A DNA stretch of 41,865 bases from Nitrospirota bacterium (lineage in GTDB: Bacteria; Nitrospirota; Thermodesulfovibrionia; Thermodesulfovibrionales; SM23-35): positions 1 through 41,865 of the forward strand of contig JACAFF010000022.1 in assembly GCA_013388455.1 (NCBI GenBank), given 5' to 3'. Below the pieces are notes generated by a model. It did not search any database, was not told the DNA's origin, and saw only the letters and a program-made list of their open reading frames with translations. Each line of letters starts with the position of its first letter. The stretch's first letter is position 1. Positions 1-41,865 of this stretch are shown here, piece by piece. The position numbers were made by a program, and so were the translations under genes.

Positions 1-11
1 AGGACATAGTA

Positions 12-58
12 TTTAACCCGAAAAATGCAATTGAATAATGCAGATGTTGTGAGAAAAT
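12..58 (+). repeat. Dispersed repeat, copy 1 (ACCCGAA..AATGCA type)
   Basis: This arm matches 27006-27052 in the same orientation, with about five differences including one indel over roughly 47 bases. It also matches 159-193 in the opposite orientation, where one internal block is missing. Three occurrences in about 42 kb, two of them in one small element, point to a repeat family spread through this genome. Confidence 0.6.
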
Positions 59-158
59 TTATTTTTCGATACCTTAGTGTACCTTTAACTAATGGTTTTA
101 CGAATATTTTTATTCATTGAGCGAATCTGAATAATTTAATAAATTCATCGAGTTAAAG

Positions 159-193
159 AAATTTTCGAGCAATGTCTGCATTATTCGGGTTAA
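159..193 (-). repeat. Dispersed repeat, inverted partner arm
   Basis: Read on the minus strand this begins TTAACCCGAATAATGCAG and continues with the same flank as the arm at 12-58, lacking about 12 bases in the middle. The two arms could form a long imperfect hairpin in single-stranded DNA or RNA. Confidence 0.55.
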
Positions 194-344
194 GCGGATT
201 TATTTTGCCGATATTCATAATCCCTCGGAGGTCAAAAACCGAGAATGAGCAAAAATACTATGTCCTGTCTTATTAACCATAGTTTATGAATAATCAGGGT
301 TAGAAAAAAGCATAAAGATAGGGGAGGCTTTATTTATTACAAAT

Positions 345-375
345 AAAAAAGGCAGGGCAAAAGCCCTGCCTTTTT
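345..375 (-). terminator. Rho-independent terminator after the surface-protein operon
   Basis: A near-perfect stem (GGCAGGGC / GCCCTGCC, extended by A:T pairs on both sides) closes a 4-base AAAA loop at 359-362. On the minus strand it is followed by a run of U, and it starts 15 bases past the stop codon of the 390-2063 gene. The A:T flanks also make it work as a plus-strand terminator, but only the minus-strand gene needs one here. Confidence 0.9.
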
Positions 376-389
376 CTTCATTTCAGATA

Positions 390-2063
390 TTAGATCCAGC
401 TTGGAGATGTACCGAAGCTGAGAACGGTCATTGGTGTGGTTGAGTATAGAAGATCATTTGAGTTGATCGAGAATGCCTCAACCCATGGTGCGTAGTTGGT
501 AACACCGTTTCTGGTTTCAGCTACTGTGTCATGGTCAGCATCAGCAGGACCCAATGCGCCGGCTTCGTCAACTGTTACATTATAGTTCCATACGATGTAG
601 CCTTCTATATGAGTTGTCGGGCAATAAGTCAGGGGTTCAGAGATATTTACTTCAGGCACCAATTGTGGAGCTGTCGGCAACCCAGGAGATATGAATTTCC
701 CGATTGCAACACCACACTCTTCTTCATCGTTGTTATACATAGCATCAACTGTCACCTGAATGCTTGCATCTACAAAGTGCTTGAGCGGGAATGTTGATGC
801 AAATGTTGTTACAGGAATGCCTGGAGTGCCAGAACCATAATTCCAGTAGTGGCTTCCAACAGTGCTTATAGCACCATTGAGAAGGCTAAAGGTTCCTGCA
901 TTCTGTACATCTACGTTCAGAACTGCTGCTTCAATAGTCCCGTCTCTAACATAGTCAATAAGTACACCAGCGGGACCATCCTGTAGCCAAACAATATCTG
1001 CAAGAGTAGGCCCGTAGGTCGCTCCAGCGCCAACCCTATTAATAACGCCAACAGAGTTGTCATATGTGCAGTAATTCATATCATCTGCACCGGTAACAGG
1101 TGCGGTTGTATCAGGTGCACCATATGCCCAACCTTCCTGAAAATTGGCTATAGCATCAACCCTTGTTATTTCAGCTGAGTAATTAATTGCATGGACTATA
1201 GCTAAATTTGCAGAAACAAGCGGTGAATTTTCATCTCTTGTCCAAATAAGAGGCACTGCATTCTGAGAAGCCATCCTCGATATCGTTACTGTGGCAGGAT
1301 CATAATCAACATAGTAAACCCTTCCAAAGAGAATATTGCCAGGATAATCCCATGGACAGTTGTCAGCAGCGTCACCTATATTTACGTCACCTATACCGCC
1401 GTCAACGTCAATTTCATTAATAGTATCTCCGTCTACATCAACTTGTAATGTTCCGTCAACCCAGTCATAGAGGAGATATTCGCCTGATAAAATCATTGTC
1501 TCTGTGCAGGTTGGGGTTAATACAAAATTACCTTCCAGTATTGCCTCCACATATCCTTCCCTTGTCTGGGCAAGGGCTTCATCTGCTGTTAATGTTGTAT
1601 CGCATGTCATAATGAGTGATGTCATGTTAGGAAATGTTGATGAATCGAGGACATAACAGTCATTCGTGCCATCACCATCCCTGTCGAAGTTCAGTGCAAA
1701 TCCGGAAAGTGTTAATGTGCCTGGATCGCAGGATGCCCAGACTGTTGAGTTTGTTGTCGGGTCCTGATATAGGTCAAAAGTAAATACGTCATGTGGAGAA
1801 AGTACTGCATCAAAGTCGAGAAGCTCGATGGATGTCTGGCCAGTCCTCACTCTAATGTGAGACTGGACATAATCATTAGCTGTGTTGGTTAATGTGAAAT
1901 AATTGTCTGTTAGCCCTGGACCACCTTGTGCCTCGGTTCTAATATCATAATAGCCATATAGTACTTTATCAGCCAGGAAATCCATAGAAGCCATTGCGGT
2001 AGCAGACCAGAGCATTAAGACAGTTATCGCAAGTGTAATTGCTAATAACCTTGCTTTCTTCAT
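390..2063 (-). CDS. Secreted surface protein, possible major surface or S-layer-like protein
   Basis: A 557-residue exported protein. Residues 1-25 form a signal peptide (KKAR, a hydrophobic stretch, then an Ala-rich cleavage region ending TAMAS). The mature part begins with a YYDIRT...GGPGLTDNYF block that I associate with secreted surface proteins of Nitrospirota-like genomes. It is acidic and rich in Asp, Thr and Val. Asp-rich loops such as DRDGDGTND and a second DVDGD stretch could bind calcium. I see no sortase, PEP-CTERM or transmembrane anchor at the C-terminus, which ends SPSWI. The start is supported by AAGGAGGA a few bases upstream. It is the second gene of an operon with the 2085-2753 gene (21-bp gap) and is followed by a strong terminator. 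The perfect promoter, good ribosome site and terminator suggest abundant expression. Function is otherwise unknown. Confidence 0.85.
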   Translation of the reverse strand: MKKARLLAITLAITVLMLWSATAMASMDFLADKVLYGYYDIRTEAQGGPGLTDNYFTLTNTANDYVQSHIRVRTGQTSIELLDFDAVLSPHDVFTFDLYQDPTTNSTVWASCDPGTLTLSGFALNFDRDGDGTNDCYVLDSSTFPNMTSLIMTCDTTLTADEALAQTREGYVEAILEGNFVLTPTCTETMILSGEYLLYDWVDGTLQVDVDGDTINEIDVDGGIGDVNIGDAADNCPWDYPGNILFGRVYYVDYDPATVTISRMASQNAVPLIWTRDENSPLVSANLAIVHAINYSAEITRVDAIANFQEGWAYGAPDTTAPVTGADDMNYCTYDNSVGVINRVGAGATYGPTLADIVWLQDGPAGVLIDYVRDGTIEAAVLNVDVQNAGTFSLLNGAISTVGSHYWNYGSGTPGIPVTTFASTFPLKHFVDASIQVTVDAMYNNDEEECGVAIGKFISPGLPTAPQLVPEVNISEPLTYCPTTHIEGYIVWNYNVTVDEAGALGPADADHDTVAETRNGVTNYAPWVEAFSINSNDLLYSTTPMTVLSFGTSPSWI

Positions 2064-2084
2064 TAAAAAATCCTCCTTTCTTTA

Positions 2085-2753
2085 TTAGTGCTGCTTTGAG
2101 GCTTTTTCTTCCGGTTTTTTTGTATCAGGAAGATGCCTCCAGGTATCATTTTCTTTGATCCACCTGTCTGCAAAAAATCTTACTGTATCTAACTGTGCAG
2201 TCTTGAAACCCACACTCGCCCTGATTATCACCTCCTTTTCATTAATTTTTTTCACCCCGAGCGCTCTGATTCCCAAAAGCTTTACCGAACGACCGAACCT
2301 CTCTTTATACATCTCGGGGTCTTTCGCATGGACCTTTCTGTAGTCCTCTGATTCTAATTTATAAGCATTTTCGTAATCACCTTTTTTTATAGCACCCCAG
2401 TATTCGTCAAAAACCTGTACAAGTGGCTTGTACTCTTCAGGTATCTCAGGCACAATAGGCTTTGCAGCTTTTTTGATGTCGTGCCATACAGGCTTATGAA
2501 CATGCTCAGGCTTTTTGGTTTCGTCTGTCTTATGCGTATCCGCTGGTTTCGTATCCTCTGCTTTTTCTGTTTCCGCTGGTTTTTGAACTTCGGTTGATTC
2601 TTCAGTTTCCACTGAACTGGACTCCATTGCCTTTTCAGTTACTGCTGGCTGTTGTGTCTCTGCTGGTTTTTCTATATTTGCAATTGCAAAACTGAACATA
2701 AAAATTGACACCATTATAAATATGATAATAGTATAATTTATTATTCTTTTCAT
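2085..2753 (-). CDS. Exported protein: Lys/Pro/Glu/Thr-rich linker plus NTF2-like domain
   Basis: A 222-residue protein counted from the ATG at 2753. GAGGA lies about 8 bases before that ATG, whereas the frame can be extended only to an upstream TTG that overlaps this ribosome site. An N-terminal hydrophobic segment ending FAIA looks like a signal peptide. Residues ~25-90 are low complexity, built from loose repeats of KPAET, TEKAE and DTKPADT, probably an extended periplasmic or wall-crossing linker. The C-terminal ~110 residues (VFDEYWGAIKKGDYENAYKL... to ...IKENDTWRHL) have the pattern of an NTF2/SnoaL-like or DUF4440-type domain: an alpha helix, a basic turn, then strands ending in a W-x-H. 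No catalytic residues are evident. As first gene of the operon with the large surface protein it may be an accessory or binding partner; that is inference. Confidence 0.8.
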   Translation of the reverse strand: MKRIINYTIIIFIMVSIFMFSFAIANIEKPAETQQPAVTEKAMESSSVETEESTEVQKPAETEKAEDTKPADTHKTDETKKPEHVHKPVWHDIKKAAKPIVPEIPEEYKPLVQVFDEYWGAIKKGDYENAYKLESEDYRKVHAKDPEMYKERFGRSVKLLGIRALGVKKINEKEVIIRASVGFKTAQLDTVRFFADRWIKENDTWRHLPDTKKPEEKASKQH

Positions 2754-2791
2754 TAATAACATCCTCAAATCTATCTGTTAAATTTCAGAAA

Positions 2792-2820
2792 ATTATAGAT
2801 AAAGCAATATTTAATGTCAA
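2792..2820 (-). promoter_or_regulatory. Perfect-consensus sigma70 promoter with A-tract upstream
   Basis: On the minus strand there is TTGACA (2815-2820), a 17-bp spacer, and TATAAT (2792-2797). All twelve hexamer bases and the spacer match the consensus. An A-rich block (AATAATAAAAAAAGC) just upstream resembles an UP element. Transcription would start near 2785, about 32 bases before the ATG at 2753, and serves the two-gene surface-protein operon. Perfect promoters are uncommon and usually mark highly expressed genes. Confidence 0.85.
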
Positions 2821-3019
2821 GCTTTTTTTATTATTAAATTTTTTCATATTTCGATAATATCAAGAGATTAATCTTCTCTCAGCATGTTATTTTCAATATA
2901 AGTTATTTAAACTCAATCTATAATAAGCAAAATACGAGCCAAAAGACAAGCATTAATTTAAGCCATTTTGATTGTTGTTATGTATTAAAAAAGTCTTTAA
3001 ATGATGAAAATATACTACA

Positions 3020-3844
3020 CTACTTCAGTTCTACTCCAGATAATTGGCTAATTCCATCTTTAATCGGCGATGTAAGTAATAATATACCATTCACAAACAC
3101 AAGCGGCCCCCTTGGTAATTTCAGGGTTGAAGCCAGTTCCATATCAGCCTTGACATCTCTTTCTTCACATCTTTCTAAATCTACACCCTGAGACTTTAAA
3201 AAATCTATCACACCTTCCCTGTTCTCGCCCCATAAGGGTGACACATCTGATAGAACAGTCAAACCTTTTTCAATATTATCCCCTTTGTAACAGCTCAGTG
3301 CAAAAAGTCTGTTTATATCTCTTGTAGTTGCTGGCAGAAATTTTAGAAAAATTACTATCCTGTCAGAATTTTTTGTATATATTTCGTAAAGCTCTTTCCA
3401 TATAGCTAAAGACACATTTGTCCCATCCAGCCAGAAAACAATTTTTACCGGTGCCTCTGTTTTCCCGATCCTGTATTCATCATTCAGTTTCATATCTTCA
3501 ATCGGTATCTTCCTCGGAATCATTTCACCAACGGTCTTTCTCGTTAGGTTCTCACCCTCAGGATTAAAAATCGTCCCTGCAAAATATAACTTGCCGTCAT
3601 CAGACTTATAGAAAAGCACAGGGATATCTCCAACCGAAGTCCTGTACCATATACGTATCTGCTTCCAGTTGCTCACAGGAGACTCCTCCGGTGGTTCAAC
3701 CTTGATTATTTCTGTCTTTTCGCCAAGCACCTTTTTAACAACAGACATTAATGCTTCATCCTTCACCTCTCCAGCACAAAGCATATCCGAATAAAGGAAA
3801 ACCATCAAGATGATGCATACTGCTGTTAATAGAAAACGTTTCAT
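3020..3844 (-). CDS. Exported thioredoxin-fold protein, DsbC/DsbA-like, lacking CxxC
   Basis: A 274-residue protein with a signal peptide (residues 1-~24) and AAAGGAGATTAA before the ATG. The N-terminal half resembles the dimerisation/linker half of DsbC/DsbG-type proteins (strand-rich, W-K-Q-I-R-I-W-Y, then GKLYFAGTIF). From ~residue 118 the pattern is a DsbA/DsbG-like thioredoxin fold: IGKTEAPVKIVFWLDGTNVSLA aligns with the usual 'F.D..CPYC' stretch but has LDGTNVS in place of the active-site cysteines. Near the C-terminus RGPLVFVNG matches the cis-Pro/VNG region of the family. Only two cysteines remain in the domain (in LSCYKG and LERCEE). A redox role through CxxC is therefore not possible; a chaperone or binding role is more likely. 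It stands alone between the surface-protein operon and the glycan locus. Confidence 0.75.
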   Translation of the reverse strand: MKRFLLTAVCIILMVFLYSDMLCAGEVKDEALMSVVKKVLGEKTEIIKVEPPEESPVSNWKQIRIWYRTSVGDIPVLFYKSDDGKLYFAGTIFNPEGENLTRKTVGEMIPRKIPIEDMKLNDEYRIGKTEAPVKIVFWLDGTNVSLAIWKELYEIYTKNSDRIVIFLKFLPATTRDINRLFALSCYKGDNIEKGLTVLSDVSPLWGENREGVIDFLKSQGVDLERCEERDVKADMELASTLKLPRGPLVFVNGILLLTSPIKDGISQLSGVELK

Positions 3845-3978
3845 TTAATCTCCTTTCCTCTTTTTAAGTATTGTCAAAAGTTTTTTCTCAAAAAGACTTA
3901 AAACCCTTAATTATCAATAATGTATTACTTTCTTAATCAAAGGAAAACTGGTCAGATTAGCGTGTCCATAGGAATATC

Positions 3979-4770
3979 TCAATGTAAGCCCATCTTTTTA
4001 TATTCCTCCAACAATGTCCTGTATCGTTCATCATCCGGTTGAAGCTCAACTGCTCTCTGTGCATGATATATACCATATTCCGGTGGTGCACGAAATGTTA
4101 ATACATTCTTTGCAAAACTATAGTGTGAAAAAGCTGCCTGCACAGGGTCATCATAGTTAAAAACATCATCATTTTTTTCATCGTGAATAACAAAATCAAA
4201 ACTTTCTTCCCAGTATAACTGGACACATGTAATATTCCGGAAAGCAGTATGAGCACAATCGAATAAATCAAGATTCATCCAGACCTGTGGCAACATGAAA
4301 TTCATGAAAGGAGAATCAATAAACCTCCTTCTTTCAAAGTGCAGTTTACCGTCTATCAAATCCACAAGCCAGCGATGTGAAGGATGACCTGCATAAAATT
4401 CGGTCCACTTCCGGGGAGTTTCGATATATCCTCGCTTTGCAACCCTCATAAGTTCTGCACACGCAAGTGCCAGGTCATTTACATGTTCAAGGACGTGTGA
4501 ACAGAATACAAAATCAAAAGATTTATCTTTAAAAGGAAGACAGACAATATCTCCAGCAATATAATTGTGAATCCTATCCCTGAGCACGGGTTTTCCGTCT
4601 CTCTGGCTACCTTTAAAGATGTCCTTTTCCAGAATAAAGTCTGCCCTGCTAAATGGCTTATGGCCTCCGCCAACATCAAGGACGAGTTCACCTTCTTTAA
4701 TAGAAAACATCTCGACAAGGATGTCATGATACTCAGAAGGATAATTCGTGCCAAAGAAATTCTTTCTCAT
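3979..4770 (-). CDS. SAM-dependent methyltransferase, class I
   Basis: A 263-residue soluble protein. Motif I is VLDVGGGHKPF (~residues 29-39). The acidic residue after the second strand is in ILEKD, and CLPFKDKSFDFVFCSHVLEHV (~residues 77-97) is the typical Methyltransf_11 motif with the HVLEH signature of small-molecule and glycan methyltransferases. The last ~35 residues (HAQRAVELQPDDERYRTLLEEYKKMG) look like one helical TPR-like hairpin. It is the last gene of the minus-strand glycan locus, 64 bp after the DUF2142 gene, which suggests methylation of a sugar or of a glycan terminus. The substrate cannot be read from sequence. Confidence 0.85.
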   Translation of the reverse strand: MRKNFFGTNYPSEYHDILVEMFSIKEGELVLDVGGGHKPFSRADFILEKDIFKGSQRDGKPVLRDRIHNYIAGDIVCLPFKDKSFDFVFCSHVLEHVNDLALACAELMRVAKRGYIETPRKWTEFYAGHPSHRWLVDLIDGKLHFERRRFIDSPFMNFMLPQVWMNLDLFDCAHTAFRNITCVQLYWEESFDFVIHDEKNDDVFNYDDPVQAAFSHYSFAKNVLTFRAPPEYGIYHAQRAVELQPDDERYRTLLEEYKKMGLH

Positions 4771-4834
4771 GTCTTTGATAATTTATATTATAATTATATC
4801 AAGTTTTTTCACACGTCTTGAATTTCACCATTTC

Positions 4835-6526
4835 TTACCAGTAGTATCTTCTCAGAAGCACATACACAGAACATGACAGAACAAAAATCATGTAGACCGC
4901 TGATGCTAAGCCTAATATTCTTTCATTCAAACGAATCCTTCGATTATAAAAAAGTAGAAAGAAAAGAGGTGCTATCGGAATAAAATACCGCCCCTGTATT
5001 CCCCGGATGATACTGCTGCCAACCTCTGTCCATGATAGGTACATAGCGGTATATATGAGGAGTCCTATTAAAGTAAAAACAGCAAACAGAACCAATCTGT
5101 TTTTGAAATTTATCTGTATGTCATTTTGACTATCAAGAAGAGCAACCGTTATGAGCACGAAATAATATGACCATATCAGCCAGTCCGGCAAAGGGGTATC
5201 AAGCCATCCTAAAACTCCGATAAAATGTTTGAGATATTCTTGGCCTGATAGTAAAGTAGTTTGAATAATTATCCTGAAAAATTCTATGAGATTATTAACA
5301 ATAAAAAGTAACTGTTGCTCTGGTTTAACTGAGGCAATAAAAGGATATGAGACATAGATATCTTTAGTAAAAAAAGACCAGAGCCCCAGAAAAATACTAT
5401 TAACTAACAGTAATGATATGAATGTCACATAATAGAGTTTTTTTGATTTGAACTTGCTCACTGGAATGAGAAAGAACAAAAAAAGAAGTGGCAAATAAAC
5501 GTATTTTGAAAGCGTAACAGACATGGTTAGGAGTAATAAAATAAAGATTTTGATCTTACCTATTCTCTTGCCATCATTCAGGGCATATTTGAGAAAAACA
5601 GCAATCAGCAGGAAGGACATCGCATTAGTGAAGCTGTCTGCTGAAACTGAAGCTGCCTGTGAAAGTGACATTGGAGTGAAGGCAAGAAGAGGAAAAAGCC
5701 ATTTTGAAGAAGGTAAAATTCTTATTGCAATATACATAATGAAAATCCATACAGTTAGATTAGCAAGTCTTCCAAGATACATAAGAAACAGAGGGGAAAG
5801 ATTTAATATTTTTCCAACTTCAATTCCAAAAGCTTGAGGTATATATGGCAAAGGAGTATATAATGCTGTATTATGAAATTTTGCAAACGACTTATTTTCA
5901 GGTTCAAGTGGATAATTAAACATAGTAAACAGAATCTGCAATCCCTGTTTCTGTTCTGGATGAAAGGGAATATCACTTGTAACTTTTAGATATGTGTCTG
6001 TAAGCGATGCTGGTAAAAATGCTCCTACTTTATAGATGGTGGTTATATCACGTATTTCTGCAAGAACTTCATCTCCACTAATCTTTTTTAGCAATGCTTC
6101 GTATTTAAGCGTTTTATTATCGTCAATTATCTGAAATTGAAAAACCTGTTCTTTGGCCTCATCGATTGCGCAATGTGTAAAATACATTATCTTATCTGCT
6201 ACGGCGGGAGGTACGGCTTGAGATACTTTTTTTCTTATGCCGGAGTTTTCATCTTTTTCTGGTTCAAGTTTTACGAATGTCCCGTCTTTCTTGATTCGGA
6301 ATATTGCATCTGGGGGCAATTTATTGTAATGAAATTTGCTGGCTAATATAGCAAATTCCGAGACATGATACGCACGGAAAAAATGACTTGGCTCCTCTCC
6401 AACCTGAAATGGTGGAGTTACGACTAAAAAAAGAAGACCGAAAAGTATTCCAATAATCAAAAAAACTTTCTCAGGTCTTAGAGCAGTTAATTCTTTACCT
6501 TTCTTCATGATATTCTTCTTCTGCAT
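4835..6526 (-). CDS. DUF2142-family polytopic membrane protein
   Basis: A 563-residue integral membrane protein. After a first transmembrane helix (~residues 22-40) comes the DUF2142 hallmark [15 protein letters not shown], then a ~170-residue extracytoplasmic loop, then roughly ten hydrophobic helices. DUF2142 proteins are found in polysaccharide clusters and look like GT-C-type glycosyltransferases, with the conserved acidic motif in the first loop; the reaction is not established. The frame overlaps the end of the FAD-oxidoreductase gene by 32 bp from the ATG at 6526, or 14 bp from an in-frame ATG at 6508 that has the better purine-rich spacing. Either start implies translational coupling. 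Confidence 0.85.
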
Positions 6527-8063
6527 TCACTGCCCAGATATTATCTTTTTTTGTAACACCCTTTATTATATTTTCCACAGCTACAATAGCCGTAAGCATT
6601 GAATGATCCATGTTGTTATATCTGTGCATTCCGTTTCTTCCAATTAGAAATAGATTTTCGAAACTATCTACAAATTCCCTGATTACATGAAATTTATCAT
6701 ATGAGCCAAAATATGCAGGATAGGTCTTTTTCATTCTTATAATTGTGCTATCAAGGACATCTCCTTTTTCTATGATCTCGATTTTAGCCAATTCATCTAT
6801 TGCAAACTTTTTCAAATCATCATCTGGCTTATTCCATAGTTCATCTCCTTCAGTGCAACAATATTCCAATCCAATCCAGACAGTATTTTCGTCCTTAACC
6901 ATATAAGGGCTCCAGTTATTAAATATCTGGATTCTGCTCAGTTTTACATCATGTTCCTGAACGTAAATCCAGTTATCAGGAATTATGTTATTGATTGTCT
7001 TTATTTTTGTTTCATTCTTTATTTTAAGTTTCCTCAAAAGCAAACCAACTGTTATGAAATCACGGTATATCAAACCATCTGCTACCTGCCGAACTTCTTC
7101 AGGAACATTCTTATTAAAGGCCTGTATTAAATCTTTAACAGGCATTGAGGAAAAAAAATAATCCCCTTTTACAGTTTTCACTTCACCGGTGGAACAATCC
7201 TCTATCTCTGCCTCAACTATTCTGCTGTCACGATAGTTTAAACCTATAATTCTATGTTTGAGATATATTTCTCCTCCTTTTTGTTTCACGATCCTTGCGA
7301 CTTCTTTCCATAGCTGTCCGGGCCCGAATTTCGGATACATAAACTGCTCAATAAGACTGGTCTCAGTTTTTTTCTGAGCAATTGAAGAATCCTTTGAGAG
7401 GATGCGACTGACCGCATGGAGAACTGCCTTTGTGACAGATAAACCCTTTATTCTTTGAGCACCCCATTCAGGCTTGATCCTGTTGCAGGGGACTCCCCAT
7501 ACTTTCTCTGTATAGTCTTTGAAAAAAGTAAGATAAAGCTCTTTACCGAATCTGTTGATAAAAAAATCTTCAAGAGATTTTTCGTGTTTGATTGGAAATA
7601 GCCGAATTCTGACATAACTCAGAAAAATTTTAATAATGCGAACCACTCCTAAATTTAAAAAAGTATTGGAATACAAAGAAACAGGGTAATTAAAAAATCT
7701 TCGCAAGAAAAATATTCGTGAGAGACGTCTGCGAATGAGCATTACTCGATCTGTTTTTTCAGGATCAGGACCTTTTTGAGAAAGCGGGATATTTCTTTTA
7801 AGGATGATATCATCTCTTGACGGAACTCCTTGTAAAGGAAGGATATTCTGCCACCACTGCATAACCCTGTCGGATTTCGAAAAAAATCTGTGTCCGCCTA
7901 TATCTATTCTGTTGCCTTTATAGTTAACAGTCTTTGAGATTCCACCAATATCACTGCTCATTTCAAAAATGACGGGCTTTATATCAGTCTTTTCAAGCAG
8001 TTCATACGCTGCTGTCAGCCCAGTAGGACCCGCACCGATTATAATGGCCGTTCTCTGACTCAT
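6495..8063 (-). CDS. FAD-dependent amine-oxidase-like oxidoreductase (glycan-locus type)
   Basis: A 522-residue flavoprotein from the ATG at 8063 (the frame can extend two codons to a GTG). The N-terminus [17 protein letters not shown] is the dinucleotide-binding GxGxxG. It is followed by the acidic end of strand two in [12 protein letters not shown] and by [16 protein letters not shown], a motif shared by UDP-galactopyranose-mutase-like and protoporphyrinogen-oxidase-like proteins. The C-terminal FAD contact is around [15 protein letters not shown]. It sits between a methyltransferase and the DUF2142 gene. Proteins of this kind are common in O-antigen and exopolysaccharide clusters, but their substrate is generally unknown. 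At 522 residues it is longer than typical UDP-galactopyranose mutases (~370-400), so I do not assign that activity. Confidence 0.8.
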
Positions 8064-8139
8064 AATCACTTATTCTAACGGAATAATATGAACTTTCTTG
8101 CTCCAAAATTCCACAGAAAAACAAAGGGGGTAGAAATTA

Positions 8140-8895
8140 TTATATTTTCTCTTTTGGATAAATGCTGTCAGTAATATCTCTGATGCTTATGTCCCATTTG
8201 AAGAGTTTCTCATCGTAATTGCCGGTTTTCTTAGCCAGTACATTAGAGAGAAGATAAGCCTCATGGTTAGTTTCCCAATCAGGAATATTTAATTCAGGAA
8301 TCACCCTGCACGGGAACTCCATGTTAGAATACATAATTTCATAACCATTCCATCTATTCAGAAGAATTTTCCATGCCTCATCAGAGAATCTCCAGAAATC
8401 CCATGGCTTTTCATGTAGTGGAAAAGTCTGCAAGGTATTAATAAACAATAACCCATTCGACTTGAGGATTTTATTGATTTCTAAAACTACTTTCCATGGC
8501 ATTGCCAGATGTTCAAAAACTGCTTTGGACATTACGACATCAAAATGATCACGTGGGAAAACAGAACTTAATTAATGTGCATCACATACAATATCAACAT
8601 TTGGACCTTCATGGATATCAAGGCCGGTATATTCATGCGGGAAGTTAAGTTCAAGCATATATCGCAAAGCCTCTCTTGTAACAACCCTTGAACCCAGCTC
8701 CAAAATACGTGGATTTTCAATTTCTCCTATCTTTTCTTTAAAAAGCGAAAGAATATTTATTGATGTTACTTCTTGAGTGTTAGATACAGGGTTAACCTTT
8801 TCGCTTTCAAATTTATGGCTTAATTCTAAAAAAGATCGTGCTAAGGTCTTTCTAAAACCATAATTTTTGTAATACCTGATTATTTTTCTGATCAT
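8140..8895 (-). pseudogene. Class I methyltransferase interrupted by an in-frame TAA
   Basis: Two pieces in one frame form a complete methyltransferase. Piece 1 (8572-8895) carries the N-terminal helix, motif I (RILELGSR), the second-strand region (YTGLDIHEG) and ends VDIVCDAH. A TAA at 8572-8574 follows, and the frame then continues at once with LSSVFPRDHFDVVMSKAVFEHLAMPWK, the expected next part of the family, down to the stop at 8140. There is no frameshift: one base change (for example a GAA or AAA to TAA) explains it. Relatives usually read DAH-x-LS here. The longest downstream piece that could restart (ATG at 8532) lacks the SAM-binding motif. So this is a recent nonsense pseudogene, an assembly error, or less likely a recoded stop. 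It lies in the glycan locus just upstream of the FAD oxidoreductase. Confidence 0.85.
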
Positions 8896-8999
8896 TGTTA
8901 TAACTTTCAGTAAACATTTTCTTCTTATCTGAGTTAAAAAGACTCACATATGCCCATTTTTATAGAGTCTTGTATAAAAAGAATGCAATCTTCGTTATA

Positions 9000-9398
9000 T
9001 CAGAAAATATCTTTTATTTTCGTGACAAATATCTCAGCCTTTTCTATAGCTTCATTGGACTCATCAGGGGTAAATGATGTTTCAGGGTAATAATCCGCCT
9101 CTTCTCTTAGTTTCATTAATCTTCCGATGATCTTTCCGATATCAATTTCCACATCTTTTGTCTTCACATAATAAAGGCTGAACATCCTTTCCACACCTTC
9201 ATGGCTTTGAGGTACCACACCTTTCATAAGAAGAGCAGCCTTTGCAGAGTGATAAACAGCATAATAGGCAGATGCAATACTTTTATAATAAAAGCCGCTC
9301 TCATGCAGAACTTTAGCTGCCTTAAGTTCATCCATTGCACGTATAAATTCATCCTGCGCGAGTAGTCTACCTTCTTCCTTACCTATTCTCTCGACCAT
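9000..9398 (-). CDS. HEPN-domain protein, probable toxin of a MNT/HEPN pair
   Basis: A 132-residue all-alpha protein of the PF05168-type HEPN class. The signature is SIASAYYAVYHSAKAALLMKG (~residues 40-60), followed by SHEGVERMF and, near the C-terminus, REEADYYPE. I do not see the RNase-type R-x4-6-H motif of HepT-like HEPN toxins at the C-terminal position; in this HEPN class the conserved element is the R-x-x-A-D-Y-x-P stretch, so ribonuclease activity is not assured. It overlaps the upstream nucleotidyltransferase gene by 16 bp, so the two are co-translated. Such pairs act as toxin-antitoxin modules in several studied cases, with the nucleotidyltransferase neutralising the HEPN partner. 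Confidence 0.85.
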   Translation of the reverse strand: MVERIGKEEGRLLAQDEFIRAMDELKAAKVLHESGFYYKSIASAYYAVYHSAKAALLMKGVVPQSHEGVERMFSLYYVKTKDVEIDIGKIIGRLMKLREEADYYPETSFTPDESNEAIEKAEIFVTKIKDIF

Positions 9399-9733
9399 AT
9401 CACTATACCCTCTTTTTTTACTCTCATGAGAAAGGTACTAAGCCTTTCTCTGAAGTCTGCCTCTGAAACAAAAATTGCTGATACTATGACGTCATTAGAT
9501 AGTTCATAGTTATAGATAATGTCACTAATCACAAACCTTGTTGACCGGTCTATATTATTTTCTGTAATAAACAGAATATCTATATCAGAGCCCTCAAGGC
9601 TCCCCCCCCTTGCTTTTGAACCGTATAAAATAACTTTTTTTATGGGATACTTAGACGTGACCTCGTTAATAATACCTTTAAGGGCATGCTGCTCATTATA
9701 ATTAAGAGGGATATCTTTAGTTACAGAATACAT
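9383..9733 (-). CDS. MNT-type nucleotidyltransferase, probable antitoxin
   Basis: A 116-residue minimal nucleotidyltransferase. The catalytic signature GSKARGGSLEGSDIDILF (~residues 38-55) has the GS-x-x-RG and the D-x-D spaced as in the polymerase-beta fold (PF01909). It is the first gene of a two-gene operon with the HEPN gene. In characterised MNT/HEPN modules the nucleotidyltransferase adds AMP to the HEPN protein; whether this pair does so is inference. There is almost no leader between the promoter and the ATG, and no ribosome site is visible. The pair sits inside the glycan locus but has its own promoter, which suggests independent acquisition. Confidence 0.88.
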   Translation of the reverse strand: MYSVTKDIPLNYNEQHALKGIINEVTSKYPIKKVILYGSKARGGSLEGSDIDILFITENNIDRSTRFVISDIIYNYELSNDVIVSAIFVSEADFRERLSTFLMRVKKEGIVIWSRE

Positions 9734-9741
9734 GGTTAAAG

Positions 9742-9768
9742 ATTATAGCAGACTGACATTTTAGTCAA
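9742..9768 (-). promoter_or_regulatory. Putative promoter of the MNT/HEPN operon with overlapping inverted repeat
   Basis: On the minus strand TTGACT (9763-9768) and TATAAT (9742-9747) are separated by 15 bp, slightly short. Only 8 bp lie between the -10 box and the ATG at 9733, so the transcript would be nearly leaderless. The spacer carries a small inverted repeat (TGAC at 9754-9757, GTCA at 9764-9767), a plausible operator for autoregulation. Confidence 0.5.
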
Positions 9769-9828
9769 CTAATGTTACTTCTTCATATTGCATAAATGAC
9801 CGAAGGCCATAGATTCAGGCAAAAATTT

Positions 9829-10620
9829 TTACATCTCTGTCTTAAAAGGAAAATGCTTCAGATAGAAATTTATCAAACCTTTATAAAATTCCCATTTCTT
9901 CCTGAACTTAAGAGTCTCGACTGTTGCCCCTGCATGATGAATCATCCTGACATCAGTGCAAAGATATATCTTGTAATCTGTATTTTTGTAAACCCTATAA
10001 CACCAGTCTACATCGTTATAAAATATCGGGAAACGTTCGTCAAACGGTCCCACAGCATCCCAGCATTCCCTTTTAATTAAAATTGCTGAAGCCATTGGCT
10101 GAGGAACATAACCGCCTTTCAGATGTTCCTCTTCGATCAGCTTCCATCTCTTGAAATGACCTAACTTGTTAATACGAAGTTTCTCAAGTATAAGAGCAGC
10201 CGGCGTTGGGAATCTCCTGCAGGAAATCTGGAACCTGCCATCAGGGTAATAAAGCAGTGGCGCTGCTGCTCCAGCATCTTTATTTCTTTTCAGGCACTCT
10301 GCAAGTTTTTCTATGGGGTCTTCAATAAAGATAACGTCATTGTTAAGGAGAAAAATCATTTCACCATTTGATGCCTCAACCCCTTTGTTTACTGACCTTG
10401 CAAACCCTTCATTAAGGCTGTTTTTGATTAGCTTAACTTCTTTAAAATTATTTCTTATATATTCTGCTGTGCCGTCTGAAGAAGCGTCATCCACAACGAT
10501 TATTTCCGTCTTCAACCTGCTGCCCGATTTAAAGATGGATATGAGGCATTCAATAAGGAGTGCTCGATTATTCCAGGAAGGTATGATGAGAGAAACCAAA
10601 GGCTCTGAATTATCAGTCAT
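9829..10620 (-). CDS. Family 2 glycosyltransferase
   Basis: A 263-residue GT-A enzyme. PLVSLIIPSWNNRALLIECL opens the nucleotide-sugar-binding domain, IIVVDDASSDGT is the first acidic motif, FLLNNDVIF holds the DxD-equivalent (NND), and FYNDVDWCYRV near residue 210 is the acceptor/catalytic-base region typical of rhamnosyl-type GT2 enzymes. It has no membrane segment. It likely adds one sugar to the growing surface glycan on the cytoplasmic face. It follows the sulfatase-like gene by 71 bp and probably shares its transcript. Confidence 0.9.
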   Translation of the reverse strand: MTDNSEPLVSLIIPSWNNRALLIECLISIFKSGSRLKTEIIVVDDASSDGTAEYIRNNFKEVKLIKNSLNEGFARSVNKGVEASNGEMIFLLNNDVIFIEDPIEKLAECLKRNKDAGAAAPLLYYPDGRFQISCRRFPTPAALILEKLRINKLGHFKRWKLIEEEHLKGGYVPQPMASAILIKRECWDAVGPFDERFPIFYNDVDWCYRVYKNTDYKIYLCTDVRMIHHAGATVETLKFRKKWEFYKGLINFYLKHFPFKTEM

Positions 10621-10691
10621 AATGTTTAGCGAGTATCCTGTGCCGAATGCTTTCTCGTTTCACTCGCAATGGCTCCTCCTTATCGCTGGAT

Positions 10692-13232
10692 TCAGTTTGC
10701 GGATTTCTTTATCCCTTTATAGCCTAAGGAACTTGCGAGTTCAGATGCAAAACCTTTCTTTGAGATAGCAAAAATACGGACATCTGCATTATCTATGTTA
10801 TCAAATATCATAGATGAAAACACATAAAAGAATCCTGACTTCATCAATGCCTGATTATGAAAATAATCGACTACATCAGGCCTATTAGCATTACATTTCC
10901 CAGAATAGAAAAATTTGCCATTCACAAATATCACAATCTCATCCGGTAGTTGTGCCTGTTTAACTTCAGCAGCCCAGCCATAGAATATAACCTCGTCATT
11001 TTTCAATTCCACATTATCAATAGCACCTTGAATAGCATTTGGGACTATCTTTAAAGAAGTGCCTTTTGAGGAGGTTAAAGTATTAGAAGAAAGGGAATAG
11101 GCAACCAATTTTTTTTGTCTGGTATTTAAAAGTTGTATTTCCCCCCCTTTATTTTTTTGAATCATTAAGACTTCAACTTCATTATTGCCTTCAATAAAAG
11201 CTGTCTCAGGCACAATAAATGAAAATTTCCTTTTTTGCTTTTCGTCTTCATATATTTCTGATACTGCTACAATTCTATTATTTATGGCAATAACGAGTGG
11301 CAAACGCCCAATTTTTCTCATTTCTGACACAATCTGTCCTGTGATAAAGGCTGGAACAAATTTTGCCTTTTTTGAGACATTGGCGAAAAGAAACTCATCG
11401 TCAATCTTAACCTTAAAAGGTGCATCTCCGATTATTCCAATTTCGTTAACGTTTCTCCCTATAAGTTCACAATATTTACCATATTTGTATATTCCATCTG
11501 GCCTTGTTGTTCCAGAACCAAAGATCGCAAGCTTACGTTGCAGTGACAAATCAACACCTTTCAAAGGAACATCAAATACAAACTTCTCATAGAAGGGATT
11601 ATAAATAATCTTTTCTGTGCTTTCCGGCAGAGATTCATCAAGAGCTGATCGCCCGTCAACTTTACAAGGCATCTGAATATCAAGCACATCTGCTATAGTC
11701 GGAAGAATATCTATTGACTGCACATTCCGGTCACTGATAACACCTTCCTTCTGATATGGGACTTTAATCAATAAGGGTGCAAGAAGTATGTCAGGGGGAT
11801 ATCCATTTTTTATATTACGTCTCTGTTTATTGGGCCAGAAACTTACTCCATGATCTGCTGTTACTACAATTAACGATCTATCAAATATTCCAATTTCCTT
11901 AAGATGGGTTATTAATTCTCCGAGCAATTTATCGGTAAAACCAGCTTGTAAAAGGTGACGCTGATATCCCTGTAAAACCAGCGCTTCATTATTACTCCAT
12001 CGTTCCATCTTTATATCCAGCCCGGGGACATGAAATCCACTTTCAGCGTACTGTCTGCCAGAAGGAAAATAATCCCATGGCACATGAGGTAGAATACTGT
12101 GTATAAAATATAATGTTGGCTTATCTGTTGCACTAATTGAATTCACAAACTCTCTGAAAATCCTGACACGGTCTTTATGCTTCGGTTTTGTCTTTTCAAC
12201 ATACCCTTCATACTCTTTCTTAGTCGCAAAAATTTTCGCATCTCCTAAAAAATCTCCCCATGTTTGAGTTACAGGCGGAAGCCAGGAAAGCAAATCAGAC
12301 GGAAAGATTATGTGAGGACTTACTACTAATAAATCGACCCCCAACGATCTAATTCTCTGAATAGAATTCATCTTGTTCTTGCAGAGTTCATCAGGACAGA
12401 GCAGGGTCATAGACTCAATCGCCTTTATTTCATAAGAACCTCCCAGGAGGGTAAAAATATTGCATGGATGTTCATTAACAGTCGGGATGAGATAATGATC
12501 AACATAAGAACCAGTGAGTATGGCCGGGACTGCTGAATCAGTCATCTCGGCAACAGTGGTATTATTGCGAAACCAGTATGACTGTTTTGCCAGTTCTGCA
12601 AAATGCGGATAGCGAATTGGATCTATCTGATATTTTTCATCCATGAGAGAGATTGTTGAAAATTCATCGAATACCACCATGATAACAGGAGTGTCAGAAT
12701 TGACCGGTGAATTGATTTTATATTGTTTATTTTTCTCAAAAACAATCTTATTAACCGGCGAATTGAATAAAAGCAATAGGGGAAAAATCAGGATCGACGG
12801 GGACAGAACTGTGAGAAAGAATCTTACTGCTTGAAAACGGAAATAAGAGAAAATTGCTACAATTCCAAGTATCGCTGCAATTAGAACAACCACCACACCT
12901 GATAATTGATTTATATGCTTTAAACCCTGGATAGCAAATACTGTAATTAAAATCAGAATAATAAGCCCGTGCATTCCTTTGCGCACTTTCATTCCTGCTA
13001 AGCCTGCAATTGCTTCAAGCGCAACAAAAAAAAACGGTACTGCAAAGCTGAGAAAGATAATCAAAATAATTACATCAATTGGTTTTGCCTGATGGGCAAC
13101 TAAAAACTCTGCATGCCGGGAAAGCAGGTCATAAATTGGTTGTGCAATGGCAAAACTGAAAAGAACAAAGACGTGCAGGGCATTTATTAAAAAAGAGGAG
13201 TGTCTCATATGTAAACTATCTTTCATCTGCAT
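10692..13232 (-). CDS. Membrane-anchored sulfatase/LtaS-superfamily protein
   Basis: An 846-residue protein. Residues ~15-160 hold about five transmembrane helices, then an extracytoplasmic alkaline-phosphatase-superfamily domain. VIMVVFDEF has the metal ligand Asp at ~189. EMTDSAVPAILTG at ~229-241 aligns with the sulfatase CxPSR..LLTG motif, with Thr231 in the nucleophile position. HSILPHVPW has a ligand His at ~383 and VVTADHG holds D460-H461. A Thr nucleophile and N-terminal helices are seen in LtaS-type phosphoglycerol and phosphoethanolamine transferases, not in classical sulfatases, which need Cys or Ser. I therefore favour transfer of a phospho-substituent to the glycan, or hydrolysis of one. 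About 280 residues after the core form a beta-rich C-terminal region of unknown role. It is divergent from the sulfotransferase, with 65 bp between them. Confidence 0.8.
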   Translation of the reverse strand: MQMKDSLHMRHSSFLINALHVFVLFSFAIAQPIYDLLSRHAEFLVAHQAKPIDVIILIIFLSFAVPFFFVALEAIAGLAGMKVRKGMHGLIILILITVFAIQGLKHINQLSGVVVVLIAAILGIVAIFSYFRFQAVRFFLTVLSPSILIFPLLLLFNSPVNKIVFEKNKQYKINSPVNSDTPVIMVVFDEFSTISLMDEKYQIDPIRYPHFAELAKQSYWFRNNTTVAEMTDSAVPAILTGSYVDHYLIPTVNEHPCNIFTLLGGSYEIKAIESMTLLCPDELCKNKMNSIQRIRSLGVDLLVVSPHIIFPSDLLSWLPPVTQTWGDFLGDAKIFATKKEYEGYVEKTKPKHKDRVRIFREFVNSISATDKPTLYFIHSILPHVPWDYFPSGRQYAESGFHVPGLDIKMERWSNNEALVLQGYQRHLLQAGFTDKLLGELITHLKEIGIFDRSLIVVTADHGVSFWPNKQRRNIKNGYPPDILLAPLLIKVPYQKEGVISDRNVQSIDILPTIADVLDIQMPCKVDGRSALDESLPESTEKIIYNPFYEKFVFDVPLKGVDLSLQRKLAIFGSGTTRPDGIYKYGKYCELIGRNVNEIGIIGDAPFKVKIDDEFLFANVSKKAKFVPAFITGQIVSEMRKIGRLPLVIAINNRIVAVSEIYEDEKQKRKFSFIVPETAFIEGNNEVEVLMIQKNKGGEIQLLNTRQKKLVAYSLSSNTLTSSKGTSLKIVPNAIQGAIDNVELKNDEVIFYGWAAEVKQAQLPDEIVIFVNGKFFYSGKCNANRPDVVDYFHNQALMKSGFFYVFSSMIFDNIDNADVRIFAISKKGFASELASSLGYKGIKKSAN

Positions 13233-13297
13233 TTCATTTTTGCACTTATCTGCTTATAATAAAAAAACTTTTAATAAAACTCAAATGGGAGATAAGG

Positions 13298-14422
13298 GTG
13301 GATGTTATTATTTTCTTGAAATTTATCATCTACGTATTCATCACACTTTTTTCGCTTTTGATTCTCGGCAGTCTGTACTTCAAATGGTATTTTTCATGGG
13401 AGCTGGGTAACAGACGAGGGATGAATTATTATGGAAAGCCTCTTGCAACAAGAAGGGCATTCAAAAGAAAAATAAAGACCCATGCAATCTTTCTAAAACC
13501 CATTATTTTCATTGAAGCAAAATTGCGCAGACTGAAAAAGAGTCAGAACATTGCTTCCATTGAATATAATGGAATCTATGGTCCAAGCTATAGTTGCAGT
13601 CTGGAAAGTTTTCAAAAGGCTTCTGAATATCAACCAACGGAAAAAGATATATTTGTTGTAACACAAATGAGATGTGGCACTACATGGATGCAACAGATCA
13701 TTTACCAGATACTGACCAGAGGCAATGGAGAATTTAATGATAATAGCCATCTTCATCTTTATGCCATAAGCCCCTGGATAGAGGCTCTGGACAGCGTTCC
13801 GATAGAGCATGCTCCGCTTATTGGTTCAAGCTCTAAGAGGATCATAAAAACCCATATGCCAACCATTTTATGTCCTTATGAAGAAAATGCAAAATACATA
13901 TATGTAGCCCGGCATCCGGTCAGTTGTTTCAGAAGCATAGTAGATTACTTCCATTTAACAGCAGGACCATTTACCCCACCTGATTCGGAAATTGCAGATT
14001 GGTTTTGTAGTAATCGTATGTGGTGGTTACCCTGGCCTGAACATATATCAGGCTGGTGGAAATCAGCACAAAGTAAGCAGAATATCCTTTTTCTGCATTT
14101 TGAAGAAATAAAAAATGATACTAATAATATCATTCAGCGTGTCGCTGAATTTCTTGGTGAAGATTTAGACTCAGAAGACATTCAAAAGATTATATACAAA
14201 TCAAGCTTTCAATATATGAAGAGTAACGAAGAATATTTTGAAATGGTTCCACCGAATCTATTTACAGTAGCCGGTAGTTATTTCAGGAGTGGAAAAATTG
14301 ACAGTAACAAAGATGTTTCGGAGGAAACTCGTAAAAAAATATTAAACTTCTGCAAACAGGGGTTGTACAACTCTTCTTATCCTGTCGAAAAATTTTATCC
14401 GGATATCGCAAGGGTTAATTAA
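13298..14422 (+). CDS. Membrane-anchored sulfotransferase (PAPS-dependent)
   Basis: A 374-residue protein starting at GTG, with AAGG just before it. A hydrophobic helix (~residues 5-27) would anchor it. The PF00685 sulfotransferase domain follows: the 5'-phosphosulfate loop is QMRCGTTW (~123-130), KTHMP at ~184-188 supplies the conserved catalytic His of the family, and YVARHPVSCFRS (~202-213) is the 3'-phosphate-binding motif. It resembles cytosolic SULT-type enzymes more than heparan-type ones. It is the only plus-strand gene in the glycan locus. Its stop codon overlaps that of the convergent 14419-14688 gene. It presumably sulfates the surface glycan or a lipid; PAPS must come from elsewhere, as no cysC/cysN is visible here. 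Confidence 0.88.
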   Translation: MDVIIFLKFIIYVFITLFSLLILGSLYFKWYFSWELGNRRGMNYYGKPLATRRAFKRKIKTHAIFLKPIIFIEAKLRRLKKSQNIASIEYNGIYGPSYSCSLESFQKASEYQPTEKDIFVVTQMRCGTTWMQQIIYQILTRGNGEFNDNSHLHLYAISPWIEALDSVPIEHAPLIGSSSKRIIKTHMPTILCPYEENAKYIYVARHPVSCFRSIVDYFHLTAGPFTPPDSEIADWFCSNRMWWLPWPEHISGWWKSAQSKQNILFLHFEEIKNDTNNIIQRVAEFLGEDLDSEDIQKIIYKSSFQYMKSNEEYFEMVPPNLFTVAGSYFRSGKIDSNKDVSEETRKKILNFCKQGLYNSSYPVEKFYPDIARVN

Positions 14423-14688
14423 TCCACTTTCTTTTTACTATCTGACTTATCAGGATTGTTAGTGTCTTTCTTTGCGTAACCGAACAAAGCAAGAAATTTT
14501 CTTCCGAAGAACTTGAAGAAAACCACCACACTTGCCAATGCCCCCAGCAGCATCTGCCAGATCATACTACCTGAACCCGGGTCTAAATATGCATAAACCG
14601 GTCTTGTAAAAAAGAGAGATACAATTATCACTACGGCGATGTAAATTTTTATCATTATTCTCATCATTTTTGGAATTAATTTTGACAC
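14419..14688 (-). CDS. Small membrane protein of the YLDPGSGS type
   Basis: An 89-residue protein with one N-terminal hydrophobic segment, a conserved AYLDPGSGSMIWQ motif (~residues 33-45), a second hydrophobic segment, then a basic tail (F-K-F-F-G-R-K) and a Lys/Asp-rich end. Short proteins with YLDPGTGS recur in exopolysaccharide and glycosyltransferase neighbourhoods, but I know of no assigned function. The start is uncertain: GTG at 14688 is the longest choice, and ATG codons seven and eight codons later are possible; no clear ribosome site helps. Its stop overlaps the sulfotransferase stop within a TTAATTAA. Confidence 0.75.
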   Translation of the reverse strand: MSKLIPKMMRIMIKIYIAVVIIVSLFFTRPVYAYLDPGSGSMIWQMLLGALASVVVFFKFFGRKFLALFGYAKKDTNNPDKSDSKKKVD

Positions 14689-14796
14689 AAAATTATTATT
14701 TTTTCAAACCTGCGAATTGCTCCTGAAACAAATCCAGCAATAAGCGCCATACACTTCGCTCCTTCAGAATCACACATCTTTATCACTTGATTTGGT

Positions 14797-16086
14797 TTAT
14801 ACGCAATCCTTCCACATAATGAACCTGTAAATCTTCTCCATCTGTGATTCCCAGTCAAATTCAGAAATTGTCTGGAAGGCATTTTCTTTGATTGTCTTGA
14901 GGAATGTCTGATCAGCAATCAAGGCATGAATTTTTTCTGTTATATACGTTGGCGAAGGCTCAACAATAATGCAATTTACCCTGTCTTTCAGCAACCATGT
15001 GTTTGCGTAATTATGATTGGTGATAACAATTGAACCGCTTGCCATCAACTCCAGCGGGATATATGAAGGATGCTTTGTAAACATAAGGATAAGACCAAAA
15101 TCACAGCTTCGGTAGAGTTCAGCCGTTTCCCTGTAACTTAGAAGTCCGAGATTGGTAATAACCTCTTCCACCCCATATTCTTTTGTATCCCATTCGCTTC
15201 CTGCGGAAACAATCTCGATATTCTCCTTCAGATGTTCCTTAATCTTCCGAGCAGTGGCTATAGCCAGCTCAAATGCATTCCTTTCATGATGTGGCCTTCC
15301 ATAAAGAAAAAGCTTCATCTTCTCTGTTTTTTTGACTGATATATCAGGAGGATTTTCTTTTGGGAAAAATATGTGACGGTCAACAGCAGGGATGAAATAT
15401 TCTGCACGCATTCCATATGTTTTAGTAACGAAATCATATAGACCCGGCGTATTCACTATACCGTGAAAACCAAATCTATAAGTAGCCTCTGACATAGCAT
15501 AATATGAACCTGCAGGATAAAAAAGTGGCTCATAATCCTGCATGAAATAAAATTTTCCGAGAGTATTTTTGAACTTCATGAGCTGATACGCAGATGTCCA
15601 GAGTGTTGCCACAGAAATATCCGCATAAGGAACAACATTGATATGCGGACCCTTGTAAATATAAATTTCCTCTTTTGCAAGTTGCGGGAATGTTTCTTTA
15701 ATCTTACTCCTGATTTCTTCTTCATCAATGTAAGGATTATCATAAAGCACCAACCTCGTTGTTAACCCCTTTTCTCTGGCAAAATAATCTGCAAATCTGA
15801 AGATAGTATATATACCTCCATAATATGCGTGAAGGAAATAAGGAATGAACCAGTTGATGCTTTTTATTTCAGGTTTTTTTTCCTCGAATTCAGACATAAG
15901 CTTTCTATTCTGCTCAAGCTCTTGAACCGAAAAATCAAGTGCAGCTATGAGATTAAGCGTTTCAAGGGTTTTTGCTGGCTTGTCCTGATTTTTTGTAAGC
16001 TTATAAAGGACTCTTAGAAAACCGTTATATCCTTCATTTTTGATAATGTCTAATGCCCTTTTAACCTTGTCCCATTGCATGTTCAA
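14797..16086 (-). CDS. WsaF-like GT4 glycosyltransferase
   Basis: A 429-residue GT-B glycosyltransferase. The N-terminal half has the pattern INWFIPYFLHAYYGGIYT and FYFMQDYEPLFYPAGSYY, the hallmark of WsaF-type rhamnosyltransferases. The C-terminal half has LFLYGRPHHERNAFELA (donor-binding start), LGLLSYRETAELYRSCDFGL and SYIPLELMASGSIVITN, where the conserved acidic residue of the GT4 family lies. It overlaps the end of the upstream triple-GT gene by 26 bp from this ATG, or 20 bp from the ATG two codons later. WsaF makes beta-1,2-rhamnose links in an S-layer glycan; the sugar used here cannot be read from sequence. Confidence 0.88.
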   Translation of the reverse strand: MNMQWDKVKRALDIIKNEGYNGFLRVLYKLTKNQDKPAKTLETLNLIAALDFSVQELEQNRKLMSEFEEKKPEIKSINWFIPYFLHAYYGGIYTIFRFADYFAREKGLTTRLVLYDNPYIDEEEIRSKIKETFPQLAKEEIYIYKGPHINVVPYADISVATLWTSAYQLMKFKNTLGKFYFMQDYEPLFYPAGSYYAMSEATYRFGFHGIVNTPGLYDFVTKTYGMRAEYFIPAVDRHIFFPKENPPDISVKKTEKMKLFLYGRPHHERNAFELAIATARKIKEHLKENIEIVSAGSEWDTKEYGVEEVITNLGLLSYRETAELYRSCDFGLILMFTKHPSYIPLELMASGSIVITNHNYANTWLLKDRVNCIIVEPSPTYITEKIHALIADQTFLKTIKENAFQTISEFDWESQMEKIYRFIMWKDCV

Positions 16087-18958
16087 TTATCTCTTTCAAG
16101 ACTGCTTCTTCATTATTTGCCTTTAATGAACAATCAGTCTTTAAACGGGTGAGATTAGGATTATAATAAGGATCTCCACCATTTATATATTTTTCATAAA
16201 CATTCCATGACAATCGAAAATCATTAATCGGGATATCGCCACCTCTTGTAAGGGCTTCATGATGATATAGTTTTGCAAAGGGTGTATATATTACCCTATA
16301 TCCATTCTGAATCAATCTGAGGCATATTTCGACATCACTTCCGCAGAGAGTAAACCGCTCATCAAAGCCTCTTAATTCTTCGAATACATCCCTCCTCATC
16401 ATCATGCAAGCCCCTGTGACAGCAAGGTAGTTGCGAACAAAATCCACAGAGCCAAAATTAGTGTATGCATCGTCAGACATCTTACTGAAAACATGTCCTG
16501 CAAACCCTGTCAATCCAACAACCACTCCTGCATGTTGAATAGAATTATCTGGAAATAACAATTTACATCCAACCGCTCCGACCTCTTTTCTCATGGCATG
16601 CTCAAGCATTGATTCAAGCCAGTCTTCAGTAATGACTTCTGTATCGTTATTAAGAAATAATAAAACCTCACCATCTGATTGTTTTACACCAAAATTATTG
16701 ATTGCTGAATAATTGAAGGTCTGATTGTAGTGAAAGATTTTTATCTCATGAAGTTTTTTAATACTGTCAAGATAATCGAATAATTTTTTTTCGCTGCTGC
16801 TATTCGATATGAGTATAAGCTCATAATTCTTATATGAACTTTTCTGTATAATGCTGTTAATACACTTCTCCAGAACCTTATGCTTATCCCTGAAAGGTAT
16901 TATCACAGATACCTTTGGATTACTACTTAATAAATATCTTACCCTGTAATTTGTCATTCCGGCACCGTCTTCAACATGGGCGTTGATATTATTTCCCGAG
17001 AGATATTCCCTTAATGCCTTCTTCCCGGATTCATGTGCATAATCTTTTACATATATGTTTTGTGCAGTGGATTCAGCATGCATTCTCCAGTGATACAACA
17101 CTTTAGGCACATGAACAATACGAGATGTCTGTGATATACATCTGAGTATAAGATCGTAGTCCTGAGCACCATCATATCCTTCGCGAAAACCGCCTATACT
17201 GTCTAAAATATTCTTTCTTATTACCATCAGATGACATACATAATTTACTGACATTAGTAAATCCGGTGACCAATCAGGCTTGAAAAAAGGTTTGCATCGC
17301 TTTCCTGATTCATCAATCTTGTCTTCATCCGAATAGACAATATCAATCTCTGGCATCTTATTCAGAACTTTCACTACTTCAAAAAGGGCGAAAGGAGTAA
17401 GCTCATCGTCATGGTCGAGGAATGTAATAAATTCCCCTGTTGCCATCTGTAGTGCCCTGTTTGAATTCCCTGCAATGCCGTAGTTTTTCTCAAGAAATGT
17501 GACTTTTATTCTTTCATCTTTTATTGAGTATTCTGACAGGATGTCTTTTATATGAGGACTATCCGAATTACCATCTACAACACAAAGCTCCCAGTTATCA
17601 TATGTTTGAGACACAACAGAATTTAACATTAATATAAGCATATCTCTGTCTGTATTGTAGACCGGAGCGATAATGCTTATCCTGGGGCGTAAGGAAAAAT
17701 GTAAGGACTCAGTCTTTTGAGACTTAAGCTCTTCTGCATCAGGCTCTTGGATTGAAATCCACTTCGAATATTCATTGTCAACTTGTTTAATAGGCTTGAA
17801 AAAACTTTTACGCTTTAATGGAAAGATTATTTTTTCATATACCTTCTTTCTATTTGAGCCGGGCGGTATTAATCTATCCCTTATTCTCCTCACTCTGGTC
17901 AAGACCCTCCACCCAATGGTATTAACCATCATATGTATCTCTCTTTCGAGGAGGTCTACTTTTTCCTCGAGGAATTTTTTCATGCCTTCGAGGGATGCGA
18001 TAGTATCCTGAAGTATTTTATTGGTAACTTTCTGATGTTCGAGTTCATCTGAAAGATTAATGATCTTCTTTTCTGCATTGTGTATTTTCTTTTCTGCATC
18101 ACGTATTCTATTTTCAGAAACTTCTATATAGTCTTTATACTTTTTCTCCAATTCCCTGTAATGTTCGAGACTTTTAAGAAATTCCTTCTCGACTGTATCA
18201 CGTTTTTCCTTCAGGTGTAATATTACATCTGTGTTGATCTTATCTCTATGTTTATAGAATATTTTGTCGTAATATTTTTTTCTTTCAGACGGTCGCTGTG
18301 AGATCTGGGAATCTTCATCCCAGAAAATATATTTCACTGTTACTTTTTGTATGTGGGAAGGGGTCGACTTTTCAGTAATCCTTAACAAAAGATCCCAGTC
18401 TTCATACAGCTCGAATTCCTCGTCAAAGCCACCAGAATCAAGAAGTATTTTCCTGCTGAATATAAGGGTAGTAAGAGGGATATAGTTTTCTGTTATTAAA
18501 TCAATATAAGAAAAATCATAAGAACTGAAAACCCCCAATTCAGTGTCTTCTATGTTTCCTGTTTCGGAATCAAACTTTCTTGCAATCTTCATTGCATCTG
18601 AGTATGCAATTTTATCATTCCTACCGGTAACAGCCGACACAAGTGTTGAGACATGTTCCGGGTAATATTCATCATCATCATCCAGAAAACATATATATTC
18701 GCCTGAGGCGTGTTTGATTCCTGTATTACCTGCAAAGGGCCTTCCGTAATTCATCTCAAGTTTTATATAATTCAAAGAAACATTACCCAGAATGCCTTTG
18801 AGTTCTTCTATCGGAAGGTCACACCCACCATCATTTACTATGACTGCCTCTATAGGCCGGTAAGTCTGCAATGCAATGCTTTTGCAAACAATTTTCAGGA
18901 GCTCTGGCCTGTCTTTTGTTCTTACGATTATTGATACTAAAGGATTATCTCCAGTCAT
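16061..18958 (-). CDS. Three-module GT2 glycosyltransferase with central coiled coil
   Basis: A 965-residue protein. Module A (~5-235) opens VSIIVRTKDRPELL and has a DDDD metal motif at ~93-96. Residues ~240-345 are heptad-like (EKEFLKSLEHYRELEKKYKD and onward), a likely coiled coil of ~100 residues ending in a MVNTIGWRVLTRVRRIRDRL basic linker. Module B (~425-650) opens ISIIAPVYNTDRDML with DHDD at ~515-518. Module C (~682-925) opens VSVIIPFRDKHKVL with NNDT at ~770-773 and GSDVEICLRL at ~873-882. All three modules keep their acidic motifs, so three transfers by one chain are plausible, with the coiled coil acting as spacer or oligomeriser. The start codon directly follows the wzt stop, which ties it to the exporter operon. 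Confidence 0.9.
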   Translation of the reverse strand: MTGDNPLVSIIVRTKDRPELLKIVCKSIALQTYRPIEAVIVNDGGCDLPIEELKGILGNVSLNYIKLEMNYGRPFAGNTGIKHASGEYICFLDDDDEYYPEHVSTLVSAVTGRNDKIAYSDAMKIARKFDSETGNIEDTELGVFSSYDFSYIDLITENYIPLTTLIFSRKILLDSGGFDEEFELYEDWDLLLRITEKSTPSHIQKVTVKYIFWDEDSQISQRPSERKKYYDKIFYKHRDKINTDVILHLKEKRDTVEKEFLKSLEHYRELEKKYKDYIEVSENRIRDAEKKIHNAEKKIINLSDELEHQKVTNKILQDTIASLEGMKKFLEEKVDLLEREIHMMVNTIGWRVLTRVRRIRDRLIPPGSNRKKVYEKIIFPLKRKSFFKPIKQVDNEYSKWISIQEPDAEELKSQKTESLHFSLRPRISIIAPVYNTDRDMLILMLNSVVSQTYDNWELCVVDGNSDSPHIKDILSEYSIKDERIKVTFLEKNYGIAGNSNRALQMATGEFITFLDHDDELTPFALFEVVKVLNKMPEIDIVYSDEDKIDESGKRCKPFFKPDWSPDLLMSVNYVCHLMVIRKNILDSIGGFREGYDGAQDYDLILRCISQTSRIVHVPKVLYHWRMHAESTAQNIYVKDYAHESGKKALREYLSGNNINAHVEDGAGMTNYRVRYLLSSNPKVSVIIPFRDKHKVLEKCINSIIQKSSYKNYELILISNSSSEKKLFDYLDSIKKLHEIKIFHYNQTFNYSAINNFGVKQSDGEVLLFLNNDTEVITEDWLESMLEHAMRKEVGAVGCKLLFPDNSIQHAGVVVGLTGFAGHVFSKMSDDAYTNFGSVDFVRNYLAVTGACMMMRRDVFEELRGFDERFTLCGSDVEICLRLIQNGYRVIYTPFAKLYHHEALTRGGDIPINDFRLSWNVYEKYINGGDPYYNPNLTRLKTDCSLKANNEEAVLKEIIEHAMGQG

Positions 18959-20563
18959 TCAGTGAGGCCTCTTTTGTGCAATTATTAGTGCGTAGGTATG
19001 CTCGAAAATACCTTTTTCTATCTGAACTTCTTGAAATTGCAATATAGAGTTTATAAGGGCTAAGTCTCTCTCATTCTCTGGGTTCAATCTGTCTACTATC
19101 TTATCAAAAAGAAGGTCATGCAATGGACCGCCCAAATATCTTATGGTGAGAATATCAAAATATTTTTTAATTAAAGGCATTATATGCAACGAATTTATTG
19201 CTGTTTTTCCAGTGCTAATTTGTAATGAATTTTCCTGAATATCTATGTCAGTTCCATACAACATAGCCCGGTAAATCATGTCAGCTATTTTTATTTCCTT
19301 ATCAGACCATTGAAAATTCTGGGGCCCTATATATTCTAAAGCAATAATAAAACCCTGTCCCTTCAGAATATGATGTATTTTAGACAGAAAAGCTTCAAGA
19401 TTTTCTATATCACTTAATACATCTATACAGAGAAATAAATCATAATATTGTTCTCTAATAGCAGAAAATCTCTTTGTTATATCTGTAGATGTCACTGTGA
19501 TGTCAATAGTATCAAATGACCTGCATATATTGAATAAAATGAAATTATTCTCAATACCTTTCAATCTCTTGCAAATACTTAAACCTTTTCCAAGAGATTT
19601 TATCATTTGCTGTTTTCTCAGAAAATCATAGAAGTGTATCCCTGGATCTCCGGTAATCATCTCCTCAAAATTACTTATTAAAGGAGGTGAATCCCACCAC
19701 GAAACAGGCCGTTTTGCTGACTGATTTTCGACTGCATTCTCCGGGATTTCAGGTACAAGTTTTTCTATATTCTCTTCTCCAATACTTGTTGGTTGCTCTT
19801 CAATCTGTTGCGTATTTATCTTTATTCCTGAAAACTCCATGTATTTTGTTATCACCTGCCTTGGGCTACCGATTTCCATTATGCTGCCGGCTTCAATCCA
19901 TGCCGCCCTGTCACATAACCTTTCTATCATCGTCATATCATGACTGACGATGATAATCGTAGTCCCTGAGTCTTTGAATTCCATAATCTTTCTCAGACAT
20001 TTCTCCTGAAAATTCAGATCTCCTACAGCAAGTGCTTCGTCTACGAGCAGTATTTCAGGCTCTACATGAACAGCTACAGAAAATCCGAGCCTGACATACA
20101 TGCCCGATGAATAGGTTCTCAACGGCTGATAGATAAATTCCCCAAGCTCTGAAAATTCAATGATGCTATTCATTGCTTTAAGCATAGTATCCCTTGTGTT
20201 TCCCATGAGTATGCCATTAAGGATTATGTTTTCAATACCAGAGAGGTCAGGATGAAAACCAGCTCCAAGTTCGAGTAAAGAGGATATTTTCCCATTCTTT
20301 ATAAGGAGACCACTGTTCTGTTTAATCACACCTGCAATAAGACCAAGGATTGTGCTCTTGCCGGAGCCGTTTTTTCCGATTATGCCGAAAGTTTCGCCTT
20401 TATAAACTACAAAAGATACGTCTTTTAATGCTATAAACTTAGTCTTTTTTAGAGATGCAATACTTCTGGGGAGATTGAACAGAAAAGACTTAAATCCTGC
20501 GGTGATATGCTGATAAAAAGGATATTCTTTGTAGACATTCTCAAACTTTACAGCAATATCCAT
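18959..20563 (-). CDS. wzt: Polysaccharide ABC exporter ATPase (Wzt type) with degenerate methyltransferase-like C-terminal domain
   Basis: A 534-residue protein. Residues 1-~245 are a Wzt/TagH-type ATPase: Walker A GKNGSGKST (63-71), signature YSSGM (151-155), Walker B ILLVDEA (171-177), switch His208. A ~40-residue linker follows. Residues ~285-530 are not the usual beta-sandwich carbohydrate-binding domain of Wzt proteins. They match the layout of a methyltransferase family seen in glycan clusters: ...YDLFLCIDVLSDIENLEAFL..., LKGQGFIIALEYIGPQNFQWSD. The SAM-binding GxGxG loop is missing; the equivalent stretch reads LSICKRLKGIENNFILFNI. It may therefore bind a methylated or unmethylated glycan end without catalysis. 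The wzm stop and the wzt start are adjacent. Confidence 0.85.
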   Translation of the reverse strand: MDIAVKFENVYKEYPFYQHITAGFKSFLFNLPRSIASLKKTKFIALKDVSFVVYKGETFGIIGKNGSGKSTILGLIAGVIKQNSGLLIKNGKISSLLELGAGFHPDLSGIENIILNGILMGNTRDTMLKAMNSIIEFSELGEFIYQPLRTYSSGMYVRLGFSVAVHVEPEILLVDEALAVGDLNFQEKCLRKIMEFKDSGTTIIIVSHDMTMIERLCDRAAWIEAGSIMEIGSPRQVITKYMEFSGIKINTQQIEEQPTSIGEENIEKLVPEIPENAVENQSAKRPVSWWDSPPLISNFEEMITGDPGIHFYDFLRKQQMIKSLGKGLSICKRLKGIENNFILFNICRSFDTIDITVTSTDITKRFSAIREQYYDLFLCIDVLSDIENLEAFLSKIHHILKGQGFIIALEYIGPQNFQWSDKEIKIADMIYRAMLYGTDIDIQENSLQISTGKTAINSLHIMPLIKKYFDILTIRYLGGPLHDLLFDKIVDRLNPENERDLALINSILQFQEVQIEKGIFEHTYALIIAQKRPH

Positions 20564-21334
20564 CTATAAAACCTCAGCAAATCTCCACCTCAGTCTTTTG
20601 AAAATGAAATAACCGATGGCAAAAACGATTAGAGAATAAAGAAATGCCATAGCGATATCTCCGGGATTAATTATTCCTCTCATGAAAAGGTTCCGCCAGC
20701 TCACCATGAGAATAGATAATGGATTCAGTAATATCAGTCCTTTGAAATTATCAGGAACCATATTTTCCGCATATATAATAGGCGTGATATAAAACATGAG
20801 CGTTGTAATAATAAACACTATCCTTTCAATATCTCTAAAGAAAAGATTTATCGAGGAGACGGCAACAGCAAAACCAAACGTTATTATAAATTGTATTATT
20901 AAAAGAATAGGAATACCAATTAACCACATCAAACTCGGTGTTATTCCATAGAAGAATACGAATATTATTATTATTGGTATAGAGAGAATAAAGTGAAGCA
21001 TATCATTCAGAACAGTAGCAATAACGAGCACTTCCCTTCTGAAGTTCACTTTTTTGATCAGCGGAGCATTTCCTACAAGTGTCATCGCTGAACTGTTTAC
21101 AGAGTTTGAAAACCACTGCCAGGGGAAGAGTCCTGATATAAGAAAAAGCGTGTAGTTTTCGATCTGGATCTTCATGAAAATCTTAAATGCTATAAAGAAA
21201 ACCAGAGAGAGAGCAAGCGGGTTTGCAATAGACCAGAGATACCCCAAAAAACTTCTTTTATACTTAACCTTCAGTTCTTTCTGAGTAAGTGCTATAACTA
21301 AATCCTTATAATACGTAAACGAGCTTTGTTTCAT
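20564..21334 (-). CDS. wzm: Polysaccharide ABC exporter permease (Wzm type)
   Basis: A 256-residue ABC-2 type permease with about six transmembrane helices. The N-terminal amphipathic part LTQKELKVKYKRSFLGYLWS is the family hallmark, as are SGLFPWQWFSNSVNSS and the late LLNPLSILMVSWRNLF. It pairs with the ATPase encoded immediately downstream to export a lipid-linked O-antigen-type polysaccharide across the inner membrane. It is the first gene of the exporter/glycosyltransferase run; the 127 bp between it and the gspD stop must hold its promoter if it is not read through from gspD. I see no clear consensus there. Confidence 0.92.
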   Translation of the reverse strand: MKQSSFTYYKDLVIALTQKELKVKYKRSFLGYLWSIANPLALSLVFFIAFKIFMKIQIENYTLFLISGLFPWQWFSNSVNSSAMTLVGNAPLIKKVNFRREVLVIATVLNDMLHFILSIPIIIIFVFFYGITPSLMWLIGIPILLIIQFIITFGFAVAVSSINLFFRDIERIVFIITTLMFYITPIIYAENMVPDNFKGLILLNPLSILMVSWRNLFMRGIINPGDIAMAFLYSLIVFAIGYFIFKRLRWRFAEVL

Positions 21335-21461
21335 TTTAGTAATTACATTTTACATGAAATAATGACTTTAGGGTATCAAACATCTTCTATCCTTATGAGG
21401 AAAGGAAATGAATTAATGAGGTATTGAGTACAGTAATTAATCTCAGGACTTCGTTTCTCTA

Positions 21462-23642
21462 TTATTTCTTTTCTTTATCTTTTTCTTCTTCCTGTTTAAC
21501 ATCCTGCATGTATTTGTCGATTTTTTTATCTTTGGAGATTTTCTTGTATCTCTCTATGAAATCAGAAGTTACATCAACAGCCTCTTGCTTTGTTTGAACT
21601 ACACGAGGAGTAAGTAACAATATCAATTCCACACGTGTAGTAAGATTTGATGAACTGCCGAAAAGATAGCCGAGAATAGGAATCTTACTAAGAAAAGGAA
21701 TTCCTTCCTTTGATTTTGTAACATCTTCTCTGATAAGCCCTCCGATAATAATAGTCTGTCCATCCTGGGCAACAAGGGTGGTTGTTGTCTCGGTCTTATT
21801 CAGAGAAGGTTGGGTTGACCCTTCTCCAAATGATATTGAATCACCGAGAGAAGAAATTTCCTGAGTTAGTTCTAAAGAAATTAGTCCACTTTCGTTTACC
21901 TGTGGTTTTACTTTCAGAATAATACCTATATCCCGATACTGGTATGTCCTTTGTATATCAGTTGTGCCAGTGATACTCGTTTCTGAGGTTGCCAAAGGAA
22001 CCTGTTGTCCAACCTGTATCCTTGCTTCACGATTGTCTGATACAAGGATATGAGGAGCTGCAAGAACCTTTGCCCTTGCCTCTTTAGCCAGAGCTGTTAT
22101 TGCTGCCCTTACAATACCAGATGGATCTGTGCCTACAAAGGTAAAGCCTGTGCCGGAAAGATTAGCAGGATCAACATCCAGGCCAGTTGGGTTTTGAGTT
22201 ACAATCCCGCTCAGATTTACATCGTTATTAAAAGGTTTAATATTAGTAATATTAAGGTCTGTCTTTAATGACCACGAGAATCCGAGGCTCAGATTATCGG
22301 TAAGTGTTACTTGAGCAATCAAGCCCTCTATCACAACCTGTCTCGGGACAAAATCTATCTTCTTTATTGTCTCTTCAATAAGCACATAATCATCAGGAGT
22401 TGCAAGAATCACTAATGTGTTCGAAACTTCATCCGCAAATATTCTCGTAACATCTGATACCAGTGCCTCCCCTCCTTCTGTTCTCGTATAAATCTGAGGT
22501 TGTGGTGTTGTAACAGGAGCAGGAGTAGTAGTGGTTTTACCGGTTGTTGGCTGGGAAGTTGCTGGAGTTACCGGTGAAGGTGAAGGTTTTGCACCTAAGA
22601 AAATTTGTTGAAGCATATTGGCTATATCTTTTGCCTTACTGTTTTGAACCGGATAAACATAGACTTCAGGTTTTATCTTTTTTAGCTGTTCACTATCAAG
22701 CACTTCTACAAGTTGAAGGAGTCTTTTCACATTAGCATCTGTGTCAACAATAATAATGTAATTGCTTTTCGGAACATCAACAATAACCGCATTCTTGGAT
22801 AAAAACGGCGTGAGAATCCTTACCATCTCAGAGGATTGTATAAAGTATATCGGAACAACCTGAAGCAATGCTTTCCCATATATTTGCACTTTATCGGCGT
22901 CTCGTCCTATCACAACCGGCGCAGGCTCTTTAGATATATCACCGATTGGAATTATCCTGTAAAGACCACCCTCTTCAACAACGCCAACGCCGTTCAAACG
23001 CAAAATAACCTCCATTAAAGGTAGCACGTCGTCTATAGGGACAGGTGCAACAGATCTGAAATTAACCCTTCCCTTTACCTGCGGATCAATTACATAATTC
23101 ACCCTGAGGACATCTCCGAAGATTGTCTGAATTACTGAAAAGACATCTGCATCATCGAAATTGAAACTAACATCACTTCTCTTTTTAACAGGTTGTTGTG
23201 GCTGAACAGGCTTGGATTGCTCAGGTGCTGTTTGCATTTGGAGTTGTTGAGGTTGTTGTTCCTGCGTAATCTGCGGCTGAAATTGTTGTTCTGTTTGTTG
23301 TGGAACTTCCTGCGGCTTTTGTTCCTGAGGCGTCTGGGATATAGTCTGAGGTTCCTGTTGCTCTGAAGTTTCCTTAATCTGTTTATCTTGTATAGTCTGT
23401 GGCTGAACCTGTGTGTCTGTTTGTTTTGGTGTTTTTCCAGGCTGTAAAGGTATTTTTGTAACTGGTGATTTTCTCGGAATCTGTAAATTCAGAGGATTAC
23501 TTTCAGGTGCAACCTGCTCTTTCTGTGGCTGTTGCAAATCCCTGGGTTCTTCTGCATATAGCAATAAGCCTTTTTCTTGAAAAAAACTGCTGAGCAATAT
23601 TAAGACAACACTCAGAAAAATACTGTTTTTTATCTTAAGCAA
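21462..23642 (-). CDS. gspD: GspD-type secretin (type II secretion outer-membrane channel)
   Basis: A 726-residue outer-membrane channel subunit. It has a signal peptide (1-~30) and a Gln/Pro-rich low-complexity stretch (~35-152). The N0 domain (~158-232) opens VSFNFDDADVFSVIQTIFGD. N1 (~258-318) and N2 (~325-432) follow, N2 carrying a Thr/Pro insertion at ~353-385. The secretin core (~434-690) includes VVIEGLIAQVTLTDNLSLGFSW, VGQQVPLA and the VAQDGQTIIIGGLIRED and VPFL-type motif (GIPFLSKIPILGYLF). It starts at TTG: GAGGAGG lies just upstream at optimal distance and no ATG fits. The domain order and N0 fit GspD better than PilQ, which would carry AMIN domains. No other type II genes are nearby, so partners must lie elsewhere. 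The last ~30 residues are Lys/Asp/Glu-rich. Confidence 0.85.
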   Translation of the reverse strand: MLKIKNSIFLSVVLILLSSFFQEKGLLLYAEEPRDLQQPQKEQVAPESNPLNLQIPRKSPVTKIPLQPGKTPKQTDTQVQPQTIQDKQIKETSEQQEPQTISQTPQEQKPQEVPQQTEQQFQPQITQEQQPQQLQMQTAPEQSKPVQPQQPVKKRSDVSFNFDDADVFSVIQTIFGDVLRVNYVIDPQVKGRVNFRSVAPVPIDDVLPLMEVILRLNGVGVVEEGGLYRIIPIGDISKEPAPVVIGRDADKVQIYGKALLQVVPIYFIQSSEMVRILTPFLSKNAVIVDVPKSNYIIIVDTDANVKRLLQLVEVLDSEQLKKIKPEVYVYPVQNSKAKDIANMLQQIFLGAKPSPSPVTPATSQPTTGKTTTTPAPVTTPQPQIYTRTEGGEALVSDVTRIFADEVSNTLVILATPDDYVLIEETIKKIDFVPRQVVIEGLIAQVTLTDNLSLGFSWSLKTDLNITNIKPFNNDVNLSGIVTQNPTGLDVDPANLSGTGFTFVGTDPSGIVRAAITALAKEARAKVLAAPHILVSDNREARIQVGQQVPLATSETSITGTTDIQRTYQYRDIGIILKVKPQVNESGLISLELTQEISSLGDSISFGEGSTQPSLNKTETTTTLVAQDGQTIIIGGLIREDVTKSKEGIPFLSKIPILGYLFGSSSNLTTRVELILLLTPRVVQTKQEAVDVTSDFIERYKKISKDKKIDKYMQDVKQEEEKDKEKK

Positions 23643-23665
23643 ATAACCTCCTCTTCAAATATCGT

Positions 23666-23694
23666 AAGATAAAGTATTTATATGTATAAGTCAA
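23666..23694 (-). promoter_or_regulatory. Putative sigma70 promoter of gspD
   Basis: On the minus strand TTGACT (23689-23694), a 17-bp spacer and TATCTT (23666-23671). The start point would be near 23659, leaving a short leader with the GAGGAGG ribosome site ahead of the TTG start at 23642. Confidence 0.5.
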
Positions 23695-23728
23695 TATAGT
23701 TAAATAACTCAGTCCTATGAAAAAAGAC

Positions 23729-23758
23729 TTGAGATGCACTATATACGGGTGTTAAGAT
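23729..23758 (+). promoter_or_regulatory. Possible promoter of gatAB
   Basis: TTGAGA (23729-23734), 18-bp spacer, TAAGAT (23753-23758). The match is moderate and the region is AT-rich, so other boxes are possible. It would give an ~80-base leader before gatA. Confidence 0.3.
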
Positions 23759-23841
23759 AACTCTTACTTTCCTTATTTTAGATAAAAATAAAATAATGAT
23801 TATTTTACTATTTCTTAAATACTTTTAGGAAGGATTACGAA

Positions 23842-25296
23842 TTGAAGCTTTATGAACTAACGATTGCAGAAGCAAGAAAACTATTAAAGAATAAGGAAAT
23901 TTTAGCATCTGAAATCGTTAATTCTCTTTATGAGAGAATAGATGCAGTTGAAGATAAGATTAAGGCATATATTACCTTGACCATGGACCATGCTAAGAAA
24001 ATGTCCTTTAATGCACAGAATAGAATAGATAACAATGCTGAATCTTATTTACTTGGAATCCCCTTAGCAATTAAGGATAATATCTGCACAAAAGGTATTC
24101 GGACAACATGTGCGTCGAAAATTCTCTACAATTTCGTTCCACCTTACGAAAGCACAGTCACGACCAGACTTATAGATGATGGTTATATACTTATAGGCAA
24201 GACAAATCTGGATGAATTTGCAATGGGATCATCAACAGAAAATTCCGGCTTCCATACAACAAAAAACCCATGGGACACTGGAAGAATTCCAGGAGGTTCA
24301 AGCGGTGGGTCTGCTGCTGCGGTTGCAGCGGACGAATGCATCGGCGCAATTGGTTCGGATACAGGCGGCTCAATCAGACAGCCTGCAGCCTTATGCGGAG
24401 TCGTGGGTTTAAAGCCAACTTATGGAAGGGTATCAAGATACGGACTTATTGCTTTTGCATCATCACTCGATCAGATTGGACCATTAACAAAAACCGTGCG
24501 AGATGCTGCAATTTTAATGAACTGTATCTCCGGTCATGACCCATATGATTCTACGTCTGCACCAATTAAAGTCCCTGATTTTACAGGAATTCTTGGCAGA
24601 GATATCAAAGGGATAAAGATCGGTATCCCGGATGAATATTTTATTGAAGGCATGGATAGGGAAGTAGAACAATCAATACGTGTAGCAATAAAAAAAATGG
24701 AATCTCTCGGGGCAATCCCGATTAAGATATCAATGCCGCATACAGGTTATGCAGTTGCCACATATTATGTGTTAGCAACTTCTGAAGCATCTTCGAATCT
24801 CGCAAGATATGATGGGATTAAATATGGGTTAAGGGTTGAAGGAAAAGACCTTTTAGATGTTTATATTAATACAAGATCTCAGGGTTTCGGCTCTGAGGTA
24901 AAAAGAAGGATTATGCTTGGCACATATGCACTTTCTTCAGGATATTATGAGGCTTACTATAAAAAGGCACAGCAAGTAAGGACTTTAATAAAAAAAGACT
25001 TTGAGAATGCGCTCAAGGAAGTAGATGTGATTATAACACCAACTACTCCAACCGCTGCCTTTAAGATCGGAGAGAAAACAGATGATCCGCTACAGATGTA
25101 TCTTTCTGATATATTCACTATTTCAGTCAACCTTGCTGGTGTTCCTGCTATCTCAATGCCGTGTGGATTTACATCAAACAATCTGCCGATAGGTTTGCAA
25201 ATTATCGGAAAACATTTTGATGAAGAAACTGTTTTAAAGATCGCATATGCATACGAACAATCAACAGATTGGCATAAGAGGAGACCTGTTCTATGA
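23842..25296 (+). CDS. gatA: Aspartyl/glutamyl-tRNA amidotransferase subunit A
   Basis: A 484-residue amidase-signature protein. It releases ammonia from glutamine (or asparagine) and feeds it to GatB to convert Glu-tRNA(Gln) or Asp-tRNA(Asn). The catalytic Ser-cisSer-Lys set is visible: Lys in PLAIKDNI (~77), the [13 protein letters not shown] stretch, and [13 protein letters not shown] with the nucleophile Ser. Full length for the family. The start is TTG at 23842, supported by AGGAAGGA seven bases upstream and by the N-terminus [12 protein letters not shown]. It overlaps gatB by four bases (ATGA), so the two are translationally coupled. No gatC is adjacent. Confidence 0.97.
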
Positions 25297-26717
25297 ACTA
25301 CGAGGCAGTAATAGGGCTTGAAGTTCATGCACAGATGCTAACGGATACAAAGATATTCTGTGGCTGCTCAACAAAATTTGGCGCTGAACCGAACACTCAG
25401 ACCTGTCCTGTTTGTATTGGAATGCCAGGTGTGCTTCCTGTTTTAAACAGAAAAGCTCTTGAGTTTGCAATCAGAACGGGTCTTGCTACAAACTGCGTTA
25501 TATCTACATACAGCAGATTTGCAAGAAAGAATTATTTTTATCCAGATCTGCCGAAGGGCTACCAGATAAGCCAATATGAACTCCCGATATGTGAACATGG
25601 ATATATTAAGATTATGGTTGAAGGTCAGATTAGAAAAATAGGCATTACAAGAATCCATATGGAAGAAGACGCAGGGAAAAACATCCATGAAGGCACTGGA
25701 CAGTATAGTTTTGTAGATCTTAACAGGGCTGGCGTCCCTCTGATGGAAATAGTCTCTGAGCCTGATCTCAGGAGCCCTGTTGAAGCAGTTGAATATATGA
25801 AGAAACTCCGTGCAATCCTGAGATATCTTGGTGTCTGTGATGGAAATATGGAACAGGGTTCACTCAGATGTGATGCTAATGTATCTATAAGGCCTGTGGA
25901 TGAGAAAGAATTTGGGGTTAAAGTTGAGATCAAGAATATTAATTCGTTTAAATTTGTCGAGAAGGCACTGGATTATGAAATAAGGCGCCAGATAAAAGTT
26001 TTAAAAGAAGACGGAAAGATTATTCAGGAAACGAGATTGTGGGATTCGGGCAAAGGTATAACTGAATCTATGCGAGGGAAGGAAGAAGCACATGACTATC
26101 GCTATTTTCCTGAACCAGACCTTGTTCCTATCTTGGTTGATCAGAAATGGATTGATGAAATAAAGGCTTCTCTGCCTGAATTGCCTGATATCAGAAGAGA
26201 GAGATTTGTCTCAATTTACGGACTTCCTGAAAATGATGCAAATCTACTTGTATCAGAAAAAGCTATTGCTGATTGGTTTGAAAATACAGTAAAACTCGGC
26301 GGGCAACCAAAGGCGGTTGCAAACTGGATCATGGGCGACCTTATGAAACTACTAAATGCAGAAAACAAAACGATTGAGGAATGTCATCTCGAACCGCTCC
26401 GTCTCGTCGAGATGCTGAAGCTTGTCGAACAGGGAACAATAAGTGGCAAGATCGCAAAGACTGTGTTTGAGGAGATGTACAGGACTAACAAGACAGCAGA
26501 TGAAATAGTACAGGAAAAAGGGCTGGTTCAAATCAGTGACTCTGGAGAAATAGAAAAGACAGTAGATGAGGTTATTTCAAAACATCCTAAAGAGGTTGAA
26601 AGATTCAAGGCAGGAGAAGAAAAGCTTCTGGGATTTTTTGTCGGGCAGGTTATGAAAAAGACAAAGGGAAAAGCAAATCCGCAGATGGTGAATGAACTTC
26701 TGAAGAAAAAGCTTTAG
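25293..26717 (+). CDS. gatB: Aspartyl/glutamyl-tRNA amidotransferase subunit B
   Basis: A 474-residue protein. The N-terminal GatB catalytic domain begins [15 protein letters not shown] and contains the zinc-type cysteines CGCS and CPVC, plus [12 protein letters not shown] and [12 protein letters not shown], all conserved. The C-terminal GatB/YqeY helical domain ends [16 protein letters not shown], which contacts the tRNA. It phosphorylates and amidates the misacylated aminoacyl-tRNA using ammonia from GatA. Because this genome also has glnS nearby, the complex may chiefly serve Asp-tRNA(Asn); that depends on whether asnS exists elsewhere. Confidence 0.97.
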
Positions 26718-26798
26718 AAATAACATGATTGGGTCTATTATAGTCAATTGATTTTTAGAACTGTTTACTGTTAACTATCAACTGATAACTTTTTTTAT

Positions 26799-26892
26799 GG
26801 AGAGATGCCCGAGAGGCCGAAGGGGCACGACTGGAAATCGTGTGTGGAGTTTAAAAGCTTCACCGTGGGTTCAAATCCCACTCTCTCCGCCA
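26799..26892 (+). tRNA. tRNA-Ser (anticodon GGA)
   Basis: The acceptor stem GGAGAGA pairs with TCTCTCC (26882-26888), discriminator G, and the terminal CCA is encoded (26890-26892). The anticodon stem CACGA/TCGTG closes a CTGGAAA loop with anticodon GGA at 26833-26835. A long variable arm (GTGGAGTTTAAAAGCTTCAC) is the class II mark of tRNA-Ser, and the T arm is GTGGG-TTCAAAT-CCCAC. It reads UCC and UCU. Confidence 0.97.
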
Positions 26893-27260
26893 TAAATCTT
26901 ATTTAACAAATTCTTATTATTCATAGCGAACTCTGTTTTAATAGTTGTCATCCCTGAAAAAATATTCCCTTCAAATTATCAAGCACAAATTTTATATCAA
27001 TTTTGTTTAACCCGAAAAATGCAATTTTAATAATGCAGGTGTTGCGATAAAATAAATACATCTTTGACAGAGAAATAACACCCTTATTAATGGATTTGGG
27101 ATAAAGTATATTCATAAAAATCTGGTTCGCAGGCAATATGTGAGACAACTGGAAAATTGGATATGGTCGTCGGCTAATCCGTAGAGCGGCATTCTGATCA
27201 ATCTGTGGTGGTATTATATGCGAAATATTTAGGAAATAAATATAACCAAAACAACTAATT
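26893..27260. other. Gene-poor stretch with repeat remnant
   Basis: No credible gene on either strand. The stretch is AT-rich and contains the second copy of the dispersed repeat (27006-27052). The rest, including a less AT-rich patch around 27160-27210, looks like decayed sequence that I cannot assign. It lies just after a tRNA gene, a common landing site for mobile DNA, but I see no attachment-site duplication of the tRNA 3' end. Confidence 0.5.
27006..27052 (+). repeat. Dispersed repeat, copy 2
   Basis: This begins TTTAACCCGAAAAATGCAATT, identical over the first 21 bases to 12-32, and then diverges slightly, with one indel and about four substitutions. It lacks the AGGACATAGTA end found in copy 1, so here only a core arm remains or the element end differs. 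Confidence 0.6.
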
Positions 27261-27288
27261 TTGACAAAATAAATAAAAATGTTAAAAT
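27261..27288 (+). promoter_or_regulatory. Promoter of the ribbon-helix-helix gene
   Basis: TTGACA (27261-27266), 16-bp spacer, TAAAAT (27283-27288). The predicted start point near 27295 falls at the left edge of a 16-bp palindrome. Confidence 0.6.
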
Positions 27289-27297
27289 TACAAAAAG

Positions 27298-27313
27298 TGT
27301 AACAATTGTCACA
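27298..27313. promoter_or_regulatory. Palindromic operator
   Basis: TGTAACAATTGTCACA is a 16-bp palindrome with one mismatched pair (core ACAATTGT perfect, TGT/ACA outer arms). It sits right at the expected transcription start and 13 bp before the ATG of a ribbon-helix-helix protein, where an autoregulating antitoxin would bind. Confidence 0.5.
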
Positions 27314-27325
27314 GTACCAAATACC

Positions 27326-27676
27326 ATGCGGATTTCAATGCAAAAAAAGTTAACTATAACCATAGATGAGGAAGTTTATGAAGATCTCCATAAGGCCATT
27401 GGTTCATGCAAGATCAGCCAATTTGTTGAAAAATTGGTTCGCCCGCATGTAGTTCGCCCAAATCTTGAATTGGCATACTCCCAAATGTCAAAAGACAAAA
27501 AGAGAGAAGAAGCCTTTAAGTTCCTCAATAGAGTTCAAATTATTCCTCTAACAAGTAAGACAGATCGTTTGTATCCCAGCAAGGCGCTTATCATTTTTAA
27601 CGGCAAAGAAAGCAAAGCCATGGCCGATCAACTGGCAATTGTAAGCAAGTTGAGATTTTTAAACGTGCTGGCGTAA
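27326..27676 (+). pseudogene. Ribbon-helix-helix antitoxin fused to the tail of a PIN-type toxin (decayed TA locus)
   Basis: A 116-codon frame. Residues ~5-62 look like an intact ribbon-helix-helix/VapB-type antitoxin: KKLTITIDEEVYEDLHKAIG (the DNA-binding strand and first helix), then SQFVEKLVRPHVV. After ~residue 62 (DKKREEAFKF) the sequence switches to FLNRVQIIPLTSKTDRLY and FNGKESKAMADQLAIVSKL, which reads like the C-terminal third of a VapC-type PIN toxin (normally '..IPLT..TA.LYA.I...L...G......D.LIA'). The N-terminal toxin part with its first catalytic acids is absent, and the chain stops early. An internal deletion joining antitoxin and toxin is the simplest explanation. The DNA-binding half may still be made, since promoter and operator remain. 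No ribosome site is seen. Confidence 0.55.
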
Positions 27677-27823
27677 TTTCAGAAGAAATATGTTAAAGAT
27701 TGGTAAAGCAATTAAAATACAATTAGATTTTATTAAAAAGTGGCTAACAATCTAATCCAAAGGATGGCTCACAGCCAACGCTCTTTAGCTCTTTTGGGCT
27801 TTAAAAATAAGGAGGTATTGGCT

Positions 27824-28672
27824 ATGAATAGGTATAGAAGAGTAATTTTGTTGGTAACAGTTTTTGTATTTGTATTCAGTGGTATTACCCTTGCCCAGGA
27901 GGATGAAAAGGGCTGTAAAGATCATCCGATGTTTACAAGGATGCCAAATTTTTATATCTTTGAATGCAAAGAGAAGGATTTTGACCAGGCTGATTTCAAG
28001 GATGAGAAAGGAAATGATATCAAGGTTGAAGGGAAAATTCACTTTACTGATTATAGAATTAAAGAAGGCTATAAAGCACCGAGCTCGTTACAAATTATAC
28101 GGAACTATCAGAATGCCATTAAAAGCATCGGTGGAGCAATTGTCTATGAATATCTACATTGGTATGACACATACCTGAAACTAATTAAAGGCGGAAAGAC
28201 ATACTGGGTGATTGTTGATGCAAGCAGTGACGGGGACGGGGACAGCTATGACCTTACTATTGTTGAAAAATCCGAGATGGCCCAGGAAGTTGTTGCGGAT
28301 GCAAAAAGCCTGCTTAGTGATATTCAGGCAAAAGGAAGTGCCTCTGTGTATGGAATCTATTTTGATTTTGATAAGGCGGATATAAAACCCGAGTCTGAGC
28401 CAGCAATTAAAGAAATAGCAAAGCTTCTTCAGCAGAATAAAGGGTTAAAGCTCTATGTTGTTGGGCATACGGATAATGTTGGCATCATTGACTACAATAT
28501 GAAGCTTTCAAAGGCAAGGGCAGATGCTGTGATGAAGGAACTTGTCACAAGGTACAAAATATCTGCTGACAGATTAAAGGCTTATGGAGTAGGCTCTCTT
28601 GCACCGGTTGCCTCAAACGAAACTGAAGATGGCAGGGCTAAGAATAGGCGTGTAGAATTGGTGAAGCAGTAA
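27824..28672 (+). CDS. OmpA-family outer-membrane/peptidoglycan-binding protein
   Basis: A 282-residue protein from the ATG at 27824. AAGGAGG lies 8 bases upstream and the next residues (NRYRRVILLVTVFVFVFSG) form a signal peptide; the frame is open further upstream but without such support. A ~140-residue N-terminal domain (GCKDHPMFTRMPNFYIFEC...) is of a type found ahead of OmpA domains in many Gram-negatives. The C-terminal OmpA domain (~176-280) has VYGIYFDFDKADIKPES, VVGHTDNVG with the Asp that binds diaminopimelate, LSKARADAV and GRAKNRRVEL with the partner Arg. It would tether the envelope to peptidoglycan. Confidence 0.9.
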   Translation: MNRYRRVILLVTVFVFVFSGITLAQEDEKGCKDHPMFTRMPNFYIFECKEKDFDQADFKDEKGNDIKVEGKIHFTDYRIKEGYKAPSSLQIIRNYQNAIKSIGGAIVYEYLHWYDTYLKLIKGGKTYWVIVDASSDGDGDSYDLTIVEKSEMAQEVVADAKSLLSDIQAKGSASVYGIYFDFDKADIKPESEPAIKEIAKLLQQNKGLKLYVVGHTDNVGIIDYNMKLSKARADAVMKELVTRYKISADRLKAYGVGSLAPVASNETEDGRAKNRRVELVKQ

Positions 28673-28768
28673 GGAGAAACCTTCGAAGGGGTTATAAAAG
28701 TTAAAGATGTAGATATGGAGATAACCCAAAACCTCAAAGGGAAATGGATAGGGCAGTGCCCGAAGTGA
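28673..28768 (+). pseudogene. C-terminal fragment of a DUF3617-family gene
   Basis: In frame from the base right after the OmpA stop codon, 31 codons read GETFEGVIKVKDVDMEITQ, then NLKGKWIGQCPK and a stop. This matches the C-terminus of the intact protein at 29367-29783 (GDTFEGLIKFKD...KGKWIGKCPK) at both protein and DNA level. There is no start codon or N-terminal part. It looks like the remnant of a tandem paralogue lost by deletion up to the OmpA gene. Confidence 0.8.
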
Positions 28769-28908
28769 AAATAAGGTAATAATCCTGCTGAATAAATACC
28801 CTTTCAGGTACAGAGTCTCAAGGCACGAGAGGGAGGTGATAAAGCCATGAAAGCATAAGAAGTTTGTAATTCGTTATTGATTTTAAAAATAAATCAAGGA
28901 GGGCAAAG

Positions 28909-29244
28909 ATGAAGACAAAAATAAAGAATAAGTTTTTTTATTTTATAGTTTCAACTGTAATTGCTTTCTCGTTGATACTTACGATTGGTAGTGCATGGGC
29001 TGTGATGATGGATAGACCGAAGCCTGAGCCAATGCAACCAGTTCCCGGCGGCCCTATCGTTCCGTTAAATGACTGTGGTGAATATCAATATGATGACTGT
29101 CAAAGAGACTATAACTGGTGTCAACAATTTAATAATCCTTCAGCATGTTGGACATACGTCGGGAGCTGTGTTAAACAAGGACGCTCTAGCACTCATTGCA
29201 GGCAAACATGTGCTCAATATGGGGTACACTGCCAGTCACGATAA
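28909..29244 (+). CDS. Small cysteine-rich secreted protein, unknown function
   Basis: A 111-residue protein with a strong ribosome site (AAGGAGG) before the ATG. Residues 1-~31 form a signal peptide ending GSAWA. A proline-rich linker (DRPKPEPMQPVPGGPIVP) follows, then a ~57-residue domain with eight cysteines (in DCGEY, DDCQR, NWCQQ, SACWT, GSCVK, THCRQ, TCAQY, VHCQS). An even number of regularly spaced cysteines in an exported domain suggests four disulfides. I do not recognise the family. It lies between a DUF3617 fragment and the intact DUF3617 gene, all small exported proteins. Confidence 0.75.
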   Translation: MKTKIKNKFFYFIVSTVIAFSLILTIGSAWAVMMDRPKPEPMQPVPGGPIVPLNDCGEYQYDDCQRDYNWCQQFNNPSACWTYVGSCVKQGRSSTHCRQTCAQYGVHCQSR

Positions 29245-29366
29245 TACACGATAATAAAGGAAAAATAAGGTATAAAAAATGTTAAACACTATCAAAACTT
29301 TAAAAGGGGGTGATTTATCAAGGGGGAGATTAAGAAAAAAACCTCAAACAAAAGGAGGGAAATTAG

Positions 29367-29783
29367 ATGATTAAAAAGATTATTATTCTGGTGTTTGTTA
29401 TTTCTATCTTTCTGCTTTCAGGAAATGCCATAGCACAAGGACCTAACCTGAAAGAGGGATTATGGGAAATAACCACTACAATTGAAGAACCGGGTATCCC
29501 GAAGGAGATGCTTCGTCAGACTTATAAGCATTGTTTAACAGAAAATGATTACATACCTTACAAAGAAGAACACGACAAGGAATGCAAGGTGGTAAACTTT
29601 AATGTTAAGGTAAACACAGTTACATGGACTATAAAATGCAAAGATGAGGAAGGCACTTCCACAGGCACCGGAAGGGCAACATACAAAGGAGATACCTTCG
29701 AGGGATTAATAAAGTTCAAAGACCCAGAAGGGGAGATGAGCATGAGTATAAAAGGAAAGTGGATTGGAAAATGTCCAAAATAA
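29367..29783 (+). CDS. DUF3617-family exported protein
   Basis: A 138-residue protein. AAAGGAGGG precedes the ATG. It has a signal peptide (1-~23, ending GNAIA), then the family opening LKEGLWEITTTIEEPG, a middle with conserved cysteines (HCLTE, ECKVV, IKCKD), GTGRATYKGDTFEGLIKF and the end KGKWIGKCPK. DUF3617 proteins are small periplasmic beta-rich proteins with no agreed function. A partial second copy lies at 28673-28768. The downstream truncated gene overlaps its last codons. Confidence 0.85.
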   Translation: MIKKIIILVFVISIFLLSGNAIAQGPNLKEGLWEITTTIEEPGIPKEMLRQTYKHCLTENDYIPYKEEHDKECKVVNFNVKVNTVTWTIKCKDEEGTSTGTGRATYKGDTFEGLIKFKDPEGEMSMSIKGKWIGKCPK

Positions 29784-29962
29784 TTTTTCTCATTCTTATA
29801 TCATTTATTACAAATATCACAAGCTTTGCTTTCGCTTCAGATCCTTATAGTCCACAAAGAGGAAACCTTGAACGTAAAGCAATACTGGATGCCTTAAGAG
29901 AACAGATACAAACAGTACCAACTCCTGGATATCTTTTCATACCGGGCTGTCCGTATTGCTGA
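29771..29962 (+). pseudogene. Truncated exported protein
   Basis: A 63-codon frame (MSKIIFLILISFITN...) with a signal peptide ending FAFAS, then DPYSPQRGNLERKAILDALREQI. That mature N-terminus matches the start of a family of small exported proteins (pattern 'ERKAILDALRE.....') that normally continue for another ~80 residues. Here the frame turns to QTVPTPGYLFIPGCPYC and stops. It overlaps the DUF3617 gene by 13 bp. I read it as a 3'-truncated gene; a genuine short peptide is possible. Confidence 0.5.
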
Positions 29963-30026
29963 ATGGGCTGATGGAAAATTGAAGAGTAAAAGGATATCCT
30001 TTGATAATCTTTGATATAATTAGCAA

Positions 30027-30932
30027 ATGAAAATAGTAATTTGTGGTGGCGGCGGTTTTATTGGACAGCGTCTTGCACGTTATCTTATTGATAAGGGACA
30101 TGAGATAACAATCCTTGACAGGAATGAATCAAGGGTCTCTTCTCCAAAATTACAATCATTTATTGTTGACTTTCTAAACCCTAATCTTTTTCAAAAGAGT
30201 TGGTTTCTGAATGCAGATGCAGTTATAAATCTGAGTGGTAAAGATGTCATGAAACTCTGGACAGAAGAATATAAAAAAGCGATATGGGAAAGCCGGGTTA
30301 CTGTCAATAAACATTTAATAGATTTTATTTATTCCTTAGAACATAAGCCCAAGGTTTTTATCTCAGCCTCTGCAACCGGATATTATGGCGATAAAGGTGA
30401 GTCTGAAGTTGATGAGACCGCTACAAACGGGAATGGGTTTTTAGCAGATGTATGTGTTGCCTGGGAAAGGGAAGCACTTCGTGCAGGGTCATTAGGTATC
30501 CGTTCTGTTCAGGTAAGAACAGCTCCTGTTCTTGACAGAAAAGGCGGCTTTCTCGAAAAACTTATGAAATCGATGAAATTCGGTGTTACTATAAGGTTCG
30601 GTTCTGGTAAAAACTGGTTTCCATGGATACACATGGAGGACATTATCCGTATTTATGAAACTGCGGTTTCTAATGAATCAATTTCTGGCCCTGTAAATGC
30701 CTGTTCACCTGAACCTGTGCGGTTCCATGAACTTATTGATCATCTGAGACAATACCGCAAATCTATTCTTGTACCTCTGCCTGTTTCTCTGTTCAAACTC
30801 TTTGCGAAAGAACTTGCCGATGAACTTACAAACAGTCAACGAGTTATACCTGCCAAACTGAATAATATAAATTTCGAATTTACATATAGAAATCTCAAAG
30901 AAGCACTTAAGGATGCCTTTGCACAAAAATAA
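30027..30932 (+). CDS. TIGR01777-family NAD-dependent epimerase/dehydratase-like protein
   Basis: A 301-residue extended-SDR protein. GGGGFIGQRLARYL is the Rossmann glycine motif (~7-20), NLSGKDV (~69-75) and FISASATGYYGDKG (~112-125, with the YYG variant of the catalytic region) are typical of TIGR01777/SDR39U1, as are FPWIHMEDI (~204-212) and the DUF1731-like C-terminus with LPVSLFKLF. E. coli YfcH is the usual comparator; the substrate is unknown. It starts at ATG 30027, after an AT-rich 64-bp gap. The next gene follows by 15 bp. Confidence 0.9.
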   Translation: MKIVICGGGGFIGQRLARYLIDKGHEITILDRNESRVSSPKLQSFIVDFLNPNLFQKSWFLNADAVINLSGKDVMKLWTEEYKKAIWESRVTVNKHLIDFIYSLEHKPKVFISASATGYYGDKGESEVDETATNGNGFLADVCVAWEREALRAGSLGIRSVQVRTAPVLDRKGGFLEKLMKSMKFGVTIRFGSGKNWFPWIHMEDIIRIYETAVSNESISGPVNACSPEPVRFHELIDHLRQYRKSILVPLPVSLFKLFAKELADELTNSQRVIPAKLNNINFEFTYRNLKEALKDAFAQK

Positions 30933-30947
30933 TTTATTGAGGCTTTT

Positions 30948-31388
30948 ATGTTATTGTTTGAAGGGATAATATCTGGATTAACAGCAGGAATATTGATGGG
31001 GCTGATATCCCATGCAGGCTTCAGAGCCGGTATATTCAAATCAAGCCTTTTTATTATTGACGGCACTTTTATTCAATACATCCTGAGACTAAAAAGCGGA
31101 GAGGGGAAAGCAGTTCTTCCGGGGATTCCAGTTCATCTGCTCACCAGTGTATCCTTTGGTATCGGCTATGCAGTGCTTATAAGTTTTTTTAAACTTAACC
31201 CGCTAAATATCTTATTGATCGCACTCTACACTTTCATTCTCTGGCTTTCCATGCTTTTAATTGCCCTTCCTGTAGCAGGACAGGGATTTCTCGGTAAAAA
31301 ATTAGGACCTCTAACCTGGCTTGAGCAGATGGTACTTCATGTTGTTTTTGGTATCGGATTATGGTGGACTTTGTATCTTTTCCTTTGA
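30948..31388 (+). CDS. Small polytopic membrane protein, unknown
   Basis: A 146-residue protein with about four transmembrane helices and a short cytoplasmic loop (RLKSGEGKAVLPG). The glycine-rich first helix (GIISGLTAGILMGLISHAG) and last helix (VVFGIGLWWTLYLFL) are the only striking features. I do not recognise the family. It lies 15 bp after the TIGR01777 gene and is presumably co-transcribed. It is convergent with the MFS gene. Confidence 0.75.
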   Translation: MLLFEGIISGLTAGILMGLISHAGFRAGIFKSSLFIIDGTFIQYILRLKSGEGKAVLPGIPVHLLTSVSFGIGYAVLISFFKLNPLNILLIALYTFILWLSMLLIALPVAGQGFLGKKLGPLTWLEQMVLHVVFGIGLWWTLYLFL

Positions 31389-31456
31389 TAAAGTGTTGCC
31401 TTTTCTCTTCATGGTCAGAATACTTCATCTGCTTTCACAAGAGCTTGGCAAAAATT

Positions 31457-32800
31457 TTACCTAATGAATTTTGGCTTAATTGTATTTATAAAGAAGGTTA
31501 TCACTTTTGTAACAGGCTTTGACTTTGATTCGTGAACCAATGAAAGGGGTATTTGAGTACTCCAGCGTGCTATTCCAGTGAATGCAAAGAGAACTTGCTC
31601 AGGTTCTAAATAAAAGTCGCCTATTTTTAAATGCTGTGGAAGGAATAATCCTGAAATAAGCATAGTTGTCATCATAGCAAGACCTGAAACTGCTCCTGAT
31701 ATCCCTGCATAAAGTTGTCTACTTTCATGCGGAGCTATTGAAAGAACAAAATTTGTCGCAACCACTCCAGCACCTGCCCACATTATACCTGATGTAATAG
31801 CCTCTATGTATAACAAATGATAATTATAAAAATTTACAAAAAGCCATACCATAGGGTTAAATCCTCCGAGTGTAATTATTAGTCGCATAGCAGTCTTATT
31901 ACCATAGGCATCGATAAGCTTTCCCCATGGGCGTAAGACAAGCAAAGCTGCTATAACATTTATACTATTGTAAATTTGCACCTCAAAAAGTGACATATGA
32001 AGTTTTTGTAACATGAATGGTTGCCAGAAAGGAGCACCAATTCCAACAGCAAGCATCCACCAGCAATTATAAAAGAGAAATTTTCTAAAATTGCCATCTT
32101 TAAACGGGATGAACAACATCTCTGAAGAATATTTATCCTCAATTCTTTTTTTCTTCTCAGGCATTCGAGAAAGGACTTTTAAACCCCAAAAAGCAGCAAA
32201 AACACCTATAAAAAATATAGCTGCAAAAACTATATGCTTTTTTTCAACATCGAAGGGCTTAGTGTTATATGAGAAAATACCTGAATTATCTACTAAGAAG
32301 CCGAATATTAATCCTGCTCCAATAGAAGTAAGTAATACATATTGAGAAAGTACCGAGAAAAAACGACCTCTTAATCTCAAAGGAATGACATCTGCTATCC
32401 ATCCAATCCACGTATTATCTGCTATTGACAACAAAGAAACACTGAAAAAGGATAGGATGATTAGAGCTATAATCGAATTTTCATTAGAAAATATAAAGGG
32501 GACTATTCCAAAAAATAAAACAATACCATATCCTATTGATCTGAAGGTAATCACAAGACTTTTTCTTTCTATACGGTTTATTGTTATGAGTGCCCCGATT
32601 GGTTGAAAAACCTGAGAAATTTGTCCAATTGCAGCAAGAATAGAGAAGTGAAGAGGAGATGCGTTTAATATAATAGCAAATTTTATTACGAATGCTGATC
32701 CTGTTCCTGAGAGTGTATTGAAAATTTGACTGAAGATTCCAGCGATGATTGACATCCGAAATATTTTTTTAAGCCCATCATCTTTTTCTTGTTTTACCAT
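31457..32800 (-). CDS. Major facilitator superfamily transporter
   Basis: A 447-residue protein with about eleven to twelve transmembrane helices. The second-half motif A is LRPWGKLIDAYGNKTAMR (~residues 285-302). A long cytoplasmic loop (RMPEKKKRIEDKYSSEM) separates the two halves. No residue pattern identifies the substrate. It is a single minus-strand gene between plus-strand genes. Confidence 0.85.
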   Translation of the reverse strand: MVKQEKDDGLKKIFRMSIIAGIFSQIFNTLSGTGSAFVIKFAIILNASPLHFSILAAIGQISQVFQPIGALITINRIERKSLVITFRSIGYGIVLFFGIVPFIFSNENSIIALIILSFFSVSLLSIADNTWIGWIADVIPLRLRGRFFSVLSQYVLLTSIGAGLIFGFLVDNSGIFSYNTKPFDVEKKHIVFAAIFFIGVFAAFWGLKVLSRMPEKKKRIEDKYSSEMLFIPFKDGNFRKFLFYNCWWMLAVGIGAPFWQPFMLQKLHMSLFEVQIYNSINVIAALLVLRPWGKLIDAYGNKTAMRLIITLGGFNPMVWLFVNFYNYHLLYIEAITSGIMWAGAGVVATNFVLSIAPHESRQLYAGISGAVSGLAMMTTMLISGLFLPQHLKIGDFYLEPEQVLFAFTGIARWSTQIPLSLVHESKSKPVTKVITFFINTIKPKFIR

Positions 32801-33130
32801 TATAGCTAACCTAAATCCAGCTATTATTTTGTTAATGCCTTATACAGTTTATCATCTCGAACCCTCTGAAGATGTTAAGAATCTTTCTTTTAAAGGTAAG
32901 ATTCTTCTTCCAAATCTCTTGCTGTGACTCAGAGATAAGGCACTTTTATAGTTAAGCTTAAATAAGTTACTATATTTTACCTTTAAATGACATCTTCTAA
33001 CACTGTTGTCCAGAATAATGTCGAAATATTTATTTTGGATAGCTGCGATTTTCTATTAGATATGGGTTCATAAATAATAAAATCAACACTATATGTTAAA
33101 ATATAAATTATTTTCCTAATACATTTATGT
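32801..33130. other. 330-bp intergenic region between MFS gene and SRP RNA
   Basis: I see no gene here. The region is strongly AT-rich and must contain divergent promoters for the MFS gene and the SRP RNA/dnaX transcript; several TATAAA-like boxes exist around 33095-33110 but none has a convincing -35 partner. A short inverted repeat lies at 32877-32906. Confidence 0.5.
32877..32906. repeat. Short inverted repeat upstream of the MFS gene
   Basis: AAGAATCTT (32877-32885) and AAGATTCTT (32898-32906) are exact reverse complements separated by 12 bases, about 77 bp before the MFS start codon. It could be a repressor site; it may also be chance in AT-rich DNA. Confidence 0.35.
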
Positions 33131-33256
33131 GTCTTTCTGTAGCCTGAGAACGGCCCTTCGCAGCAGGTGGATGTGAACCCCGTCAGGTCCGGGAGGAAGC
33201 AGCGGTAAGCATCTTTACTGGGTGCCGGAGGTAGCCGTTCTCAGGGTATAGAAAGA
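33131..33256 (+). ncRNA. ffs: Signal recognition particle RNA (small bacterial, 4.5S type)
   Basis: The conserved Ffh-binding apical domain is plain: GTCAGGTCCGGGAGGAAGC then AGCGG, with the GGAGGA-type tetraloop and the AGCAG/CAGG internal loops. The basal helix pairs 33143-33154 (CCTGAGAACGGC) with 33234-33245 (its exact complement). After one G.G mismatch the helix continues 33132-33141 with 33247-33256, including ACTTTCT-type pairs and one G.U. That gives ~107 bases to the end of the core helix and ~126 bases for the extended helix. It partners Ffh and FtsY in targeting membrane proteins. The extended helix includes the first base of the dnaX ATG. Confidence 0.95.
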
Positions 33257-34872
33257 TGAGCTATCTTGTTCTTGCAAGAAAATGGAGACCTCAGGGTTTT
33301 GATGACTTAATCGGTCAGGAACCCATTGTTCGGGTACTTAAAAATTCATTAGATCAGCAGAAGATCGCACATGCCTATCTATTCTCCGGTCCAAGAGGTG
33401 TTGGAAAAACCTCAACTGCAAGAATACTGGCAAAAGCTCTCAACTGTAGTATGGGGCTTACTTCGCTTCCCTGCGGCACCTGTTCTTCTTGTATCTCGAT
33501 AACCGATGGAGCATCAGTTGATGTAATGGAAATAGATGGTGCATCAAACAACAGTGTTAACGACATCAGAGATCTCAGAGAAAGGGTAAAATATGTCCCT
33601 TCAGAAGGAAGATATAAAGTTTACATAATCGATGAAACACATATGTTATCTGATGCAGCATTTAATGCTCTTCTTAAAACCCTTGAGGAACCACCTCCAC
33701 ATATTGTTTTTGTTCTTGCTACAACTGCTCCAAGAAAAATACCACAGACTGTTCTTTCACGCTGTCAGCATCTACTCTTCAGGAGAATACCCGGCGCTCT
33801 AATAAAAGACAGGATTAGAAAAATTTCTGAGGCTGAAGGTATTTCAATATCAAATTCTGCTATTGAGATGATCGCCAGAGCTGCTGATGGAAGTCTGAGA
33901 GACGCATTGACCATACTTGACCAACTTTCGTCATTCTCTGCTGATATTTCTGAAAATGATGTCAAAGATTTGATTGGAGTAACAGACTACAGACTGATTT
34001 CTCAACTTTCAATCGCTTTAATTGAAGGAAGGAGAGAGGATATTATAAAAATCACGGGAGAACTTGTAGAAAAAGGCACGGACATCAAGTCACTAATAAA
34101 AGAGCTTATTCAGTTTTTCAGGGATTTGCTTGTTGCAAGTATTACTAAAAAACCAGATGAACTCATTGATATTACACCTGAAGAAATAGAAAGTGTAAAA
34201 CACATACTAACTGTAACTTCAGAAGACCAGCTTACACTCATGCTTTCAGAATTAATTAAAGCTGAAGTTGACATAAGAAGTGCATCATTCCCTAGATTTG
34301 CCTTTGAAATGTCTATGTTAAAAATAAGCTTCCTAAGCGAGATGAAGCCAATCAAAGAAATTATCGAACACTTTGATGATTACATAAAACAAGCTCAGTT
34401 TAAAGATGCTCAAAGTAATAAGCTTCAAAAATGTGATGCAGATATTCTGTCTTTAGAAAAAGATAGTTCTTCAACAAAAATAATAAATGAATCTGTAAAT
34501 AGTATCAAGAACGACTTTCTCATAAAAGAAGCTTGGGAAAAGGTAATTAAAAAGATTGAACCACCACTTTCATCAAAACTCTTGAAAGCAGAAATTAAAG
34601 TAGATGGCAACAGACTTATTCTTGAATTGAATGGAGGAGATACTATTTTCGCTGATTCCATTAAAAAGAATACAAACCGCATAGAACAAATGCTATCAGA
34701 AGAACTCGGCAGTACTGCCAAAATTGATCTGGAAATCAGCAAGAAAAAAACTGTTCATAAAAAAAACTTTAAGGAGGAAGTTCTAAACGATCCTGTTATC
34801 AAAAAGGTGCTTGAACTTTTTGAGGGAAAAATTGTTGATGTTTATCCAGTAACAGAAAAAGGGAAAGAATAG
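33256..34872 (+). CDS. dnaX: DNA polymerase III subunits gamma/tau
   Basis: A 538-residue clamp-loader ATPase. The N-terminus MSYLVLARKWRPQGFDDLIGQ is the standard DnaX start, so the ATG at 33256 is firm. Walker A is GPRGVGKT (45-52), the zinc module is Cys64, 73, 76, 79, Walker B is VYIIDETHMLS, and the sensor 1 region lies in ATTAPRKIPQTVLSRCQ. Domain III follows to ~370, then a Lys/Ser-rich linker and a ~130-residue C-terminal region ending VLELFEGKIVDVYPV. No clear ribosome site precedes the ATG; the leader is the 3' strand of the SRP RNA helix. I did not see an obvious slippery A-run for a gamma frameshift at the usual place. Confidence 0.96.
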   Translation: MSYLVLARKWRPQGFDDLIGQEPIVRVLKNSLDQQKIAHAYLFSGPRGVGKTSTARILAKALNCSMGLTSLPCGTCSSCISITDGASVDVMEIDGASNNSVNDIRDLRERVKYVPSEGRYKVYIIDETHMLSDAAFNALLKTLEEPPPHIVFVLATTAPRKIPQTVLSRCQHLLFRRIPGALIKDRIRKISEAEGISISNSAIEMIARAADGSLRDALTILDQLSSFSADISENDVKDLIGVTDYRLISQLSIALIEGRREDIIKITGELVEKGTDIKSLIKELIQFFRDLLVASITKKPDELIDITPEEIESVKHILTVTSEDQLTLMLSELIKAEVDIRSASFPRFAFEMSMLKISFLSEMKPIKEIIEHFDDYIKQAQFKDAQSNKLQKCDADILSLEKDSSSTKIINESVNSIKNDFLIKEAWEKVIKKIEPPLSSKLLKAEIKVDGNRLILELNGGDTIFADSIKKNTNRIEQMLSEELGSTAKIDLEISKKKTVHKKNFKEEVLNDPVIKKVLELFEGKIVDVYPVTEKGKE

Positions 34873-34930
34873 ATAACCCTTCTTGATTCCACTATTATAA
34901 GTGTTATTAAGGGGTTGAATGGAGGTTATA

Positions 34931-35266
34931 ATGTCAAAGAAAATGCTCGGAGATATCATGCGTGAAGCTCAGAAGCTTCAGACCAGAATGGCTGAAATTC
35001 AAGAAGAAGCAAAGAAAAAGACTGTAGAAGCAACTGCAGGAGGTGGAATGGTCACGGTAGTCGCCAGTGGTGCAATGGAAATCGTTTCTATTAAAATTGA
35101 AAAAGACGTTGTGAACCCAGATGATGTTGAGATGCTTCAGGATCTTGTTATGGCGGCTGTTAACGAAGCACTTCGAAGGGCACAGGAGATGGTTAACAGT
35201 GAAATGTCAAAAATCACCGGTGGTTTACAGTTGCCAGGCTTAGGTAATCTGGGCAAATTTTTCTAA
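34931..35266 (+). CDS. ebfC: Nucleoid-associated protein, YbaB/EbfC family
   Basis: A 111-residue protein from the ATG at 34931, with GGAGGT eight bases upstream; an earlier in-frame ATG at 34919 overlaps that ribosome site and is less likely. The family core is visible: MREAQKLQTRMAEIQEE, VEATAGGGMVTVVASG and NEALRRAQEMVNSEMSKITGGL, ending in a GL/GN-rich tail. It forms a DNA-binding dimer. The dnaX-ybaB order is widely conserved; recR, the usual third gene, is not here. Confidence 0.95.
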   Translation: MSKKMLGDIMREAQKLQTRMAEIQEEAKKKTVEATAGGGMVTVVASGAMEIVSIKIEKDVVNPDDVEMLQDLVMAAVNEALRRAQEMVNSEMSKITGGLQLPGLGNLGKFF

Positions 35267-35272
35267 ACACTA

Positions 35273-35578
35273 ATGGAGCCTTTTTTATCAGATATTACTC
35301 AAGCAGATATAAAAAGAGAAAAACTGAAAGCGCAAAAACTGCGCAGATCTCAATGGTGGAAGCGGAAATGTGCTGCTGGTATTTGCTATTTCTGTGGCAA
35401 AAAGTTTTCTCCAGATAAATTGACAATGGATCATATCGTTCCGATAATCCGTGGAGGCAAATCTATAAGAACAAATCTTGTTCCTGCATGTAAGGCCTGT
35501 AACAATAAGAAGAAATATCTCCTGCCAACAGAATGGGAAGAGTATCTTAATAGTTTAATAGATAATACATGGAGCTGA
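35273..35578 (+). CDS. HNH endonuclease-family protein
   Basis: A 101-residue protein. CYFCGKKF (Cys38, Cys41) and CKACNNKKKY (Cys73, Cys76, then Asn77) form a zinc knuckle around the beta-beta-alpha metal motif with MDHIVPIIRGG (Asp53-His54) and N68 in RTNLVPA. Basic N-terminal helix (KREKLKAQKLRRSQWWKRK). It lies 6 bp after ebfC and 6 bp before tilS, so it is part of the housekeeping operon and not a free-standing mobile gene. Its role is unknown; structure-specific DNA cleavage is the default guess. Confidence 0.85.
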   Translation: MEPFLSDITQADIKREKLKAQKLRRSQWWKRKCAAGICYFCGKKFSPDKLTMDHIVPIIRGGKSIRTNLVPACKACNNKKKYLLPTEWEEYLNSLIDNTWS

Positions 35579-35584
35579 AAGAAC

Positions 35585-36967
35585 TTGTTTCCCAACTTGA
35601 TCAATAAGGTAATTGCTACTGCCCGAAAATACTCTATGCTTCAAAATAATGATAAAATCTTAGTAGGGCTCTCAGGAGGGCCCGACTCTTCATGTTTACT
35701 TCATGTTCTCAATGACTTGAAAGAAATGTTTAAACTTGATATACATGCTCTGTATATTGACCATGGATTAAGGCCAGAAGAAATCCCATCAGAAATCACT
35801 TTCTGCGAAAAAATGTGCAAACTAATCAATATACCCTTTATGAAATCGCAGATTGATGTTATCACTTATGCAAAGGATGAAGGTATTAATAGACATGAAG
35901 CAGCCAGACAATTGCGATACAGGGTTTATGAAGAAACCGCGAATAATATAAAAGCAACTAAAATTGCTCTCGGTCATAATGCAGATGATCAGGCAGAGAC
36001 TGTTTTAATACGGCTCATCAGAGGCACTGGACCGACAGGGCTTGCAGGTATCCCGCCTGTTAGAGGTAGTATCATAAGACCACTGATTGAGATTGAGCGA
36101 AAAGAGATTGAACAATTTCTTGATGAAAGAAAAATTGATTTTATTATCGATTCTTCTAACCTTAAAAAGGATTATTTACGGAATAAAATAAGACTTTCAG
36201 TTTTACCTATACTGAAGAACATGAACCCTGATATTTGCAGAGCTCTTTCAAAAACTGCCACCATCTTCAGAGAAGAAGAAAAATATTTTGAGATCATTGT
36301 TACTAAAACAATGATGAAACTTTTCAGCAGAAAAACCCAGGATCATGTTGAGCTATTTCTTACACCATTCGAAATTATGGATAAGCCTATTATGCGAAGG
36401 GTTTTACGCAGAGTCATAGATGAGACAAAAGGTCTTCGCGGTGTCAATTTCATTCATATTGAAGACATTATCGAGCTCATAAGGAACGGCAAACCAGGTG
36501 ACAGGATATATCTTCCAAAAGGACTCAGAGTTATAAAGGATTACGCTATCCTTATCCTTACCTCAAAACAACCTCATAAATTAGGGACTCTTTCCCTCCA
36601 GGTTCCTGGTGAAGTTGTCTCAAGGGAAAATAAATTTGTAATCAAAGCTAATATAATGGATAATGCGGCTAATCATGTAGATGGGAAAACATCGATCATT
36701 CTGGATCTGGATAAGACCGGGACAAATCTTACCGTTCGTTCAAGGCAGAAAGGTGATTACTTTTATCCAATGGGATTTGGTAAGAGAAAGAAGCTTCAGG
36801 ACTATTTTGTGGATGAAAAGGTACCAAGGGATGAACGAAATGCAATCCCAATTGTTATTTCCGGAGACAGCATTGTATGGATAGCCGGCTTCAGAGGAGA
36901 TGAAAGGTTTAGGGTATCTCAGACAACAAAAAGGTTTTTAAAATTAGAAATCAAGAAGGTATTATGA
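35585..36967 (+). CDS. tilS: tRNA(Ile)-lysidine synthetase
   Basis: A 460-residue enzyme that converts C34 of tRNA-Ile(CAU) to lysidine. The ATP-binding loop SGGPDS is at ~30-35, LYIDHGLRPEE and RHEAARQLRY follow, and GHNADDQAETVLIRLIRGTG is the family signature. The C-terminal TilS substrate-binding domain ends RKKLQDYFVDEKVPRDERN...ERFRVS. The start is TTG at 35585: GGAG lies 10 bases upstream and the P-loop falls at the usual distance, whereas the first ATG (35636) would remove the first helix. It follows the HNH gene by 6 bp. Confidence 0.95.
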   Translation: MFPNLINKVIATARKYSMLQNNDKILVGLSGGPDSSCLLHVLNDLKEMFKLDIHALYIDHGLRPEEIPSEITFCEKMCKLINIPFMKSQIDVITYAKDEGINRHEAARQLRYRVYEETANNIKATKIALGHNADDQAETVLIRLIRGTGPTGLAGIPPVRGSIIRPLIEIERKEIEQFLDERKIDFIIDSSNLKKDYLRNKIRLSVLPILKNMNPDICRALSKTATIFREEEKYFEIIVTKTMMKLFSRKTQDHVELFLTPFEIMDKPIMRRVLRRVIDETKGLRGVNFIHIEDIIELIRNGKPGDRIYLPKGLRVIKDYAILILTSKQPHKLGTLSLQVPGEVVSRENKFVIKANIMDNAANHVDGKTSIILDLDKTGTNLTVRSRQKGDYFYPMGFGKRKKLQDYFVDEKVPRDERNAIPIVISGDSIVWIAGFRGDERFRVSQTTKRFLKLEIKKVL

Positions 36968-37002
36968 ATAGGGTTTGTAATGTTTGGGGTATAATAATCA
37001 GA

Positions 37003-37029
37003 ATGTTTGGTGAAAAAGAGGAATGGTAA
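37003..37029 (+). other. Possible 8-codon leader peptide overlapping gltX start
   Basis: ATG at 37003 opens MFGEKEEW and stops at a TAA (37027-37029) that overlaps the first codons of gltX. Three of its eight codons are Glu. The gltX ATG itself has GAGGA directly abutting it, an unusually short spacing, so ribosomes finishing this peptide could restart on gltX. No ribosome site for the leader is obvious, so this is tentative. Confidence 0.3.
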
Positions 37030-38459
37030 GAGTAAGATTCGCACCGAGTCCAACAGGTCATCTTCATATAGGAGGGGCAAGAACTGCACTATTTAACTGG
37101 CTTTTCGCAAAACATAATAATGGTGTTTTTCTCTTAAGAATTGAAGATACTGACAGATCAAGGTCAACCGAGGATTACATCCATTCGATTATTGAAGGAT
37201 TGAAGTGGCTTAAACTTGATTGGGATGAAGGACCTTTCAGACAGACCGACAGATTCGAAATCTATAGAAATTATGCAGATAAACTCATAAAAGATGGAAA
37301 GGCATACTATTGTTATTGTTCACCTGAAGAACTTGAGCAGAGGAGACAGGAAGCACTAAAAAAGGGTGAATCTCCGAAATATAACGGCCGGTGTAGGGAT
37401 AAAGGTGATAGTTCGATACATAAAAGACCCGGGACAAATCCAGCAATCAGGTTCAAAATGCCCGGGGAAGGTCAGACTGTAGTAAAAGATTTGATTAAAG
37501 GTGAAATAGTTTTTGAAAATTCCCAGCTTGATGACCTGATAATAATGAGGTCTGATGGAACGCCTACTTATAATTTCACTGTTGTTGTAGATGATGTAGA
37601 TATGAATATTACTCATGTGATTAGAGGGGATGATCACGTTAACAACACCCCAAAACAGATTCATATATATAAATCACTCGGATATACCCTGCCACAATTT
37701 GCACATCTTCCGATGATTCTTGGAGCTGATAAAACCAGACTGAGTAAAAGACATGGTGCAACATCTGTCCTTTCTTACCGTGAAATGGGATATCTGCCTG
37801 ATGCGCTGGTTAACTATCTTGTCCGTCTTGGCTGGTCTCACGGGGATCAAGAAATTTTCATGCGGGAAGAATTAATAAAATATTTTTCTTTCGAAAATGT
37901 AGGTAAATCATCAGCAGTATTCAATCCAGAAAAACTTCTATGGCTGAACAGTCAATATATGATTAACACAACAAATGAAGAACTGGCAGAATTAGTAATT
38001 CCCTTTCTTCTTAAAGAACAAATTATTGGGCAGGAAAATGATATTGACAGAATCCAGTTATTCAAAGCAATAGCAACACTAAAAGAACGTTCAAAGACTC
38101 TATTAGAACTCGCTCAATCACTCAAATTTTATATTCTTGAAGATATTGAATATAACGAAAAGGCAAAAAAGAAGTTTCTAAATGAAAAATACCTTTCTCA
38201 TTTGATTGAAGTTAATGAAGCTCTCAAGTTACTCGATCATTTTAACGCTAATGAAATAGAAAAAATATTTATATCCATTACTGAAAAGCAGAATGTGAAA
38301 CTCGGGAATATAGCACAGCCTGTGAGAGTTGCAATAACAGGGAAAACAGAAAGTCCTGGAATATTTGAGGTACTTGAGATTGTAGGAAAAGAAAAGACAC
38401 TGAAAAGATTAGAGAAGGCAATAAAGACAATTCAGAATGAGGTCATGACACATGGATGA
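37023..38459 (+). CDS. gltX: Glutamyl-tRNA synthetase
   Basis: A 478-residue class I synthetase. The start [20 protein letters not shown] carries the HIGH-type motif (HIGG). [21 protein letters not shown]-type text (YNFTVVVDD) and HVIRGDDH are conserved, and the KMSKS loop is [11 protein letters not shown] (~residues 240-250). The C-terminal anticodon-binding cage is full length. With glnS directly downstream this GluRS should be discriminating, but that cannot be read off with certainty. It overlaps glnS by 8 bp, so the two are coupled. Confidence 0.97.
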
Positions 38460-40152
38460 TAATGATAAAACTTTTTCTTCGAACTTCATAAGCGAAATTA
38501 TCAAAGAAGACTTGAAGAACAACAAATATGGTGGACGACTACATACAAGATTTCCGCCTGAGCCTAATGGTTATCTACACATAGGTCATGCAAAATCCAT
38601 ATGCCTTAATTTCGGACTTGCAAAAGAATTCAAAGGCCTCTGTAATCTACGTTTTGACGATACTAACCCGACAAAAGAAGAATTAGAATATGTTGAGTCG
38701 ATTAAGAAAGATGTCAAGTGGCTTGGTTTTGATTGGGAAGATAGACTCTATTATGCATCGGATTACTTCGAGCAATTTTATCAGTATGCAGTGCAATTGA
38801 TAAAAAAAGGCAAGGCATATGTCTGTGATTTAAGTGTGGAGGAAATAAAAGAGTATCGTGGAACACTTACTGAACCCGGGAAAGACAGTCCCTATCGTAA
38901 TCGGTCAGTAGAGGAGAATCTTAATTTATTTGAACGCATGAAAAAAGGTGAATTCCCTGATGGTTCACGTACACTGCGGGCAAAAATTGATATGAAATCT
39001 GGAAATATAAATATGCGAGATCCTGTTATATACCGAATACTTAAAACAGAACATCATCGCACAGGAGATAAATGGTGTATTTATCCTATGTATGATTTTG
39101 CACATTGTATTTCAGACTCGATTGAAGGTATCACTCATTCAATATGCACCCTGGAATTTGAAGATCATCGGCCCCTCTACGACTGGTTTCTTGATGAATT
39201 AGGGATATATCATCCCCAGCAGATAGAATTCGCCCGTCTTAACCTGAGTTACACAGTTCTAAGCAAGCGAAAACTTATCGAGTTAGTTGAAGGTGGATAT
39301 GTTAACGGGTGGGATGATCCGAGAATGCCCACAATATCAGGCCTACGTAGAAGGGGTTATACACCAGAATCAATCAGAGAATTCTGTGAACGCATAGGGG
39401 TCGCCAAAAGAGAGAGCATAGTAGATATTGCACTGCTTGAACACTGTTTGCGTGAAGATCTTAACAAACGTGCTCCGCGTGTTATGGCAGTATTAAACCC
39501 ACTGAAAATAGTCATAGTCAACTATCCTGAAGACCTTGTCGAAGAACTGGATGCTATTAACAATCCAGAAGACCTCACAATGGGAACCCGGAAGGTACCT
39601 TTTTCACGTATTCTATATATAGAAAAAGATGATTTTCGTGAAGACCCACCAAAACAATTCTACCGGCTTGCTCCTGGCCGTGAAGTAAGATTAAGATATG
39701 CATATTTTATACGATGTATCAATGTTATAAAAAATGAAAAGACCGGAGAGATTATTGAACTTCATTGCACTTATGATGCTGAAACAAGGGGAGGAAATGC
39801 GCCAGACGGCCGTAAGGTAAAATCAACCTTACACTGGGTTTCAGCATCGCATAGTATCGAAGCAGAAGTTCGATTATACGATCACCTTTTTATAAAGGAA
39901 AATCCAAGTTATGTTGAAGAAGGTCAGGATTTTAAATCATACATAAATCCGAACTCTCTCACAATACTCAAAAACTGCCGTGTTGAACCAAGTCTTACCA
40001 GCTCACTGCCTGGATATTATTATCAATTCGAAAGACAGGGCTATTTCTGTGTTGATCTGGATTCAGATAAAGGTAAATTGGTTTTCAACAGGACAGTAAA
40101 ATTGCGTGATACATGGGCAAAAATTGAGAAAGCTCATAATCAAAGACCATGA
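38452..40152 (+). CDS. glnS: Glutaminyl-tRNA synthetase
   Basis: A 566-residue class I synthetase. [18 protein letters not shown] has the HIGH motif at ~43-46; [46 protein letters not shown] and YTVLSKRKL (KMSKS equivalent) are GlnRS hallmarks. [21 protein letters not shown] follows, then the beta-barrel anticodon-binding domains. Length matches E. coli GlnRS (554). It charges tRNA-Gln directly, which makes the GatAB route to Gln-tRNA redundant in principle. It overlaps gltX by 8 bp and gpsA by 4 bp. Confidence 0.97.
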
Positions 40153-41144
40153 GTTACATTAGTGTAATCGGAGCTGGAAGTTGGGGGACAACCCTTGCAT
40201 GTTTACTATCACAAAAGGGATACGATGTAACTCTATGGGTTCATGAAAAAAAGCTTGCAGAAATTATCGATAGAACAAGAGTCAACAGCTTATATTTACC
40301 TGAGATAACCATTCCCGATATGTTAAAGATAACAAATGAAATTAGTGATGCTGTGAAGAACGCCCGCTATTTATTAAATGCCGTGCCTGCACAATATACG
40401 CGTTCAGTATTTAAAGAAGCAGTTCCTTATATTACAGAAAAGAAACTGATTATAAGTGCATCTAAGGGAATAGAAAGAGGCACTCTTCTGACAGTTTCTT
40501 TAATATTGAAAGAAATGACAAATCAATCTATTGCTGTTCTCTCAGGACCTAGTTTTGCAAAAGAGGTAATTAAAAAACTTCCCACTGCTGTAACTATTGC
40601 TACAGAAAATAAAAATGATGGAATCATTCTGCAAGAAATATTCAATATTAACAATTTCAGAGTCTATACCCACGATGATATACTTGGCGTTGAACTCGGC
40701 GGTGCTTTGAAAAATGTTTTTGCAATAGCAGCAGGCATTGCTGACAGTCTCGGGCTCGGGAACAATGCAAGGGCATCACTTATAACCAGAGGGCTTGTTG
40801 AGATGACAAGGCTTGGCATTGCAATGGGAGCAAAAGAAAAAACATTCTCAGGATTAAGCGGCATAGGGGATCTTGTACTCACTTGCACAAGCCCTCTATC
40901 AAGGAATTACACAGTTGGTTTAAAACTCGGGCAGGGTATGAAACTCGGTGAAATTCTGAATCAGACAAGAAGTGTTGCTGAAGGAGTTACAACAGCAGAA
41001 TCTGCATATGAACTTTCAAAAAAGTATAACATTGAGATGCCAATCGTTGAACAGATATATAAAGTTCTTTATCAAAATAAAGAACCTTCTCTTGCTGTAA
41101 AAGATTTAATGGAACGTTCACTGAAATCTGAGTTTTATGGATAA
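40149..41144 (+). CDS. gpsA: Glycerol-3-phosphate dehydrogenase [NAD(P)+]
   Basis: A 331-residue cytosolic enzyme that makes sn-glycerol-3-phosphate for phospholipids. The Rossmann motif is [12 protein letters not shown] (~5-16); [18 protein letters not shown], the catalytic Lys in [36 protein letters not shown] and [14 protein letters not shown] are family signatures. Full length. The start overlaps the glnS stop in ATGA. Confidence 0.97.
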
Positions 41145-41865
41145 ATGGACATCATAACAATAAAGAAATTACTTAAATCGGTACAAAGCAGAAGTATGAG
41201 CATTGATACCGCAATCAAAAAATTAAAGCACCTTCCATTTGAGGATATATCTTTTGCACGGGTTGACCATCACAGACAGCTCAGGCAGGGTATACCTGAG
41301 GTGGTATTCGCAAAAGGAAAACATGTTGATGACGTAGTCAAAATTGCCAGATCCATCTATAAAAAGAATAATAGATTGTTAATTACTAAAGCATCTAAAG
41401 AGATATATGCAAAACTAAATATCAGGAATGCTATATTTCATCCTCTATCAGGTGTTATTGAAGCAAACAGTTATAAAAAGAAAAAGGGTCATGTGCTTGT
41501 TATTTCTGCCGGGACATCTGATATCCCTGTTGCTGAAGAGGCTGCTGTTACTGCCTCTTTTCTTGGTAGTAAAACAGAGACTATTTATGATGTCGGTGTA
41601 GCAGGAATCCACAGACTTATGGATATCAAAAAAACACTTACCACTGCACGTGTAATTATTGTTGTTGCCGGCATGGAGGGAGCCTTGCCATCTGTTGTAG
41701 GTGGTCTTGTTGATAAACCAATTATAGCAGTTCCAACATCTGTAGGATATGGAACGAATTTCAGCGGACTCACTCCACTCTTCGCTATGCTCAACTCATG
41801 TGTTCCTGGGATTGCTGTTATGAATATTGATAACGGCTTCGGGGCTGGATGTCACGCACACAAAA
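41145..41865 (+). CDS. larB: LarB, nickel-pincer cofactor biosynthesis (3' end cut by window)
   Basis: At least 240 codons, open to the window end. ATG follows the gpsA stop with no gap. VDHHRQLRQGIPEVVFAKGK (~39-58) is the LarB opening, followed by the PurE-like core: VISAGTSDIPVAEEAAVTA, IYDVGVAGIHRLM, VAGMEGALPSVVGGLVDKPIIAVPTSVGYGTN, and AMLNSCVPGIAVMNIDNGFGAG. LarB carboxylates and hydrolyses nicotinic acid adenine dinucleotide as the first step to the nickel-pincer nucleotide used by lactate racemase and other LarA-type enzymes. Only the last few residues should be missing. larC and larE are not visible. Confidence 0.95.
   Translation, partial: MDIITIKKLLKSVQSRSMSIDTAIKKLKHLPFEDISFARVDHHRQLRQGIPEVVFAKGKHVDDVVKIARSIYKKNNRLLITKASKEIYAKLNIRNAIFHPLSGVIEANSYKKKKGHVLVISAGTSDIPVAEEAAVTASFLGSKTETIYDVGVAGIHRLMDIKKTLTTARVIIVVAGMEGALPSVVGGLVDKPIIAVPTSVGYGTNFSGLTPLFAMLNSCVPGIAVMNIDNGFGAGCHAHK

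Follow-up and report, generated by a model that had tools for sequence, protein, structure and literature searches.

We found that a methyltransferase gene in a surface polysaccharide locus of a Nitrospirota bacterium is interrupted by one premature stop codon. The gene encodes a class I SAM-dependent methyltransferase of the Methyltransf_11 type (positions 8140 to 8895, minus strand); it would span 251 codons if read through, and its single internal stop is a TAA at codon 108 (8572 to 8574, minus strand). All 20 aligned homologues carry a sense residue in this column, which is itself variable, and the gene as written is a pseudogene. Our preferred explanation, to which we assign a probability of roughly 0.6, is that the TAA is a real nonsense mutation, fairly young in the sequenced population. 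Here, the window denotes the whole stretch of DNA that was analysed (41,865 nt), and all positions are counted from its first letter.

One reading frame, one stop codon

Translation of 8140 to 8895 on the minus strand yields 252 codons, with the internal TAA at codon 108 and a terminal TAA, and both halves lie in one reading frame with no frameshift at the stop. An earlier note on this DNA had described a single in-frame TAA at 8572–8574 without a shift, preceded by CDAH and followed by LSSVFPRDHFDVV; the translation reproduces the stop and its context, and supplies the strand that had been missing. The other frames of the same interval contain 16 and 33 stops on the same strand and 10, 9 and 20 stops on the opposite strand, while 143 open codons in a row would be expected by chance with a probability of about 5 × 10−5 at this base composition.

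The list of open reading frames divides the gene into two minus-strand pieces. The N-terminal piece (8575 to 8895; listed as ORF 8572–8895) has 107 amino acids and includes the leader and the ILELGSR, YTGLDIHEG and CDAH segments, and the C-terminal piece (8140 to 8532) has 130 amino acids when counted from the next in-frame ATG, which lies 13 codons past the stop. The window contains five further adjacent pairs of in-frame open stretches (at least 90 codons each), and every one of them corresponds to two separately listed neighbour genes, such as wzm and wzt. A similar pair of separate, tip-to-tail genes is ruled out here by the full-length family alignment. Because that alignment spans both the 107-aa and the 130-aa stretch, the two are one gene in two pieces.

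We also considered whether the two pieces could be made separately, with translation restarting at the ATG at 8532, and then be reassembled into a split enzyme, as their adjacency in one frame and the short interval of 13 codons between stop and restart codon might suggest. However, the restart ATG falls within the conserved FDVVMSKAVFEH segment, so that the restart product would begin inside it, and none of the 20 aligned homologues is split at this site. By eye, the 25 bases before the restart ATG hold no Shine-Dalgarno-like run, which is a weak argument because the gene's own start at 8895 also lacks a clear one. We regard a split enzyme as extremely improbable.

Homologues and residue conservation

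One pattern-based scan of the species-genome collection identified five loci. The best of them (L022), from Nitrospiraceae bacterium Ngb-4 (OUUY01000062.1), encodes an uninterrupted protein of 255 aa; of the other four, two come from Oscillatoriales MAGs and one from Planktothrix, all three cyanobacterial, and the fourth comes from Janibacter. The joined frame aligns with the Ngb-4 protein over nearly its whole length at 61% identity (alignment A2; 58% in the best tblastn segment), and the frame is unchanged at the stop. DNA identical to the Ngb-4 stretch is also present in G431, a genome assigned to another family of the same order; the two are therefore probably one genome and were counted once.

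Across 395 genomes of the phylum, matches at E = 10−10 or better were found in 28, the source genome included. The other 19 genomes of the family (a set of 20 with the source genome), all from other genera, yielded no orthologue, their best match having an E-value of 2.4 × 10−11 and 34% identity, and none of them has a DNA match over the broken gene. Among viral contigs, three stretches fit a pattern and none encodes a relative.

The alignment comprises 20 of the 33 prepared homologue rows; the 13 rows outside it are short or more distantly related. In one of these, L040, codon 2 of the match is a TAG, just before the methionine that is its likely start. In the ten closest of the 20 homologues, 31 columns are invariant, and the window protein retains 29 of these residues, departing at positions 104 and 185. 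When each of the ten was left out in turn, nine intact homologues departed at 0 or 1 of 29 or 30 residues and the tenth at 8 of 37; several of the ten form near-identical pairs, whose own counts are lowered by this. The window's two departures exceed those of nine of the ten intact homologues, which gives a slight hint of erosion. The gene thus stands slightly above most homologues in departures, yet is not clearly decaying. The earlier note called the remainder of the gene undamaged, which is true of the frame but not of these two core-invariant residues.

Family assignment

With an X in place of the stop, the read-through protein matches Methyltransf_11 (PF08241) at 37.4 bits (E = 4.1 × 10−9), above the cut-off of 21.2 bits. 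The C-terminal piece alone reaches 32.8 bits against the same cut-off, window positions 8143 to 8571 align to the second half of the profile (56–95 of 95), and the N-terminal piece alone has no Pfam match at E = 10−3. Within the N-terminal piece, ILELGSR aligns with the ILEVGSR and ILEIGSR/VLEIGSR segments of the closest homologues, and we take it to be the motif I position (an acidic residue plus glycine, here E.GSR). NCBIfam matches all fall under their curated cut-offs and are to general methyltransferases such as UbiG and BioC.

A single-sequence search of PDB sequences with the read-through protein returned no matches. A 14-row profile returned 11 solved structures (E = 3.1 × 10−7 and weaker); almost all bear methyltransferase names, and none of the 11 is evidently linked to glycans. 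An AlphaFold2 prediction for the Ngb-4 homologue, made from four input sequences, has a mean pLDDT of 42.3, too low for the model to be of use.

Readthrough of the stop codon

A full-length protein could still be produced if the TAA were read through, whether in a programmed manner or by suppression, and the persistence of the family pattern in the downstream half is compatible with such a product. Several observations argue against it. We found 43 tRNA genes in the source genome (RF00005), to all of which ARAGORN assigns sense anticodons, and TTA, CTA and TCA anticodons are absent from this set, which is incomplete since Ile-GAT and Ala-TGC were not seen among the 43. Of the 24 open stretches in the window that reach 200 codons, 13 end in TAA, and a stop occupies this column in none of the 20 aligned homologues. 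No Rfam family is found in the gene at the gathering threshold, at which the whole window yields only an SRP RNA and a tRNA, both outside the broken gene. Readthrough is accordingly judged very unlikely. An alternative genetic code or a suppressor tRNA is likewise unsupported, given the 43 tRNA genes and the use of TAA as a terminator.

Locus context

The gene's neighbours identify a polysaccharide locus. Downstream lies an uninterrupted NAD(P)-binding, amine-oxidase-like protein of the NCBIfam PRK07208 type (6495 to 8069, minus strand). Farther along the window are a Wzt-type ABC ATPase with an extra, marginally methyltransferase-like C-terminal domain (18959 to 20563, minus strand) and a Wzm-type ABC-2 permease (20564 to 21334, minus strand; PF01061). 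The locus also contains a DUF2142 membrane protein, a HEPN and nucleotidyltransferase pair, glycosyltransferases, a sulfatase-domain protein, a sulfotransferase, a WsaF-like glycosyltransferase, a protein with three glycosyltransferase-2 stretches and a secretin.

The intact methyltransferase of Ngb-4 is found in a locus with a secretin, a Wzm-type permease, Wzt and glycosyltransferases. The two genes thus share their family, their leader and the kind of locus in which they lie, whereas the Ngb-4 gene is uninterrupted at 255 aa and its surrounding gene order differs. The presence of a Wzm/Wzt locus both here and in Ngb-4 supports a role in an exported glycan. The enzyme is probably a surface-sugar methyltransferase, with its glycan substrate read from the neighbourhood alone. 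The assignment of a methyltransferase gene to a polysaccharide locus, its remainder keeping to the family pattern, had been proposed before, and both the alignment and the neighbourhood agree with it.

The Wzt of the window and that of Ngb-4 (L022 11289–12752, plus strand) have in common a C-terminal extension of about 240 aa, and they are 57% identical over the aligned proteins. In the Wzt of the window, the extension matches Methyltransf_11 at 21.4 bits (cut-off 21.2) and Methyltransf_31 at 19.3 bits, the latter under its cut-off of 27. A domain fused to Wzt, as the earlier note had it, is indeed present here and in Ngb-4, but its likeness to a methyltransferase is marginal. None of these results supports the note's suggestion that the domain may read methyl caps, or indicates that the interrupted enzyme would make such a cap.

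Directly upstream of the broken gene, inside the polysaccharide locus, is the HEPN and nucleotidyltransferase (MNT) pair (9000 to 9733, minus strand). Its MNT matches the PADLOC PDC-S09 models and falls under the cut-off of the NCBIfam MntA antitoxin model. In a related locus of another genome, G014 (L126, about 5869–6346; G014:C48 25868–26345), the MNT frame is near full-length and is not listed as an ORF of at least 100 aa, its HEPN partner is reduced to a short remnant, and a second, unlike pair (HepT-like plus Polbeta) adjoins it.

An N-terminal leader found before unlike methyltransferases

The protein begins with a leader of about 28 residues (IRY....G..KTLARSF..LS; 8809 to 8895, minus strand) that is common to unlike methyltransferases in the genomes G014 and G435. 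It recurs at 54% and 59% identity before two other methyltransferases (L126 3217–4002 and L130 859–1629, both minus strand), which match Methyltransf_11 at 85.1 and 32.2 bits and are only about 25% identical to the broken protein over 218 and 143 residues, leader included. The leader-bearing methyltransferase of G014 borders a related glycosyltransferase cluster on the corresponding side, and that of G435 has, by eye, a glycosyltransferase-like frame on the same stretch. Over the 176 genomes of the order, the source genome included, leader matches at E = 0.1 or better occur in nine. Four of the nine are better than 10−3, one of these being Ngb-4's own copy in G431, and the five weaker ones may be chance.

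In one speculative interpretation, the leader would be an exchangeable helix, for docking or in the membrane, through which varied methyltransferase domains are linked with the Wzm/Wzt glycan assembly; catalytic domains would be swapped while the leader stays, and the broken gene would be one such cassette on its way out of use. We consider this unlikely; if true, it would mean that Wzm/Wzt glycan loci exchange catalytic domains behind a constant leader.

Real mutation or assembly error

Among 110 domain matches in the source genome, an internal stop occurs in one, which is this gene (1 of 26 Methyltransf_11, 0 of 27 ABC_tran, 0 of 25 Glycos_transf_2 and 0 of 32 Radical_SAM matches). This count covers stops within matched domains only and no frameshifts, 4 of the 27 ABC_tran rows score under the cut-off, and several matches fall in one same protein. 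A general decay of the assembly is unsupported at one stop in 110 matches. Intragenic stops therefore look rare in the assembly, which counts against a poor consensus without settling the identity of one base.

The TAA could instead be a wrong base call or an error of the consensus, or else a minority or strain-mixed allele, with the gene intact in the organism. The genome is a 44-contig draft (99.4% complete), the remainder of the gene reads intact, as one wrong base would leave it, and a lone stop among 110 domain matches fits a rare error. Against this, stops are uncommon over those same matches, and a genuine isolated nonsense mutation would look alike. We hold an error or mixed allele to be a realistic alternative, though a less probable one than a real mutation. 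The near-intact remainder of the gene indicates either a fairly young mutation or a consensus error at this base, and the earlier note had chosen the correct pair of rivals in offering recent inactivation or assembly error.

Age of the stop codon

We compared the two sides of the stop with the Ngb-4 protein. Upstream of the stop, 53 of 100 residues are identical, and downstream 93 of 141, with dN values of 0.35 and 0.23, respectively; dS is saturated, so this pair provides no internal clock. A simple neutral simulation was used to count the substitutions that the gene could have taken up since the stop arose while gaining no further stop and losing residues as observed. P = 0.065 at 20 substitutions if both departures at invariant residues pre-date the stop, and P = 0.052 at 40 substitutions if both post-date it. 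The resulting bound of about 20 to about 40 substitutions corresponds to roughly 3 to 5% of the 753 sites, and zero substitutions, as in an error, are also allowed. Under this model, a nonsense mutation can reasonably be described as fairly young. The description of the inactivation as very recent goes further than the simulation, which only bounds its age at up to about 20–40 post-stop substitutions.

A real stop could, as a special case, reflect phase variation, in which glycan methylation is switched reversibly. Mutations that change the serotype are known to fall in one surface polysaccharide methyltransferase gene, rfbT/wbeT, as the cited account describes it (PMC3727987). However, the region from 7900 to 9100 contains no tandem or direct repeats, its sole inverted pair is weak (16 nt, 81%; 8064–8079 and 8323–8338) and does not span the stop, and the gene has a single homopolymer of at least 6 nt, a T6 close to its start. 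Within this searched region, neither a repeat tract nor an invertible element at the stop lends support to the suggestion of phase or serotype change, and phase variation seems highly improbable. A promoter scan of the same region gave two promoter-like sites compared to a mean of 4.6 in shuffled sequences, which is uninformative, and a terminator scan of it found none.

Consequences and comparison with known systems

In the proposed course of events, a class I SAM-dependent methyltransferase gene that once worked, in an ABC-transporter-dependent (Wzm/Wzt-type) surface polysaccharide locus, would have gained one nonsense codon. Translation would then end after residue 107, and the 107-aa product would comprise the leader and the SAM-binding first half but not the conserved second half (FEH...HEKPWDFWRF), so that the FEH and HEKPWDFWRF segments would be missing. 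Neither the 107-aa nor the 130-aa piece appears to be a complete catalytic domain, and neither should have activity. As neither should work alone, the gene as written is a pseudogene, and this methylation of the exported glycan would no longer take place unless another methyltransferase of the genome carries it out.

If the stop is real, one methylation step in the making of the exported surface glycan has probably been lost from this population. For annotation, likely pseudogene is the appropriate label, a small point in a little-known lineage.

Methyltransferases are described as acting on Wzm/Wzt-exported glycans in the cited accounts of the methylphosphate terminators of ABC-dependent O antigens, which concern WbdD and ORF6 of Klebsiella O7 (PMC11231755, PMC3482155). 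As described there, these methyltransferases work with a kinase, and ORF6 of Klebsiella O7 also has coiled-coil and glycosyltransferase modules (PMC11231755), whereas the window gene is a stand-alone frame of 251 codons; the likeness is one of description. A parallel in the kind of event is found in Vibrio cholerae O1 (Ogawa/Inaba), where, according to the cited account, rfbT/wbeT mutations in natural isolates, nonsense mutations included, give rise to a serotype without the 2-O-methyl group (PMC3727987). If the stop is real, a surface polysaccharide methyltransferase gene is disabled by mutation in both cases, but Vibrio cholerae is another organism in which the phenotype is established, and the two are likened by the kind of event and not by sequence homology. 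If real, the loss described here would be the same kind of one-mutation change as the Vibrio cholerae serotype switch, as that account presents it.
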